Assembly (NCBI GenBank): GCA_913058295.1
Contig: CAJXRD010000006.1
Span: 1 to 64,000, forward strand
Direction: 5' to 3'
Length of the DNA stretch: 64,000 nt
From: an uncultured Flavobacteriales bacterium
GTDB taxonomy: Bacteria > Bacteroidota > Bacteroidia > Flavobacteriales > Flavobacteriaceae
The notes beneath the pieces are model-generated. The model had not been told where the DNA came from. It searched no databases and worked only from the letters and a program-made list of their open reading frames with translations. How positions within the stretch are numbered: the stretch's first letter is position 1; the number at the start of each line of letters is the position of its first letter. This document shows, one piece after another, positions 1 through 64,000 of the stretch. Made by a program: the position numbers and the translations under genes.

Positions 1-345
<345 letters not shown>

Positions 346-356
346 ACAATTCGTCT

Positions 357-378
357 CTCCCCAAGGTAACTTGGGGAG
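357..378 (+). other. Perfect hairpin in the 23S-5S spacer
   Basis: CTCCCCAAG and CTTGGGGAG form a 9-bp perfect stem around a GTAA tetraloop about 12 bases after the estimated 23S end. It lacks a long T-tract, so it is more likely a processing or antitermination element of the rRNA transcript than a terminator. Its role is inferred from position only. Confidence 0.6.
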
Positions 379-534
379 GACACTCTTTTACTAAGTCTAT
401 TTAATACTATTACTTTTCTAATAATTCTTTTTTCTTTATGTTAAGATATTTGTTCAGCAATGCTGGACAGTGTATCGTAACTGCTGGACTATGATCAATT
501 TCATAGACTAACAGTTAACGAAACGCTTATAACT

Positions 535-641
535 AAGGTGGTTATAGCGACGGGGCTCACCTCTTACCTTTCCGAACAGAGAAGTTAAGCCCGTTTGCGC
601 CGATGGTACTACTACTGTGGAAGAGTAGGTCGCCGCCTTCT
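535..641 (+). rRNA. rrf: 5S ribosomal RNA
   Basis: Complete 5S rRNA. The 5' AAGGTGG pairs with 3' CCGCCTT to close helix I, and the internal CCGAACAGAGAAGTTAAGCCC is the conserved loop B/helix III region. Length is about 107 nt, normal for Bacteroidetes. It follows 23S by about 190 nt and is followed at once by a strong hairpin terminator. Ends are set by helix I and may be off by 1-3 bases. Confidence 0.96.
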
Positions 642-643
642 TT

Positions 644-678
644 AAGTCCCAACTCTAACGAGTTGGGACTTTTTTTTT
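644..678 (+). terminator. Rho-independent terminator of the rRNA operon
   Basis: AAGTCCCAACTC and GAGTTGGGACTT make a 12-bp perfect stem with a TAAC loop, followed by a run of eight or more T. It lies directly after 5S and ends the rrn transcript. Confidence 0.95.
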
Positions 679-695
679 GCTTAATTTTAAATACA

Positions 696-812
696 GGTTA
701 ATTACAGTAAGGGATAAAAGAGTGTAGGGTAAAGCATATATAATAGGTGCTACTACTGGTCAGCGTAGAGTCGCCAATTTCCTTAAGTCCTAACTAATAT
801 GAGTTAGATGTT
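696..812 (+). pseudogene. Degenerate 5S rRNA and terminator relic
   Basis: About 100 bases after the intact 5S, the sequence GGTGCTACTACTG...GTAGAGTCGCC matches the 5S 3' half (GGTACTACTACTG...GTAGGTCGCC). It continues in the same order into CTTAAGTCCTAACT...GAGTTAGA, a mutated copy of the 5S terminator hairpin. The right part (745-812) is clear. The left part (696-744) shows only weak resemblance to the 5S 5' half. The decayed helix I and broken terminator stem suggest it is non-functional. Confidence 0.7.
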
Positions 813-1102
813 TAAAAAAATCACAATAGCAAATATTTAATTGAAATAAATAAATAAAGTGGATTTGTATTCTCTAAAATATTTCTCTTAATAAAAGAAT
901 AGAACTTACTAGAAATACGAAAAAGAATATCTGGTGTACTTATTAAAAGGATATTTGTGGCCTTATTTTAAAGTTCTTTTACTTTAAGTAGGTCAAAAGA
1001 TTACTATACTTTTTATAATATAAAAGGATAAATGAATGAAAAATCGAAAAAAATCTTTACTTCAAAGAAACAATAATAGAATTTATAAAAATTAAACTTT
1101 AT
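813..1102. other. AT-rich intergenic stretch without recognised content
   Basis: I see no ORF with protein-like composition, no tRNA and no strong hairpin between the 5S relic and the 3' end of the FG-GAP lipoprotein gene. It is probably the decaying edge of the rRNA locus. Confidence 0.5.
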
Positions 1103-4100
1103 TTATGATTTAAAATTAAAGATAGAAATTGGAGCATTGTTACTTACTACTAAAAAATGAACTTTATCCTTAATAAGGACTTGCACCACATCTTTAGCAT
1201 CGCTATCTATAAATGGATCATAGTTTTTGTTATAGGTAAAAGAACCTTTACCGTCCCCTAGTAATACATAGCCAAAATTACTGTCATAGCGAATGGTTTC
1301 TACTTCTGCATCATAAATGGCACCTATACCCATAATATCTTTATAACCATCTTTATTAAAGTCGTCTGTTAGTATAGATAAAGTTGGTCCTAATTGTGCT
1401 TCATTAGGTAGGGTAGTGCTTTTAAAATTTCCATTTCCTAAATTTTCTAGATAAACCGTTTCAAAGGTATGTGCTGCTAATTGATAGGCACTTTGTAAGT
1501 TTTCTTCTCCATAAATTTCATTCATATCAAAATGAGCGAATTCTTTATAGGTTTTAATTTTTTCTAATAAAAATGGATTTTGTTCAGAGCTGCATTCTTT
1601 TCCTCGAATGGGAACTAGTTTTCCGTGATTGTCCTTGCTCATCACCACATCAAGATTTCCGTTTTCATCAAAATCTTTTGCATAAATAAATAATGGTTTT
1701 TCAGCAGAAGGATGAAATTTATTATTCTTCCCTAAATTTCCTAAAACATAATCTTGATCGCCATCGCCATCAAAATCTTCAGCAGTGATACTAAACCACC
1801 AACCATCGGTATTTTCAAGTCCACTTATTATTTCTTTTTCAAAAACACCATCTGTATTAGAAAAAATGGTAGGAGCCATCCATTCACCTACCATCATAAG
1901 ATCGAGATCCTTATCGTTATCGTAATCGGTAAAAATTGCTTCTGAAATCATTCCAATTTCAGAAAGAGCACTATTAGATTCTGTGTCCTCTTTAAATTTT
2001 CCATTTTCATTTTTCAGTAAATAGGAACGTGGAGCTAGTGGGTATTTAGCGGGAATTACGTTACCACCAACGAATAAATCTAAATCACCATCTCCATCAT
2101 AGTCTCCAGAAATAACACTTTTTCCAGAAGTTAGCATTTTAGGGAGAGTATTTTTAGCAACTGCAAAATCTCCTTTTCCATTATTAAGATATAATCTGTC
2201 TTGTAGTAAAGGACTATTTTCATCTAAATCATACCCTGCGCTAACCACATATAAATCTTGGTCTCCGTCATTATCTGCATCAAAAAATATAGCATTGGCA
2301 TCTTCATATTTGGCTTCTTTTTTCCAAAGTGAATTGTTGGTAGCAGAAAACGTACCATCATTCTTCTGAATATATAAAGAAGCAGTAGCTCCCGAAGCAT
2401 TCCCTACAAAAAAATCTTCGAGCCCATCACCATTCACATCTGCTTTAGCAATTCCTGTACCTTTAGTGGATTGTTTTTGTGGAATTAATAATTGTAGCGA
2501 ATAGTCATTAAATTCATTTTCTTGTTGCTGGTAATCTATACCAAGAGTTGAAGGAATAATATCATTTTTAAACGTACTGTGTTTTTTAGCAACATAAGTT
2601 TCGTTGGTTGCTGCAGCATAATCTACTGTGATGATTTGGTTGGGTTTTACATCATTAAGTTTTGATGTTTTTCCATCTGGCCATTCCACAACAATAGAAC
2701 TAAGGGTTGCATTAGAGCCTAAACCAAAATTAAGACTTGGGCTTACAGACGACTTGTAACCTCGTGTTAAATATAATTGTTGAAATTGAGAAATTTCATT
2801 GTTAACTAAATATACTTTTGCTCCTATTGCTTGTGGATTATTAGAAGATCCTTTTAATTTTAGTTGTACATAATTATTAGTTGAATTGTTTTTATATACC
2901 CCAGCTTTATCTTCTATATTATTTGTAATTAGATCAAGGTCGCCATCGTTATCTAAATCTGCGTAGGTAGCTCCATAAGAAAACGTTGGATCTTCAAGTC
3001 CCCAATCCTTAATAGATTCGCTAAAACTTAAATCTCCATTATTTTTAAAAATAAAATTACTCTTTTTTTCAGAAGGGAAAGTATTTAAAACAGCATCTAT
3101 GGTCATAGATTCTCCTTTATTCATGACTTCTTTTAATTTTATTCTTGCATCTTGATTGGTATAATCTCTGTCCACACCGTTTGTTATAAAAACGTCTTTT
3201 AATCCATCATTATCAAAATCTGCCATTAGAGTAGCCCAACTCCAATCTGTTTTCGATAAGCCACTAAGCTGTGCAGTTTCATTAAATTTTCCATTTCCAA
3301 CATTATAGTGAAGCATATTAGCCATATAGGCATGGTGGTACCCAATGTCTACCATTGCCATAAAATTGGAAGTACTCATAGAAGCCATATTTTCTTTACT
3401 GCGTTCATGGCTTGTTGCTGCCATATCTAGTGTAATTAGATCGGGATACAAATCATTATTTAAATCTGCATAATCGGACCCCATACTAAAGGTTGTAATA
3501 TGGTTCAATCTAGTAAGAATTTCATCTTTAAATGTCCCATCTTTCTGATTGATATACATTACATCAGGCTCTAGAAAATCATTTGCTAAAAAAATATCAT
3601 CCCATCCATCATCGTTAAAATCTCCTATTACGGCACTTAGCCCCCAAGCTTTATTATACAATCCTACTTCTCCAGTAACCTTTGTAAAATGAGAACCTTC
3701 GTTTCTATATAATTGATCACTAGTTGTTTCTTCGATACTACTTTGAACATCGCCACTAATTTTTGTGTTGTTTATAAAATCGTACCTATGATTCACTACA
3801 TAAAGATCCAAATCACCATCCTTATCGTAATCTAAAGTATAAGCTTGAGTTGTATAACCAGGATCATCGATTCCCCACTTTTTTGCTTCTTCTTTAAAAG
3901 TACCGTCCTTTTGGTTTACAAAAAGTAAATTACGTCTACTTTCATCATCATCTAAAGACCCTGCTTTTGAAATATAGATATCCAACCAGCCATCATTATT
4001 TACATCAAGCATAGTAGCGCCCGATGAAAAGCCAGAATAGTCTTCTGTTTTTGAAGATCCTGTAATGTCATCAAAAGTGAAATCTCCTGTATTTTTATAT

Positions 4101-4384
4101 AATTTATTAGGTCCAAAATTAGAAACAAAATAAATATCTTCTAATCCATCATGATCAATGTCACCTACAGCAACACCAGCACCAGTATAGATATACATGT
4201 AATTCATGAAATTAAAATCATTGGTTTGTTTGATATTATTTTTAAAAGAAATATTAGATTCTTCAGAATATACTTTAGTAAATAATACTTTTTCACTTTC
4301 GGCAGCTATTTCCTTAGTTGAAGAATTATTTGTACATGAAAAAATAATTAATAGTAAAAATGAAATATAAAAGAAGTGTTTCAT
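1103..4384 (-). CDS. FG-GAP/VCBS repeat lipoprotein with ASPIC/UnbV domain (CRTAC1-like)
   Basis: A 1093-aa predicted surface lipoprotein; the N-terminus ends in a lipobox (LLIIFSC at about 12-18). It carries about 14 calcium-loop repeats of the DxDxDGxxD type, such as DIDHDGLEDIYF, DYDKDGDLDLYV and DYDGDGDLDLFV, expected to fold as one or two seven-bladed beta-propellers. Between the two propeller blocks (about 510-590) an ASPIC/UnbV domain is visible (GAKVYL...GLGS...VEWPDGK). Bacteroidetes encode many such proteins, often near SusC/SusD pairs, but none is adjacent here and the gene stands alone. Binding or adhesion, perhaps to glycans or proteins, is inferred; no catalytic motif is apparent. 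Calcium binding is likely from the repeats. Confidence 0.88.
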   Translation of the reverse strand: MKHFFYISFLLLIIFSCTNNSSTKEIAAESEKVLFTKVYSEESNISFKNNIKQTNDFNFMNYMYIYTGAGVAVGDIDHDGLEDIYFVSNFGPNKLYKNTGDFTFDDITGSSKTEDYSGFSSGATMLDVNNDGWLDIYISKAGSLDDDESRRNLLFVNQKDGTFKEEAKKWGIDDPGYTTQAYTLDYDKDGDLDLYVVNHRYDFINNTKISGDVQSSIEETTSDQLYRNEGSHFTKVTGEVGLYNKAWGLSAVIGDFNDDGWDDIFLANDFLEPDVMYINQKDGTFKDEILTRLNHITTFSMGSDYADLNNDLYPDLITLDMAATSHERSKENMASMSTSNFMAMVDIGYHHAYMANMLHYNVGNGKFNETAQLSGLSKTDWSWATLMADFDNDGLKDVFITNGVDRDYTNQDARIKLKEVMNKGESMTIDAVLNTFPSEKKSNFIFKNNGDLSFSESIKDWGLEDPTFSYGATYADLDNDGDLDLITNNIEDKAGVYKNNSTNNYVQLKLKGSSNNPQAIGAKVYLVNNEISQFQQLYLTRGYKSSVSPSLNFGLGSNATLSSIVVEWPDGKTSKLNDVKPNQIITVDYAAATNETYVAKKHSTFKNDIIPSTLGIDYQQQENEFNDYSLQLLIPQKQSTKGTGIAKADVNGDGLEDFFVGNASGATASLYIQKNDGTFSATNNSLWKKEAKYEDANAIFFDADNDGDQDLYVVSAGYDLDENSPLLQDRLYLNNGKGDFAVAKNTLPKMLTSGKSVISGDYDGDGDLDLFVGGNVIPAKYPLAPRSYLLKNENGKFKEDTESNSALSEIGMISEAIFTDYDNDKDLDLMMVGEWMAPTIFSNTDGVFEKEIISGLENTDGWWFSITAEDFDGDGDQDYVLGNLGKNNKFHPSAEKPLFIYAKDFDENGNLDVVMSKDNHGKLVPIRGKECSSEQNPFLLEKIKTYKEFAHFDMNEIYGEENLQSAYQLAAHTFETVYLENLGNGNFKSTTLPNEAQLGPTLSILTDDFNKDGYKDIMGIGAIYDAEVETIRYDSNFGYVLLGDGKGSFTYNKNYDPFIDSDAKDVVQVLIKDKVHFLVVSNNAPISIFNFKS

Positions 4385-4531
4385 GAAATTAAATTAGTAA
4401 TGATTTAGAATCAAATATATGCAATTAATGTAATTAAAAAAACAGCAATAAATACAGGCAAATCCAAAAATATATAATTATTAGAAAATTTGAAATGTAG
4501 TTTACCGTGTTTCAAAACGATACTATAAATA

Positions 4532-5200
4532 TCATAAAAAATAAGCAATAAGCATAGCGATAATCACTGCAGACATTTTTGAAAGATTGAATTTGTGATT
4601 TTTAGAACTTTCGAATAAAATAGTAGTAGAAACATGAAGAAAAACCCCAATAGTTATTGCATTAATTTTTAGCTCTTGGTCTATAGTAAAAAGATGTTGG
4701 TTAGAGATCCAGTTTCCCAGTGGAGTCATTAATGCAAATGCAACTAAAAAAGATAGAATTACAATTCTACTATAATTTGCTTTGATGAAAAACAAGGATA
4801 AAATTAAGGCAATAGGAATTTTATGAACAATGACCCCAATCATTAAATTATTGTCTTCATCAATTGGAAATCCTTCTAATAGTGCGTGAATACTTAAACT
4901 AATAAAAAGTAGCCAAGGGAAATGATGTTTGTCTGACTTAGTATGAACATGACCATGCTCTGCACCTTTTGAAAAAAATTCCAGAAAAATTTGCAATAAG
5001 ATCCCTATTATAATATAAATACCTATTTCTTTTGATGGGTTTTCATAAACTTCGGGAAGCAATTCGAAAATGGTCACCGCTAATAAAAAGGAACCACTAA
5101 AAGCTAAGAAGATAGATATATGTTTTACTTCTTTAACTTTTAAGAATAACGCTAAAATATATCCGATTACTACCGATATAAAGAGTAATAAATAACTCAT
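4532..5200 (-). CDS. ZIP family metal transporter
   Basis: A 222-aa integral membrane protein with about seven to eight hydrophobic segments. The histidine-rich cytoplasmic stretch (GAEHGHVHTKSDKHH, about 80-94) and the helix motifs HALLEGFPI and HKIPIALIL are the metal-coordinating helices IV and V of ZIP transporters. The expected role is zinc or other divalent cation uptake across the inner membrane. Its start codon directly abuts the stop of the upstream methyltransferase, so the two are probably translationally coupled. Metal specificity cannot be read from the sequence. Confidence 0.88.
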   Translation of the reverse strand: MSYLLLFISVVIGYILALFLKVKEVKHISIFLAFSGSFLLAVTIFELLPEVYENPSKEIGIYIIIGILLQIFLEFFSKGAEHGHVHTKSDKHHFPWLLFISLSIHALLEGFPIDEDNNLMIGVIVHKIPIALILSLFFIKANYSRIVILSFLVAFALMTPLGNWISNQHLFTIDQELKINAITIGVFLHVSTTILFESSKNHKFNLSKMSAVIIAMLIAYFL

Positions 5201-5932
5201 TTATTTAAAAATTAAAATTAATCGTTCAGAAGTTTCTTCATTAAAATCATTTAATTGATAGTCACCAAAACAATGTTTTAATTGAATGTTTGCTTCTTTA
5301 AAGTAAGCTTTAAAATCGGATAAGGAAATTGCTTTTACCTTTTCTGTAAAACTATAATCATTATTGTTATGTGAAAACTGTATGTCTTTAATAATATATC
5401 CATTTTCAATTTTTCTTTTCACATGAAATGAAATACCATCTACAACTTTAATTTCTGAAGGAACTAGATGTTGTCTTACATACTCTACATTCAAAAAATC
5501 TATAACACCAAAACCATCATCTTTTAAATCTTCCTTAATTGCTTTTATGGTTCTTAAATTATCTTCTTCGTTTTCAAAATAACCGAAGCTGGTAAATAAA
5601 TTAAAAACGGCATCAAATTTCTTTGAAAAAGGCAAACACATATCGTGTTCAAAAAAATGCAGACTCGAATTTTCAAATTGCTTGGCAAAAGCAATGCTTT
5701 TAGGAGATAAATCTACACCGGTTACACTGTAACCTAAATCATTAAGATATTTAGCATGACGCCCTTTTCCGCAGGCTAAATCTAAAATATCTGCATGCTT
5801 AGGTAATTTTAGAAAAGTGGTAAGATTTTCCATAAAATCACCAGCCTCTTTAAAATCACGATTCTTATATAATATATGGTAATACGGGGTGTCAAACCAG
5901 GAAGAATACCAATTTTCTGTATCTTTTTGCAT
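5201..5932 (-). CDS. Class I SAM-dependent methyltransferase
   Basis: A 243-aa soluble protein with a Rossmann-type methyltransferase core. Motif I is DILDLACGKGRHAKYL (about 48-63), followed by the acidic end of beta-2 (VTGVDLS) and a post-I motif HDMCLPF. The C-terminal half resembles the small-molecule methyltransferases related to UbiE/TehB-like proteins. Substrate unknown. It is the first gene of a two-gene unit with the ZIP transporter, with zero spacing. It is divergent from the rRNA methyltransferase gene. Confidence 0.85.
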   Translation of the reverse strand: MQKDTENWYSSWFDTPYYHILYKNRDFKEAGDFMENLTTFLKLPKHADILDLACGKGRHAKYLNDLGYSVTGVDLSPKSIAFAKQFENSSLHFFEHDMCLPFSKKFDAVFNLFTSFGYFENEEDNLRTIKAIKEDLKDDGFGVIDFLNVEYVRQHLVPSEIKVVDGISFHVKRKIENGYIIKDIQFSHNNNDYSFTEKVKAISLSDFKAYFKEANIQLKHCFGDYQLNDFNEETSERLILIFK

Positions 5933-5941
5933 AAAAATAAA

Positions 5942-5968
5942 TTGCGCTACTAAATTACTGTATTTTTG
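5942..5968 (+). promoter_or_regulatory. Bacteroidetes-type promoter upstream of rlmL
   Basis: TATTTTTG (5961-5968) matches the TAnnTTTG -7 element. TTG at 5942-5944 is a possible -33 element, with 16-nt spacing, slightly short of the usual range. Transcription would start near 5974 and give a leader of about 75 nt. Confidence 0.5.
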
Positions 5969-6050
5969 TACCTTTATTTAAATAGAAGTATTTTATTTAT
6001 CTAAATTTCAAAATTAATTAAAAAGACTTCCTCTATCTAAGAGGTACAGT

Positions 6051-7205
6051 ATGGAGAAAAACTTTAAGATGTTAGCGAAAACCTTATATGGTTTGGAAGA
6101 AATATTAGCACAAGAGCTAAGAAAGTTGGGTGCTTCTAGAGTAGAAATAGGTACTAGAAATGTTACATTCGAAGGGGATATGGGCTTTCTGTATAAAGCG
6201 AATTTATGTTGTAGAACAGCTATAAAGATTTTAAAACCCATTAGTTCTTTCAATGTTTTTACTGAGGCAGATGTATACAAAAAAGTTTATGAGATTCCTT
6301 GGGAACAGTATATGGATGTAGATGGAACTTTGTCAGTAGATGCTACGGTTTTTTCTGAAAAATTCACACATTCAAAATATATAGCATTAAAAACTAAAGA
6401 TGCTATTGTAGATCGATTTAGAGACAAAGAGGGAAGAAGACCTGATGTTGATTTAGACCATCCTTCTCTAAGAGTAAATATTCATATTGATCGTAATATT
6501 TGTACCATTTCTTTAGATAGCTCTGGACAGTCACTTCATAAGCGAGGATATAAAGTTGCCAATACTATGGCTCCTATAAATGAAGTTCTTGCTGCAGGTA
6601 TGATTATGCTTTCTGGATGGAGTGGACAATGTAATTTTCTAGACCCTATGTGTGGAAGTGGAACTATTTTAACTGAAGCTGCTATGATAGCTTGTAATAT
6701 TCCACCAAATTTAAATAGAGAGGAATTTGGGTTCGAAAATTGGCCAGACTTTGATGTAGAACTATTTGAATTAATAGAAAATGCTGCTTTAAAAAAGATT
6801 AAAGATTTCCATTTTAAGATTGAAGGATTCGATATAGAAGCAGATATTGTAAGTAAAGCTAAAGAAAATATTAATAGCGCAAACCTACAGGAATTTGTGT
6901 CTGTTAGGAAACAAGACTTTTTTGAAAGTAAAAAAGAAAATGATCAGTCTTTGTTTATTGTTTTTAATCCACCCTACGATGAAAGGATACAAGTGGATGC
7001 AGAGAAGTTGTATACTTCTATAGGAGCGACACTAAAACATGGGTATCCAGGAACACAAGCTTGGATGATCACTAGTAATATGGAAGCCTTAAAACATGTA
7101 GGATTACGGCCATCTAGAAGAATTAAATTATTTAATGGTAAATTAGAAGGAAAGCTAGTTAAGTATGAAATGTATGAGGGGAGTAGAAAGGCTAAGAAAC
7201 AATAG
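6051..7205 (+). CDS. rlmL: THUMP-domain class I SAM-dependent rRNA methyltransferase (RlmL-like)
   Basis: A 384-aa cytoplasmic enzyme matching the N-terminal (RlmL) half of the E. coli RlmKL fusion. An N-terminal ferredoxin-like/THUMP RNA-binding region (about 1-160) is followed by a methyltransferase domain with FLDPMCGSGTILTEAA (SAM-binding motif I, about 198-213) and the catalytic NPPY motif (NPPYDERI, about 305), typical of N2-guanine methylation. By family it would modify a guanine of 23S rRNA (the G2445 type), but the exact site is inferred. The RlmK half is absent, as is usual in Bacteroidetes. ATG at 6051 follows the promoter at 5942-5968. Confidence 0.88.
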   Translation: MEKNFKMLAKTLYGLEEILAQELRKLGASRVEIGTRNVTFEGDMGFLYKANLCCRTAIKILKPISSFNVFTEADVYKKVYEIPWEQYMDVDGTLSVDATVFSEKFTHSKYIALKTKDAIVDRFRDKEGRRPDVDLDHPSLRVNIHIDRNICTISLDSSGQSLHKRGYKVANTMAPINEVLAAGMIMLSGWSGQCNFLDPMCGSGTILTEAAMIACNIPPNLNREEFGFENWPDFDVELFELIENAALKKIKDFHFKIEGFDIEADIVSKAKENINSANLQEFVSVRKQDFFESKKENDQSLFIVFNPPYDERIQVDAEKLYTSIGATLKHGYPGTQAWMITSNMEALKHVGLRPSRRIKLFNGKLEGKLVKYEMYEGSRKAKKQ

Positions 7206-7254
7206 AATTCTTGCTCAGGCATGAACCTTTTAAGTTTAGGCTTGCTTTAATCAT

Positions 7255-7288
7255 AAGATTGCTTCACTAAGTTCGCAAAGACATTGCG
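7255..7288. repeat. Possible REP-like extragenic remnant
   Basis: AGATTGCTTCACTAAGTTCG...ATTGCG resembles the short dispersed element AGATTGCTTC...CGCAATGACG often found between genes in Bacteroidetes. Only one degenerate copy is visible in this window, so the assignment is tentative. Confidence 0.25.
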
Positions 7289-7289
7289 T

Positions 7290-7997
7290 TTATTTCTTGT
7301 AAATAGGTATTAGATAAGAAACTCCATAACCAAAGCCTACACCAAAATCACTATAGTCATAAGTTCTATTGAAACCAGGGATGTAAAGATTGTCAAAGTT
7401 ATCTGGTTCATCTTCAGTAATTAAGTGTTTTAATTGTAGTTGGATCGAAATAAATAAATTAGTGTAAACCTCCGTTTTTATGCCAAAAATAAATTCTACC
7501 CAATGTGCTGTAAGCCCTGTATATTCAATAGGTTCATTAACGGTGGTTCCAGGGAAAGTTGTATCTCCTGTATAAATACCGTAACTTAAAAGCTCCTGGT
7601 CGAAAGTAGAAAACCCATATCTTAATCCAGTAAATATGGCATTATTCATACCAACCCAGTTGTTATATGCATTAAAGTCAGCACCAATTTTAATGTAACT
7701 TCCTTTTGTAGAGGACTCTAAATTGCTTTGGGTTTGTTTGTCTTTATCCCTACCTAATTCTGAAGCAATATAAAAACGATGAGAAATTCTAAAATCTCCC
7801 ATAATTTCAAAGCCCGAATAATTATCATCAAATAAGGATATCAATGGTTTAGAGAGATCTACTCCCAAACGTAATCCGTATTTATTATTTTTTATTACCG
7901 TATCGTTAACCTTAGTATTTTCATCCTGTGCCTTTAAAGAAAAGGAGGATAAAAATAAAAGACTAATGGTAAATAGTAACGTGAGTATCCTCTTCAT
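7290..7997 (-). CDS. DUF6048-type outer-membrane beta-barrel protein
   Basis: A 235-aa protein with a Sec signal peptide ending at FSLKAQ. Alternating aromatic/hydrophobic beta-strand patterns (FYIASELG, YIKIGADF, TGLRYGFS) and a terminal GVGFGYGVSYLIP strand suggest a small outer-membrane barrel. I recognise it as the DUF6048 family found after rlmD and DUF6452 in flavobacteria. ATG at 7997 is preferred to the TTG at 8006 used by the ORF track because MKRILTLLF gives a proper signal peptide. The start overlaps the end of the DUF6452 gene by 35 bp, so they are co-translated. Function unknown. Confidence 0.82.
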   Translation of the reverse strand: MKRILTLLFTISLLFLSSFSLKAQDENTKVNDTVIKNNKYGLRLGVDLSKPLISLFDDNYSGFEIMGDFRISHRFYIASELGRDKDKQTQSNLESSTKGSYIKIGADFNAYNNWVGMNNAIFTGLRYGFSTFDQELLSYGIYTGDTTFPGTTVNEPIEYTGLTAHWVEFIFGIKTEVYTNLFISIQLQLKHLITEDEPDNFDNLYIPGFNRTYDYSDFGVGFGYGVSYLIPIYKK

Positions 7998-8454
7998 TCT
8001 CAACAATAAATTTATTAACGATTATTTCATCTATCCAATTACCTGTATCTATTTCTAAATCGGCAGAAAGCTGCTTGTAATTTGCTTTAAATGCGCAAGC
8101 ACGGTTTATATAAACACTTTCTCTTTGGTAATTGAAATTTATTTTGTCAGTATTTCCAGAATTATCGGTCGCATCCTCTTTTACAAATAAATAGTTTGTA
8201 AAATCTTCATTTAAATTTAAAGGAATCGCTATAGAATCTGTTGTCTGGTATTGATAAATATGAATACTGTCTCCTGCAACTATTGTGGTGATAGTAAGAT
8301 TGTCTACAGATTTTGAAATTAAAGGATTATTATAGTTTTTAAATGTAACTATTAATAAAGGTGTTGTAGGGGTTCCTTCAGAACAGATATCGTCTTTAGT
8401 ACAGCTATTTACTAGGAATGAGATGCATATAAATAAAACTATTTTTTTTATCAT
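7963..8454 (-). CDS. DUF6452-type lipoprotein
   Basis: A 163-aa predicted lipoprotein; the signal ends in a lipobox (FLVNSC). The motif CSEGTPTTPLL after the lipobox and a beta-rich body match my recollection of DUF6452, a flavobacterial family of unknown function coded between rlmD and a beta-barrel gene. ATG at 8454 is chosen over the upstream ATG at 8499, because the longer form would put a charged extension before the signal peptide and overlap rlmD. The gap to rlmD is 13 bp and the downstream barrel overlaps, giving a tight three-gene operon. The barrel may be its partner (inference). Confidence 0.8.
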   Translation of the reverse strand: MIKKIVLFICISFLVNSCTKDDICSEGTPTTPLLIVTFKNYNNPLISKSVDNLTITTIVAGDSIHIYQYQTTDSIAIPLNLNEDFTNYLFVKEDATDNSGNTDKINFNYQRESVYINRACAFKANYKQLSADLEIDTGNWIDEIIVNKFIVENEEDTHVTIYH

Positions 8455-8467
8455 AATTAATTTCAAT

Positions 8468-9883
8468 CTAGCTTTTTCGTTTTTCCAAAAGTACAACATT
8501 TTCTACGTGATGTGTTTGTGGAAACATATCTACTGCTTGCGTTTTTGAAACTTTATAATCTATATCTAATAGAGCTAAATCTCTTGCTTGGGTAGCACTA
8601 TTACAACTAACATACACGATTTTTTCAGCAGATATTTTTAGTAATTGTTCCACAACATCTTTATGCATTCCATCTCTCGGTGGATCGGTAATAATTACAT
8701 CTGGAATTCCGTGTTGCGCAATAAATTCATTGTTAAACACTTTCTTCATATCTCCGACATAAAATTCGGCGTTATCGATCTTATTTAATTTTGCATTTTC
8801 CTTAGCCGCTTTTATAGCATCTGGTACCGCTTCCACACCAATTACTTTTGCTGCTTGTTTGGCTATAAACTGGGCAATAGTACCGGTTCCTGTATATAAA
8901 TCAAAAACCAATTCCTTACCAGATAATCCTGCAAAATCTCTAGTGACTTTATATAATTCGTAGGCTTGTTCAGAATTTGTTTGATAAAAAGATTTAGCAT
9001 TTATTTTAAAACGAAGACCTTCCATTTCTTCAAAGATATGGTCTTGCCCACTATATAAATTTACTTCTTGGTCATATATAGTGTCGTTTCCTTTGGAATT
9101 TATTACATATAAAAGAGAAGTGATTTCTGGAAATTGGGATTGAATAGCTTCTAAAAGTAATTCTCTCTTCTCTTTGTCTTCATGAAAAAACTGAAGCAAT
9201 ACCATTACATCACCAGTACTCGAAGTTCGTAACATTAAAGTACGTAAAAAACCTTCTTGTTTTCTAGCATTATAAAATGTGAGTTGTAGTTCTTCGGCTT
9301 TATTTTTTACAAAATTTCGAATTGCATTACTTGGATCACGTTGCAAATGACAGTTATCTATATCCAGTATTTTATCCCACATACCAGGAATATGAAATCC
9401 TAGAGCATTTCGGTTTTCAATAACTTTATCGCTTTTTATTTGTTCTAAAGTCAACCATTTACTATCGCTAAATGAAAATTCCATTTTATTCCGATAAAAG
9501 TATTGGTTTTCAGAACCTAAAATAGGTGTGATTTCTGGGAGTTCTATTTTTCCAAGACGTCTTAGATTATTTTCAACTTCTTTTTGTTTGTAAAAAAGTT
9601 GATGTTCATAACCCATATATTGCCATTTACAACCACCACAGGTTCCAAAATATGCACATTTAGGCTCTACACGTTTGTCAGAATATTTAGAAAAAGAGAT
9701 GGCTTTTCCTTCGTAATAACTTTTTCTTTTTTTAGTAGTTTGTACTTCACAAACATCACCAGGCACCGCATTACTTATAAATACCACTTTTCCGTCTGGA
9801 GCGTGTGCTATTGCTTTTCCTTTTGCACCAGCATCGGTCACTTCTAAATTCTCAAAAACTTTCTTATTATTTCGTCTTGCCAT
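8468..9883 (-). CDS. rlmD: 23S rRNA (uracil-1939-C5)-methyltransferase RlmD
   Basis: A 471-aa enzyme. An N-terminal TRAM domain (about 5-65) is followed by a cluster of Fe-S ligands (CAYFGTCGGCKW, about 74-85, plus a later Cys in CHLQ) and a C-terminal methyltransferase domain with FDLYTGTGTIAQF as motif I. DPPRDG and VSCNSATQARD hold the catalytic cysteine of m5U enzymes. ATG at 9883 (MARRNNKK) is chosen because the upstream extension in the ORF track is not conserved in type and lacks support. It heads an operon with the DUF6452 and DUF6048 genes. The exact uridine modified is assigned by family only. Confidence 0.92.
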   Translation of the reverse strand: MARRNNKKVFENLEVTDAGAKGKAIAHAPDGKVVFISNAVPGDVCEVQTTKKRKSYYEGKAISFSKYSDKRVEPKCAYFGTCGGCKWQYMGYEHQLFYKQKEVENNLRRLGKIELPEITPILGSENQYFYRNKMEFSFSDSKWLTLEQIKSDKVIENRNALGFHIPGMWDKILDIDNCHLQRDPSNAIRNFVKNKAEELQLTFYNARKQEGFLRTLMLRTSSTGDVMVLLQFFHEDKEKRELLLEAIQSQFPEITSLLYVINSKGNDTIYDQEVNLYSGQDHIFEEMEGLRFKINAKSFYQTNSEQAYELYKVTRDFAGLSGKELVFDLYTGTGTIAQFIAKQAAKVIGVEAVPDAIKAAKENAKLNKIDNAEFYVGDMKKVFNNEFIAQHGIPDVIITDPPRDGMHKDVVEQLLKISAEKIVYVSCNSATQARDLALLDIDYKVSKTQAVDMFPQTHHVENVVLLEKRKS

Positions 9884-10000
9884 AGGGACAAAAATAAGAA
9901 TAGCTTCAAAATACTTAATGAGATATTTCAATTATCTTTAATAAATTCAAATTAAAATGAACCTTTTTAATTTTAGAGCGTCTTTAGTATAGATGATCTT

Positions 10001-10576
10001 ATGGAAAAAGCGAATAAAATAGTTGATTCTTGGTTGGTTTTAAACTATCAGTCTGGTCATAAGAAATCTTTAGCAATCTTGGTGAAGCGATGGCATTCAA
10101 AATTTTGCAAACAAGCTTTTTATTATACAAAAGATATTGATGTCGCTAAGGATATTGCTCAGGAAAGTTGGCAACTTATTATTAATAAAGTACATACTCT
10201 AAAGGACACGAATAAATTTGGTAGCTGGGGTTTGGCAATTGTAACTCGTAAATCGATAGATTGGTTGCGAAAGGAACAAAGAGATTTCAAAAATTTAAAG
10301 GATTACTATGAATCGATGATTGTTTTTAAGGAAGAGAAATTACAAGGTTTGACTGATGTTCAAAAATTAAAACAAGCTATTAAAACTTTACCTAAAGGGC
10401 AACAAATTGTGATTCGCTTATTTTATATAGAAGCATATTCCTTAATTGAAATTTGTGAAATTCTAAGTTTATCTAAAGGGACAGTAAAATCAAGATTATT
10501 TTATGCTAGAGAAAAATTAAAAACAATAATTAAACATAGAAATTATGAACCGAGCGAGTCAAAAGCTGATTATTAA
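10001..10576 (+). CDS. ECF-type RNA polymerase sigma factor
   Basis: A 191-aa sigma-70 family protein with only regions 2 and 4. Region 2 includes DIDVAKDIAQESWQ and the -10 recognition part FGSWGLAIVTRKSIDWLR (about 45-95). Region 4 includes LPKGQQIVIRLFYIEAYSLIEICEIL and the helix-turn-helix SKGTVKSRLFYAREKL (about 130-180). The downstream gene, 54 bp later, encodes a two-helix membrane protein rather than a classical FecR-type anti-sigma factor. It is divergent from rlmD. Target promoters are unknown. Confidence 0.92.
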   Translation: MEKANKIVDSWLVLNYQSGHKKSLAILVKRWHSKFCKQAFYYTKDIDVAKDIAQESWQLIINKVHTLKDTNKFGSWGLAIVTRKSIDWLRKEQRDFKNLKDYYESMIVFKEEKLQGLTDVQKLKQAIKTLPKGQQIVIRLFYIEAYSLIEICEILSLSKGTVKSRLFYAREKLKTIIKHRNYEPSESKADY

Positions 10577-10630
10577 AGATAATGAATAAAAGCGAACAGC
10601 ATTTGACAAACTTATAAATATGAAGGACAA

Positions 10631-11017
10631 ATGAAAAATGAATTTGAAAAAATCGATGAATTAATTAAAGAAGCATTAACGGAAGAAGAATCAATATTTT
10701 ACGATAATCTTGAGGAACAAAATGTTTTTCAGATGTTGGGAGGATTGTTTCAAGGGAAAAATAAATGGATTATGTTCTTAATGAATTTTGTTATGCTAAT
10801 AGTCTTTGGTTTTCTAATCTATAGTGTTGTCCAGTTCTTTGATACAGAACAGACAAACGAAGTAATTAGGTGGTCCTTGTCTATAATTACTTGTTTATTG
10901 GTAATCTCCATGTTAAAGATGTTTCTTTGGATGCAGATGGATAAAAACAGTATTAAAAGAGAGATTAAGAGGATGGAACTACAGATTTCAACACTTTCCT
11001 CAAAATTATCAAAATGA
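10631..11017 (+). CDS. DUF6768-like two-helix membrane protein linked to the ECF sigma factor
   Basis: A 128-aa protein. The N-terminus is acidic and charged (KIDELIKEALTEEE, about 7-21), a topology seen in membrane-bound sigma regulators. Two transmembrane helices follow (about 56-75 and 83-102), then a short coiled-coil tail (KREIKRMELQISTLSSKL). I associate it with the DUF6768 family, which sits next to ECF sigma genes in Bacteroidetes. Acting as an anti-sigma factor that holds the sigma factor at the inner membrane is inferred from topology and pairing, not from a recognised domain. Confidence 0.75.
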   Translation: MKNEFEKIDELIKEALTEEESIFYDNLEEQNVFQMLGGLFQGKNKWIMFLMNFVMLIVFGFLIYSVVQFFDTEQTNEVIRWSLSIITCLLVISMLKMFLWMQMDKNSIKREIKRMELQISTLSSKLSK

Positions 11018-11086
11018 TCTTTTTCAACTGAAAATATTATTTAGTAAATTGCGGACTCTAAGGATGATTTCTCTCCTCCGCTGAAT

Positions 11087-11101
11087 TTTCGATAATCGAA
11101 A
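11087..11101. promoter_or_regulatory. 15-bp palindrome upstream of rocD
   Basis: TTTCGAT-A-ATCGAAA is a perfect inverted repeat centred 60 bases before the rocD start codon, a position suited to an operator. No matching regulator gene is adjacent. Confidence 0.4.
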
Positions 11102-11153
11102 GAATAAAGGTATAGAAGGAATAACATTATATTCAATATTAAAAATTTATGTT

Positions 11154-12434
11154 ATGGCTATTGTAGACCAAAATTTATCACAAAAAGCAATCGATTTAGA
11201 AAATGAGTATGGAGCTCATAATTACCATCCACTTCCTGTAGTTTTAGAAAAAGGGGAAGGTGTTTATGTATGGGATGTAGAAGGGAAAAAATATTATGAT
11301 TTCCTATCTGCATATTCCGCAGTAAACCAAGGACACTGTCATCCAAAAATTGTGGATGCATTATCAAGCCAAGCAAAAAAGTTAACATTAACCTCCCGTG
11401 CTTTTCATAATGATATCTTAGGCGTTTATGAAAAATATGCATGTGAGTATTTTGGCTTTGATAAAATATTGCCCATGAATACTGGTGCAGAAGCTGTAGA
11501 AACTGCTATAAAAATTTGTCGTAAATGGGCTTATGAGAAAAAAGGCATTGCAGAGAATGAGGCGAAAATAATTGTTTGCGAAAACAATTTTCATGGGCGA
11601 ACTACAACGATTATCTCTTTTTCTAATGATCCAGTAGCACGCAAAAATTTTGGACCATATACAAAAGGGTTTATTAAAATTGAGTATGATAATCTAGAGG
11701 CATTGGAAGCAGCTTTAATGGCAGACTCTAATATAGCTGGTTTTTTAGTAGAGCCAATTCAAGGAGAGGCAGGAGTATATGTTCCCTCTGAGTATTATTT
11801 ACAAAAAGCAAAGGCACTTTGCGAGCAATACAATGTTCTTTTTATTGCCGATGAAGTGCAAACAGGGATTGCAAGAACAGGTCGTTTGTTGGCTACTTGC
11901 GGAAACTGTACTTGTTCTAACAAAAATTGTAGTGGAACTCCAGAGGTAAAGCCAGACATGTTAATCTTAGGAAAAGCAATAAGTGGTGGTGTATACCCAG
12001 TTTCTGCAGTATTGGCAAACGATGATATTATGGGTGTTATTAGACCCGGAAACCACGGATCTACCTTTGGTGGAAATCCAATTGCAGCGGCAGTCGCTAT
12101 TGCGGCTTTAGAGGTAGTTAAAGAGGAGAATCTAGCTGAAAATGCAGAACGCTTAGGGAAACTTTTTAGAGACAAATTAGAGGCGTTTATTCCAACCAGT
12201 GATTTACTATTGGGTGTAAGGGGTAAAGGCTTATTAAATGCAATTTTAATAAATGATACAGAAGAAAGCGACACTGCTTGGAACATTTGTTTAAAGCTTA
12301 GAGATAATGGGTTGTTAGCAAAACCAACTCATGGAAATATTATTCGTTTTGCACCACCTTTAGTTATGACAGAAGAACAACTATTAGATTGTGTTTCTAT
12401 AATAGTTAAAACAATAACAGAGTTTGAAAAATAA
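11154..12434 (+). CDS. rocD: Ornithine--oxo-acid transaminase (ornithine aminotransferase)
   Basis: A 426-aa PLP enzyme that converts ornithine and 2-oxoglutarate to glutamate-5-semialdehyde and glutamate, linking arginine and proline metabolism. Features are the N-terminal [14 protein letters not shown], the PLP phosphate region [12 protein letters not shown] (about 109-120), [14 protein letters not shown] with the PLP-ring aspartate, and ILGKAISGG with the Schiff-base lysine (about 274). Odd feature: four cysteines (residues 249, 252, 254, 259) in a short insertion [11 protein letters not shown] between the aspartate loop and the lysine, absent from the animal enzyme as I recall it. A strong terminator follows the gene. 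Confidence 0.93.
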
Positions 12435-12456
12435 TTGATTTGAATTATTTAGATAT

Positions 12457-12487
12457 AAAAAAAAGCGGCTATTAGCCGCTTTTTTTT
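12457..12487. terminator. Bidirectional terminator between rocD and the T9SS cargo gene
   Basis: An AGCGGCT/AGCCGCT stem with an ATT loop is flanked by A7 and T7, so it can end transcription from both convergent genes. Confidence 0.92.
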
Positions 12488-12504
12488 ATTAAGTCTTTAA
12501 ACGA

Positions 12505-14373
12505 TTAATTGTTTTGAATAATCGTTTTAAAATCTATATTGATATTTTCTATGGTTGTTAATTTTACTAAATAAACACCATCTGCTAAATTAGATGTTGG
12601 GATATTAAAATTAGAAACCGTACCAACATTATGTTTGGTTGCTACCAATTTTCCAGTCATATCATAAACAGCAGCAGATTTAATGTCATAACCTTCTGGA
12701 TTTGAAACTTCCATTTGTTGATAAGGATTGTTTTGGAAGAAATCTACAGAAGCTTTTGCTATATCAATAGCCTTAGTTCCCTCTGATTCTTCTAATAATT
12801 GACGTCGTTCTTTAAATACAATAAAAAACCGATCTTCATAAACTCCAGCAGGTAATAAAATACCAGTATCTATAAATTCACTTGGATGTATTGATAGTTT
12901 TTTATATGTGTCATTTACAGAATCCCAAAAGTAAGTATCACGTTCAAAGTTTTGTATATCAATAGTGTTAATTGTAATTTTTGTTTGTGCATCTAGACTA
13001 AAACCAATTGGGATTTGTTTATAATCTGCATAAGGCCTTGTCTGTATTACAAATGGTTCCATTTCTTCATTTTCTTCTATTAGGTAATAAGCCTCCGCAC
13101 CACCAGAATCCATAGGGTGATGTGCATCTAAACCAACATCATAACCATCGGTACTTTCGTCATGAAATGCTAATAATAATTGTCTAGCAAAAGAATCATT
13201 AAAAACCATATTAATCCGTATTTGCGGTGTAATCACTACAAAGGCATCTGAATTAAATGAACTTCTTTCTGTTGGACCCTCATTATCTTCTTGTATTCTA
13301 ATTTCAGAAACCTCCCCTATCTTTTTAAAAATTCTTTGGTCATTTTGTAAAACTATATTATCTGCAGATGCATTAATAGTTCTTAATACAAATCCTTGTC
13401 CAACAGGAGAATATCTACGATCTACATCTGTTACATTTCCAGTCCCAGAATCACCACCTAAGCCTCCATTTGCAGAATAATTTTTAAATGGTGGAGCTAC
13501 ATAAAATCCTGGGTCATCTAAAGTATTATCAGGTCCAGGAATCCAAACACCATAACCTCCAGATTTTCCTGAATATTGATGAGTAAACTCATTTTTCTTT
13601 GGCTCATCCCAAAATAATATACCAGTTAATCCATTTGCTGTATTATCTGCAAAAAATAGTTTTAAGTCTAATGCAGAAGGGTATGGATTTCCTGATAAAG
13701 TCCATTGTGTTCCAGAATTTACTGGAACAGTAATAGTTCCATTGTTTGGACGACCTCTAAAATCATATTCTTGAGATTGAGAAATCGCACCATTACTCAC
13801 TCCTTTCATGGTAAATCCATAACCAGTAGGGATATTGTCATTTGGACCAACATGTATATAGTTTCCTTCTTGTTCATTTGCAGGAGAACTAGTTCTTGTA
13901 TAAATCCAACGTGTTGATACAGTAATTGGATCGGTAGTAGAACTTCCATTAGATCCTGGGGTTGTAGCTACTTGATCAGAATCTGTAACATCATTTACAT
14001 CATATAATCTTGAAACTCCAGCATTCACGTTTCCTGAACCAGCCAAGTCCTGATTACCAACAGGAGAATGCCAAAAATTATAATGGTAATTACTGGTAGA
14101 ATCTATAGTTTGATAAATGGAAATATATCCATCTCCAGAGTTTAGTGTAGCACCAGATCCTTGTATTAATTGAGATCCTTCTCTTAAATAAATACTTGCT
14201 TTAGTTGTTGCAACATTGGTGTTAACTTCAAGGTTCACATCATCTTCAACAAATAAGACTTCATCTTTTACATAAACATAGGAATCTGTAGACCCGTTGG
14301 GTTGTACATACAACTGCGAAAATACAGTCGAGCTAAAAATTAGCATGGCTAAAAGAAGTAGTAGGTTTTTCAT
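12505..14373 (-). CDS. Secreted T9SS type A sorting-domain protein of unknown function
   Basis: A 622-aa secreted protein. The signal peptide (MKNLLLLLAMLIF...FSQ) is followed by a beta-rich body with no recognised catalytic motif; the start (YVYVKDEVLFVEDDVNLE) and the repeated reporting of GSGYISIYQ-like strands fit the surface-autotransporter style common in flavobacteria. The C-terminal about 75 residues (AAVYDMTGKLVATK...LADGVYLVKLTT...FKTIIQNN) are a type A T9SS sorting domain, so it is exported through the outer membrane and attached or released. It is transcribed alone, convergent with rocD across a shared terminator. Confidence 0.87.
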   Translation of the reverse strand: MKNLLLLLAMLIFSSTVFSQLYVQPNGSTDSYVYVKDEVLFVEDDVNLEVNTNVATTKASIYLREGSQLIQGSGATLNSGDGYISIYQTIDSTSNYHYNFWHSPVGNQDLAGSGNVNAGVSRLYDVNDVTDSDQVATTPGSNGSSTTDPITVSTRWIYTRTSSPANEQEGNYIHVGPNDNIPTGYGFTMKGVSNGAISQSQEYDFRGRPNNGTITVPVNSGTQWTLSGNPYPSALDLKLFFADNTANGLTGILFWDEPKKNEFTHQYSGKSGGYGVWIPGPDNTLDDPGFYVAPPFKNYSANGGLGGDSGTGNVTDVDRRYSPVGQGFVLRTINASADNIVLQNDQRIFKKIGEVSEIRIQEDNEGPTERSSFNSDAFVVITPQIRINMVFNDSFARQLLLAFHDESTDGYDVGLDAHHPMDSGGAEAYYLIEENEEMEPFVIQTRPYADYKQIPIGFSLDAQTKITINTIDIQNFERDTYFWDSVNDTYKKLSIHPSEFIDTGILLPAGVYEDRFFIVFKERRQLLEESEGTKAIDIAKASVDFFQNNPYQQMEVSNPEGYDIKSAAVYDMTGKLVATKHNVGTVSNFNIPTSNLADGVYLVKLTTIENINIDFKTIIQNN

Positions 14374-14521
14374 AATCGTTAAAATTTATGAAGTATCTCA
14401 GGGGCAAAACACTTCTAATTATAAACAAACTTAGTGATATTTTTTGTTTTTTTCAAAAAAAACTTACTAAAGTGTTCATTATTAAGTAGAAAGAAAAAAT
14501 ATAAAATGTAAAAGTATTTAC

Positions 14522-14529
14522 TAAATTTG
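14522..14529 (+). promoter_or_regulatory. -7 promoter element of the Smr gene
   Basis: TAAATTTG matches TAnnTTTG and lies 33 bases before ATG 14563. It overlaps the TTG at 14527 used as start by the ORF track, so that TTG is unlikely to be the translation start. I do not see a clear -33 element. Confidence 0.45.
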
Positions 14530-14562
14530 GTTAATTTTAAAATCATATTTAATAGTTTAAAA

Positions 14563-15111
14563 ATGAAAATAGGAGATAAAATATCTGTGTTAGATGAAGA
14601 TATTTCAGGGAAGATTATAGCAATTTCCGGGGAGCTTATTACCATTGTTGATGCAGATGGTTTTGAGTTGCAATACTCTAAAAAAGAGCTGGTTACTGAT
14701 AATCATGGAGTTTCGGATTACGATATGGTTCCACATAATATATCAGAGGTTCTTTCAGAAAAACAAAGCAAAAAGAACGTTAATTCTAAACGAGTAAAAT
14801 CAAAAGTAAGAATTCTCCCACCTATGGTGGTGGATTTACATATTCATCAATTAATTCCAAAATCTAGAGGCCTAAATAATTTTGAAATTTTAACGATTCA
14901 ACTAGAAGAGGCAAAAAGACAATTAAATTTTGCAATTTCAAAAAAAATACAACGAATAGTCTTTATCCATGGGGTAGGAGAGGGTGTGTTGCGTATGGAA
15001 TTGGAGTTTCTGCTTAAAAGATTTGATAATTTAAAGTTTTACGATGCAGATTATCAAAAATATGGAGTAGGTGCTACAGAAGTTTATATTTTTCAGAATA
15101 AAAAAGCCTAG
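14563..15111 (+). CDS. Smr/MutS2-type domain protein (DUF2027-Smr)
   Basis: A 182-aa protein. The N-terminal part (MKIGDKISVLDEDISGKII..., about 1-50) is a small beta-barrel like that of DUF2027. The C-terminal part has the Smr signature: VVDLHIHQL (about 87-95), then FIHGVGEGVLRMELEFLL and a GVGATEVYIF end. Smr domains bind or nick DNA/RNA and, in some bacteria, act on stalled ribosomes; which applies here is unknown. ATG at 14563 is preferred, supported by the promoter element. Its stop codon shares the palindrome CTAG with the stop of the convergent gene. Confidence 0.88.
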   Translation: MKIGDKISVLDEDISGKIIAISGELITIVDADGFELQYSKKELVTDNHGVSDYDMVPHNISEVLSEKQSKKNVNSKRVKSKVRILPPMVVDLHIHQLIPKSRGLNNFEILTIQLEEAKRQLNFAISKKIQRIVFIHGVGEGVLRMELEFLLKRFDNLKFYDADYQKYGVGATEVYIFQNKKA

Positions 15112-15992
15112 TCTATAAACTCAGGTGTCTCGGTTACTGTAGTATTAATAACACCGTTTTGACTACCCATATTTAAAGTTTCTTGGATTATTTCCTCATC
15201 TGTGCTAATTAATACAAGATCTAATAAAACAAGATTAATATCACTAATAAAGCTATAGGAATGTAATCTAAATTGGTCAATAAGGTTTGTATTAGAAATA
15301 GCGCTATTTAAATAATCTGGAATACCTTCTTGAGTTTCATCATTTGTAGGATCCAAATCTCCATTTGCATCTTCATATCGAGTAATAACTCCATCATTAT
15401 CATCGTCAATATCTAAATAATCATAAATCCCATCTCCATCTGTATCCTTTGGGTTTTCAGCTTCTCCATTTAAATAATCAACACCTAATTCGATAACAGT
15501 AATCACATTATCACCATCGTCATCTTCATCAAAATAATTTAATAAACCATCTCCATCTGTATCTAAATCGCTAGTAATATCTTCATCAAGTCCATCGTCA
15601 TCCAATTTTGAAACAGTGGTTGTTAGTTCCGCTATACCAGATTCTCCAAGAAACTCTAAAGTCACAGTTGGTGTAATTGGTGGAATATTACTGCAGAAAT
15701 AATCATCAGAAACATCATCATTAAATTTTCTGTAATTTACAGTATTTGTACTGCTATTCAGCTCATATTCTTCAACACCAGGATCTAAAAATAATACTCC
15801 AGTATTTGTTAAAATCAATGAAATACTTTCGGCTGCAAAGGAATTATTAATATTAAAGAATGTGTAGCCACCTGGGTCACCACAATTGTTTAAATTCAAT
15901 TCATCAAAATCGAATTCTGTAACAATAATATCTCCGTCATTACAAGCAAAACAAAGGCTTGAAATAGCAAAAATTATAAATAGTTTTTTCAT
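15108..15992 (-). CDS. Lipoprotein with thrombospondin type 3-like calcium repeats
   Basis: A 294-aa predicted lipoprotein (lipobox ISSLCFAC). The first half is a beta-rich domain with four cysteines likely forming disulfides. The middle (about 145-215) contains aspartate-rich repeats DTDGDGLLNYFDEDDDGD and DTDGDGIYDYLDIDDDND, like thrombospondin type 3 calcium-binding repeats. The C-terminal about 70 residues have no recognised domain and no T9SS tail. The protein is probably surface-exposed, with calcium-stabilised structure; function unknown. Its 3' end overlaps that of the Smr gene by 4 bp. Confidence 0.82.
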   Translation of the reverse strand: MKKLFIIFAISSLCFACNDGDIIVTEFDFDELNLNNCGDPGGYTFFNINNSFAAESISLILTNTGVLFLDPGVEEYELNSSTNTVNYRKFNDDVSDDYFCSNIPPITPTVTLEFLGESGIAELTTTVSKLDDDGLDEDITSDLDTDGDGLLNYFDEDDDGDNVITVIELGVDYLNGEAENPKDTDGDGIYDYLDIDDDNDGVITRYEDANGDLDPTNDETQEGIPDYLNSAISNTNLIDQFRLHSYSFISDINLVLLDLVLISTDEEIIQETLNMGSQNGVINTTVTETPEFID

Positions 15993-16050
15993 AGAAAAAT
16001 GAATGATTACAAAGTAACAATTTTCTTTATTAGGAAACTAAAATTAATAT

Positions 16051-16058
16051 TACTTTTG
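16051..16058 (+). promoter_or_regulatory. -7 promoter element abutting the cysteine desulfurase start
   Basis: TACTTTTG matches TAnnTTTG and ends 4 bases before the ATG at 16063. A transcript started at the usual distance would begin at or next to the start codon. No convincing -33 element is seen. Confidence 0.45.
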
Positions 16059-16062
16059 ACAC

Positions 16063-17211
16063 ATGAAGAAAGTTTATTTTGATAATGCAGCAACCACTCA
16101 AATTAGAGAAGAGGTTATCTTGCGAATGTCTGAAGTGTTAAAAAGCGACTATGGAAACCCATCTTCTTCCCATTCATTTGGAAGATCTGCTAAGTCCTTA
16201 TTAGAAAACTGTAGAAAAGAAATTGCAGCACATTTTAATGTTTCTTCTGCCGAAATTATTTTTACATCGGGTGGAACAGAAGCTGATAATTTAATCCTAA
16301 ACAGTTGTGTTAAAGATTTAGGTGTAACTAGAATTATTACGAGTAGAATAGAACATCATGCTGTTTTGTATACGATTCAAAATTTAAAAGCTACTACCAA
16401 TTTGATGGTTGATTATGTAAAATTAGATGATCGAGGAATGGTAGATTATAATCATTTAGAAACTCTACTTAAAGACTCTAAAAGTAAAACCCTTGTGAGT
16501 TTAATGCATGTTAATAATGAAATAGGAAATAAAGTTAATTTAGCTTTAGTTGCCGAAATATGTAAAAAATACAATGCATTACTTCATAGCGATACAGTAC
16601 AGTCGGTAGGATATTACCCTTTGGATTTTTCTGAAATACCTATTGATTTTACTGTTGCTTCTGCTCATAAATTTCATGGGCCAAAAGGAGTAGGTTTTGC
16701 GTTCATCCGAAAAAATTCTGGGATAAGATCTTTAATAAGAGGTGGAGAGCAAGAAAGAGGTTTACGAGCCGGTACGGAAGCTGTATATGCAATTGCTGGA
16801 ATGGCAAAAGCCATAGAAATGTCTTATGATAATTTAAAAGAAGAGAATCCTTATATCACTTCCATTAAAGAATATTTTATAGATAGAGTCCTTCAGGAAA
16901 TACCCACTATTAAATTTAATGGCTATTGTAGTGATTTTGAAAATAGCACTTATAAAATAGTAAATATACTATTACCTATTTCTTCGGAAAGAGCAACGAT
17001 GCTTTTATTTCAATTAGATTTAAAAGGAATTGCCTGTTCTAAAGGAAGTGCTTGTCAAAGTGGAAGTACAAAAGGGTCTCACGTGTTAACAGAAATTCTA
17101 TCAGATGAAAATTTATCAAAGCCCTCTATGCGTTTTTCATTTTCTTCTTATAATACAAAAGAAGAGGTAGACTATGTAGTCGATGTGTTGAAAGAATTTG
17201 TTTCGTCTTAA
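16063..17211 (+). CDS. Cysteine desulfurase family protein (NifS/IscS-like)
   Basis: A 382-aa PLP enzyme expected to remove sulfur from cysteine for Fe-S cluster or tRNA thiolation chemistry. It begins with the canonical VYFDNAATT. The Schiff-base lysine is in SAHKFHGPKGVG (about 205), and the catalytic cysteine loop is CSKGSACQSGS (about 325-335). The sequence is closer to NifS/IscS (group I, long flexible loop) than to SufS. There is no adjacent iscU or suf gene, so the sulfur acceptor cannot be inferred from context. The start is fixed by the conserved N-terminus. Confidence 0.92.
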   Translation: MKKVYFDNAATTQIREEVILRMSEVLKSDYGNPSSSHSFGRSAKSLLENCRKEIAAHFNVSSAEIIFTSGGTEADNLILNSCVKDLGVTRIITSRIEHHAVLYTIQNLKATTNLMVDYVKLDDRGMVDYNHLETLLKDSKSKTLVSLMHVNNEIGNKVNLALVAEICKKYNALLHSDTVQSVGYYPLDFSEIPIDFTVASAHKFHGPKGVGFAFIRKNSGIRSLIRGGEQERGLRAGTEAVYAIAGMAKAIEMSYDNLKEENPYITSIKEYFIDRVLQEIPTIKFNGYCSDFENSTYKIVNILLPISSERATMLLFQLDLKGIACSKGSACQSGSTKGSHVLTEILSDENLSKPSMRFSFSSYNTKEEVDYVVDVLKEFVSS

Positions 17212-17237
17212 ATAATAAAATTTTACAGTCTATATTT

Positions 17238-19703
17238 TTAAAATTTCATATTAAGTTTTACATTAAATACCCTAGGGGTCATGTAATTAGGGATTGCATA
17301 TTGAGTTTTTGTATATACATCTCTCACATAAGTGTTGGTGATGGAGTTTTGAACATCAAATATGTTGAAAATATCAAAGCCAATACTTAAATGCTTAAAA
17401 GGTTTTAACCAGCCACTTTCTCTTAATTTATGGGCATCTACAATTACATAGGAGAATCCTAAATCAACTCTTTTATAATCTGGTAATCGAGTTTGATAAT
17501 CATAAGGATCTGCATAGCTAGGTGATCCTCCAGGTAATCCGGTGTTATAAGTTAAATTGAGGTATAGTTTTAAATCTGGTATCACTTTTATATAATCCTG
17601 AAATAATACTGCAAATTTTAATCGTTGATCGGTAGGTCTAAAAATATAACCTCTATCGTCATGGTTTTCTTCGGTTTTAAGATAGCCGATACTTACCCAA
17701 CTTTCAGTACCTGGCACAAATTGTCCAGCTAATCTTACATCTGCTCCATATGCATAAGCAATTGCATTGTTATTTGCTTGATAACGGATTCTTACATTAT
17801 CTATGGTATAGGGGTTAACATCGGTGAGTGTTTTATAATACGCTTCAGAAATCAATGTGAATGGACGATCCCATATTTTAAGGCTATAATCATGTCCTAG
17901 TACAATGTGTACAGATTGTTGTGCTTTTACTTCTGGTCTTACTGTACCAGCAGCATCTCTTAATTCTCTATAAAACGGTGGTTGATGATACCAACCTCCA
18001 GATAATCTAAAAAGCATGTCTTTTTCCCAGTCTGGTTTTAAAGATATTTGTGCACGTGGACTAAAAACAGTTTGTGTGTTGCTTTCAATTCCTTTGCCAC
18101 TTACTGTCCAATTATGAGCACGAACACCAGCATTTAACCATAAATCACTGTTACCTGCCATAGTTCTATAACTCCATTGTGCATACCCAGAAAACCTCTC
18201 AATTTGCACATCGTTTGTAGCTCTTACCGCAGTATAAGGTGCCAGTGGGGCATCGTATGGTTCGTATGGTTCATTATTGCCAGTGCCATCAATTGGTGGT
18301 CTAATTGAAAACCCTGCAGAATCTAAAACTTCATATTCCTGAATTCGATCCCGAATATCTTCACTTGTATATTTAAGCCCGTATTCAATTGTGTTATCTC
18401 CAATATTCAATATTCCTTTATGTTCAAGGTTAATTATTAGAGCATCCAAATCGTTACGAGCGTGAGTAAGTTGAGAACCAATTCCTTCACTAAATTCTAC
18501 TTCCCCTAAATCTTCACTCCCAATGTCTGTATTTACTTCTCCAAGACGGTATTCAGCAAAAATATCGTAATGTTCTTGTTCTTTAGTATGATAAGCTGAA
18601 GCAATAAATTTTGCAGTATAATTTTCTGAAAGGATATGAGTACTTTTTAATGCTCCGAAATAAGTGTCGTATCTATCTTTTTCTATTCCATCATAGAAAA
18701 CCAATAAAGCGACAGGGTCTGCAATAGTTCCAAAATTAGTTTGTCTGGTAAGTGGTTCAAAATTATATTCATTAACAGATATGTTTCCTAAAAAGCCTAA
18801 AATAAATTTATTGGAAAATTTATAGGTGAGATACGTCTGAAGATCAGTAAAAGCTTGATCATAATTCGATTCTGTTTCTTTGGCATCTACAAATAAACCA
18901 TTGTCTCTATAGCGCATTCCAATAACTCCTGTAAATCTACCATTTTTAGAAACTCCTCCTGCTGATACATTTGCTCCTAATAAACTAAGATTCACACTTG
19001 CACCAAAATTGACAGGTTTGCGATAACTTATATCTAATACAGAAGATAGTTTATCTCCATATTTTGCTTGAAACCCTCCAGCAGAAAAATCTACAGTCGA
19101 AGTTAAATCTGTATTTACAAAACTAAAACCTTCTTGTTGACCACTTCTAATTAAGAAAGGTCTATAAACTTCAATTTCGTTTACATAGACTAAATTTTCA
19201 TCGTAATTCCCACCTCTTACTGCATAAGTTGTACTTAATTCGTTGTTTCCGTTAACTCCAGGAAGGGATTTAATTAAACTTTCAACTCCAGCATTAGCTC
19301 CTGGAATATTCCTAATCGTTTCTGGGCTTATGGTCGTAATACCTTCAACTCGTTTTCTTTTCTTTCTCGAAATAAGAACCTCTCCAATTTGCTCAACATC
19401 GATTTTCATCACTGGATTGAACTCAAAATCTGAATTTGGGCTCAATTCTGGAATAGTAACTTGAATGTTTTTAAAGCTTATATGCGAAAAAATTAAAACG
19501 ATTTCTTGATTTTCAGGGACTTCTAATAAATAGTATCCATCAAAATCGGTTTCTGTACCATTTAGATTAGTAGCAACACTTACATCAGATATTGGAGTAT
19601 TGTTTTCGTCTAAAACCACACCCTTTATCGTAGCATTTTGAGCTAAGAGGGAACTAGAAGTTAAAATAAAAAGGGAAAGCAGGAGAAAAGTAGAAGTCTT
19701 CAA
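17238..19703 (-). CDS. TonB-dependent receptor with N-terminal carboxypeptidase-like domain
   Basis: An 821-aa outer-membrane receptor. A signal peptide (SSSLLAQ) is followed by a CarboxypepD_reg-like Ig domain (TIKGVVLDENNTPISDVSVATN, about 24-100), the plug (VESLIKSLPGVNGNNELSTTYAVRGGNYDENLVYVNEIEVYRP, about 140-185) and a 22-strand-type barrel ending in an aromatic residue (NVKLNMKF). No SusD-like partner is adjacent, so a peptide, siderophore or metal ligand is as likely as a glycan. Upstream, 15 bp away and on the same strand, is an M23 peptidase gene. Confidence 0.9.
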   Translation of the reverse strand: MKTSTFLLLSLFILTSSSLLAQNATIKGVVLDENNTPISDVSVATNLNGTETDFDGYYLLEVPENQEIVLIFSHISFKNIQVTIPELSPNSDFEFNPVMKIDVEQIGEVLISRKKRKRVEGITTISPETIRNIPGANAGVESLIKSLPGVNGNNELSTTYAVRGGNYDENLVYVNEIEVYRPFLIRSGQQEGFSFVNTDLTSTVDFSAGGFQAKYGDKLSSVLDISYRKPVNFGASVNLSLLGANVSAGGVSKNGRFTGVIGMRYRDNGLFVDAKETESNYDQAFTDLQTYLTYKFSNKFILGFLGNISVNEYNFEPLTRQTNFGTIADPVALLVFYDGIEKDRYDTYFGALKSTHILSENYTAKFIASAYHTKEQEHYDIFAEYRLGEVNTDIGSEDLGEVEFSEGIGSQLTHARNDLDALIINLEHKGILNIGDNTIEYGLKYTSEDIRDRIQEYEVLDSAGFSIRPPIDGTGNNEPYEPYDAPLAPYTAVRATNDVQIERFSGYAQWSYRTMAGNSDLWLNAGVRAHNWTVSGKGIESNTQTVFSPRAQISLKPDWEKDMLFRLSGGWYHQPPFYRELRDAAGTVRPEVKAQQSVHIVLGHDYSLKIWDRPFTLISEAYYKTLTDVNPYTIDNVRIRYQANNNAIAYAYGADVRLAGQFVPGTESWVSIGYLKTEENHDDRGYIFRPTDQRLKFAVLFQDYIKVIPDLKLYLNLTYNTGLPGGSPSYADPYDYQTRLPDYKRVDLGFSYVIVDAHKLRESGWLKPFKHLSIGFDIFNIFDVQNSITNTYVRDVYTKTQYAIPNYMTPRVFNVKLNMKF

Positions 19704-19718
19704 ATGAATTTATTAAGA

Positions 19719-21404
19719 TTATTTTCTATAAAATGTTGCTTCAAATGTAGCATTATTTCCAACATTATCCACAACAATTAGTTTCAAATTATTTTCAGAT
19801 TCAGAAATAATATTGTCATTAAAATCATAAGTTAAAACGTCCTTTTTGGAATTATATTCCATTAGAATAAATTTTCCATTTATGGTAGCTCTATAAGAAC
19901 TAACTCCGCTGAGCTTGTCTTCTATTTTTATTTTTAAGGTATTGTTTTTACTAAGCCATTTTTTTTCTGAAAAATTTAATGGCTTTATAATAGGAGCCGT
20001 ATTATCTGAAACTAAAGCATAAGACCCAAAAAGTTTGGTCTTGATTAAAAGCTTGTCTCCCTTTCTAGTAGTTGTATTATGATAAGGGACTCCCTTATAG
20101 TTTAGTCTGCCAATAAATAGTTTGTTAATGTCTGAGTCCTTGTAATTAGAAACATCTACCGTAATTGTCATGTTTTTATGTAAGGGTATTACGTTTTTAT
20201 GCAATTGTAAAGTATCTCCTTGCGTTTTTATATTTAAATAGGTGTTTTCATAAAGGCTATTTGCTGGAATATAAACACTAAACTTTCCTTTTGTAAATGA
20301 ATTGGCCTGATCGGAAAATAAGAAGTCTTCTGTTTTTGTATTTTCTCTAGGTTTTAAAATTTCTAACTTCTCTCCCTTTATAGGAATCGAAATAGTGATA
20401 CTATTATTTTTAAAATCTGAAACTTCTATAGTATACAGAGAAGTGTATTCTTCCTGAATATTAATATAACCGAATTCATTTTCTTCTTTAATAATACTTA
20501 AAGGATTATTGGTTTGTCGAAAAAGTTTTTGAACTCGACTGCGGTTGTTTTTAAAATAAGCATAATCAATATACCTATTTAAATATCGAGTTTCAGCAAA
20601 TGAAAATTTTTCAAATAAAACTTTAAACCGTTCTTCACCATTATAAGTTGACTTTATTTTATAAACTCCGTTTTTATTAGAAGCGCCATTTTGTTGATCG
20701 TGAGCTGATAATCCAAATCCAATTTTTCCGAATGCTTTTATGTTTTCTGTTTTATAAGAACCATCTTTTTGAAGAATAAGTCTCAATTTTACGGGGTTTT
20801 GGGATTGGTTTATTTGAGCGTCTTCACTTATTGGGTAAGCAAAAACACTGTTGATAATGGGTTTTATAGAATCTAAAATTTCAATTCCGAACAACATTGG
20901 ATTCATAGGGCGAGAATCTGCATCTCTTATTTCAAAATGTAAATGAGGGCCTCCGCTACTACCACTATTTCCTGTATAGCCAATTAAGTCTCCTTTTTTT
21001 ACTAAAAATTGATTTACCTCAGGGAAAAGTTCAAAGGTAAAAGTCTCTTTCTGGTATTGATGCTCTTTTACATAATCCTGTATTGTTCCTGCGTATTTTT
21101 GTAAATGAGCATAAACTGTACTATATCCATTAGGATGACTTAGATACAATGCTTTTCCATAACCAAAAAGAGAGACTTTGATTCGGCTTACATAACCATC
21201 TGCGGGTGCATAAATAGGAATTCCTTCCCTTTGCTGGGTTTTAATGTCAAGGCCGCTATGAAAATGATTGCTTCGTAATTCACCAAAACTACCAGAAAGA
21301 ATTAATGGGATTTCGATAGGGTTGTTAAAATAATCGGTTGGAATATCTTTTTGACTATAAACAGTTCCTCCAAAAATTAAAAGAAGGAAAATAATTTTTT
21401 TCAT
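19719..21404 (-). CDS. M23 family metallopeptidase (LytM-type)
   Basis: A 561-aa exported protein. The signal peptide (FLLLIFGGTVYSQ) is followed by a peptidase M23 domain with zinc ligands HSGLDI (about 43-50) and HLHFEI (about 155-160) and the lysostaphin-like GNSGSSGGPHLH loop. The HxxxD and HxH motifs are intact, so endopeptidase activity on peptidoglycan crosslinks is plausible. The C-terminal about 350 residues are beta-rich, probably Ig-like modules. It is the first gene of a pair with the TonB-dependent receptor; a role in coordinating the wall with the outer membrane is inferred. Confidence 0.9.
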   Translation of the reverse strand: MKKIIFLLLIFGGTVYSQKDIPTDYFNNPIEIPLILSGSFGELRSNHFHSGLDIKTQQREGIPIYAPADGYVSRIKVSLFGYGKALYLSHPNGYSTVYAHLQKYAGTIQDYVKEHQYQKETFTFELFPEVNQFLVKKGDLIGYTGNSGSSGGPHLHFEIRDADSRPMNPMLFGIEILDSIKPIINSVFAYPISEDAQINQSQNPVKLRLILQKDGSYKTENIKAFGKIGFGLSAHDQQNGASNKNGVYKIKSTYNGEERFKVLFEKFSFAETRYLNRYIDYAYFKNNRSRVQKLFRQTNNPLSIIKEENEFGYINIQEEYTSLYTIEVSDFKNNSITISIPIKGEKLEILKPRENTKTEDFLFSDQANSFTKGKFSVYIPANSLYENTYLNIKTQGDTLQLHKNVIPLHKNMTITVDVSNYKDSDINKLFIGRLNYKGVPYHNTTTRKGDKLLIKTKLFGSYALVSDNTAPIIKPLNFSEKKWLSKNNTLKIKIEDKLSGVSSYRATINGKFILMEYNSKKDVLTYDFNDNIISESENNLKLIVVDNVGNNATFEATFYRK

Positions 21405-21520
21405 AGGGTGATTTTAACAATGCTCTATAGATAAAGGGGAGTGAAATCTTTTTAAACAGGATACTTATTCAATATTACAAAAATAATACTAAAAAAGTAG
21501 GCTTTTTTGTTATCGATTGT

Positions 21521-21528
21521 TAACTTTG
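21521..21528 (+). promoter_or_regulatory. -7 promoter element of the coiled-coil/zapA operon
   Basis: TAACTTTG matches TAnnTTTG and lies 27 bases before the start of the coiled-coil gene. A TTTG at 21506-21509 is too close to be a standard -33 element. Confidence 0.4.
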
Positions 21529-21555
21529 TAGAAGAAGTATTGAAATAAATTTTTA

Positions 21556-21846
21556 ATGAGTAATCTTTCAGAAATTGTTGATTCTCTAGAAAATAGAGTT
21601 GGTAATTTGATTCAGAAATATGATAATCTGAAGCAATCAAAACTAAAACTAGAAGAAGAATTAACTGTTTTAAAATCAAAACAAAGTCATTTTGTAAAAG
21701 AAATTGACAAATGGCAGGAAGAATGCAATTCATTAAAATTAGCAAATTCGATGCTAGGCAGTGAAGAATATAAACGAGATACAAAACTCAAAATAAATGA
21801 ATTGGTTCGGGAAATTGATAAATGTATAACCCAGCTTTCCGAATAA
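21556..21846 (+). CDS. Small coiled-coil protein upstream of zapA
   Basis: A 96-aa protein that is almost entirely heptad-patterned alpha helix (SLENRVGNLIQKYDNLKQSKLKLEEELTVLK...). It has no membrane segment or enzymatic motif. It is 8 bp upstream of zapA in the same direction, so it is very likely co-transcribed. By analogy of size and structure it may be a ZapB-like partner in Z-ring assembly, but sequence identity to ZapB was not established. Confidence 0.85.
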   Translation: MSNLSEIVDSLENRVGNLIQKYDNLKQSKLKLEEELTVLKSKQSHFVKEIDKWQEECNSLKLANSMLGSEEYKRDTKLKINELVREIDKCITQLSE

Positions 21847-21854
21847 TTTAAAAA

Positions 21855-22139
21855 ATGTCAAACCAACAAAAAATAAAACTATCTATTGCTGATCGGGTTT
21901 ATCCTCTAACTATTAATCCAGAACAAGAAGAAGGACTAAGAAAGGCAACAAAAAAGATAGAAGAAATGATTAAAAGGTTTGAAAACAGTTATGCCGTAAG
22001 AGATAAACAAGATGTATTAGCAATGTGTGCTTTACAGTTTGCTACTCAGGTAGAACAAAAAAATATTGATACTATTGAAGTTAGTCAGGATGTTGAAGAT
22101 AAGTTAGAAACTTTAAATCAATTACTGAAAGATTATTAA
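21855..22139 (+). CDS. zapA: Cell division protein ZapA
   Basis: A 94-aa cytoplasmic protein of typical ZapA size. The N-terminal part KIKLSIADRVYPLTINPEQEEGLRKATKKIEEMI is the ZapA fold that binds FtsZ, followed by a C-terminal dimerising coiled coil. The neighbourhood supports it: a coiled-coil protein lies upstream and a 6S RNA gene downstream, the arrangement also seen for zapA-ssrS in gamma-proteobacteria. It promotes FtsZ filament bundling at mid-cell. Confidence 0.9.
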   Translation: MSNQQKIKLSIADRVYPLTINPEQEEGLRKATKKIEEMIKRFENSYAVRDKQDVLAMCALQFATQVEQKNIDTIEVSQDVEDKLETLNQLLKDY

Positions 22140-22171
22140 TAGTTACGTTCTTTAAAATACATTAAAATTAC

Positions 22172-22346
22172 TGCCTACATTAGTACTATTTTGGTAAACT
22201 CAACACGAATTCTTTAGAAAGGGTGAGTTAAAGTTGTAAAAGCGCGCCGTGTCCCTTTGGGAGAGCGGATACTTGATCAGCTTGTTAGCCCTAAACTTGT
22301 TTTAAAGGAGTTTATACAGAACCCGATATTAATGTAGGCTTTTTTT
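22172..22346 (+). ncRNA. ssrS: 6S RNA (6S-Flavo type)
   Basis: The 227-bp gap between zapA and rny holds a long closed hairpin. CCTACATTAGTA (22174-22185) pairs with TATTAATGTAGG (22327-22338) over 12 bp with one G-U pair, and T8 follows at once as a terminator tract. Inside, AACTCA (22197-22202) pairs with TGAGTT (22224-22229), and a large partly open centre resembles the promoter-mimicking bubble of 6S RNA. A 6S-Flavo family is known from Bacteroidetes, and the position after zapA fits. It would bind the housekeeping RNA polymerase. Ends are estimated from the stem. Confidence 0.82.
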
Positions 22347-22366
22347 TACATAAAATTTAACATAAA

Positions 22367-23929
22367 ATGGAAAATAGTATACCCATCATAATAGGAGTAA
22401 TAAGTTTAATTATAGGATTTGTTATAGCGAAAGTGCTAGAAAGAAACAACTCATCACAAATTATAAAATCAGCAAAAAAGAGAGCAACATCCATTACAAA
22501 ACAAGCTGGAAAGGATGCAGAGGCTTTGAAAAAAGACAAAATGCTCCAGGCTAAAGAAAAGTTTTTAGAGTTAAAATCGGAACATGAAAGAGTGATTTTA
22601 AACAGAGATAAAAAAATCTCTGAAGCTGAAAAAAGAACAAGGGATAAAGAATCTAAAGCTTCCAGTGAATTAGCAAAAGCTAAAAATTTGACTCAAGAAT
22701 TTGAGGCAAAAAATAAAGATTACCAAGAGCGTCTATCTCATGTAGATAAGAAACAATCTGAAGTTGATAAAATGCACAAAAGACAAGTAGAACAACTGGA
22801 AGTAATTTCTAGCCTTTCTGCCGAAGATGCTAAAGCACAACTATTAGATAGTATAAAAGATGAAGCCAAAACCAATGCGATGGCTTATATTCAAAATTCT
22901 ATTGAAGAAGCTAAGTTGACTGCACAACAAGAGGCTAAAAAAATTATCATCAATACCATACAAAGAATAGGAACTGAAGAAGCAATAGACAATTGTGTTT
23001 CTGTTTTTAACTTAGAAAGCGATGATGTAAAAGGTAGAATAATTGGACGTGAAGGAAGAAATATACGTGCGATTGAAGCTGCAACTGGAGTGGAGATTAT
23101 TGTGGATGATACACCAGATGCAATAATTATGTCTTGTTTTGATTCGGTTAGAAGAGAGATTGCAAGATTATCGTTGCATAAATTAGTAACCGATGGTAGA
23201 ATTCATCCAGCACGTATTGAAGAAGTTGTTAAAAAGACAACCAAACAAATAGAGGAAGAAATAAAAGAAGTTGGTAAAAGAGCAGTTATAGATTTAGGTA
23301 TTCACGGTTTACATCCGGAACTTATTAAGGCTGTAGGGCGTATGAAATTTAGATCTTCTTATGGTCAAAACTTATTACAACACTCAAGAGAAGTTGCTAA
23401 GCTTTGTGGCGTGATGGCTTCAGAGTTAGGTTTAAACCCAAAACTAGCAAAACGAGCAGGTTTATTACACGATATTGGGAAAGTACCTGAAACAGAAACG
23501 GAATTGCCTCACGCAATTTTAGGAATGCAGTTAGCTGAAAAACATGGAGAGAAACCAGATGTTTGTAATGCGATTGGAGCTCACCATGATGAGGTAGAAA
23601 TGACTAGTTTATTATCTCCAATAGTTCAGGTTTGTGATGCAATTAGCGGTGCAAGACCAGGTGCAAGAAGACAAGTATTGGATTCTTATATTCAACGTTT
23701 AAAAGATTTAGAAGATGTTGCTTTTGGATTTAAAGGAGTAAATAAAGCATACGCGATACAAGCTGGGCGTGAATTACGTGTCATGGTGGAAAGTGAAAAA
23801 GTAAGTGATGATAAAGCAGCAGAATTATCATTTAGTATTTCTCAGAAAATCCAGACCGAAATGACTTATCCAGGTCAAGTAAAAGTTACCGTAATTAGAG
23901 AAACTAGAGCAGTAAATATTGCTAAATAG
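22367..23929 (+). CDS. rny: Ribonuclease Y
   Basis: A 520-aa endoribonuclease that starts mRNA decay at the membrane. An N-terminal transmembrane helix (about 4-22) is followed by a long charged coiled coil (about 25-200), a KH RNA-binding domain ([21 protein letters not shown], about 222-242) and an HD domain with metal-binding HDIGK (about 367) and HHDEVE. Length and domain order are standard. It follows the 6S RNA gene, whose terminator lies between. Confidence 0.95.
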
Positions 23930-24010
23930 ATCATTAGAAAGCTGGATCATTAGATGCTTAGATAATTAGTTATTTAGATGGTATGTCTGTTGATGCGTTG
24001 TTTTTTGTTG

Positions 24011-24047
24011 CCAGATACCAGATACCAGATACCAGATACCAGATACC
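24011..24047. repeat. Heptamer tandem repeat (CCAGATA)x5
   Basis: Five exact head-to-tail copies of CCAGATA, plus CC, lie in the 156-bp gap between the 3' ends of rny and xerD. They are outside any gene. The neighbouring 23930-23990 is also low-complexity (repeated ATCATTAGA/TTAGAT). Probably replication slippage products. Confidence 0.85.
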
Positions 24048-24085
24048 TAGAATTTAGGATTAGATAATTTGAAGGTAAAAAAAAT

Positions 24086-24985
24086 CTATTCTCTTCTTGG
24101 GTGGAAACTGTTCATGATTTTAGCGAGGTGACTTTTATCTATGTGTGTATATATTTCTGTAGTAGTAATACTTTCATGACCTAACATTTGTTGAATTGCC
24201 CTAAGATCGGCACCATTTTCTAATAAATGAGTTGCAAAGGAATGTCGAAAAGTATGTGGGCTTATATTTTTATGAATCCCAGATTTTTCAGTAAGCTCTT
24301 TTACAATATGAAATATCATTGCTCTTGTAAGCGAGTTCCCCCTTCGATTTAAGTATAGTGTGTCTTTAGCTGCAGGGTTTATTTTTTGATGTACTCTAAT
24401 TTCTTTTCTATACAAGTCCATGTATTTTATAGTAAGAGTTCCTATTGGTACAAATCGCTGCTTGTTTCCTTTTCCAGTTACTTTTATAAAGCCTTCGTCA
24501 AAAAATAAATCGGAAATTTTAAGATTTATTAATTCTGAAACCCTTAAACCACAACCGTATAAGGTTTCTATAATCGATCGATTTCGTTCCCCTTGGGGAC
24601 TGCTTAAGTCTATATTACTAATAAGCATGTCTATTTCTTCAATAGAAAGAGTGTCTGGTAATTTCCTTCCTATTTTTGGACTTTCAATAAGCTCTAAGGG
24701 ATTTGTTTTTCGGTATTCTTCAAAAACTAAATAGTTAAAAAAACCTTTTAATCCAGATATAATTCTACTCTGTGAGCGAGGATTTATGATTTTGGCTATA
24801 GCATAAATAAACTGTTGTAAAGTCTCTTGAGAAATATTAATTGGAGAAACTTCTATCTTGTTTTCTTCCAGCCATTTTACTAGCTTCTTAATGTCAAGTG
24901 TATAATTATATAAAGAATTTTGAGAAAGCCCTCTTTCTATCCGAAGATAATTTTGATAATCTTTTGTAGCTTGCTTCCAATTCAT
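24086..24985 (-). CDS. xerD: Tyrosine recombinase XerD
   Basis: A 299-aa site-specific recombinase. The N-terminal SAM-like core-binding domain (about 1-90) is followed by a catalytic domain with the full set: Arg in GCGLRVSEL, Lys in GKGNKQRF, HTFRHSFATHLL (His and Arg), GHESITTTEIY (His and nucleophile Tyr). Size and absence of mobile-element neighbours point to the housekeeping chromosome-dimer resolvase acting at dif rather than an integrase. In flavobacteria it is usually divergent from aroQ, and here two barrel genes lie between them. Confidence 0.93.
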   Translation of the reverse strand: MNWKQATKDYQNYLRIERGLSQNSLYNYTLDIKKLVKWLEENKIEVSPINISQETLQQFIYAIAKIINPRSQSRIISGLKGFFNYLVFEEYRKTNPLELIESPKIGRKLPDTLSIEEIDMLISNIDLSSPQGERNRSIIETLYGCGLRVSELINLKISDLFFDEGFIKVTGKGNKQRFVPIGTLTIKYMDLYRKEIRVHQKINPAAKDTLYLNRRGNSLTRAMIFHIVKELTEKSGIHKNISPHTFRHSFATHLLENGADLRAIQQMLGHESITTTEIYTHIDKSHLAKIMNSFHPRRE

Positions 24986-25060
24986 ATAGCGATATTAATC
25001 AATAATTGCATAAAATAAAGATAACATATAAATAAGATTAGGCATTAAAATGAATTATTT

Positions 25061-25068
25061 TATATTTG
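25061..25068 (+). promoter_or_regulatory. -7 promoter element of the first barrel gene
   Basis: TATATTTG matches TAnnTTTG, 29 bases before the start codon at 25098. No clear -33 element. Confidence 0.45.
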
Positions 25069-25097
25069 AGGAACTTAATAACTAAAAACAATCAATC

Positions 25098-25646
25098 ATG
25101 AAAAAATTTATTTTAATCGTATTTACCGTTTTAGTATCTGTAGGTTCCTTTGCACAAGGAATAGATGTAGGGATAAAAGCTGGAGCAAATTTCTCTACTT
25201 TAACTGATGTGCCAGATGTTTCCACAAGAACAGGATTCTTAATTGGAGGCTTTGTTACTTTAAAATTTACAGAAAAAATGGCATTACAAGGGGATATTTT
25301 ATATTCTCAACAGGGAGCAGATGGTAAAAATGGCTATAGTGACTTAGCTTTAGATTACGTTATTTTCCCAATTGTATTTAAATATTATATTATTGACAGA
25401 TTAAATATCCAAGCCGGACCACAATTTGGTTCTGTTATTAAAGATAATTATAATAATAATTTAGATTCTTTTGATATTTCTGGAGTAGTGGGAATAGGAG
25501 TGGATTTACCGTTAAATTTACGTGTAACGGGACGTTATAGTTTTGGACTTAATGATATTGGGTTTTCAGATTATTATGGCAATGGCTTCACGACTAACGC
25601 GAAAAACAGTGTATTTTCTTTAACTGCAGGATTTAGCTTTTTATAA
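25098..25646 (+). CDS. Outer-membrane beta-barrel protein (PorT-like fold)
   Basis: A 182-aa protein. The signal peptide (VLVSVGSFAQ) is followed by IDVGIKAGANFSTL, the typical start of the small PorT-family/outer-membrane beta-barrel domain, and eight or so amphipathic strands ending in SLTAGFSFL. Function unknown. It is followed 58 bp later by another barrel gene with its own promoter element, so the two need not be co-transcribed. Confidence 0.85.
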   Translation: MKKFILIVFTVLVSVGSFAQGIDVGIKAGANFSTLTDVPDVSTRTGFLIGGFVTLKFTEKMALQGDILYSQQGADGKNGYSDLALDYVIFPIVFKYYIIDRLNIQAGPQFGSVIKDNYNNNLDSFDISGVVGIGVDLPLNLRVTGRYSFGLNDIGFSDYYGNGFTTNAKNSVFSLTAGFSFL

Positions 25647-25675
25647 ATAAAAAACATAGGTTTCGTTTTTTTTTA

Positions 25676-25683
25676 TAAATTTG
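25676..25683 (+). promoter_or_regulatory. -7 promoter element of the second barrel gene
   Basis: TAAATTTG matches TAnnTTTG. It overlaps the TTG at 25681 that the ORF track used as start, which supports translation from the ATG pair at 25705/25708 instead. Confidence 0.45.
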
Positions 25684-25704
25684 TATCCTAACCAAAACAA
25701 ATTA

Positions 25705-26340
25705 ATGATGAAAAAATTATTAGTATTAACTGCCTTAGTAGTATTTAGCTTTACAAATGTGAATGCTCAAGATGGTGTGGATAAAGTAATAGAGCAAGCT
25801 AAGAACGGAGGTTTTTATGTAGGAGCTAATTTAGGATTCTCTTTAATTAGTAATAGTTATTATCCTGGATATAACAATAATAGCTCAGATGATTACGGTT
25901 CTTTTAATTTTGGCTTTGATGCTGCGTATTTATTTGGTGTGATTCCTAATTTAGAAATAGGACTACTTGCTGGTTATACACAGTTTATTGCCAGTGGAGA
26001 ATATGCTTCTGGAGAAATTGATAATGATACAGGAAACTTTATCTTTGTTGACTTTAAGGATGCATCTTTTATTCCAGTTGCTGTATCAGGTCGGTACTTT
26101 TTTGCAGATCGTAAGTTCTTTGGAGGTTTAGATTTAGGAGTAGGAATTAATGTTGCTGGTGATGCTAAAACAGGATTTTATGCAAGACCTAAATTTGGGT
26201 TTAACTTAAATAAAATTACTTTAATTGCTTCTTTCCAAAGTATATCTGGAGGTCAAGATTATAATTCTGCAAATGGAGTTAATGTATATTCTCTTAATGG
26301 ATTTAAATCTATTAATGCAGGTATAGAATACGGTTTTTAA
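25705..26340 (+). CDS. Outer-membrane beta-barrel protein
   Basis: A 211-aa protein with a signal peptide (MKKLLVLTALVVFSFTNVNAQ). The repeated hydrophobic-aromatic strands (FYVGANLGFSLIS, FNFGFDAAYLFG, FGGLDLGVGINV) and C-terminal INAGIEYGF, ending on phenylalanine, fit an outer-membrane barrel. Either ATG 25705 or 25708 could start it. Function unknown. It is followed by a good terminator. Confidence 0.83.
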   Translation: MMKKLLVLTALVVFSFTNVNAQDGVDKVIEQAKNGGFYVGANLGFSLISNSYYPGYNNNSSDDYGSFNFGFDAAYLFGVIPNLEIGLLAGYTQFIASGEYASGEIDNDTGNFIFVDFKDASFIPVAVSGRYFFADRKFFGGLDLGVGINVAGDAKTGFYARPKFGFNLNKITLIASFQSISGGQDYNSANGVNVYSLNGFKSINAGIEYGF

Positions 26341-26360
26341 TGAACAATTAAATATATTTA

Positions 26361-26389
26361 AAAGCGGAAGTACTACTTCCGCTTTTTTT
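26361..26389 (+). terminator. Terminator after the second barrel gene
   Basis: AAAGCGGAAG/CTTCCGCTTT stem with a TACTA loop and a T-rich tail, 20 bases after the stop codon. Confidence 0.9.
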
Positions 26390-26505
26390 ATGTCTAATTT
26401 ATTGTAATTTTACATTATGAAACGAGCATGTTAAAATATTTAACATTCAAGAGAATGCCTAATAGCGAACAGCAGGTGACCGATTTAATAAAATAATTAA
26501 GACAC

Positions 26506-26919
26506 ATGAAAATCATCATCATCAACGGCCCTAATATCAATCTACTCGGAAAGCGAGAAACCGATATTTATGGCGATCAATCTTTCGAAGAGTTTTTTAC
26601 TATTCTTAAAAACAAATATCCTTCAGTTTCTATTTCTCACTTTCAATCGAATATTGAAGGGGAATTAATAGATAAGCTTCAGGAAGTTGGTTATGACAAT
26701 GATGGTGTTATTTTAAATGCAGCCGCTTATACGCATACTTCCGTAGGAATAGGAGATGTAGTAAAAGCAATTTCAACTCCAGTAATTGAGGTTCATATTT
26801 CGAATACTTTCGCTAGGGAAGAGTTTAGACATCATTCGTTTATTTCTCCTAATGCAAAAGGAGTAATCCTAGGTTTTGGCCTGCAAAGTTACGAGTTGGC
26901 TTTGCAAAGTTTTTTATAA
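26506..26919 (+). CDS. aroQ: Type II 3-dehydroquinate dehydratase
   Basis: A 137-aa enzyme of the shikimate pathway that converts 3-dehydroquinate to 3-dehydroshikimate. Signatures: GPNINLLGKRETDIYG with the catalytic tyrosine (about 8-23), QSNIEGELIDKLQ, ILNAAAYTHTSVGIGD, EVHISNTFAREEFRHHSF with the catalytic histidine. The length is normal for type II. It stands alone between two terminators. Confidence 0.95.
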   Translation: MKIIIINGPNINLLGKRETDIYGDQSFEEFFTILKNKYPSVSISHFQSNIEGELIDKLQEVGYDNDGVILNAAAYTHTSVGIGDVVKAISTPVIEVHISNTFAREEFRHHSFISPNAKGVILGFGLQSYELALQSFL

Positions 26920-26984
26920 AATAGATCACTTCGCTTATAGATATTAGATTATTCTCTTTTTTCTCTAAAAGAATCAAGACAAAT

Positions 26985-27022
26985 AAAAAAAAGTCCAAGA
27001 AATTTTCTTGGACTTTTTTTTT
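26985..27022. terminator. Bidirectional terminator between aroQ and lpdA
   Basis: AAGTCCAAGAAA/TTTCTTGGACTT forms a 12-bp perfect stem with a one-base formal loop, flanked by A and T runs, between two convergent genes. Confidence 0.92.
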
Positions 27023-27071
27023 GTCTGTAATCTATAGTCTAATAGTTTAGGTAGTAAACGGTCTATTTTTT

Positions 27072-28448
27072 TTACAAATGGATCACCTCGCCATAAGCAT
27101 CAGCAACTGCTTCCATTACCGCTTCACTCATCGTAGGGTGAGGATGTATCGTTTTTAATACTTCGTGTCCTGTAGTTTCTAATTTTCTTCCTAATACCGC
27201 TTCCGCAATCATATCGGTTACCCCAGCACCAATCATATGGCAACCTAGCCATTCTCCATATTTAGCGTCAAAAATTACTTTTACAAAACCTTCTTTAGTT
27301 CCTGCTGCACTAGCTTTACCACTAGCAGAAAAAGGAAATTTTCCAATTTTTAATTCATAACCTGCTTCTATAGCTTGTTTTTCGGTCATCCCTACAGATG
27401 CGATTTCAGGAGTTGCATAAGTACATCCAGGAATATTTCCGTAGTCTATAGCTTCTATATGCATTCCTTTAATCTTTTCAACACAAGTAATTCCTTCCGC
27501 AGAAGCAACATGTGCTAAAGCCGGTCCTGGAACCACATCACCAATAGCATAATAACCAGGGATATTTGTTTGGTACCAATCGTTTACCAAAATTTTATCT
27601 CTGTCCACAACGATACCAACATCTTCCAATCCAATATTTTCAAGATTAGATTTAATTCCTACTGCTGAAAGTACAATATCAGCTTCCAAAATTTCTTCTC
27701 CTTTTTTAGTCTTTACAGTAGCTTTAACCGTTTTTCCGGAAGTGTCAACACTTTCTACAGAAGAACTAGTCATTACTTTAATCCCTGCTTTTTTGAAAGA
27801 TCTTCCAAACTGTTTTGAAACATCATCGTCCTCTAAAGGAACTAGTGTTGGTAAATATTCAACAATAGTCACTTTAGTTCCCATAGCATTGTAAAAGTGA
27901 GCAAACTCTACTCCAATTGCACCACTACCAACCACAATCATACTTTTTGGTTGTTCTTTTAAAGTCATTGCTTCTCTATAACCAATTACTTTTTTACCAT
28001 CTTGTGGTAAGTTTGGTAATTCTCTAGATCGAGCACCAGTTGCAATTATAATATGGTCTGCAGAATATTCTTTTCCATCCACCTCTACTTTTTTACCTGG
28101 CTTCAATTTTCCAAAACCATCAATAACATCAATTTTATTTTTCTTCAATAAAAACTTAACTCCATTACTCATTCCATCTGCAACCCCACGGCTACGTGCA
28201 ACCACTTTTGTAAAGTCTTTGTCAGCTCCATTAACACTTAATCCATAATCTTCCGCATGTTGTAAATAATCGAAAACCTGAGCGCTTTTTAATAAAGCCT
28301 TGGTAGGAATACATCCCCAATTAAGACAAACACCTCCTAAGCTTTCCTTTTCAACAATTGCGACTTTAAAGCCTAATTGTGAAGCTCTAATAGCCGTTAC
28401 ATAACCTCCTGGTCCAGATCCTAAAACAATAATATCGTATTTACTCAT
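27072..28448 (-). CDS. lpdA: Dihydrolipoyl dehydrogenase
   Basis: A 458-aa FAD flavoenzyme, the E3 component of 2-oxoacid dehydrogenase complexes. It has the FAD-binding IVLGSGPGGYVTAIRA (about 6-21), redox disulfide GGVCLNWGCIPTKALL (about 38-53), NAD-binding VVGSGAIGVEFAHF, and the C-terminal dimer-interface HPHPTMSEAV with the catalytic histidine. ATG at 28448 (MSKYDIIVLG) is chosen; the 29-residue hydrophobic extension in the ORF track is upstream sequence. No E1/E2 genes are adjacent. Confidence 0.95.
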   Translation of the reverse strand: MSKYDIIVLGSGPGGYVTAIRASQLGFKVAIVEKESLGGVCLNWGCIPTKALLKSAQVFDYLQHAEDYGLSVNGADKDFTKVVARSRGVADGMSNGVKFLLKKNKIDVIDGFGKLKPGKKVEVDGKEYSADHIIIATGARSRELPNLPQDGKKVIGYREAMTLKEQPKSMIVVGSGAIGVEFAHFYNAMGTKVTIVEYLPTLVPLEDDDVSKQFGRSFKKAGIKVMTSSSVESVDTSGKTVKATVKTKKGEEILEADIVLSAVGIKSNLENIGLEDVGIVVDRDKILVNDWYQTNIPGYYAIGDVVPGPALAHVASAEGITCVEKIKGMHIEAIDYGNIPGCTYATPEIASVGMTEKQAIEAGYELKIGKFPFSASGKASAAGTKEGFVKVIFDAKYGEWLGCHMIGAGVTDMIAEAVLGRKLETTGHEVLKTIHPHPTMSEAVMEAVADAYGEVIHL

Positions 28449-28589
28449 TTTGTAGTTTTTAGTGTATTTTTCAGAATGCGAAATTACAAAATGTATGTGT
28501 AATAGTGTGAAAAAGCAGAAAAAAACAATTCCCAAAATCCAAAAAGTTTTTTAATGGAAATTGGGAATTATTATTTTTATAATTTCTGA

Positions 28590-28994
28590 TTATTCTTCTT
28601 CCTGAAAATCTAGAGATAAGGAATTTATACAATAACGTTGTCCGGTTTCTGTAGGACCATCATTAAATAAATGACCAAGATGTCCGCCACAATTGCTGCA
28701 AACAGCTTCTGTCCGAATCATTCCATGGCTTTTATCTAGAATAAATTCTACAGCATCTTTATTGGCATCATCAAATGAAGGCCAACCACAACCGCTATCA
28801 AATTTTTGATCACTAGAGAATAGTGGCGTTTTACAAGCTCCACATACATAAGTACCTTTGTCGATATGAAGATTAAATTTCCCTGAAAAAGGTCTTTCTG
28901 TGCCTTTCTCACGAAGCACATGATAGGCGTCTTGGGACAATTCTTTATTCCAAAAAGCTTCAGATTCTTGTTTAGGATATTTTTTCTTAGTCAT
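28590..28994 (-). CDS. msrB: Peptide-methionine (R)-S-oxide reductase MsrB, cytoplasmic
   Basis: A 134-aa MsrB that reduces R-methionine sulfoxide in proteins. The zinc site CGAC (about 58) and CSNC (about 100) is intact, and RYCINSLSLDF contains the catalytic cysteine. No signal peptide, so cytoplasmic. Its start overlaps the end of a second msrB gene by 8 bp, showing tandem duplication with separate cellular destinations. Confidence 0.93.
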   Translation of the reverse strand: MTKKKYPKQESEAFWNKELSQDAYHVLREKGTERPFSGKFNLHIDKGTYVCGACKTPLFSSDQKFDSGCGWPSFDDANKDAVEFILDKSHGMIRTEAVCSNCGGHLGHLFNDGPTETGQRYCINSLSLDFQEEE

Positions 28995-29469
28995 CTTTAG
29001 TAGGTATAAAATTTACTGCTGCACCATTAATACAATGTCTTTTTCCTGTTGTTTCTCTCGGACCATCATTAAATACATGGCCTAGATGCCCTCCACAGGT
29101 TGCACAATGTTCCTCAGTTCGAGCATAGCCATTATTATGGTCTATTGAATATTCTACATTCCCTTTAATCTCTCTATCAAAACTTGGCCAACCAGAACCA
29201 CTATCAAATTTATAATCACTTTTAAATAGAGGAGTGTCACAAGCTGCACAGGTGTACACTCCTTTATCATAATTTTTATTCAGTTTACTTGAAAATGCAC
29301 GTTCGGTACCAGCTTCTCTTAACACATGGTATTCCATGGGTTCCAGCTCTGCTTTCCATTCTGTTTCAGTTTTAGAAACGGGATAGACTTTTTCTTTGGT
29401 TTTATCTTGTGCTGTAGAATTACAACTCCATAGAATAATACTTAATAATAGTAAACTTAATTTTTTCAT
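28987..29469 (-). CDS. msrB: MsrB-family lipoprotein (periplasmic methionine sulfoxide reductase)
   Basis: A 160-aa MsrB with an N-terminal lipobox (LLLSIILWSC), so it is anchored in the envelope facing the periplasm. The zinc pairs CAAC and CATC and the catalytic RHCINGAAVNF are conserved. It shares the FSxKxNxxYDKGxYxC core with the downstream copy. Overlap with that copy makes co-translation likely. Electron supply to a periplasmic MsrB is not apparent from neighbours. Confidence 0.92.
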   Translation of the reverse strand: MKKLSLLLLSIILWSCNSTAQDKTKEKVYPVSKTETEWKAELEPMEYHVLREAGTERAFSSKLNKNYDKGVYTCAACDTPLFKSDYKFDSGSGWPSFDREIKGNVEYSIDHNNGYARTEEHCATCGGHLGHVFNDGPRETTGKRHCINGAAVNFIPTKDD

Positions 29470-29478
29470 TCCGAAGTT

Positions 29479-29979
29479 TTAGTTGGGAAGAACTTCTATA
29501 TCTGTAGTGTCAATTTGCATATTAGACATTAACTCTTCCATGGTTAAATTAGAGTTTGCATATTCTGCTGGTAGAATAGCTATACGAAAAATTAAGTCGT
29601 TTGTAAAGTCAGAACCTAACGTATTTAAATTAAAATTTGCATCTAAAAATATATTTACATCCACAAAAGTGTGATCAAATGTATATAATAGAGTGCCTTG
29701 ATCTAAAAAATAAGTTTGAGGGAGTTGTGACCAAACGTCCAAGCCATTATCTACATATTCTAATAAATAAACCAAAACAACGTCAGATTCATACACTACA
29801 ATGTTAGAAGGGAAACTTACAAAACGGCTATAACCGTTGGCCTCATTTAAATTGATATTTGCCTCAAAAACTTGCCCTAAAATTGTTTCTCCAGGAGGCC
29901 CTTGTGGTCCCCTAGGTCCTTCACAAGAGGTAAAAATAAGAGTTGTACTAAATGCTAAAAGTAAAAATAGATTTTTCAT
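29479..29979 (-). CDS. Lipoprotein with short collagen-like segment
   Basis: A 166-aa predicted lipoprotein (lipobox LIFTSC). Directly after the lipidated cysteine comes EGPRGPQGPPGE, three collagen-type G-x-P triplets, then a beta-rich domain with no recognised motif. ATG 29979 is chosen because it yields the lipoprotein signal; the longer ORF start at 30222 lies in non-coding sequence. The collagen-like run is short and is a common flavobacterial lipoprotein feature, so triple-helix formation is uncertain. 9 bp separate it from the downstream MsrB lipoprotein gene. Confidence 0.8.
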   Translation of the reverse strand: MKNLFLLLAFSTTLIFTSCEGPRGPQGPPGETILGQVFEANINLNEANGYSRFVSFPSNIVVYESDVVLVYLLEYVDNGLDVWSQLPQTYFLDQGTLLYTFDHTFVDVNIFLDANFNLNTLGSDFTNDLIFRIAILPAEYANSNLTMEELMSNMQIDTTDIEVLPN

Positions 29980-30106
29980 GTTTTTATGTTTTTTATATGA
30001 TTTACAAAAGTCGTTCCATAAATAAGTGCTCTTAAATAAAATAAACGATGCGCATAAAAATATATAAAAAATAGTACCTTTAACAGGATTAAGAAGATTA
30101 ATTATA

Positions 30107-30916
30107 ATGATGAAACAAATACCTTTATTTCTATTTACTTTATTGGTTTTTTCCTGTAACACGAACCCATTTACAGGAAAAAAGACATTGGCATTAGTTC
30201 CAAATTCTGAAATACTTCCCATGTCCTTTCAGCAGTACGAACAATTTTTAACAGAACATCAGGTAATAAAAAACTCAGCAGATGCAAAAATGGTGAAAAG
30301 GGTAGGGCATAAAATTTCTTCAGCAGCAAAGCGATATTTAACTGCTTATGGTTATGGAGAATATTTAAAAGACTATCGGTGGGAGTATAATTTGGTAAAA
30401 GACCCTGCGGTAAATGCTTGGTGTATGCCAGGTGGGAAAATTGTTTTTTATACAGGTATTCTTCCTATAACAAAAGGCGAAACAGGTATTGCTGCAGTTA
30501 TGGGGCATGAAGTTGCTCACGCCTTAGCTAATCATGGACAACAACGTATGAGTGCTGGACAATTACAGGCTGTTGGTGCTGTAGCGGGTAATGTTGCTTT
30601 TATGGACGACCCAGAAAATCAAGCACTCTTTAATGTAGCGTATGGAGTAGGGTCTGATATTGGTGTTATGAAACCTTTTAGCAGAAGTCATGAAAGTGAA
30701 GCAGATAAAATTGGTTTAACACTTATGGCAATGGCAGGATATGACCCTAATGAATCTGCAAGGCTTTGGGAGCGTATGGAAAAACTAGGAGGAAGTACTC
30801 CACCAGAGATATTAAGTACACATCCATCTAATCAAACAAGGATTGATAATATTAAAAGTTGGGTGCCTGGAGCTATTGCTCAAGCAAAAAAGTTTGGGGT
30901 TACCGAATTTAAATAA
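30107..30916 (+). CDS. M48 family metallopeptidase lipoprotein
   Basis: A 269-aa protease. Lipobox FSC at about 17-19, then NPFTGKKTLALVPNSEIL, typical of BepA/LoiP-like M48C peptidases. Zinc ligands HEVAH (GHEVAHALANHG, about 141) and the downstream third ligand in SHESEADKIGLTLMAMAGYDP are intact. Expected in the periplasm or outer membrane, working on misfolded or barrel proteins. Monocistronic. ATG at 30107 or 30110. Confidence 0.93.
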   Translation: MMKQIPLFLFTLLVFSCNTNPFTGKKTLALVPNSEILPMSFQQYEQFLTEHQVIKNSADAKMVKRVGHKISSAAKRYLTAYGYGEYLKDYRWEYNLVKDPAVNAWCMPGGKIVFYTGILPITKGETGIAAVMGHEVAHALANHGQQRMSAGQLQAVGAVAGNVAFMDDPENQALFNVAYGVGSDIGVMKPFSRSHESEADKIGLTLMAMAGYDPNESARLWERMEKLGGSTPPEILSTHPSNQTRIDNIKSWVPGAIAQAKKFGVTEFK

Positions 30917-30994
30917 TAATCTTGTAAAAATTATTTTACTACTTTAGAAGCTACATAAAGGGATTTCTTTTAATAACATTTATTCAAAACATTT

Positions 30995-32308
30995 ATGGTT
31001 AACTTAAAAAAAGGAAGTAAAAAGCTATTAAACGCATGGGCTTTTTACGACTGGGCAAATTCTGTTTACAGTTTAGTAATTACTTCCGCAGTTTTTCCAA
31101 TTTTCTATCAAGCCTTATTTCGATCTGCAGAAATAGATAGCATAGTTATTTTTGGAGGAGAAATACGAAGTACTCCTTTAATTACTTATACTACTGCTGC
31201 GGCCTTTTTAGTAGTTTCCTTACTTATTCCAATTCTTTCGGGAATTGCAGATTATGTAGGTAATAAAAAGATATTCATGAAGTTTTTCTGCTATTTAGGA
31301 GCATTTTCATGTATTGGATTATACTTTTTTAATTTAGAGAATATAATACTCAGTCTATTGTTTTATTTTTTAGCATTGATTGGTTTTTGGAGTAGTTGGG
31401 TGTTTTACAACTCTTATTTGCCAGACGTTGCTTTTCCAGAACAGCAGGATAAACTTAGTGCAAAAGGGTTCTCATTAGGATATTTAGGGTCTGTTATTTT
31501 ACTTGTTTTTAATTTGGCGATGATTATGATGCCCGAAACCTTTGGCTTGGGTGAAGGAGGTGAAGCAAAAATGTTAGCTATGAAGTATTCTTTTGTATCG
31601 GTAGGGATATGGTGGATTATCTTTAGTCAGTATACCTTTTATTATTTGCCTAAAGGAAATAAGTCTAACAATAAAATAACTAGTCAAATTTTATTAGATG
31701 GTTTTAGAGAGTTAAAAGGAGTTTATAATTCTCTTTCCGATAATTTAATACTCAAACGATATCTAACCGCATTTTTTGTTTATAGTATGGCAGTACAAAC
31801 TGTAATGCTTGTAGCAACTTATTTTGGAGAACAAGAAATTAACTGGGGAGGAGAGGATCAAAAAACGATAGGTTTAATCTCCAGTATTTTAATTATACAA
31901 TTAGTAGCTATTGTTGGGGCACAGTTAACTTATAAAGCTTCCGGAAAATTTGGAAATATTCCTACTCTAATTTTTATCAATGGGATATGGGCAGCGCTTT
32001 GTATTATTGCATACTTTATATATACTCCATTTCAATTTTACATTACAGCTGGATTTGTAGGTATGGTTATGGGAGGAATTCAGGCATTGTCTCGTTCTAC
32101 CTACTCAAAATTTTTACCAGAAACTAAAGACACGACCTCTTATTTTAGCTTTTACGATGTAGCTGAAAAAATAGGAATCGTAATAGGAATGTTAATTTAT
32201 GGTATTATTGATCAGTTAACGGGTAGTATGCGGAATTCAATCGTGTTTTTGGTAGTATTTTTTATTCTTGGTGCATTTTTATTGATTAGAATTCCAAGAA
32301 ATAAGTAA
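30995..32308 (+). CDS. MFS transporter, UMF1-type
   Basis: A 437-aa protein with about 12 transmembrane helices. The start KKLLNAWAFYDWANSVYSLVITSAVFPIFY and the central GFWSSWVFYNSYLPDVA are hallmarks of the UMF1/Atg22-related MFS subfamily. A late GGIQALSRSTYSKFLPETKDTTSYFSFYDVAEK motif is also typical. Substrate unknown (amino acids or small solutes in related families). No neighbour suggests a pathway. Confidence 0.9.
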   Translation: MVNLKKGSKKLLNAWAFYDWANSVYSLVITSAVFPIFYQALFRSAEIDSIVIFGGEIRSTPLITYTTAAAFLVVSLLIPILSGIADYVGNKKIFMKFFCYLGAFSCIGLYFFNLENIILSLLFYFLALIGFWSSWVFYNSYLPDVAFPEQQDKLSAKGFSLGYLGSVILLVFNLAMIMMPETFGLGEGGEAKMLAMKYSFVSVGIWWIIFSQYTFYYLPKGNKSNNKITSQILLDGFRELKGVYNSLSDNLILKRYLTAFFVYSMAVQTVMLVATYFGEQEINWGGEDQKTIGLISSILIIQLVAIVGAQLTYKASGKFGNIPTLIFINGIWAALCIIAYFIYTPFQFYITAGFVGMVMGGIQALSRSTYSKFLPETKDTTSYFSFYDVAEKIGIVIGMLIYGIIDQLTGSMRNSIVFLVVFFILGAFLLIRIPRNK

Positions 32309-32363
32309 TTCTTCACAATTTTTATTTATGTTTGCTGTTATTACAAAAAAAAACCTACGATCT

Positions 32364-33764
32364 ATGAAAAAAGTTCAACTTTTTAATTGGCTGCTTATTG
32401 CTTTTGTAGCAATCCAATTTACTTCCTGTGAAAATGAACCTCTAGAAGGGGAGTTTCCAGAAGAAGATGAAATTGTAACTGTTGAAGAAGGTGGCTTTAT
32501 TGCTACTATAGAAGGCTCTGAGTTTATTGCAGAATCTGCCAGTGCTACCATGTCTTCTGATAACACATTAATATTAACTGGAATTACAGATACTGGAGAT
32601 ACTATCATATTAACAGCAGAACAAGTTGCGGTTGGAGTTTTTGATATCACAGCAGGATTAGGTAACTTAAATAGTGGTCTTTATTCTAATGATGACAATT
32701 TACCTTATATCTCTGCTGAAGCTTTAGGAGGGTTGGGAACATTATATTTATCTGAAATAGATGAGCTTGGATTAACTGTTACAGGAACCTTTAGTTTTAC
32801 AGGAGCTAGATTGGCTTTTGATGAGGATGGTAACCCTATCTTAGATGGTGATGGTAATCCCCTTATAGAAATGGTTGAGATTACTTCAGGAGAATTTAAT
32901 AAAATCGCATATACATTAGATGATAATGGAGGTGAAACACCATTAGAAGACGAATTTTTTGCAAAAGTGGATGGAATTGATTTTATTCCAGAATCTATAA
33001 CCACAACATTAAATGAGTATGCTGACATTAATGTGGTTAAAATAGTAGCTGTAAATGCGGATGGTGCTATTATGAGAATTGATATACCTGAAGAATTAGG
33101 AGTTGGTACTTTTGCTATGGAAGCTTTATCTGATGGTACAAAGTTGATTAGTTTATATAACTCAAATACAGGAGGAGAGAATTTAACTTCGAACCCTGGT
33201 ACAATAACGATTACAAAATTTAACACTAATACTGGTGTCATAGAAGCTACTTTTGCTTTTACAGCTACCGATCCTATTAATGTTGACCCTACAGTAAATG
33301 AAGTTACGGAAGGTTCTTTTGCAGTTGATTATGTAGGGACTCCTGGCGATACTGCTACTAATTTTACTGCAGATGTTGATGGTGTTTTCTTTAATCCAGA
33401 CTCTATAACAATTACGGAGTCTTCATTTAATGGGGTTTCAAGAATTAATATAACAGTAATACAAACTGATGTAGCGACAGGAATTAATCAAACAATGGGA
33501 ATCTATTTTCCAACAGATATTGAAGTAGGGACTTATGAATTGACGAACCAATTAATAGATGGTACGGAATCATTTGCACAATATTCCCCAGATTTTGGAA
33601 ATTCAGTTACCTTTAGATCCAACCCTGGTGTATTAACAATTGTAGATTATGATCAAGAAGCTGGAATAATTGAGGGTACATTTTCTTTTCTAGCTGTAGA
33701 TATATTAAATCAAGATCCAGCAATTTATGAAGTTACTACTGGAGAATTTACTTTAGAGCTTTAA
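32364..33764 (+). CDS. Lipoprotein with three DUF6252-like repeats
   Basis: A 466-aa predicted lipoprotein (lipobox QFTSC). It contains three copies of a roughly 130-residue beta domain, each opening with a variant of FxAxxDGxxFxPxSxTxTxxE (FIATIEGSEFIAESASATMS; FFAKVDGIDFIPESITTTLN; FTADVDGVFFNPDSITITES) and closing with a TxGEF strand. This opening matches my recollection of DUF6252. ATG 32364 is used because it precedes the signal peptide. Function unknown; likely surface-exposed. It is followed by a terminator and a shorter paralogue. Confidence 0.82.
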   Translation: MKKVQLFNWLLIAFVAIQFTSCENEPLEGEFPEEDEIVTVEEGGFIATIEGSEFIAESASATMSSDNTLILTGITDTGDTIILTAEQVAVGVFDITAGLGNLNSGLYSNDDNLPYISAEALGGLGTLYLSEIDELGLTVTGTFSFTGARLAFDEDGNPILDGDGNPLIEMVEITSGEFNKIAYTLDDNGGETPLEDEFFAKVDGIDFIPESITTTLNEYADINVVKIVAVNADGAIMRIDIPEELGVGTFAMEALSDGTKLISLYNSNTGGENLTSNPGTITITKFNTNTGVIEATFAFTATDPINVDPTVNEVTEGSFAVDYVGTPGDTATNFTADVDGVFFNPDSITITESSFNGVSRINITVIQTDVATGINQTMGIYFPTDIEVGTYELTNQLIDGTESFAQYSPDFGNSVTFRSNPGVLTIVDYDQEAGIIEGTFSFLAVDILNQDPAIYEVTTGEFTLEL

Positions 33765-33784
33765 TAAAAAGACAAATAATAATT

Positions 33785-33818
33785 AAAAAACCATCCATAA
33801 ATTGGATGGTTTTTTTTA
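33785..33818 (+). terminator. Terminator between the two DUF6252-like genes
   Basis: AAAAAACCATCCA/TGGATGGTTTTTT stem with a TAAAT loop and T8. It separates the two paralogous lipoprotein genes into different transcripts or attenuates readthrough. Confidence 0.9.
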
Positions 33819-33851
33819 TAAATCAATGAATTCACACTTTAAATTTTAAAA

Positions 33852-34772
33852 ATGAAAAATTTTAAATTATTAAACATTCTATTTTTATCCCTTTTATCTA
33901 TTTCATTTATTGGCTGTAATGAAGATGATGATACAAATGATTCAGATGTAAGCGAAGGTCAATTAATAGCTACTATTGATGGAGTTTCCTATAGTGGCGA
34001 TGTTACTGACACTTCTGCAGTTCTGTTTAATGGTACCTTTAATTTAACGACTTCTAACTCCACTACTGGAGAAACAATTACGATAACAGTTTCTGATGCT
34101 GCTTTAGATTCTTTCGATTTAAGTAGTTCTGCAAGCGGTCAAAATGGAGCTGCTTATATTATTAATCAAGAGAATGCATATTTGTCTGTAAGAGAAGGTG
34201 GTTCAGGAACACTTACAATTACAAAATTAGATACTGAAAACTTTTTGGCATCTGGAACCTTTGAATTTGTTGGTATAAGAGAATCTGTAGATGTTGATGG
34301 AAATATTTTAACCGAAACAGTTACAGTTGCTAGTGGAGAATTTAATAATTTGGTTTTGGTTACTCAAGTAATAGTAGAGCCAAATAATTCATTAGAAGCT
34401 AATGTTGATGATGAGGCTTTAAATGCAGATTCAGTAACAGCTGTTGCTATTGATTTAAATACTACGTTATTGATTACTGCTATTAATAATACTTCAAATC
34501 AAAATATTGCTATATCCATGCCAGCAGATATTACCGTGGGAACTTATGATTTTAGTTCTTTGCCTACACAAGGAGCAATAATAGGTCAATATACACCTGA
34601 TCTAGGAGCAAGTGACACCTATGTGTCTATAGATGGAACAATTACCATTACAAGTTATGATGCTGTAAGCGGATTAATGGAAGGTAGTTTTGAATTTACT
34701 GCTGGAGATTTTGTAATAATTAATAACACAACCTATTCTATTTCAGACGGAAACTTTTCTGTGGAGTTTTAG
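33852..34772 (+). CDS. Lipoprotein with two DUF6252-like repeats
   Basis: A 306-aa predicted lipoprotein (lipobox SISFIGC). It contains two copies of the same repeat (LIATIDGVSYSGDVTDTSAVLF; LEANVDDEALNADSVTAVAI) ending in TVASGEFN and SDGNFSVEF, so it is a paralogue of the preceding gene with one repeat fewer. Function unknown. It is convergent with the GIN-domain operon and separated from it by a strong shared terminator. Confidence 0.82.
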   Translation: MKNFKLLNILFLSLLSISFIGCNEDDDTNDSDVSEGQLIATIDGVSYSGDVTDTSAVLFNGTFNLTTSNSTTGETITITVSDAALDSFDLSSSASGQNGAAYIINQENAYLSVREGGSGTLTITKLDTENFLASGTFEFVGIRESVDVDGNILTETVTVASGEFNNLVLVTQVIVEPNNSLEANVDDEALNADSVTAVAIDLNTTLLITAINNTSNQNIAISMPADITVGTYDFSSLPTQGAIIGQYTPDLGASDTYVSIDGTITITSYDAVSGLMEGSFEFTAGDFVIINNTTYSISDGNFSVEF

Positions 34773-34793
34773 CAGAAATTAATAATTGATAAT

Positions 34794-34829
34794 AAAAAAG
34801 CCGTTTCAATATTTTGAAACGGCTTTTTT
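34794..34829. terminator. Bidirectional terminator before the GIN-domain operon end
   Basis: AAAAAAGCCGTTTCAA/TTGAAACGGCTTTTTT is a 16-bp perfect stem with a TATT loop, placed between two convergent transcripts. Confidence 0.95.
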
Positions 34830-34847
34830 ATTAAGATAAGCTATAAA

Positions 34848-35573
34848 TTAATTAGAATCAATATCTCCAGATCCCATTACTTTTTTATCTGTTGTTTCTG
34901 GATTACCGGTATAGGTGATGTCACCAGATCCATTTACTCTTGCTTTTAAGCTTTTGCTTGCATGTACTCCAGCGTCTCCAGAGCCAGAAACATAAACTTG
35001 AGTGTTTTGTGCGATTAATGATTTACCTGCATAATCACCACTTCCTGTTAGTTTAACTTCTAAGTCGGTAGCTTTCCCTATAAGTTTTAGATCTCCAGAT
35101 CCTGTTACTTTTGCTTCTACATTCATCGCTTCCACATCTAAAATAATATCCCCAGATCCTGTTAATTCTACTTCAAAAGAGTCGCTTTTAATTGTATTAT
35201 TAGTTAAGACATCTCCAGAACCAGTTAAAGAAATTTTATTTAAATCTTTAAAAGGAACTGTAACATGAACTCCTTTTTTAGTTTGAATGTTTACTTTGTT
35301 TTTTACTTTTATAGTAAGGACTCCGTTTTTAGATTCTACAATAATATGTTCCTGTATATTATCATCAGTGGTAACTGTAATGGAACCTTCGGTACCAGAT
35401 TCTAATTTTACATCCATAAATCCAACTACTTTTATTTCATTGTAATCTGAAGTTTGATGGGTTTTAGTGGTAATATCTCCATTTCCTTTGACTTTACTAA
35501 ATTGTGCCTGACTCGTATTAATAAAGAATAGAGTTGTTGCTATAGCTAATGTGAATTTTAAAATTGATTTCAT
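34848..35573 (-). CDS. Head GIN-domain (DUF2807) surface protein
   Basis: A 241-aa secreted protein (signal ending SQAQ). It opens FSKVKGNGDITTKTHQTSDYNEIKVVGFMDVKLE, typical of DUF2807. It carries seven GSGD motifs at about 20-residue spacing (LTGSGDVL, LTGSGDII, VTGSGDLK, LTGSGDYA and so on), which fit a right-handed beta-helix with calcium-binding-like turns. It is the last gene of a four-gene operon starting with an ECF sigma factor, 13 bp after the preceding gene. Surface or periplasmic adhesin role is inferred only. Confidence 0.87.
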   Translation of the reverse strand: MKSILKFTLAIATTLFFINTSQAQFSKVKGNGDITTKTHQTSDYNEIKVVGFMDVKLESGTEGSITVTTDDNIQEHIIVESKNGVLTIKVKNKVNIQTKKGVHVTVPFKDLNKISLTGSGDVLTNNTIKSDSFEVELTGSGDIILDVEAMNVEAKVTGSGDLKLIGKATDLEVKLTGSGDYAGKSLIAQNTQVYVSGSGDAGVHASKSLKARVNGSGDITYTGNPETTDKKVMGSGDIDSN

Positions 35574-35586
35574 TTTTAATGGTTTT

Positions 35587-36672
35587 TTATTGTTTAGTTA
35601 ATGTTACTCCTCCGTACTCGGAGTTAATGTTTATATTATTTCCTGAATTTTGACTTCCGTGGTATCCAGAATATTTTTTACTGTTATTTTGTTTATCACT
35701 ATGCTGAATGGTTAATCCTTCTTCTCCATTAAAACTTGCATAACGTAAGTCTAAAGCGAAGTCGAAATTTAATCCACTGTCATAACCCATTTTAATGCCT
35801 GTATAATCAGCACTAATAACAGCGCTTTTTACAGAAGCCTCTAATTTATCCACTTTAATAGACCCGTAATCAGCGTTTATGTTTAAAGAACTATGAACGG
35901 TTCCTATTATATGGCTTATATAATCTCCAGTTCCATCTAATTTCCTTACATCCTCAACAGAAATTTTTCCATAATCACAATTGTAATTTATTTGGGTAAC
36001 TTCTCCTATTCTTGAATTTGTATAATCTGCATTTAATTCTAAATTTCCAACTTTATCAAGAGTAAAACCAGAATAATCTGCATCAATACTTCCGTTTTTC
36101 ATATAACCAATTGTAGATTTTGAAGTATAGTCAAAATTTAAACTATTATCGTCAGCATTCAACTCGCCTATTATAAGTTTTCCATAGTCACAACTAATAT
36201 TGGCTTGACCGTTTAACTTGTTTAGATTAATGGCTCCATAATCATTACTAAGATCCAATGAATTGTTTATTGGCATCTTTATGGTGTAATTAATTTTCAT
36301 AGAGGAATTATTGTTATTGTTTCCAAGCCAATTCCAGGAACTTTTACTTTTATTAAACTTTGTTATTGCAGATACTAAAGTATTGCTTGCTGAAAATTCA
36401 ACATCTATGCCATCTAGTCTTTTTTGTACTTTATCTTCATTGTTTCCATCTACAGTAATTATAACATCGATTACGATTCGGTTCTCGTTCCAAGTAACAA
36501 TATCTACATTTCCGAAGCTATTGTCTACATTTAACTTCGCATCTGAATTTACATTAAATTCTTTGTGAAATGTTTTTTCTTTTTTGTGTTTATATACAGG
36601 CTTATCACTGTTGGCGAATATTAATACAGGAAATAAGAATATAAATAAAACTGCTTTAAATTGTGTTTTCAT
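35587..36672 (-). CDS. Beta-helical exported protein (DUF4097-like)
   Basis: A 361-aa exported protein with a signal peptide (LFIFLFPVLIFA). The body repeats strands such as LNVDNSFGNVDIVTW, LSNDYGAINL, ISCDYGKLIIGEL, IDADYSGFTLDKVG, INADYGSIKVDKLEAS, with YG/YS turns every 20 or so residues, giving a beta-helix like DUF4097 proteins. It overlaps the upstream anti-sigma-like gene by 17 bp. Function unknown; with the following GIN-domain gene it probably forms the effector part of the operon. Confidence 0.83.
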   Translation of the reverse strand: MKTQFKAVLFIFLFPVLIFANSDKPVYKHKKEKTFHKEFNVNSDAKLNVDNSFGNVDIVTWNENRIVIDVIITVDGNNEDKVQKRLDGIDVEFSASNTLVSAITKFNKSKSSWNWLGNNNNNSSMKINYTIKMPINNSLDLSNDYGAINLNKLNGQANISCDYGKLIIGELNADDNSLNFDYTSKSTIGYMKNGSIDADYSGFTLDKVGNLELNADYTNSRIGEVTQINYNCDYGKISVEDVRKLDGTGDYISHIIGTVHSSLNINADYGSIKVDKLEASVKSAVISADYTGIKMGYDSGLNFDFALDLRYASFNGEEGLTIQHSDKQNNSKKYSGYHGSQNSGNNININSEYGGVTLTKQ

Positions 36673-37207
36673 TTTTTTGAGTGTTTAGATTTTTAACTTC
36701 TTCAATTTTGTTAATGACTTGTTCTAGCAATTCTATTCTGTTTTGAAAATTGCTGATCATTGCATAAATAACACGTTTGTCGTTTCCGCTTTCTGCCAAA
36801 TCCTTTTTAAGTAATTCATATTTACTTTCTAAAATTTCTAATTGGTGTAATGCGTCTTGAACTAAAACTTCCGTTTCTGGAGAATTAAATCCTTTTAAAG
36901 TTTTTAATTCATTATTAATTGTTGAAGTGAAAAAAGATTGCGTTTGTTCCATCTCTGGAGAAACACTTGCTAAATCTGCGGCATTTACATTTGTATTGAT
37001 AAATAACCCGCTAATGGTTACAATTATGGCAAGTACAGCTGCAATAGAAATTACTCTTTTTAAATAATAAATGGAGTTGTTTTCTGCTTTGGTCTGTTGA
37101 TTGTTTAATTTATCTAAAAAACGATGCTGGTGTCCTTCAGGAGTATCTTTTACATTAAAAGTGCCTTCAAGGTTTTCAAATAAATTATCTATAGTATCTT
37201 TTTTCAT
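36656..37207 (-). CDS. Single-pass membrane protein, probable anti-sigma factor
   Basis: A 183-aa protein. The cytoplasmic N-terminus of about 48 residues (LFENLEGTFNVKDTPEGHQHRFLDKL) is followed by one transmembrane helix (about 50-68) and a helical periplasmic part. The position directly after an ECF sigma gene, with a 4-bp start-stop overlap, is the classical arrangement for anti-sigma factors. No zinc-binding HxxxCxxC motif is visible, so it is not a ZAS-type protein; the role is inferred from position and topology. Confidence 0.75.
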   Translation of the reverse strand: MKKDTIDNLFENLEGTFNVKDTPEGHQHRFLDKLNNQQTKAENNSIYYLKRVISIAAVLAIIVTISGLFINTNVNAADLASVSPEMEQTQSFFTSTINNELKTLKGFNSPETEVLVQDALHQLEILESKYELLKKDLAESGNDKRVIYAMISNFQNRIELLEQVINKIEEVKNLNTQKNENTI

Positions 37208-37758
37208 GTCGTTACAATTAATTTTTTTCGTAAACTATCTTTGGCTCTGGAAATTAGCGTCCTGCAATTGGCATAACTGATTTCAAGAATTTCACATATT
37301 TCCTCATAATCAAATCCTTCAATAAAATGAAGAGTTAGTATTTGACTATATTTTGTGTTTAAATCTTCCATACAGTTTAAAACTCTATTCGTTTTTAATT
37401 GTGTATAATCATCAGCAGAAATTGAAAAGGAATCCTCTTGGGCTTCTTCTATAAATTCTTCATCAGAAATATGTACAAAACGTTTAGACTTATTATACTG
37501 ACTTACACTATTGTTAATCACAATTCGTTTTAACCAAGATCCAAATGTTGCATTGTCTTTTAAAGAATCCAACTTTGAAAATGCAGTAATAAATGATTCC
37601 TGCATTACATCTTCGGCTTCGGCGGTGTTTTTAACAATTCGTATGGCCGTATTATACATTGCATGCTGATAGCGATTATACACCTCTAACTGAGCAAGCT
37701 GATTTCCCTTACTACAAAGAGTAAGTAACGTGTTAATATTTTGTTGGGTTAGTGTCAA
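37204..37758 (-). CDS. ECF-type RNA polymerase sigma factor
   Basis: A 184-aa sigma factor with region 2 (YNRYQHAMYNTAIRIVKNTAEAEDVMQESFITAF, then FGSWLKRIVINNSVSQY, about 25-90) and region 4 (TKYSQILTLHFIEGFDYEEICEILEISYANCRTLISRAKDSLRKKL, about 130-180). It heads an operon with a membrane anti-sigma-like protein and two beta-helical proteins; overlaps of 4 and 17 bp mark tight coupling. The likely model is envelope-stress-responsive expression of the two surface proteins. Confidence 0.92.
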   Translation of the reverse strand: MTLTQQNINTLLTLCSKGNQLAQLEVYNRYQHAMYNTAIRIVKNTAEAEDVMQESFITAFSKLDSLKDNATFGSWLKRIVINNSVSQYNKSKRFVHISDEEFIEEAQEDSFSISADDYTQLKTNRVLNCMEDLNTKYSQILTLHFIEGFDYEEICEILEISYANCRTLISRAKDSLRKKLIVTT

Positions 37759-37996
37759 ACTATAAACAATTGTTACCCTAAAGATAGTATATGGATTAGA
37801 TTGTTACACTTTAAAATAAAAAGTTTTTAAAATAGAGGATATTTTTTAATGAACTAAGCTTATTAGTGGCATAACAATTGACAATATTATAATGAAAGCA
37901 ACTGTTATCGTTAGGGTAGGAGCTGTTTTTCAAGAATATAAAAAAATAATTAAAAAGAATTACATCATGTTCATCAAAACCTTTTTTAAATAAGGG

Positions 37997-38023
37997 GTTT
38001 AGGAATGACATTATGTCCTAAAC
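37997..38023. promoter_or_regulatory. Perfect dyad immediately upstream of lon
   Basis: GTTTAGGA and TCCTAAAC are perfect inverted repeats with an 11-nt spacer, ending 6 bases before the lon ATG. The element could be an operator or a hairpin in the leader that covers the ribosome-binding region. Confidence 0.5.
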
Positions 38024-38029
38024 GTATAT

Positions 38030-40483
38030 ATGGCTAGATCAAAACTTACATCCATCGACAGTTTGTCATTTCAAGATTTAAATGAAGATGCAGATTTAAT
38101 ACCTTTAATGACACCTGAAGATGAGGAAGCAATGAGTAAAGAAAAGTTACCAGAAATACTTCCAATATTACCTTTGCGGAATACAGTTTTATTCCCAGGA
38201 GTAGTAATACCTATAACTGCTGGTCGTGATAAGTCAATCAAGCTTATCAATGAAACCAATAAAGGGAATAAGGTGATAGGTGTTGTTTCTCAAAAAGACG
38301 AAGAAATAGAAGACCCCGGTTTAGGTGACATTAATCCAGTTGGAACTGTAGCAACCATATTACGAGTATTAAAAATGCCTGATGGTAATACAACCGTTAT
38401 TCTTCAAGGGAAGAAACGTTTTGAAGTTACTGAGGTTATTACTAGTACTCCTTATATGACCGCAACTATAAAGGAAGTTCCAGAGGCGAGACCAGCAACG
38501 GAGAATGATGAGTTTAAAGCCATAATAGATTCTATAAAAGATAAGGCTTTAGAGATAATTAAACAAAGCCCAAACATTCCTTCTGAAGCAGCATTTGCGA
38601 TTAAAAATATTAAAAGCAGTTCTTTTTTAATCAATTTTGTTTCCTCTAACCTCAATGTGCCGGTAGAAGACAAACAGAAGTTATTAGAGATTAATGATCT
38701 TAAAGAACGTGCATTAGAGACGCTTCGATATATGAATATCGAATTGAATAAGTTGTCACTTCGTATGGATATTCAGTCTAAAGTTGAAAGCGATATAAGC
38801 GATCAACAACGCGAGTATTTTCTTCACCAACAAATGAAAACCATTCAAGAGGAATTGGGAGGTAACTCATCTGAAGAGGAAATAGAAGCAATGCGCGCTC
38901 GTTCCAAAAAGAAAAAATGGAATGAAACCGTAGCGAAACATTTTGAAAAAGAATTATCCAAACTACAAAGGATGAATCCGCAAGTAGCGGAATACGGGAT
39001 ACAAAGAAATTTTTTAGACTTATATCTAGATTTACCTTGGGAAGAATACAGTAAAGATAAATTCAATTTAAAGCATGCAAGGAAAATTTTAGACAGAGAC
39101 CATTTTGGGTTAGACGATGTTAAAAAACGAATTATTGAACATTTGGCTGTTTTAAAACTTCGGAATGATATGAAATCTCCAATTCTGTGTTTATATGGAC
39201 CCCCGGGGGTAGGGAAAACGTCTCTTGGAAAATCGATAGCTGAGGCTTTAGGAAGAAAATATGTGAGAATGTCACTAGGAGGAATGCGCGATGAATCTGA
39301 AATTAGAGGCCATCGTAAAACCTATATTGGTGCAATGCCTGGAAGAATTATTAAAAGTATTAAAAAAGCAGAAACAGGAAACCCAGTTTTTGTTTTGGAT
39401 GAAATCGATAAACTTTCTACAGGAAGTCAAGGTGATCCATCTTCTGCAATGTTAGAAGTCTTAGATCCGGAACAAAACAATTCTTTTTATGATAATTTTT
39501 TAGAAGTTGGTTATGATCTTTCAAAGGTTATGTTTGTTGCGACAGCAAATAATTTAGGGAGTATACAGCCAGCATTACGAGACAGAATGGAGATTATAAA
39601 TGTTTCTGGTTATACCATTGAAGAAAAGGTAGAAATTGGAAAAAGACATTTGTTGCCAAGACAATTGGAAGATCATGGTCTTACTAAAGAGGATTTAAAA
39701 ATAGGAAAAGCTCAGTTAGAAAAAATTGTGGAAGGTTATACTCGCGAAAGTGGAGTAAGGGGTTTAGAAAAGCAATTGGCAAAAATGGTGCGTTATGCTG
39801 CTATGAAAATAGCGATGGAAGAAGAGTATGTTAAGAAAGTGACTAACGATATTATTGTTGAGGTTTTAGGAGCTCCTAGGTTAGAAAGAGATAAATATGA
39901 AAATAATGATGTGGCCGGAGTAGTTACAGGACTAGCTTGGACAAGAGTTGGTGGTGATATTTTATTCATCGAATCTATTATTTCTAAGGGTAAAGGAACA
40001 CTTACTCTAACTGGAAATTTAGGAAAAGTAATGAAGGAATCTGCAACTATAGCAATGGAATATATTAAAGCAAATTCTGAAAAATTAGGAGTTTCTTCAA
40101 CTATATTTAGCAAATATAATGTACATATTCACGTGCCAGAAGGAGCAACTCCAAAAGATGGTCCTAGCGCTGGGATTACTATGCTAACCTCTTTAGTTTC
40201 TTTGTTTACACAGAGGAAAGTAAAGAAAAGCTTAGCGATGACAGGAGAAATTACTTTACGTGGAAAAGTATTGCCAGTAGGAGGTATTAAAGAAAAAATT
40301 CTTGCAGCAAAACGAGCGCATATAAAAGAAATTTTACTTTGTGAAGATAATAGAAGAGACATAGAAGAAATAAAACCTGAATACTTAAAAGGTTTGAAGT
40401 TTAGTTACGTCAAAGACATGAGTCAAGTTTTAGATTTAGCCTTAACTAAGCAAAAAGTTAAGGATGCAAAAACATTGTCGTAA
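38030..40483 (+). CDS. lon: Endopeptidase La (Lon protease)
   Basis: An 817-aa ATP-dependent protease. N-terminal LON substrate-binding domain ([19 protein letters not shown], about 43-61 onward), Walker [14 protein letters not shown] (about 388-400), Walker [10 protein letters not shown], and the C-terminal protease domain with Ser in [11 protein letters not shown] (about 710) and Lys in [12 protein letters not shown]. All catalytic residues are present. Degrades misfolded and regulatory proteins in the cytoplasm. A perfect dyad sits right before the start codon. Followed by porQ and cmk on the same strand. Confidence 0.96.
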
Positions 40484-40568
40484 AACAAATCGCATAAGGT
40501 TTTTTAATACATCAAAATAAATTATACTTGTAGTCGTTTAAACATTCAGGAAAAGGCATTTTGCGTAC

Positions 40569-41588
40569 ATGAATCAAAGGGTAATTATTTTATTTATTTT
40601 ATTTTCATCTTTGTTTGCGCAAGCTCAAGTTGGGGGACGTTATACCTATCAATTTTTGAATTTGACAACCTCGCCTCGTATGGCTGCTTTAGGAGGGAAA
40701 GTAATTACTAATTATGATTATGATCCTACACAAGCATTAGTCAATCCCGCAAGTATTAATCCCGAAATGGATAATCAGCTTTCTGTAAATTATGTAAACT
40801 ATATTGGGGATGTAAATTATGGTTCTGCAGCTTATGCATACTCTTGGGATCGGCGTACACAAGTGATTCACGCAGGAGTAACCTATGTTAATTACGGGAC
40901 CTTTGAGGGCTATGATGAACAAGGAAACGAAACCAATAGTTTTAGTGGAGGAGAAGTAGCGTTATCTGTTGGTCATGCTAGAAATATAGCCTTTACAGAC
41001 TTTCATATAGGTGGAAATATAAAATTTATCTCTTCTACTTTAGAGCAGTATTCTTCTTTTGGAGTAGCTGTAGATATTGGTATGATGTATGTTTATAAAG
41101 ATTGGGATTTAAATATTTCGGGTGTTGCCAGAAATTTAGGAACTCAAATTACTACCTATGATGAAATTTATGAGCCCTTACCTTTCGAATTGATATTTGG
41201 AATTTCCCAAACTTTTGAAAATATTCCGATTAGATGGCATCTTACTTTCGAGAATATGCAAATCTGGAATGTAGCATTTTCAAACCCAAATAGGGAAGAA
41301 ATTGATCTAGAAGGAAATGTTGAGGAGGAAAATATTAATTTTATCGATAATGTGTTTAGGCATACTATTGTTGGAATAGAATTATTTCCAGATAAGGGAT
41401 TTAATATTCGCTTAGGTTATAATTTTAGAAGAGGAGAAGAGCTTAGAATTTTAGAAAAGAGAGCGTTTGCAGGTATTAGTGCAGGTTTCTCCATGAAATT
41501 AAACAAACTTAGGTTGAGTTATACATATTCCAAATTTAGTATTGCAGCTGCAACTAGCTATTTTGGTTTAAATATAGATCTTCAATAA
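40569..41588 (+). CDS. porQ: Type IX secretion system protein PorQ
   Basis: A 339-aa outer-membrane beta-barrel. After the signal peptide (SLFAQAQ) comes VGGRYTYQFLNLTTSPRMAALGGK, the characteristic start of PorQ, and a PorV/PorQ-like barrel with DYDPTQALVNPASIN. PorQ acts in the T9SS attachment complex with PorU, PorV and PorZ, which cleaves cargo C-terminal domains and attaches the proteins to the cell surface. Two clear cargo proteins are encoded in this window. The gene sits between lon and cmk, as is common in this class. Confidence 0.9.
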   Translation: MNQRVIILFILFSSLFAQAQVGGRYTYQFLNLTTSPRMAALGGKVITNYDYDPTQALVNPASINPEMDNQLSVNYVNYIGDVNYGSAAYAYSWDRRTQVIHAGVTYVNYGTFEGYDEQGNETNSFSGGEVALSVGHARNIAFTDFHIGGNIKFISSTLEQYSSFGVAVDIGMMYVYKDWDLNISGVARNLGTQITTYDEIYEPLPFELIFGISQTFENIPIRWHLTFENMQIWNVAFSNPNREEIDLEGNVEEENINFIDNVFRHTIVGIELFPDKGFNIRLGYNFRRGEELRILEKRAFAGISAGFSMKLNKLRLSYTYSKFSIAAATSYFGLNIDLQ

Positions 41589-41616
41589 GTTTATTGATTT
41601 AAAAAAACATACTGTT

Positions 41617-42312
41617 TTGAAAAAAATTACTATTGCCATTGACGGTTATTCCTCTACTGGAAAAAGCACTGTTGCAAAACAACTTGCAGAATATCTTGAT
41701 TATATTTATGTCGACACAGGAGCGATGTATAGAGCGATTAGCCTATATGCATTGCAAAGTGAAATTTTATCAACGAACAAATTTGATAAAAAAGCATTAC
41801 TAGACACACTACCTAATATCGATATTGCGTTTATAAAGAAGGATATTAAAAGTAAGCCTGAAATGTTTTTAAATGGTACTAATGTGGAGACAGAAATAAG
41901 AACCATGTATGTTTCAGACTTTGTAAGCTCTGTAGCTGCTATACCTGAGGTTAGAAGAAAATTAGTTGCAATACAACAACAAATGGGTTTGGAGAAAGGA
42001 ATTGTTATGGATGGTCGAGATATTGGGACTGTTGTTTTCCCAAAAGCAGAACTAAAAATATTTATGAATGCAAAAGCTGAGGTTCGTGCCAATCGACGTT
42101 ATAAAGAATTGTTAGAAAAAGGGGAAGACGTTACTTATGCAGCAATATTGAAAAATGTTCAAGATCGAGATTTAATGGATACTACTCGGGAAGATTCCCC
42201 ATTAGTAAAAGCGCAGGATGCAATAGAAATTGATAATTCAGAAATCAACCAAGAAGATCAATTTCATATTATTTTGCAATTGACAAAAGACCGAATTGCA
42301 GGTAGAGTATAA
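41617..42312 (+). CDS. cmk: (d)CMP kinase (cytidylate kinase)
   Basis: A 231-aa kinase phosphorylating CMP/dCMP. P-loop IDGYSSTGKSTVAKQLA (about 7-23), YVDTGAMYRA, MDGRDIGTVVFP and ANRRYKEL are the family motifs. The start is TTG (TTGAAAAAAATTACT): there is no in-frame ATG before the P-loop, and the next methionine (about residue 37) lies after it. 28 bp downstream of porQ, so probably co-transcribed. Confidence 0.95.
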   Translation: MKKITIAIDGYSSTGKSTVAKQLAEYLDYIYVDTGAMYRAISLYALQSEILSTNKFDKKALLDTLPNIDIAFIKKDIKSKPEMFLNGTNVETEIRTMYVSDFVSSVAAIPEVRRKLVAIQQQMGLEKGIVMDGRDIGTVVFPKAELKIFMNAKAEVRANRRYKELLEKGEDVTYAAILKNVQDRDLMDTTREDSPLVKAQDAIEIDNSEINQEDQFHIILQLTKDRIAGRV

Positions 42313-42349
42313 TAATTTTAAAATGTACATTTACAAATAAAACAATATT

Positions 42350-42931
42350 ATGAGACTTAAAAAATATTCACTTCTGTTATTACTTGTATTATTAGTTAAT
42401 ACAATTACTGCTCAAAAATATATAAAAACTGATAGCAAAACGGTTACTAAAGAGTGGAAAGGCTATACATTTTCTTCCTCAAAACCTTTAGTCGAAAATA
42501 TTTCTGAAGTTTCGGAACTATCTTCTTTGAAAAGAGCACTTAGTAAAAAAGCTATTAATAATTTATTAGAAGCCGAAGAAATGATCACTGTTTTTGCGAT
42601 TACAAATAATGGCTTTTCAGAATTACAAACAAAACACGATTCTATTTTTGATGCTTCAAAAACGAAACAATTAACTGCGATAATAACTTATCATGTGGTG
42701 CCAGGAAGAGTGGATAGTCATTCTATTAAAAATGAAGTTGAGCGTAAAGGAGGCATTGCATATTATGCTACATTGCAAGGAGAGAAATTAGGAATTAAAG
42801 AGGAATACGGGCAATTGCTATTGGTAGATGCCAAGGGGAATACTTCAGTAATATCAGCAACTGACTTTTTCCATAAAAATGGATTCTTTCATATTGTTGA
42901 AGGAATAGTTTTACCAAAAGCAGCAGAATAA
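42350..42931 (+). CDS. Fasciclin-domain protein
   Basis: A 193-aa exported protein. A signal peptide (LLVNTITAQ) and a fasciclin/FAS1 domain: EMITVFAITNNGFSEL, then LTAIITYHVVPGRV (the H2 YHVV motif) and a final GFFHIVEGIVLPK. FAS1 domains mediate adhesion. A single domain, no T9SS tail. Its stop codon lies in a 13-bp inverted repeat shared with pheT. Confidence 0.9.
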   Translation: MRLKKYSLLLLLVLLVNTITAQKYIKTDSKTVTKEWKGYTFSSSKPLVENISEVSELSSLKRALSKKAINNLLEAEEMITVFAITNNGFSELQTKHDSIFDASKTKQLTAIITYHVVPGRVDSHSIKNEVERKGGIAYYATLQGEKLGIKEEYGQLLLVDAKGNTSVISATDFFHKNGFFHIVEGIVLPKAAE

Positions 42932-42959
42932 TTAATCTTGTTAATTGATTAATTATTCT
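42925..42959. terminator. 13-bp inverted repeat containing both stop codons of convergent genes
   Basis: AGAATAATTAATC/GATTAATTATTCT is a perfect 13-bp stem with a 9-base loop. It contains the TAA of the fasciclin gene and part of the TAG of pheT. It has no T-tract, so bidirectional termination is plausible but not certain. Confidence 0.6.
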
Positions 42960-45384
42960 ATCTTAAACTAGCTCCGAATTCTTTTTCAAATTGTAATTGA
43001 AGCTTTTTCATTATTTTATCGATTTGCTTATCTGTAAGCGTTTTTTTCTCGTCTTGTATGGTAAAGCTCAAAGCATAGGATTTCTTTCCACTTGGAAGGT
43101 TTTTACCAGTATAAACATCAAATAAAGTTATCTTTTTTATTAAGTTTTTTTCAGTTTTTAAAGCAGTTTCTTGCAAATCATTAAACGATACAGAATTGTC
43201 TATTAACAAGGCAAGGTCTCTTTTAACTTTAGGGAACTTAGGTATCGCTTGCAATTTGAAGTTTTCTTTTGTAATTTCTTCTAAAATAGCATCCCATTGA
43301 AAGTCTGCATATAAGGTTTCCGCTTCAATGCCAAATGAATTTGTAATGTTCTTTTTAATAATTCCAAATTCTACCAATTCCTTTTTGTTTTTTGAAAAAG
43401 ATAATCCTTCAGAAAAAACATCATTTTTAAAGCTATTTTCAGAATAGGAATCAATTCCAATTCTTTCTAATAAAGTTTCTATAATTCCTTTAAAATAAAA
43501 GAATTCCCCTTTTTGACTTGCAACTGCCCAATTATCTTCGTTTTTTGCTCCTGATACTAATAGGGTTAAATGTTTAGGCTCTTCTCTTCCTTCGGAATAT
43601 TTATGGTAGGTATTTCCAAATTCAAAGAGTTTTATATCAGCAGCTTTTCGATTGGTATTATAAGATAAAGCTTCTAATGCATTAAATAACATAGACTGAC
43701 GCATTACCGATAAATCATTGCTTAATGGATTTAACATTTCGATATTATGCTCTGCTTTTAAATTTTCACTAAGCTTTATATATTTAGGAGAGGTAAGTGA
43801 GTTGCCCATCATTTCATGAAAGCCTAAGGCAGTAAGTTGTAAACCTATTTTATTCTGTACTTGGTAATCTTCAACAATCTGAGTAGTTGAAATTGATGCG
43901 TTTAGTTTTTCAGTAAATTGGATGTTGTTATATCCATAAACTCGAAGTATTTCTTCAATAACATCTGCTTCTCTGGTAACATCATTTCTATAGGCAGGAA
44001 TATTCATTCCTAGTCCAGCTTCTGTGATATTATTTATTTTTATTTCAAGGGAAGTCAAGATCGATTTAATAATTTCTTTTGGAATTTCTTCGCCTATAAG
44101 CTTTTTCGTATTCTCAAAATTTAAAAACACTTGATGGTCTTCTATCTTTTTAGGATAAATATCTACCACATCGCTAGTGACGATACCTCCTGCAATTTCT
44201 TGAATTAAAAGGGTAGCTCTTAATAAAGCGTATTTGGTGATATTAGGGTCGATCCCACGTTCAAAACGGAAAGATGCATCCGTATTTAGAGCATGACGTT
44301 TAGCAGTTTTTCTTATACTTACAGGGTTAAAATAAGCGCTTTCTAGAAAAATACTCGTAGTTTTTTCAGTTACACCACTATCAATTCCGCCAAATACACC
44401 TGCAATACACATGGGTTTATCTCCGTCACATATCATTAAATCTTCTTCATGAAGCTTGCGTTCAACACCATCTAGTGTGGTAAATTTTGTGCCTTTAGCA
44501 AGAGTTTTAACTTCAATTTTATTGTTTGCAATTTTATTACTGTCGAATGCATGTAAAGGTTGTCCCAACTCATGCAACACATAATTGGTAGCATCTACAA
44601 TGTTATTAATGGGAGCTAAGCCAATCGATTTTAATCTGTTTTGAAGCCATTGTGGAGAATCAGCAACTTTTAAATCACTAATAGTAAGCCCACAATATCT
44701 TGGTGCTAAAGTGTTGTCTAAAACTTCTACATCAATTTTATGAGTTCGGTTTTCAACTTTAAAGCTACTGGTTGAAGGTGTTATTAATTCTAGTGTAATT
44801 TCTTGTCTTATTAACCCAGCTTTTAAATCACGAGCTACACCCCAATGACTCATAGCATCTGCTCGATTTGGTGTTAGGCCAATTTCGAATATTTGATCAT
44901 TTTCAATATTAAAAACCTCTGTAGCAAGTGTGCCAGGGATTAAAGATTCCTCAAGAACCATAATTCCATCATGACCTTTACCTAGGCCTAATTCATTTTC
45001 AGCGCAAATCATTCCAAAGCTTTCTTCTCCTCTAATCTTTCCTTTTTTTATTTTCCAAGGATTTCCATCTTCATCATATAATGTAGTTCCAATTGTGGCT
45101 ACTGGTACTTTTTGTCCTGCATTAACATTAGGTGCGCCACAAACAATCTGCAAAGTTTCTCCACCACCAATATCTACTTTGGTTACTTTTAAACGATCTG
45201 CATTTGGGTGTTGTATGCATTCTAAAACATGCCCAACTATGATACCTTTAAGTCCGCCTTTAATAGATTCGAAAGATTCAACACCTTCTATTTCCAGACC
45301 TAAATCGGTTAATAATTCTCCTGTTTTTTCGGCAGCCCAATCAATTTTAATAAATTGCTTTAACCAGTTATATGAAATCTTCAC
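42958..45384 (-). CDS. pheT: Phenylalanine--tRNA ligase subunit beta
   Basis: An 808-aa subunit of PheRS. An N-terminal tRNA-binding EMAP/OB domain (GIIVGHVLECIQHPNADRLKV, about 45-65), B3/B4 editing domain, B5 domain, catalytic-like core and C-terminal FDX-ACB anticodon-binding domain (FPKVKRDLALLIDNSVSF, about 715-732). Start set at GTG (45384), giving VKISYNWLKQFI, the conserved N-terminus; an ATG at 45420 would add 12 atypical residues and lies upstream of the promoter element at 45409-45416. pheS is not in the window. Confidence 0.94.
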   Translation of the reverse strand: MKISYNWLKQFIKIDWAAEKTGELLTDLGLEIEGVESFESIKGGLKGIIVGHVLECIQHPNADRLKVTKVDIGGGETLQIVCGAPNVNAGQKVPVATIGTTLYDEDGNPWKIKKGKIRGEESFGMICAENELGLGKGHDGIMVLEESLIPGTLATEVFNIENDQIFEIGLTPNRADAMSHWGVARDLKAGLIRQEITLELITPSTSSFKVENRTHKIDVEVLDNTLAPRYCGLTISDLKVADSPQWLQNRLKSIGLAPINNIVDATNYVLHELGQPLHAFDSNKIANNKIEVKTLAKGTKFTTLDGVERKLHEEDLMICDGDKPMCIAGVFGGIDSGVTEKTTSIFLESAYFNPVSIRKTAKRHALNTDASFRFERGIDPNITKYALLRATLLIQEIAGGIVTSDVVDIYPKKIEDHQVFLNFENTKKLIGEEIPKEIIKSILTSLEIKINNITEAGLGMNIPAYRNDVTREADVIEEILRVYGYNNIQFTEKLNASISTTQIVEDYQVQNKIGLQLTALGFHEMMGNSLTSPKYIKLSENLKAEHNIEMLNPLSNDLSVMRQSMLFNALEALSYNTNRKAADIKLFEFGNTYHKYSEGREEPKHLTLLVSGAKNEDNWAVASQKGEFFYFKGIIETLLERIGIDSYSENSFKNDVFSEGLSFSKNKKELVEFGIIKKNITNSFGIEAETLYADFQWDAILEEITKENFKLQAIPKFPKVKRDLALLIDNSVSFNDLQETALKTEKNLIKKITLFDVYTGKNLPSGKKSYALSFTIQDEKKTLTDKQIDKIMKKLQLQFEKEFGASLR

Positions 45385-45408
45385 TTGTTTACATTTTGTT
45401 ACAATCCG

Positions 45409-45416
45409 CAAAGATA
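45409..45416 (-). promoter_or_regulatory. -7 promoter element of pheT
   Basis: On the minus strand TATCTTTG matches TAnnTTTG and lies 24 bases before the GTG start. It supports the shorter start, because the ATG at 45420 would fall outside the transcript. Confidence 0.45.
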
Positions 45417-45483
45417 ACATTTACCAAGTTTTATGTAAAGATTTTTTATACTTTCGAACTAAAGATTTCAAAATTTAAATTTC

Positions 45484-46734
45484 ATGAAAATATTCAACCC
45501 ATTTGTAATTTCTTTATTTATAATAATACCCTTTGTTTTTTCTTGCAAAAATGAATCTAATACATCGGAAAATGAAGAGATAAGTAGATTGAAAGTAGGG
45601 ATGTGGCGCACTGTTTTAAAAGTTGAGAATGAAAAAGAATTGCCTTTTATTTTTGAATTACAGTCGGATACTACTTTGGTAATTCATAATGGGGTAGAAA
45701 GGATAGAAGTGAGTGATATAGTGATTAATGGAGATTCAATTACGATACAAGCTCCTGTGTTTGAAGGGGTCTTTAAAGGAAAAATGATTTCTTCAGAATT
45801 GATTAAAGGAGATTTTATAAAACCTAGTTTAGATAGAGTAGTGCCATTTACCATGGCTTTTGGCGAGGATAAACGATTCACTATTTCAAAAAAGCCAAAA
45901 GCAAATATCAGTGGAAATTGGGAAACGATGTTTAGTCCAAACACAGAGGAAGATAGTTACATTGGCAAAGGAACCTTTAATCAAGAAGGAGGTAAGGTTA
46001 CTGGTACTTTTAGAACTACCACAGGAGATTATCGATTTTTGGAAGGAGTGATGGAAGGAGATTCTTTAAAGCTTTCCACTTTCGATGGAGCACATGCTTT
46101 TTTGTTTGAGGCAAAAGTGACTGATAGTGCCATGGCAGGATTTTTCTATAGTGGAAATCACTGGAAAGAACCTTTTGTAGCCAAACGTAATGAAAGCTTC
46201 GAGTTACCTTCAGCAAATTCTCTTACTTACTTAAAGGAGGGCTATGATCGACTTGCTTTTTCTTTTCCTAATAATGAGGGGGAATTAATTTCATTAGAAG
46301 ATGATCGATTTAAGGATAAAGTAGTCGTTGTGCAAATTATGGGTACTTGGTGTCCTAATTGTTTGGATGAAACTAAATATTATTTAGAATATTTAAAAAA
46401 ACATAAGAATAAAGATTTGGAGTTTGTAGCTCTTTCTTTTGAATATGCAAAAACAGAAGAAAAAGCTTTAATGGCTATCAACCGATTAATTGAAGTATTG
46501 GAAGTTCCATATCCTGTGTTATTAGCACAATATGGTACCACAAATAAGAAAAAAGCTAACGAAAAACTCCCCATGCTTAACCATGTATTATCATACCCAA
46601 CTTCTATGTTTATTGATAAAAAAGGAAAGGTTAGAAAGATTCATACTGGTTTTAATGGGCCAGCGACAGGAGAGAAGTATGTTGTATTTAAAACTGAATT
46701 TGAAAGTTTTATGACGGAGTTGTTAGAAGAATGA
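45484..46734 (+). CDS. TlpA-like thioredoxin-fold lipoprotein
   Basis: A 416-aa lipoprotein (lipobox VFSC). The N-terminal about 250 residues form a beta-rich domain of unknown function. The C-terminal domain (about 255-410) has a thioredoxin fold with redox motif GTWCPNC (about 291-297) and a late cis-proline region LSYPTSMFIDKKG. It belongs to the redoxin/TlpA family that reduces or oxidises disulfides in the envelope. Divergent from pheT. Bacteroidetes often use such fusion proteins; the partner is unknown. Confidence 0.88.
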   Translation: MKIFNPFVISLFIIIPFVFSCKNESNTSENEEISRLKVGMWRTVLKVENEKELPFIFELQSDTTLVIHNGVERIEVSDIVINGDSITIQAPVFEGVFKGKMISSELIKGDFIKPSLDRVVPFTMAFGEDKRFTISKKPKANISGNWETMFSPNTEEDSYIGKGTFNQEGGKVTGTFRTTTGDYRFLEGVMEGDSLKLSTFDGAHAFLFEAKVTDSAMAGFFYSGNHWKEPFVAKRNESFELPSANSLTYLKEGYDRLAFSFPNNEGELISLEDDRFKDKVVVVQIMGTWCPNCLDETKYYLEYLKKHKNKDLEFVALSFEYAKTEEKALMAINRLIEVLEVPYPVLLAQYGTTNKKKANEKLPMLNHVLSYPTSMFIDKKGKVRKIHTGFNGPATGEKYVVFKTEFESFMTELLEE

Positions 46735-46745
46735 TTTAAAAAAAA

Positions 46746-47291
46746 TTAGAATCGTTTGCCAATACCAATAGCTATAGTAAGTGAGTTTACATGACCGTTC
46801 TTTAAATCATAAATAAATTCTGGAGCAAAATCCCAATGATTCCCAATTTCAAACTCGTAGCCAACACCAACTCTTATAATAGAAAAATTCTCATGTTCTT
46901 CAATTTCAATACCTGGGCCAAAAATAAAAGAGAACTCATTATCCCAAGGGCTAAATAAAACTGGAAGAGCAATAATTAAGGGGTTTTCTCTATTAATTGT
47001 AACGCCATCATCTTCTATAGAATAATAGGCGATTTCAACATCGGATTTAAGTGCTAAGCCCCATTTTTTATTAAACCAATATTGTAATTCTAAACCTAAT
47101 GTTGGGAGGACAGCAAATTTTCCATTTTCTAAATCCGCCTCTGGAATGTATGCTTGACCTAAGGCAAAAGCAGCTCTAAAGTGTTTGAATTCGTGATGCG
47201 TGCTTTCTTCCTGTGCCTCATGATCTTGTGCTATTATTGATGTTGAGCTTATTAAAAGCAAAAGGCTAAAAAGGATGTGTGGTTTTTTCAT
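46746..47291 (-). CDS. Small outer-membrane beta-barrel protein
   Basis: A 181-aa protein with a signal peptide (LLLLISSTSIIAQ). The strands FRAAFALGQAYIP, FAVLPTLGLELQYWFN, WGLALKSDVEIAYY and a terminal SLTIAIGIGKRF suggest an eight- or ten-stranded barrel. ATG 47291 is chosen over the upstream TTG-type start because MKKPHILFSLL gives a normal signal. Function unknown. Its 3' end is 11 bp from the TlpA-like gene end, in convergent orientation. Confidence 0.8.
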   Translation of the reverse strand: MKKPHILFSLLLLISSTSIIAQDHEAQEESTHHEFKHFRAAFALGQAYIPEADLENGKFAVLPTLGLELQYWFNKKWGLALKSDVEIAYYSIEDDGVTINRENPLIIALPVLFSPWDNEFSFIFGPGIEIEEHENFSIIRVGVGYEFEIGNHWDFAPEFIYDLKNGHVNSLTIAIGIGKRF

Positions 47292-47347
47292 TTTTATAGT
47301 GTATTTTAGCAAATTTATTATTTCTAATGTATGTTTCTATGATTTTG

Positions 47348-48787
47348 TTAATCATAAGTATAAATTTTCTTAGAAGAGCCATCGTTATATAGTATAATTT
47401 GAATCCCATCATACTTTTCAGAAACCATTCTTCCCAACAAATCATACCTTCCAATTATTTTTTTTGGAGTTGAATTAAGGTTAAAATCACCAAGGCCTAA
47501 AATTCCTTTGCTTATTTTAATTTCATAGGAGTAAACTTGTTCTACATCTGTGAAAATTTCCGGCATAGAAGCAACAATAAAATATACCGAAGTGTCCTCT
47601 GGTGTTAAGTTTAATATAATGGATCCTTCTTGGTCAGAATCCATTTCTAAATCGTGAAAAGAAGTGCCAATTTCTGTGTTCTGAACTATGATTTTCCCTT
47701 GAAAATAGGAAGGGGACCCTTCACTGCCAAACATGTCACTATTCAATTCGAAGGTATAAGATTCGGTACTTTCATTGTTTATTTTATAGGTATTATAAGA
47801 CCAGCCAGTCGTCACCTTGTCATTTTCAGGGCGAACCCATCCGTTACTTCCAGTATTTTGATAAACAGCAATAAATTCGTTGTCATCTAAAGGGTCTGCA
47901 TAATCATCCCATTCCGTTTCAAAACGAGTAATTTGATTTTCGGGTAAAAAATCGAAACTATTGGTCATATGAGCTGCCCAATCTATAAAATGGTTTCTAA
48001 AAACAGAGCCTCCAATTTGATTGAAAAAGTATTCTTGTGGTAAATCGGTTGTCCCAGCATACAATCCATCTGTTATTAAATTATCTGGGACATCAGTTTC
48101 TTCGCTTAAATAATAAAGAAATAAGGCAAGAGCGTATTGATGCACATAACGCTGCCAGTTTTGAGGGTAGCTATCTGGAAAGTTGTCATAACTTAACCAT
48201 AGTGCTACATGTGGAAGTCTAACTAAAGATTCAGCCTCGAGAAAAGCTCTGTCATCGTTTGGATTTTGTATAGCAGAAAACCAGTTTGCAGCAGCTTCAA
48301 TATACCATTGACTATCACCAGAATATTCGAAACCTGGGGATGTCCCGCTATATTGAAACACATGAAAGGTTTCGTGACCTACATTGATCCAGTCATTATG
48401 AGCTCCTATTGGAAGGGTTAAATATGGATAGCCATTGGTGTCTGTACCTTGGCCATTAGCCCATTCATCGGGAAAAATATCTCCAGATTGATGTAAGTAT
48501 ACATTGTAATAATAACCATCTGTAGGATTTGGAGGGTCTTGCATCGCAAGGTCGTTTAAACAAACATCTCTATAATTATTCATATAACTGAGCAATAGTT
48601 CGGCTTCTGCTTGTCGGTCCCAGTTATTATCCCACCAAACAATATAGATCCCAGAGGTTACCGTGTCGCATTCTGTTAAATTGCCATATTCACTATTGAT
48701 AGTGTATTGAGAGTGCGCCTTTGTGTATAAAAATAAGGTAATTAATAAAGAGAATACTATTCTAAATGGATACTTATTATAAACCAT
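47348..48787 (-). CDS. Secreted HExxH metalloprotease-like protein (DUF6055-like)
   Basis: A 479-aa secreted protein. The signal (TLFLYTKAHSQ) is followed by a domain with GHETFHVFQYSG (about 160-171), a zinc-binding HExxH, and a downstream WYIEAAANWFSA whose glutamate lies 21 residues after the second histidine, as in gluzincin-type sites. Overall it resembles DUF6055 proteins. The C-terminal 45 residues (KKIIGRYDLLGRMVSEKYDGIQIILYNDGSSKKIYTYD) look like a type A T9SS tail in reduced form. ATG 48787 is used. Target unknown; protease activity predicted from the motif. Confidence 0.78.
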   Translation of the reverse strand: MVYNKYPFRIVFSLLITLFLYTKAHSQYTINSEYGNLTECDTVTSGIYIVWWDNNWDRQAEAELLLSYMNNYRDVCLNDLAMQDPPNPTDGYYYNVYLHQSGDIFPDEWANGQGTDTNGYPYLTLPIGAHNDWINVGHETFHVFQYSGTSPGFEYSGDSQWYIEAAANWFSAIQNPNDDRAFLEAESLVRLPHVALWLSYDNFPDSYPQNWQRYVHQYALALFLYYLSEETDVPDNLITDGLYAGTTDLPQEYFFNQIGGSVFRNHFIDWAAHMTNSFDFLPENQITRFETEWDDYADPLDDNEFIAVYQNTGSNGWVRPENDKVTTGWSYNTYKINNESTESYTFELNSDMFGSEGSPSYFQGKIIVQNTEIGTSFHDLEMDSDQEGSIILNLTPEDTSVYFIVASMPEIFTDVEQVYSYEIKISKGILGLGDFNLNSTPKKIIGRYDLLGRMVSEKYDGIQIILYNDGSSKKIYTYD

Positions 48788-48919
48788 AAATGAATTTTTT
48801 ACTAAAATAAAACAAATATGTGAAAGCACTTTAGGTTATGAATTTTGATGCCCTCAGAATGAATAAAAGTATTTATATAATCTGAATTATGTGGTACTTG
48901 TATTTAAGAATTAGAGTGC

Positions 48920-51025
48920 TTAACTTATATAGTTCCAAATATTTCGATACTTAGATAATTGAATATAAGTGCTTTTTATGGGAAGATTAACTGGTGATGA
49001 TAGTGAAGGGTCGCTTTTTAATAATTGTGAGGCATAACTTCTTGCTAGCTTTAAAATTTCGTGATCTTTAATAATATCTGCAATTCTAAGGTTTAAAACG
49101 CCACTTTGTTGTGTCCCCATAAGATCTCCAGGACCTCTAAGTCTAAGATCTACTTCTGCAATTTCAAAACCATCACTTGTTTTTACCATCGTTTTTAAGC
49201 GGGCTTGAGCATTTTCAGATAGTTTGTGACTGGTCATTAAAATACAAAAGCTTTGTTCAGCACCTCTACCAACGCGTCCACGCAATTGGTGTAATTGTGA
49301 AAGACCAAATCGTTCCGCACTTTCTATTACCATAACACTAGCATTTGGAATATTTACTCCAACTTCAATAACAGTTGTTGCAATCATGATCTGAGTTTCC
49401 CCTTTGATAAAACGATTCATTTCAAATTCTTTGTCTTTGGGTTTCATTTTTCCATGAACTATAGAAATTTGATAATTTGGTTTCTGAAATTCTCTAGAGA
49501 TACTTTCGTAGCCATCCATCAAATCTTTATAATCTAAAGCCTCAGATTCTTGAATTAATGGGTACACAATATAGACCTGTCTACCCTTTAAAATTTCATC
49601 TTTTAAAAAGCGAAAAACACGTAGTCTATTTGCATCAAATCTATGTACAGTTTTGATCTCTTTTCTACCTGGTGGAAGTTCGTCAATAATCGAAATATCT
49701 AGGTCTCCATAAACGCTCATAGCGAGGGTTCTTGGAATGGGTGTTGCAGTCATCACTAAAACGTGTGGAGGGAACTTATTTTTAAGCCATAATTTACTGC
49801 GTTGCGCAACTCCAAATCGATGTTGTTCGTCTATAATAGCAAGGCCTAAATTCTTGAATTTCACCTTATCTTCGAGCAGAGCATGAGTGCCAATTAGGAT
49901 GTCAATTTCGCCACTTTCTAGTTTTTCATGGATAATTCTTCTGTCTGAAGCTTTAGTTGAACCAGTTAGTATGTATGTACTGAGTTTTAGATTATTACAT
50001 AATTCTAATAAACTATTATAGTGCTGGACTGACAAAATTTCAGTCGGAGCCATTAAGCAAGTTTGAAAACCATTGTCAATAGCTATTAACATTGACATTA
50101 ACGCGACTATAGTTTTTCCAGAACCTACATCCCCTTGCAATAATCGATTCATTTGCGCTTTACTCCCTAAGTCGTTTCTAATTTCTTTGATAACTCGTTT
50201 TTGCGCATTGGTCAATTCGAAAGGTAAATGCTCTTTAAAAAAAGTATTAAAATACTCCCCTACTTTTGGAAATGGATAGCCTTTTATTTTTGATTTATGG
50301 AGATGATTTTTACGAATTAATTGTAGCTGAATGTAAAATAATTCTTCAAATTTTAGGCGGTATTCTGCCCTTGCTAAAAGGTCTTGATTTTGGGGAAAAT
50401 GAACATTTAAAAGAGCCTCTTTTTTGGAGCTTAATTTAAGGGTTTCTAAAAGGGGTTTTGAGAGGGTTTCTGTAATGTTATTTTTTGACTCTAAAAATAG
50501 TTGTTGCATCAAGGTATTTATAACTCGATTTGTAATTCCTCTTGCTGCTAATTTTTCTGTAGAAGGATAAACAGGTTGCATAACTGGACGTAAACTTTTT
50601 TCATAATCGCTTAACAATTCTATCTCTGGATGAGGCATTGAAAACAATCCATTAAACCAATTCGTCTTTCCGAAGATTACATAGGCTTCATTCAATTTTA
50701 AATTTTCTCGAATCCATTTATGACCACGAAACCAAATCAGTTCCATTTTTCCAGAATCATCTATAAAGCTTGCTACCAAACGTTTTCCCCTTTTTTGCTC
50801 AACGTTTTTAATATGAGTAATCTTGCCAATTATTTGTACTTCAGCATTAGTTTTTTGAAGTTGTGATATTTTGTAAAATTGAGTGCGATCTAAATATCGA
50901 TTTGGAAAAAGGTTAAGCAAATCTTGAAAAGTATGAATTCCTAACTCTTTTTTAAGTAAATCAGCCCTATTTGGGCCTACACCCTTAAGGTAGTCAATGG
51001 GAGTTTGAAAAAAAGCAGGAGTCAT
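48920..51025 (-). CDS. recG: ATP-dependent DNA helicase RecG
   Basis: A 701-aa helicase that remodels stalled replication forks and Holliday junctions. N-terminal wedge/OB domain (TPIDYLKGVGPNRADLLKKELG; about 55-145), Walker A LLQGDVGSGKTIVALM (about 299), DEQHRFG box (about 398), motif III TATPIPRTLAM, and a final QLRGRVGRGAEQS (motif VI) with a C-terminal TRG-like segment. All are intact and the length is normal. Confidence 0.95.
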   Translation of the reverse strand: MTPAFFQTPIDYLKGVGPNRADLLKKELGIHTFQDLLNLFPNRYLDRTQFYKISQLQKTNAEVQIIGKITHIKNVEQKRGKRLVASFIDDSGKMELIWFRGHKWIRENLKLNEAYVIFGKTNWFNGLFSMPHPEIELLSDYEKSLRPVMQPVYPSTEKLAARGITNRVINTLMQQLFLESKNNITETLSKPLLETLKLSSKKEALLNVHFPQNQDLLARAEYRLKFEELFYIQLQLIRKNHLHKSKIKGYPFPKVGEYFNTFFKEHLPFELTNAQKRVIKEIRNDLGSKAQMNRLLQGDVGSGKTIVALMSMLIAIDNGFQTCLMAPTEILSVQHYNSLLELCNNLKLSTYILTGSTKASDRRIIHEKLESGEIDILIGTHALLEDKVKFKNLGLAIIDEQHRFGVAQRSKLWLKNKFPPHVLVMTATPIPRTLAMSVYGDLDISIIDELPPGRKEIKTVHRFDANRLRVFRFLKDEILKGRQVYIVYPLIQESEALDYKDLMDGYESISREFQKPNYQISIVHGKMKPKDKEFEMNRFIKGETQIMIATTVIEVGVNIPNASVMVIESAERFGLSQLHQLRGRVGRGAEQSFCILMTSHKLSENAQARLKTMVKTSDGFEIAEVDLRLRGPGDLMGTQQSGVLNLRIADIIKDHEILKLARSYASQLLKSDPSLSSPVNLPIKSTYIQLSKYRNIWNYIS

Positions 51026-51079
51026 TTATATTTATTTTTTTTTGAGTTAAGATTTTTATAAAAATAAATTACTAAATTA

Positions 51080-51087
51080 TATATTTG
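51080..51087 (+). promoter_or_regulatory. -7 promoter element of the PNGase F-like gene
   Basis: TATATTTG matches TAnnTTTG and lies 28 bases before the ATG at 51116. No clear -33 element. Confidence 0.45.
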
Positions 51088-51115
51088 TAGGGAAACATCC
51101 CCTAAAAAAAAACAA

Positions 51116-52696
51116 ATGAAAACATTTTACATGCTATTCCTTCTATTTTTTAGCCTAACTATTAATGCTAAAACTAACTTAAATAATACAATTCCAACTT
51201 TAACTACCCAGTTATCTGAGGAATATCCCTTAGAGATGCAAGAGTTAATAGCATACCAAATTTATATTAATGCTACTGTAGAGGATCCAGATACCATGGA
51301 GGAAGTTACATTAAATATTAATGGAGAAACTTTTAATGCTATAGAAAATAATGGGTACTATTATTATTTATGGACCCCTTCTTCTTTTGGAACACATGAA
51401 ATAATAATCACAGCAATAGCTGCCAGTGGTGATGAAACTTCACTTACCAGGAATATTGAAGTAACCAATGCGATTAGTTCGCAAACAGTAGAAACCTTGC
51501 AAGATGTTGTTATAGAGTTTAATGGAGATAATAGTAGATGGTATTATGGAACTTATACTTTACCTCAGTTTGTAGGTGCTTATGATTCAATTAATGCATT
51601 TTTAGAAGTTGAGTGTCCTGATGTAAATGGAGGTTGCGATGATTGGGATCGATGGGCACATATTGATGTGAAAGCCCCAGACGGAAATTGGATACAGCTT
51701 ATACGTTATATAACGCCTTATGGTGTTGGATGTAATCATGAGCTTGATGTAACAGATTATATGTCTTTATTACAAGGAGAAATAGAGTTTAGAGTATTCA
51801 TTGATACTTGGGGAACAGGAGGATGGCAATTAACTCTTAATTTAGATTATAATCAAGGTTCTCCAGAGTATAATTATAGTGGAGTAGTTGAGGTTTGGGA
51901 TGATGCTTATGATTTTGGAAACCCTGCTGATTTACAACCTGTAGAATCTTATACAGCCGATATTTCAGAATTAGTTGATGAATCTTATTTAAGGTTATCA
52001 AATACTGGGCATGGCTGGGGCGAAAATAATACAAGTAATGCTGCAGAATTTTTTAATGCATATCATTATATAGACATTAATGATACTGAAGTTTATACAC
52101 AACATTTATTTAATTTATGTAACCCTAACCCAGATAATTGTATTGATCAGCTAGGAACTTGGTTTTATAATAGAGCAGGTTGGTGTCCCGGAGCAATTTC
52201 GCCACCAGATATTTTTGACCTAACAAGTTATGCAGGTTCAAATTTTGATTTGGACTACCGTTTTCACCCTACCTATCAAGATTTTTGCCATCCAAATAAT
52301 TCAGAATGTGTGTCAGGTGCAACTTGCCCTGATTGTAACGATGGGTATAATCCAGTATATTTTGTAGATGGACATATTATTAATAAAAGTGATAACCCTA
52401 TAGTTTATGGAAATATTTTAGGAACTGAAGTCATTAATAACGATGAAGTGTACGATATTTCTGTATATCCAAATCCTTCTAATGGAGAATTTTCGATTTT
52501 TACTAAAAACCTTGAAGGTAAAACCAGATTAAGTGTTCATACTATAGAGGGAAGACAAGTAAAGGTTTATTATTTTAATTCAAATGAAGAATTAACAAAT
52601 TATAAGTTTAACCTTAAAGGTTTATCAAGTGGGATATACTTTATAAATTTAGAAAATGCTTATGGCACTGGTGCTAAAAAAATTATTTTAGACTAG
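51116..52696 (+). CDS. PNGase F-like T9SS-secreted protein
   Basis: A 526-aa secreted protein: signal peptide (about 1-18), Ig-like domain (about 38-118), a PNGase F-like pair of jelly-roll domains (about 130-420) and a type A T9SS sorting domain (about 450-526, SVYPNPSNGEF...LSSGIYFINL). Compared from memory with Elizabethkingia PNGase F: CDDWDRWA contains D178 (equivalent of catalytic D60), FIDTW has D230 where PNGase F has E118, and NAAEFFNAYH has E311 (equivalent of E206). GTWFYNRAGWCPG matches APDRAGWCPG. Predicted to release N-glycans from glycoproteins, or to bind them; the E-to-D change leaves activity uncertain. Confidence 0.85.
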   Translation: MKTFYMLFLLFFSLTINAKTNLNNTIPTLTTQLSEEYPLEMQELIAYQIYINATVEDPDTMEEVTLNINGETFNAIENNGYYYYLWTPSSFGTHEIIITAIAASGDETSLTRNIEVTNAISSQTVETLQDVVIEFNGDNSRWYYGTYTLPQFVGAYDSINAFLEVECPDVNGGCDDWDRWAHIDVKAPDGNWIQLIRYITPYGVGCNHELDVTDYMSLLQGEIEFRVFIDTWGTGGWQLTLNLDYNQGSPEYNYSGVVEVWDDAYDFGNPADLQPVESYTADISELVDESYLRLSNTGHGWGENNTSNAAEFFNAYHYIDINDTEVYTQHLFNLCNPNPDNCIDQLGTWFYNRAGWCPGAISPPDIFDLTSYAGSNFDLDYRFHPTYQDFCHPNNSECVSGATCPDCNDGYNPVYFVDGHIINKSDNPIVYGNILGTEVINNDEVYDISVYPNPSNGEFSIFTKNLEGKTRLSVHTIEGRQVKVYYFNSNEELTNYKFNLKGLSSGIYFINLENAYGTGAKKIILD

Positions 52697-52718
52697 ACAT
52701 TCTACATATTACATTTTA

Positions 52719-52757
52719 AAAAGGCTATTTTTGAGTATCGGAAATAGCCTTTTTCAT
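52719..52757 (+). terminator. Terminator after the PNGase F-like gene
   Basis: AAAAGGCTATTT/AAATAGCCTTTT stem with an 11-base loop and T-rich tail. It contains the TTG used as start by the ORF track for the M1 peptidase, so that start is wrong. Confidence 0.9.
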
Positions 52758-52787
52758 TTTAACATTTTCATTTTTACAAGTCATAAG

Positions 52788-54872
52788 ATGAAATTATTTG
52801 ATTTTAATATTAAATATTTATGTTTAATTCAATTATTATTAATTGGGTTTTGTGGCATTGCGCAACAAACTGAAATCGTTGATTTTATTAAAACGGATGC
52901 AACTATAGAGCCAATAATTTTAGAAAAAAAGGTTCTTGGTAAGGCTTCTTATACTTTTAAAGTATTAAAAAAATGTGATTCTATATTTTTGGATGGAGTT
53001 GGTATTATTCTTTTAAAAGTAAATTCAAAAAATAGTATTTCTATTTCTTCTGCAAATAAAAAAATCTGGTTGGTTTCAAATTTTAAAGCCAATAAAACGT
53101 ATACCGTTTCCTTTGATTATGAAGCTAGACCAAAGAAGGCATTATATTTTACAGGAGATCAGATTTGGACACAAGGACAAGGAAAATACACATCACATTG
53201 GCTGCCTAGTTTAGACGATATGAATGATAAAATGGAGTTTAACCTTACTATAAATGTTCCAAAGCAAAAAACGGTTATTGCCAATGGTAAATTGCTAAAT
53301 ACAATCGAAAAAGGGGATCTTAATTCCTGGGAGTTTGGAATGGATAGCCCAATGTCAAGTTATTTAGTTGCTTTTGCAGTTGGCGATTTTGAAAAGAAAG
53401 ATTTCATTTCAGCTTCAGGGGTACCAATAGAGTTATATATTAATTCAAAAGATATTGAAAAGATAGAGCCTACTTATCGTAATACGGATATTATTTTCGA
53501 TTTTTTAGAGAAGGAAATAGGAGTTCCATATCCTTGGCAAAATTACAAACAAGTTCCAGTAAGAGATTTTTTATACGCAGGAATGGAGAATACTACAGCA
53601 ACTTTCTTTTCAGAAGCATTTGTTGTTGATTCTATAGGTTATGAAGATCGAAACTATATTAATGTAAATGCGCATGAGTTAGCACATCAATGGTTTGGTA
53701 ACTTAGTTACCGAAACGGAAGGACTTCATCATTGGTTGCATGAGGGCTTTGCCACCTATTATGCACATTTAGCCGAGCGTGAAATTTTTGGAGAAGACTA
53801 TTATTACTGGAAATTATTTCAGTCTGCTGAACAGTTAAATTCACTAAGTAATGAAGGAAAAGGGGAGTCCCTAGTAAACTCCAAGGCTAGTTCATTAACA
53901 TTTTATGAAAAGGGCGCTTGGGCATTGCATATATTAAGTGAAATAGTAGGGGAGAGTAAATTTAAAAAAGCAATAAAAAATTACCTGGAAAGATATCAGT
54001 ATAGAAACGTCACTACCGATGACTTTATTTATGAAGTAGAATTAGTTTATGGAAAAGAATTAACAGATTTTAGAAGGGATTGGCTTCAGCAAAGTGCTTT
54101 TAAATCGGAACAAGCTTTTAATTCACTTATGAAATCTCCATTTATGAAGGAGTATTTTGAAACTTCAGCTTTACTAGAAACACCACTTACGCTAAAGGTT
54201 AAGGAATTGGAAAAGGCACTTACTTTTCCAAACGATTTTTTAGGACAAGAGGCAGTACATCAATTGGAGGGAGAGCCTTTATTGCTTTCGATACCTTTAT
54301 ATAAAAAAGCTTTTCTAAGCAATAATTTGTATGTGAGGCAAGCCATAGCATTAACTCTTACCAAAGTCCCAAAAGAATTAAAGACAGAATATGAGACTTT
54401 GTTAAATGACAAGTCTTATGTTACTCAAGAATTAGCGATGGGTAATTTGTGGGTTTCGTTTCCAGATGAAAAAATTGAGTATTTGGATCTCATGAAAAAT
54501 GCTCAAGGTTTTCAAGATAAAAATATTCGTCAGTTTTGGTTATTTTTGGCTTTGCTTACTGAAAATTATGAACCCTCTAAAAGACCTGAATTCATTGAAG
54601 AGTTAAAACAATATACTTCTCCAGTATATGGGCATAATATTCGTGAGATAGCCTTGGAATACATTAGCTATTTAGATATATGGGATCCAACCACCTTATT
54701 AAACTTATTGGATGCAAGCCAACATCATTATTGGCGTTTTCAAAAGTCGTCAAGGGCTATTTTAAAGGGGGTTTTAGAAAATGACAAGTATCGCAACCAA
54801 TTTATTATGTTGGGAAAGGAGATGGAGCCAAGATCACTTAATTTTTTAAATAGAATGCTTAATGAATATTGA
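52788..54872 (+). CDS. M1 family aminopeptidase
   Basis: A 694-aa exported zinc aminopeptidase. A signal peptide (CLIQLLLIGFCGIAQ) is followed by the M1 N-terminal beta domain, the exopeptidase motif YAGMENTTATFFS (a GxMEN motif, with Gly in place of the usual Ala), and zinc ligands HELAHQWFGNLVT...HEGFATY (HExxH with the third ligand 18 residues on). The C-terminal part is helical. ATG 52788 follows the terminator of the previous gene. It trims peptides in the periplasm. The next gene (patatin) follows in the same direction after 45 bp. Confidence 0.92.
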   Translation: MKLFDFNIKYLCLIQLLLIGFCGIAQQTEIVDFIKTDATIEPIILEKKVLGKASYTFKVLKKCDSIFLDGVGIILLKVNSKNSISISSANKKIWLVSNFKANKTYTVSFDYEARPKKALYFTGDQIWTQGQGKYTSHWLPSLDDMNDKMEFNLTINVPKQKTVIANGKLLNTIEKGDLNSWEFGMDSPMSSYLVAFAVGDFEKKDFISASGVPIELYINSKDIEKIEPTYRNTDIIFDFLEKEIGVPYPWQNYKQVPVRDFLYAGMENTTATFFSEAFVVDSIGYEDRNYINVNAHELAHQWFGNLVTETEGLHHWLHEGFATYYAHLAEREIFGEDYYYWKLFQSAEQLNSLSNEGKGESLVNSKASSLTFYEKGAWALHILSEIVGESKFKKAIKNYLERYQYRNVTTDDFIYEVELVYGKELTDFRRDWLQQSAFKSEQAFNSLMKSPFMKEYFETSALLETPLTLKVKELEKALTFPNDFLGQEAVHQLEGEPLLLSIPLYKKAFLSNNLYVRQAIALTLTKVPKELKTEYETLLNDKSYVTQELAMGNLWVSFPDEKIEYLDLMKNAQGFQDKNIRQFWLFLALLTENYEPSKRPEFIEELKQYTSPVYGHNIREIALEYISYLDIWDPTTLLNLLDASQHHYWRFQKSSRAILKGVLENDKYRNQFIMLGKEMEPRSLNFLNRMLNEY

Positions 54873-54917
54873 GATTTTAAGGCTAAGGTTTATAATTAAA
54901 TCTCAATTGCCTATTAT

Positions 54918-55823
54918 ATGAGAGCTCTTGTTATTTCGGGTGGTGGTAGTAAAGGGGCATTTGCAGGTGGTGTTGCTCAATATTTAATAGATGAACTAAA
55001 ACACAATTACGACCTTTTTGTAGGGACCTCTACTGGTAGCTTGCTTATTAGTCATTTGGCATTAAATAAAACGCAAAAAATAAAAGACATTTATACTTCA
55101 GTAAACCAAGAAAGTATATTTAGTAATTGTCCATTTACCATTAAAAAAGAGAAGCATGGCCAAACAGAAATTGGAATCAATCATTTTAATGTTCTAAAAA
55201 ACATATTAGGGGGTAAAAAAACCTTTGGGGAAAGTAATAACCTCCGAAAACTAATTTCGGAAGCACTTTCTATTGAAGAGTTTGAATTATTAAAAAAAAG
55301 CGTTAAAGAAATTGTAGTCACTGTTTCAAACCTATCATTAAACCAAGTAGAGTATAAATCCATTAACGATTTTGAATATGAGGATTTTTGCGACTGGATT
55401 TGGATCTCTTGTAATTATACTCCTTTTATGAGTTTGGTGAAAAAGGAAGGTTGCGAATATGCAGATGGAGGCTTCGGAAGTATGGTGCCAATAGAAGAAG
55501 CTATAAAGAGAGGGGCAACAACAGTAGATGTTATTGTTTTAGAAACAGAAGTAGCTCATTTAAATAGAATGCCTTCAAGAAATGTGTTTTCTCTAATAAC
55601 AAATATGCATTCATATATGGCAGATAGAATAGAAAAGCAAAATATTCGTATCGGAAAGTTTGTAGCTACACACAATGAAGTAATTATTAATCTCTATTAT
55701 ACTCCTACAGTATTAACGACCAATTCGCTTATATTTAATAATAGTAAAATGCATCTTTGGTGGGAAAGTGGTTTTGAATTTGCAAAAAGAAAGAATATTG
55801 ATTTGAATGAAATTAAAGAATAA
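54918..55823 (+). CDS. Patatin-like phospholipase
   Basis: A 301-aa protein with the patatin hydrolase motifs: oxyanion loop SGGGSKGAFAGGVA (about 7-20), nucleophile elbow GTSTG (about 39-43), and DGG dyad ADGGFGSMVP (about 186-195). No signal peptide. It is expected to hydrolyse acyl esters of lipids in the cytoplasm. Bacterial patatins vary widely, and substrate cannot be read here. It may be transcribed with the M1 peptidase gene. Confidence 0.9.
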   Translation: MRALVISGGGSKGAFAGGVAQYLIDELKHNYDLFVGTSTGSLLISHLALNKTQKIKDIYTSVNQESIFSNCPFTIKKEKHGQTEIGINHFNVLKNILGGKKTFGESNNLRKLISEALSIEEFELLKKSVKEIVVTVSNLSLNQVEYKSINDFEYEDFCDWIWISCNYTPFMSLVKKEGCEYADGGFGSMVPIEEAIKRGATTVDVIVLETEVAHLNRMPSRNVFSLITNMHSYMADRIEKQNIRIGKFVATHNEVIINLYYTPTVLTTNSLIFNNSKMHLWWESGFEFAKRKNIDLNEIKE

Positions 55824-55848
55824 AGCTTCCATTAAAATCATACACTTT

Positions 55849-56373
55849 TTAAAATATTTCTGAAACTTCTTTTTTCAAATACATTAAGGCTTTATGTGAA
55901 GGTGTTACTTCGCCCATAAAATGGTTTAATAAAGTTTCGCGTAATTTGTCTGAACTATCCACTTTTTCACTCATTGCAGACTGTCTGATCAATTGTGTCG
56001 TTGCGTTTTTTGCAGCCATTATAATATTCCAACACTCTGGACTCACATAAATTTGTTGTACAAGATTATGCTCATATTCATTATCAATATTCTGAATAAG
56101 TAAAGTTTCATATTTCTGAAGTTCATCAGAATAAGGTTTTACTCGAATCAATAATTTATTAGGATCTATTCTTTCTAAAAACAAGGTTAAACGTTCATAG
56201 GCTTGTAGCCTTATTGGGATAGTGCTTTTTTGAGCATCTTTTTGTAGGAGATACCTTCTACGGCCTTCTTCATTAGCGGTATGACCCTTAAAAAAAAAGT
56301 AAGCAATTAGGCCTACTACTATTGCAGGTAATAAATAGGCTACATAATTTAAAACTTGACTTACATCTTCCAT
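55849..56373 (-). CDS. Conserved single-pass membrane protein of unknown function
   Basis: A 174-aa protein with one N-terminal transmembrane helix (about 12-28) followed by a charged helical cytoplasmic domain (YLLQKDAQKSTIPIRLQAYERLTLFLERIDPNKLLIRV..., IYVSPECWNIIMAAKNATTQLIRQ). It resembles a family I know as conserved in Flavobacteriia but cannot name with certainty (possibly DUF7935). It is convergent with the patatin gene. No enzymatic motif seen. Confidence 0.75.
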   Translation of the reverse strand: MEDVSQVLNYVAYLLPAIVVGLIAYFFFKGHTANEEGRRRYLLQKDAQKSTIPIRLQAYERLTLFLERIDPNKLLIRVKPYSDELQKYETLLIQNIDNEYEHNLVQQIYVSPECWNIIMAAKNATTQLIRQSAMSEKVDSSDKLRETLLNHFMGEVTPSHKALMYLKKEVSEIF

Positions 56374-56469
56374 AATAAAAATATTTTAAAAGCAAACTTA
56401 GTTTGTTTCTAATTATTGTACAAGATTAGAATCAATCAATTCCTATACATTTTAAAAATATTATATTAT

Positions 56470-58026
56470 CTATTTATGGTTTCCTCCTAAGAAGCTACAA
56501 TCCTTCAGCTCTTGCATTGTATTATAGGGGATTGTAGTTTTATGATACATATAAGTTCTGTCCAATTCTTTGGAAAGATGATGGTCATCAACATTCATTT
56601 CAATATCATCCATTTTAAATTGACAAGGGTGTTCGTAACCAGCCGCGTGTGTTATTTCCAACAATTCTTTTCTGAAAGTTTTAAAATATTGAGCTAAGCG
56701 TTCCGATTTTAATGGGATATTAATCCCATTTTGAAGCCATTTGCTTTGCGTTGCCACACCACTTGGGCAACGGTTGGTATGACAAACTTGAGCTTGAATA
56801 CAGCCTATACTCATCATTGCTTCTCGTGCTACATTAATACAGTCAGCTCCCATTGCAAATGCCATTGCTGCTTTCGCAGGAAAACCTAATTTTCCGCTTC
56901 CAATAAAAACGATTCTGTCTGTAATTCCTCTTTTCTGAAATACTTTATATAAATCACTAAAGGCATATACCCAGGGTAAAGAAACATGGTCTGCAAAACT
57001 AGGGGGTGCTGCACCAGTTCCTCCTTCACCTCCATCTACAGAAATAAAATCTGGGCCCTTACCAGTTTCCTTCATAATATCTGCTAGTTCTCTCCATTGC
57101 TCTAATTTTCCAATAGCACCTTTTACACCTATCGGTAATCCTGTTTTATCAGCCATTAACTCAATAAAGTCAACCAGTTCAGTAACGTTCGAAAATACAG
57201 TGTGATTAGGAGGAGACAGTACATCTTTTCCAATTGTAACTCCTCTTATTTCTGCAATTTCTTTAGTGATTTTTGCTCCTGGTAGAACTCCACCTTTACC
57301 TGGTTTTGCGCCCTGTGAAAGTTTTATTTCGATAGCTCTTACAAAAGGGTTGTCTTTTACTAATTTTTCTAATTCACTCATAGAAAAATTCCCTTCTGAA
57401 TCTCTTACGCCAAAGTATCCTGTTCCAATTTGGAAGACAACATCTCCGCCATTGCTATGATAAGGGGATAAGCCTCCCTCACCAGTATTATGGTATGCTC
57501 CTGCGATTTCAACACCTTTGTTTAAAGATTCTATAGCTTTTGCAGATAAAGAGCCAAAACTCATTGCAGATACGTTTATTATAGAAGCAGGGCGAAAGGG
57601 CTTTCTTCTTTTGTGAAAAGTTCCCATTACCTTAGCACAGGGTAAAAATGTTTTGTCCACTGAATTTGGATGCTCTTTGCCAATTTTGAATGGCATCATG
57701 GCATTATTTATAAATATGTGTTGATGGGCATAAATATCTCTATCGGTTCCGAAGCCCTCATAATTATTTTCATGTTTTGCAGAAGCATAAATCCAACTTC
57801 GTTCAATACGATTAAATGGTAATTCCTCTCTATTATTAGCAACTAAATACTGCCTTAACTCTGGACCAATTTTCTCAAGAAGAAACCGAAAATGACCTAA
57901 AATAGGGAAGTTATGGCTAATACTGTGTTTTGCTTGTATAATGTCTCTTATCGCCAATAACACGAAGCCAATAATTATCCAACCCCACCATGGGATTAAG
58001 CCAATAATTTCTATAATTGAATCCAT
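56470..58026 (-). CDS. FMN-binding glutamate synthase family protein
   Basis: A 518-aa membrane-anchored oxidoreductase. One N-terminal transmembrane helix (GWIIIGFVLLAI) precedes a domain like the FMN/Fe-S half of glutamate synthase large subunit: ISVDGGEGGTGAAPPSFADHVSLPW (FMN/glutamate synthase barrel), GADCINVAREAMMSIGCIQAQVCHTNRCPSGVATQ with the cysteines for a 3Fe-4S cluster. The glutaminase domain is absent, so it does not perform the usual GOGAT reaction alone. ATG 58026 is used. Physiological substrate uncertain. Located 23 bp downstream of the M20 hydrolase gene. Confidence 0.88.
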   Translation of the reverse strand: MDSIIEIIGLIPWWGWIIIGFVLLAIRDIIQAKHSISHNFPILGHFRFLLEKIGPELRQYLVANNREELPFNRIERSWIYASAKHENNYEGFGTDRDIYAHQHIFINNAMMPFKIGKEHPNSVDKTFLPCAKVMGTFHKRRKPFRPASIINVSAMSFGSLSAKAIESLNKGVEIAGAYHNTGEGGLSPYHSNGGDVVFQIGTGYFGVRDSEGNFSMSELEKLVKDNPFVRAIEIKLSQGAKPGKGGVLPGAKITKEIAEIRGVTIGKDVLSPPNHTVFSNVTELVDFIELMADKTGLPIGVKGAIGKLEQWRELADIMKETGKGPDFISVDGGEGGTGAAPPSFADHVSLPWVYAFSDLYKVFQKRGITDRIVFIGSGKLGFPAKAAMAFAMGADCINVAREAMMSIGCIQAQVCHTNRCPSGVATQSKWLQNGINIPLKSERLAQYFKTFRKELLEITHAAGYEHPCQFKMDDIEMNVDDHHLSKELDRTYMYHKTTIPYNTMQELKDCSFLGGNHK

Positions 58027-58049
58027 AAATATTTGTTTTTTAATTCTAT

Positions 58050-59333
58050 TTATTTTGCATTTAAATAATCTATGGTCAACATACAAAATGTTTTTACTCC
58101 TAAAAGCATACTGCTATCATCTATCATGAAATCTGGAGTATGGTGTGGAAAGGATTCTGTATTACCAGGAGTCATTCCTCCTAAAAAGAAATACAAACCC
58201 GGTACGACTTCTTGGTAATAAGAGAAATCTTCTCCGCCTGTAGTAGCTTTAACTAATTTCACGTTTTCCTTTCCAGCAGCAGCTTCCAAACTAGGCAACA
58301 TTTGTTGTGTTAAATCTAAATCATTAAAAGTTATTACCGTATTACTCTGCCATTCTATTGTTGCTGTTCCTCCATAGGCTTTTGCAATATCTCTAGCCAT
58401 TTCGTTCATGCGGCGCATAATTAATTCTCTCATATCTGGGTCAAGAGTTCTTACGGTACCAATCATCTCAGCGCTTTCTGGAATAATATTAAATCGGACA
58501 CCACTAGTTATTTTTCCAACTGTAATTACAGCTGCTTCATTTGTTAAGTTAGATTCCCGACTGATAATACTTTGAAAACCATCGATAATTTTAGCAGAAA
58601 TATAAATGGGATCTACGCCACCCCAAGGTCTAGAACCGTGTGTTTGTTTTCCTTTTACATTTACCACAAATCGTTCTACAGCAGCCATAGTTCCACCCGG
58701 TTTATAGGATATGGTGCCTACTGGAGAACCGGATCCAATATGTAAGCCGAAAATAGCGTCTACTTTTGGATTTTCTAAAACTCCTTCTTTTATCATTAAT
58801 GAAGCTCCTGCCTCTTCTCCTGGAGGTGGTCCCTCTTCAGCGGGTTGAAATATAAACTTTACAGTTCCATGAATTAGGTTTTTATGTTTAGATAGAACTT
58901 CTGCAACACCCATTAAAATAGAAATATGAGTATCATGACCGCAAGCATGCATGACTCCAGTTTCTTGCCCTAAAAATGTAGTAGTAACATTGCTTTTAAA
59001 AGGCAAATCATTTCTTTCGGTTACAGGCAACGCATCTATGTCTGCTCTTAAAGCAATTACCTTTCCAGGATAATCTCCTTTTAATATTCCAACAACACCA
59101 GTGTGAGCTACTTTTTCTGTCACTTCAAATCCGAGGCCTTTTAGGTGTTCCGTTATTTTTTCAGCTGTGTTAAACTCTCGATTAGATAGTTCTGGGTTTT
59201 CGTGAAAATAATGCCTCCATTCGATGACTTTTTCTTCTATAAGATTGACATCGCTTAATAATTCACTGTCCAATTGAGCAAATAAAGTGGTAGAACTTAT
59301 AATTAACAGAAAAAATAAATAGGGTAGTTTCAT
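58050..59333 (-). CDS. M20 family amidohydrolase
   Basis: A 427-aa metal-dependent hydrolase with a signal peptide (LLIISSTTLFAQ), so periplasmic. Metal-binding and catalytic motifs: HACGHDTHISIL (about 123-134), FQPAEEGPPPGEEAGA with the catalytic glutamate (about 161), and GGEDFSYYQ near the C-terminus. The dimerisation domain with KGKQTHGSRPWGGVDPI is present. It is in the IAA-amino acid hydrolase-like (M20D) group. Hydrolyses an N-acyl or amide bond of a small substrate; identity unknown. Probably co-transcribed with the glutamate-synthase-family gene. Confidence 0.92.
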   Translation of the reverse strand: MKLPYLFFLLIISSTTLFAQLDSELLSDVNLIEEKVIEWRHYFHENPELSNREFNTAEKITEHLKGLGFEVTEKVAHTGVVGILKGDYPGKVIALRADIDALPVTERNDLPFKSNVTTTFLGQETGVMHACGHDTHISILMGVAEVLSKHKNLIHGTVKFIFQPAEEGPPPGEEAGASLMIKEGVLENPKVDAIFGLHIGSGSPVGTISYKPGGTMAAVERFVVNVKGKQTHGSRPWGGVDPIYISAKIIDGFQSIISRESNLTNEAAVITVGKITSGVRFNIIPESAEMIGTVRTLDPDMRELIMRRMNEMARDIAKAYGGTATIEWQSNTVITFNDLDLTQQMLPSLEAAAGKENVKLVKATTGGEDFSYYQEVVPGLYFFLGGMTPGNTESFPHHTPDFMIDDSSMLLGVKTFCMLTIDYLNAK

Positions 59334-59486
59334 AAGATGGTTTTTTAAATTCAGCTAAAGATATTTAATTTTTTAATAAAAATGAATTGTTTTAATCTGT
59401 TTATAAATAGTATGAAAAGCAGATTATTCTTCTTCGTATTTTCTGTAATTTCACAGCTTAATTTTCAGAAGAAAATACCTTAAAAA

Positions 59487-61805
59487 TTGCAAGAATATTT
59501 ACAACAACTTAATGAAGCACAGTTAGCGCCAGTTCTACAAAAAGATGGTGCTATGATCGTTATTGCTGGAGCGGGATCTGGTAAAACAAGAGTATTGACT
59601 TTTCGTATTGCTTATTTAATGTCGCTAGGGGTTGATCCATTTAATATTTTATCCCTGACCTTTACCAATAAAGCCGCTCGCGAAATGAAAAAACGTATAT
59701 CTTCCATTGTTGGAGGAGGTGAGGCGAAAAATTTATGGATGGGAACATTTCATAGTGTGTTTGCTAAAATTCTTCGGATTGAGGCAGATAAACTTGGTTA
59801 CCCCTCTAACTTTACTATTTACGATACTCAGGATTCCCAAAGTGTTATTAGAGCGATTATTAAAGAAATGCATTTAGATAAAGATATCTATAAATACAAA
59901 AAAGTGTATTCTCGGATATCTTCTTATAAAAACAGTTTAATTACCGTTAAAGCATATTTTAATAACCCAGAATTAGTAGAAGCAGATGCTATGGCTAAAC
60001 TTCCTAGAATGGGAGATATTTATAAAGGCTATGTAGATCGATGTTTTAAGGCTGGGGCAATGGATTTTGATGATTTATTGTTAAAAACCAACGAGTTGTT
60101 AACTAGATTTCCAGAGGTGTTAGCTAAATATCAAAATAGATTTAGGTACATCTTAGTAGATGAGTATCAAGATACAAATCACAGTCAATATCTTATTGTA
60201 AAAGCATTAAGTGATCGATTTCAAAATATTTGTGTAGTAGGAGATGATGCCCAAAGTATTTATGCATTTAGGGGAGCGAATATCAATAATATATTAAATT
60301 TTCAAAAAGATTACGAAGGCGTAAAGGTCTTTAGATTAGAACAAAATTACCGATCCACAAAAAACATAGTTAATGCTGCAAACAGTATTATTGAAAAAAA
60401 TAAAACAAGACTGGATAAGGTAGTTTGGACCGCAAATGATGAGGGTTCAAAAATACTGGTAAATCGGAGTATGACAGATGGGGACGAGGGACGATTTGTT
60501 GCCAGTACTATTTTTGAAACGAAGATGAACAATCAGATGGCAAATGGAAATTTTGCTGTTTTATATAGAACTAATGCACAATCTAGAGCAATTGAAGATG
60601 CGCTTCGGAAAAAAGATATTCCTTACCGAATTTATGGTGGATTAAGTTTTTACCAACGTAAAGAAATTAAAGATGTACTTTATTATTTGCGTTTGGTTTT
60701 AAATCCGAAGGATGAGGAGGCTCTTAAAAGAGTGATTAACTATCCTGCAAGAGGAATTGGGCAAACAACCATAGAAAGGCTTATTGTTGCTGCAAACCAA
60801 TACAACAGATCTGTATTTGAGGTCATGCAGAATATAGATAAAGTTGAAATAAATATAAATAAAGGAACTAAATCAAAGCTTAGTGACTTTGTGACAATGA
60901 TTCAAAGCTTTCAGGTTTTGAATGATAGTTTTGATGCTTTTCAGATTACAGAATATGTTTCCAAAAAAAGTGGACTACTAACCGATTTAAAAAAGGACGG
61001 TACTCCAGAAGGAATAGCACGTATTGAAAATATTGAGGAACTACTCAATGGTATGCGGGACTTTGTAGAAGAACAAAAAGAAATTGCAGATACCACTGGG
61101 TCTCTTGCTGAATTTATGGAAGATGTTGCCCTTGCTACCGATTTAGACAAAGAAACCGATGATGAGGATAAAGTTGCATTAATGACGGTGCATTTGGCAA
61201 AAGGCTTGGAGTTTCCACATGTTTTTATTGTAGGGATGGAAGAGGAGCTTTTTCCTAGTGGGATGAGTATGAATACTCGTAGTGAATTAGAAGAAGAACG
61301 ACGGTTATTTTATGTAGCGGTTACCCGTGCTGAAAAACAAGCTTACCTTACCTATACACAGTCAAGGTATCGCTGGGGAAAATTAATTGATGCAGAACCA
61401 AGTCGATTTATCGAAGAAATTGAGGAACAGTATATAGAATATTTAACTCCCATAACAGAACATCGTTATAAACCCTTATTAGATGTTGATATTTTTGATG
61501 AGGTAGATAAGAGTAAACTAAGACTTCGAAAGCCTCAATCTGGAACAGCACCCAAAAGTTCATCAGACCCTAATCTTAGAAAATTAAGAAGAATTAAACC
61601 TGTAACTAGTTCTGCAGAAAAAAATATTAATTTAAAGGAGTTAAATCTATCTATAGGAACTATGGTAGAGCATGTTCGTTTTGGAAAAGGAAGAATAACA
61701 AAAATTGAAGGAGTAGGAGCAGATACTAAAGCAGAAATCAATTTCACAAATGGAGGGCTTAAAAAACTCCTACTGAGATTTGCAAAGTTGAAGGTATTAG
61801 AATAA
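59487..61805 (+). CDS. uvrD: UvrD/PcrA-type ATP-dependent DNA helicase
   Basis: A 772-aa superfamily 1A helicase for DNA repair and replication restart. Q-motif LNEAQLAPV (about 8-16), Walker A AGAGSGKTRVLTFR (about 28), DEYQDTN box (about 226), QNYRST, and late motifs VTRAEKQAYLTYTQSR. A C-terminal Tudor-like region VEHVRFGKGRITKIEG is typical. The start is TTG: an in-frame TAA lies two codons upstream, and the next ATG (residue 23) would remove the Q-motif, so TTG is forced. The gene for a YciO/TsaC-like protein follows after 17 bp. Confidence 0.95.
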   Translation: MQEYLQQLNEAQLAPVLQKDGAMIVIAGAGSGKTRVLTFRIAYLMSLGVDPFNILSLTFTNKAAREMKKRISSIVGGGEAKNLWMGTFHSVFAKILRIEADKLGYPSNFTIYDTQDSQSVIRAIIKEMHLDKDIYKYKKVYSRISSYKNSLITVKAYFNNPELVEADAMAKLPRMGDIYKGYVDRCFKAGAMDFDDLLLKTNELLTRFPEVLAKYQNRFRYILVDEYQDTNHSQYLIVKALSDRFQNICVVGDDAQSIYAFRGANINNILNFQKDYEGVKVFRLEQNYRSTKNIVNAANSIIEKNKTRLDKVVWTANDEGSKILVNRSMTDGDEGRFVASTIFETKMNNQMANGNFAVLYRTNAQSRAIEDALRKKDIPYRIYGGLSFYQRKEIKDVLYYLRLVLNPKDEEALKRVINYPARGIGQTTIERLIVAANQYNRSVFEVMQNIDKVEININKGTKSKLSDFVTMIQSFQVLNDSFDAFQITEYVSKKSGLLTDLKKDGTPEGIARIENIEELLNGMRDFVEEQKEIADTTGSLAEFMEDVALATDLDKETDDEDKVALMTVHLAKGLEFPHVFIVGMEEELFPSGMSMNTRSELEEERRLFYVAVTRAEKQAYLTYTQSRYRWGKLIDAEPSRFIEEIEEQYIEYLTPITEHRYKPLLDVDIFDEVDKSKLRLRKPQSGTAPKSSSDPNLRKLRRIKPVTSSAEKNINLKELNLSIGTMVEHVRFGKGRITKIEGVGADTKAEINFTNGGLKKLLLRFAKLKVLE

Positions 61806-61822
61806 ATAATTAGTATTTTTTT

Positions 61823-62440
61823 ATGGCAGAATTAATTAAAATATATGAGGATAATCCAAACCCTAAAGCTATTCGGGAAGTAGTTGAAGTCCTTAAAAAA
61901 GGAGGCTTGGTAATTTTTCCTAGTGATACAGTTTATGGCTTAGGTTGTGATATCACAAATAATAAGGCATTAGAGAAAGTAGCCAGAATAAAGGGTGTCA
62001 AACTAGAAAAAGCAAATTTTTCTTTTATTTGTGAGGATCTAAGTAATTTATCAGATTATGTTAAACAGATAAATACGCAAACCTTTAAAATATTAAAAAG
62101 AGCACTTCCTGGACCTTATACTTTTATTTTACCTGGAAATAATAATTTACCAAAAGTCTTTAAAAAGAAAAAAGAAGTTGGAATTAGAGTTCCAGATAAC
62201 AACATTGTTTTGGCAATAGTTAAAGAACTAGGGAACCCAATTATTACTACTTCTATAAAAGATGATGATGATATCATCGAATACACAACAGACCCAGGCT
62301 TAATACTTGAAAAGTGGGATAAGTTAGTAGATGTTGTTATTGATGGTGGATATGGTGGTAATATTCCTTCAACAGTAATAAACCTTTGCGGTGAGGAACC
62401 CGAACTGATAAGAGAAGGTAAAGGAAGTTTAGAAGTATGA
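61823..62440 (+). CDS. YrdC-domain protein, YciO/TsaC-like (threonylcarbamoyladenylate synthase family)
   Basis: A 205-aa YrdC-domain protein: GGLVIFPSDTVYGLGCDI (about 29-46), LPGPYTFIL (about 94-102), GIRVPDNNI (about 120) and DGGYGGNIPSTVINL (about 175-190). The stretch LEKANFSFICEDLSNLSDYV and the overall spacing resemble E. coli YciO more than TsaC, as I recall those sequences. TsaC makes the precursor for t6A37 in tRNA; YciO's role is less clear. The C-terminal Sua5 domain is absent. Probably co-transcribed with uvrD. Confidence 0.85.
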   Translation: MAELIKIYEDNPNPKAIREVVEVLKKGGLVIFPSDTVYGLGCDITNNKALEKVARIKGVKLEKANFSFICEDLSNLSDYVKQINTQTFKILKRALPGPYTFILPGNNNLPKVFKKKKEVGIRVPDNNIVLAIVKELGNPIITTSIKDDDDIIEYTTDPGLILEKWDKLVDVVIDGGYGGNIPSTVINLCGEEPELIREGKGSLEV

Positions 62441-62460
62441 TAAAGAATAGTATATAAATA

Positions 62461-62487
62461 AAAAACCCAGCTTTATGCTGGGTTTTT
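62461..62487. terminator. Bidirectional terminator between the YrdC-domain gene and the OmpA gene
   Basis: AAAACCCAGC/GCTGGGTTTT stem with a TTTAT loop, flanked by A and T runs, between two convergent genes. Confidence 0.93.
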
Positions 62488-62508
62488 TATTTATATATCT
62501 TATTAGTT

Positions 62509-63369
62509 TTAGTTTCCTTCTTCTGGAACAACCGCTTCACCCTCTGAAAGATTTTTCATTTCATTTTCAATCATTTCATAGAATTGATCAATTTTCGGTA
62601 AAATATAGATTTTTGTTCTACGGTTAGTTGATTTGTTTGCAGCACTATCATTAGGTACTAAAGGTACAAATTCACTTCGTCCAGCAGCAATCATTTGAGC
62701 AGGATTTGCTCCAAGCTCCACTAGTCTTCTTACAACGGCAGTAGAACGTTTTGCGCTTAAATCCCAGTTGTCAATTAATACACCACTCTTATAAGGGTCG
62801 TTATCTGTGTGACCTTCTACTAATGCTTCAAAGTCTGGTTTACCATTGATTACAGTAGCTACTTTTCCAAGAATTTCATTAGCTCTTGAGGATAAGTTGT
62901 AGCTTCCGCTTTTAAATAACACTTTGTCACTTAAAGAAATAAACACCACACCTTTTTCAACATTAATCTCAATATCCTCATCATCTAGCCCAACTTCCTT
63001 TTTAAGGCTTGTAACTAAGGCAAGAGTTACACTATCTTTTTGTGTTAAGGCGTCTTGTAGTCTTGTGATTTTAAGGTCTTTCTCTTTAAGACTTTCTAAA
63101 GTTTTCTCAAGGTTCACCCCTCCTTGTTTTGTAAACATTGCATAATCCTCTTTGTCTTTTTTTAAATCGTTTACTTGTTCTTCTAAAGAAGCAACACGAG
63201 CATTAGCTGAAGATTTATCAGCCTCGCAACTATTAAGTTTTACGGTACAAGTATTTAGTAAGTCTTTCGTGTTTTTTTGCTTAGCTTCTAATTCTGCGTA
63301 TTTTTTGCTAGATACACAAGATGTTAAAAACAAACTAGAACAAGCTACTAGTATTAGGAATTTTTTCAT
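62509..63369 (-). CDS. OmpA/MotB family lipoprotein
   Basis: A 286-aa lipoprotein (lipobox LFLTSC). A coiled coil (about 24-110) precedes an OmpA-like peptidoglycan-binding domain: ALVEGHTDNDPYKSG (about 185-197), NWDLSAKRSTAVVRRL and NKSTNRRTKIYI. This anchors outer membrane to the peptidoglycan. There is no TolB/PorE-type propeller. Monocistronic. Confidence 0.92.
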   Translation of the reverse strand: MKKFLILVACSSLFLTSCVSSKKYAELEAKQKNTKDLLNTCTVKLNSCEADKSSANARVASLEEQVNDLKKDKEDYAMFTKQGGVNLEKTLESLKEKDLKITRLQDALTQKDSVTLALVTSLKKEVGLDDEDIEINVEKGVVFISLSDKVLFKSGSYNLSSRANEILGKVATVINGKPDFEALVEGHTDNDPYKSGVLIDNWDLSAKRSTAVVRRLVELGANPAQMIAAGRSEFVPLVPNDSAANKSTNRRTKIYILPKIDQFYEMIENEMKNLSEGEAVVPEEGN

Positions 63370-63452
63370 AATTAAATTTAAGTTTAAATGTTATTCAAAA
63401 TTATTAAAAGAATATATAGTAAAAAAAGTAATGTACTTTTTTTATGAAAATT

Positions 63453-64000
63453 TTAATTAAGTTCCTTAAAGATACGTTTTTTTCTAATATAATAAGCCCA
63501 AACAATAGATTTGATATTATAATATTTTACGGAAGAGGAAAAATCCTTACGCTTTTTTAAAAAGATAGGAATAAGGCCATAAAAACTAAAATGAGCTTGT
63601 ATAATAGCAAGGGTGTGCTTTGGTTTCCCTTGTAATAAAAATTGAATTCCTGCAATTCCATCCAAGACCAAACGTTTAAAAAGTAAAAACCAAACCTTAT
63701 ACCCTTTTACATTTTTGAGAAGCATTAATAGAGTGTTTCTAAAATTATAAAATGTTTTTTTTGAATTAGCTTTATTAAGCGTAGCCCCGCCAACATGATA
63801 TACTCTTGAACTCCCAAAATATTTTATAGAACCTCCATTAGACTGTAACCTCCAACAAAGATCAATTTCTTCTTGATGTGTAAAAAAATCTTCATCCAGT
63901 CCATTAGCATTCCAAAATGCTTCTTTTTTTATTAAAAGGCAAGCTCCTGTTGCCCAAAAAATATTTATGATGTCATTGTATTGGCCCTTGTCCTTTTCTA
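63453..64000 (-). CDS. Glycosyltransferase family 2, C-terminal part (cut by window end)
   Basis: The ORF track lists only 63453-63725, starting at an internal ATG, but the frame stays open to the window end at 64000. I translated the extra part by eye: it includes FWATGACLLIKKEAFWNANGLDEDFF and THQEEIDLCWRL, the C-terminal motif region of GT-A fold glycosyltransferases, followed by SSRVYHVGG. The N-terminal part with the DxD motif is outside. By homology, it transfers a sugar for cell-surface polysaccharide or glycolipid. The last about 90 residues include a hydrophobic/basic tail. Confidence 0.88.
   Translation of the reverse strand, partial: EKDKGQYNDIINIFWATGACLLIKKEAFWNANGLDEDFFTHQEEIDLCWRLQSNGGSIKYFGSSRVYHVGGATLNKANSKKTFYNFRNTLLMLLKNVKGYKVWFLLFKRLVLDGIAGIQFLLQGKPKHTLAIIQAHFSFYGLIPIFLKKRKDFSSSVKYYNIKSIVWAYYIRKKRIFKELN

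What the first reader, a model, noticed from the sequence alone, without database searches (positions are those of the whole stretch)
51116..52696. PNGase F-like T9SS cargo with an E118-to-D change at the catalytic centre
Aligned by eye with Elizabethkingia PNGase F, both jelly-roll halves match (ECP...CDxWDR, ITPY.VG, DVTD..SLL.G, TW, DRAGWCPG). Two of three catalytic acids appear conserved (D60 as D178, E206 as E311), but E118 becomes D230. An N-terminal Ig-like domain and a T9SS tail are added. Known: D60 and E206 mutations abolish activity and E118 is also important. Inference: a functional surface or secreted N-glycan amidase, perhaps with altered activity, or a glycan-binding relative. 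Such enzymes are reported from few flavobacteria.
Basis: partly seen in the sequence, partly recalled or inferred. Interest (0 to 1): 0.6.

Follow-up and report, generated by a model that had tools for sequence, protein, structure and literature searches.

The report
Ordinary secreted PNGase F-type glycan-removing enzyme
This marine flavobacterial gene encodes a secreted relative of PNGase F, the enzyme that clips sugar chains off proteins, and the 'odd' aspartate at its active centre is a common natural alternative already seen in a proven active enzyme, so it is a new member of a known family and not a surprise.

Summary
The 526-aa ORF at 51116-52696 is a PNGase F-family protein (PDB PNGase F at E ~1e-36; model TM 0.85 to the PNGase F crystal) with a signal peptide, an Ig-like N-terminal domain and a T9SS tail. 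D60, E118 and E206 correspond to D178, D230 and E311. The emphasis is wrong: E118-to-D is not unusual. D60 and E206 are invariant in 133 of 133 sampled unique family domains, but position 118 varies (G, D, S, Q, E and others), and Glu is a minority. In the closest clade (82 rows, including the window protein and PNGase F itself) it is Asp in 56 and Glu in 12 within one motif, R-[MV]-[FY]-I-[DE]-T-W-G-T-G-G. The tree needs at least eight D/E switches. The crystallised B. fragilis PNGase (3KS7, BF0811) has the same IDTW motif and is published as active, with PNGase F-like specificity. T9SS-tailed active PNGases were also published in 2025, and the family is common, not rare, in Flavobacteriales. 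Best reading: a functional secreted or cell-surface N-glycan amidase, a new member of a known kind. A second T9SS-tailed paralogue in the same genome, with Gly at position 118, is the more divergent protein.

The parts
51116..52696 (+). PNGase F-family T9SS cargo protein, 526 aa (ATG to stop)
   Evidence: dN/dS 0.05-0.13 against orthologues
51116..51172 (+). N-terminal signal peptide-like stretch (MKTFYMLFLLFFSLTINAK), read by eye
   Evidence: sequence; low model confidence over residues 1-22
51197..51466 (+). Ig-like beta domain (residues 28-117)
   Evidence: Big_7 E 8.9e-4, below cut-off; beta strands, mostly high pLDDT
51479..52390 (+). PNGase F catalytic region, two jelly-roll halves plus a 4-Cys C-terminal extension (residues 122-425)
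51647..51649 (+). D178 = PNGase F D60, in GGCDDWDR
   Evidence: invariant in 133 of 133
51803..51805 (+). D230 = PNGase F E118, in FIDTWGTGG
52046..52048 (+). E311 = PNGase F E206, in NAAEFF
   Evidence: invariant in 133 of 133
52463..52690 (+). T9SS type A C-terminal sorting domain
48920..51025 (-). recG, conserved upstream neighbour
   Evidence: next to the PNGase gene in the close-clade loci examined, Aequorivita, Ulvibacter and MAGs
52731..54872 (+). M1-family aminopeptidase, conserved downstream neighbour
   Evidence: Peptidase_M1 8e-38; synteny

Best explanation
A secreted or cell-surface peptide:N-glycanase of the PNGase F superfamily. After export by Sec and the type IX system, the two-jelly-roll domain binds the chitobiose core of an Asn-linked glycan. 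D178 and E311 carry out hydrolysis of the GlcNAc-Asn amide bond, with D230 in the place of PNGase F E118 contacting the glycan core as in the Bacteroides group 1 enzymes. The products are free glycan and an Asp-containing peptide. Shown here: family, fold, residue correspondence, T9SS tail, purifying selection, conserved locus. Inferred: activity, substrate, and that D230 works like E118. The likely role is to strip eukaryotic (for example algal) glycoproteins so that their peptides can be digested. The genome has no GH92, GH20 or SusD match, so use of the glycan itself has no obvious support.
For: Family and fold: (best 18 PDB matches are all PNGases; TM 0.84-0.85 to 1pnf/1pgs). Active site W177-D178-R179 / D230-x-W232 / H299 / E311 / R353 / W356 matches PNGase F and the B. 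fragilis enzyme 3KS7 (3KS7 reads YIDTW). BF0811 is active with PNGase F-like specificity although group 1 enzymes have Asp at this position (PMC9522356). D/E alternate within one motif, at least 8 switches. Purifying selection. T9SS present: SprA, about 100 tails. Active T9SS-tailed family members known (PMC12381499). recG-PNGase-M1 order conserved. No GH92, GH20 or SusD in own genome.
Against: No assay exists for this clade that I could find. In PNGase F itself E118Q keeps only about 0.1% activity (PMC9102325), so the position matters there. Overall identity to PNGase F is about 29%. The C204-C208 disulphide beside E206 is missing. Distances between D178, D230 and E311 could not be measured: no coordinates were available. 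The genome is a 97.6% complete draft, so absences are weak evidence.
Confidence: 0.85

Rival explanations
1. Active PNGase with altered specificity: the shorter Asp leaves room at C3 of the core GlcNAc, so core alpha-1,3-fucosylated (plant, insect, algal) glycans are accepted or preferred.
For: Six PNGases from diverse parts of the family, including PNGaseL, have an open space at this site, which fits their activity on core alpha-1,3-fucosylated glycans (PMC12381499). Gly at this position makes the fucose pocket in PNGF-II (PMC9522356).
Against: The enzyme with the same IDTW motif, BF0811, does not release plant N-glycans (PMC9522356).
Confidence: 0.25
2. Catalytically dead glycan-binding relative: the fold is kept as a surface lectin or adhesin.
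For: Relatives carry F5/8C or LamG domains and T9SS tails; one close relative, L191, has E206Q and W251G.
Against: D178 and E311 are invariant in 133 of 133 sampled family domains and almost invariant in the close clade; dN/dS about 0.1; the substrate-contact set is kept.
Confidence: 0.07
3. Amidase on a different linkage or substrate, such as glycosylated bacterial surface material, rather than eukaryotic N-glycans.
For: The N-glycan catabolic genes sought were not found in the genome; the locus is not a PUL.
Against: The characterised members cited here (PNGase F, BF0811, PNGaseL, zebrafish Ngly2) are N-glycanases (PMC9522356, PMC12381499, PMC12753239); most of the published family genes examined were orphans too (PMC12381499).
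Confidence: 0.08

Closest known systems
PNGase F (Elizabethkingia meningoseptica; 1PNF/1PGS/3PMS)
   Same: Two-jelly-roll fold, D60/E206/W59/R61/W120/R248/W251, C51-C56 and C231-C252 cysteines
   Different: E118 is D230; W191 is H299; C204-C208 disulphide missing; added Ig-like domain, 4-Cys extension and T9SS tail
B. fragilis group 1 PNGase BF0811 (3KS7)
   Same: IDTW motif with Asp at 118, His at 191, same catalytic pair; published as active (PMC9522356)
   Different: Lys instead of Arg at 61, about 14% identity in the structural alignment, separate major branch of the tree; the 397-aa chain ends with the catalytic domain, so no T9SS tail
PNGaseL and PNGaseDo (PMC12381499)
   Same: PNGase F superfamily with C-terminal T9SS signal, from Bacteroidota
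   Different: Sequences not compared here; other accessory modules and a reported open glycan site
PNGF-II (4R4Z) and group 2 PNGases
   Same: Fold, D60, E206, H at 191
   Different: Gly and Tyr at 118/120, N-terminal bowl domain, core alpha-1,3-fucose specificity
Zebrafish Ngly2 (9LWG)
   Same: PNGase domain; catalytic Asp and Glu shown essential (PMC12753239)
   Different: Lysosomal acid enzyme; KTAPW rather than an IDTW-type motif in the position-118 region; PA and Tx-like domains

Membership tests
PNGase F superfamily (PF09112 + PF09113) | Significant match to both halves | tested here: met
   Both over the gathering score; PDB PNGase F E ~1e-36
PNGase F superfamily (PF09112 + PF09113) | Paired eight-stranded jelly-roll fold | tested here: met
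   AlphaFold pLDDT 81.6; TM 0.85 to 1pgs
PNGase F superfamily (PF09112 + PF09113) | Catalytic D60 and E206 | tested here: met
   D178 and E311
PNGase F superfamily (PF09112 + PF09113) | Acid at position 118 (found in some subgroups only) | tested here: met
   D230; Asp or Glu in 68 of 82 close-clade rows, Gly/Ser/Gln and others elsewhere
PNGase F superfamily (PF09112 + PF09113) | Catalytic acids line one cleft | tested here: inconclusive
   Implied by fold match plus alignment; distances not measured
PNGase F superfamily (PF09112 + PF09113) | Peptide:N-glycanase activity | not testable with these tools
   Needs an assay
T9SS type A cargo | C-terminal sorting domain, Sec signal, T9SS in the genome | tested here: met
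   TIGR04183, N-terminus by eye, SprA
Group 2 (PNGF-II type) PNGase | Gly at 118 and N-terminal bowl domain | tested here: not met
   Asp at 118; Big_7-like N-terminus

The most novel reading that the evidence does not exclude
A widespread T9SS-exported PNGase clade, in which position 118 drifts among D, E, Q and G, serves protein acquisition rather than glycan feeding in Bacteroidota lacking SusD, GH92 and GH20. In the window's genome a D118 enzyme and a G118/no-Trp paralogue (LGTxGNG branch) divide glycan classes between them, the latter being an uncharacterised specificity type.
Probability: 0.2. Interest if true: 0.45.

Novelty: new member of a known kind. Interest (0 to 1): 0.2.

Why it matters
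It also points to a broad, little-assayed clade of secreted PNGases in Bacteroidota, which could supply new glycobiology reagents and suggests how marine flavobacteria might open up glycoproteins.

Tried and rejected
(1) My profile-HMM alignment put Trp at PNGase F W191 in the window clade; L-INS-i showed a two-residue slip, and the true residue is His299, as in most of the family, so I dropped the idea of a 'PNGase F-like Trp clade'. (2) A PADLOC search for a defence role gave nothing. (3) I looked for an N-glycan utilisation locus: neighbours are recG, M1 peptidase and patatin, and there is no GH92, GH20 or SusD match. (4) The PNGF-II characterisation paper is not held; PNGase F mutant activities are cited second-hand from a review. 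(5) Measuring active-site distances failed because no model coordinates were laid out for scripts.

Full report
Observation. The ORF at 51116-52696 (+) is 526 aa. It matches both Pfam halves of peptide-N-glycosidase F above the gathering scores and a T9SS tail (NCBIfam tail). Its best PDB relatives are PNGase F structures at E 3e-36 to 1e-35. The N-terminal domain is Ig-like (Big_7 below cut-off; beta strands at mostly high confidence in the model).

Is E118-to-D special? No. Among 150 unique domain rows, of which 133 cover the sites, D60 and E206 are invariant (133 of 133 each), while position 118 is Gly 50, Asp 26, Ser 16, Gln 13, Glu 8 and a few others (rows are not evenly sampled). A scan of GTDB species genomes for the window's own clade returned 187 relatives, best 80 kept, from Aequorivita, Ulvibacter, Winogradskyella, Jejuia, Lacinutrix, Mangrovimonas, Saprospiraceae, Bacteroidales and others. 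In those rows (82 with the window and PNGase F) the motif R-[MV]-[FY]-I-[DE]-T-W-G-T-G-G has Asp in 56 and Glu in 12; Gly occurs in 11. On the tree at least eight D/E changes are needed by parsimony (a quick tree with several weak forks). The crystallised B. fragilis PNGase 3KS7 reads GIYIDTWTSEGY. Crouch et al. 2022 (PMC9522356) state that the Bacteroides group 1 enzymes have conserved Asp at the E118 position and that BF0811 acts like PNGase F. In PNGase F, E118Q keeps about 0.10% activity and E206Q less than 0.01% (review PMC9102325), so the carboxylate matters there; Asp preserves it.

Fold. AlphaFold with a 55-sequence alignment gives mean pLDDT 81.6, mostly near 90 in the first jelly roll and lower (59-67) in the loops at about 301-310 and 331-360. 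The best 18 PDB matches are all PNGases: 1pgs TM 0.85 (target-normalised), rmsd 2.5. This makes clustering of D178, D230 and E311 likely, but I could not measure distances.

Function and setting. Codon comparison with orthologues gives dN/dS 0.05-0.13 (synonymous sites are near saturation for some pairs). The order recG - PNGase - M1 aminopeptidase, often followed by patatin, is kept in the close-clade loci with enough flank, including Aequorivita and Ulvibacter. The genome encodes SprA and about 100 T9SS tails. It has no match to GH92, GH20 or SusD, so the enzyme may serve protein digestion rather than glycan feeding; this is inference from a 97.6% complete draft.

Comparison with the known. 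Bakshani et al. 2025 (PMC12381499) built a tree of 1,897 PNGaseF sequences, expressed six diverse members, and note that PNGaseL and PNGaseDo carry T9SS signals. A secreted T9SS-tailed PNGase is therefore known. PF09113 matches occur in 180 of 398 sampled Flavobacteriales genomes and 61 of 396 sampled across the phylum. The window protein is a new member of a known kind.

What is more unusual lies elsewhere in the genome: a second T9SS-tailed PNGase F-like protein (G000:C7, L104) with a LamG domain at its N-terminus and LGTSGNG in place of IDTWGTGG, part of a branch with Gly (one Val) at 118 that includes Saprospiraceae, Chitinophagales and Mangrovimonas. Its D60 and E206 equivalents are kept.

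Noticed in passing
G000:C7:17080-18528 (L104, L162): Second PNGase F-like T9SS protein in the same genome, LamG + Ig-like + PNGase + tail, with Gly at position 118 and no Trp at 120 (LGTSGNG); part of a wider branch.
   Followed up: partly
L196 (Winogradskyella undariae), L197 (Lacinutrix): Natural Gln at position 118 with Tyr at 120 (IQTYGTGG); the corresponding PNGase F change E118Q nearly abolishes activity.
   Followed up: no
L191 (Flavobacteriaceae MAG): Close relative with E206-to-Q and W251-to-G, so possibly inactive; its sister L192 is normal. Could be real decay or an assembly error.
   Followed up: no
L135, L136, L137, L139, L142, L145, L148, L150, L151, L163 and others: Group of about 1150-1310 aa PNGase F-like proteins with a several-hundred-residue insert inside the PNGase domain between the D60 part and the rest; in L151 the insert looks LamG-like by eye.
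   Followed up: no
window 52286-52339 and relatives (A2 columns about 271-288): Clade-specific extension after the second jelly roll with four invariant cysteines, CHPNN-x-x-C-x-x-G-x-T-C-x-x-C; a similar stretch occurs in distant L153.
   Followed up: no
L174 versus window: N-terminal domains differ among syntenic orthologues: an F5/8C domain in L174, none in the window protein or the Ulvibacter orthologue (L182).
   Followed up: partly
window 47348-48829 (-): 493-aa secreted-looking protein with HETFH (HExxH metallopeptidase-like) motif and no Pfam match.
   Followed up: no
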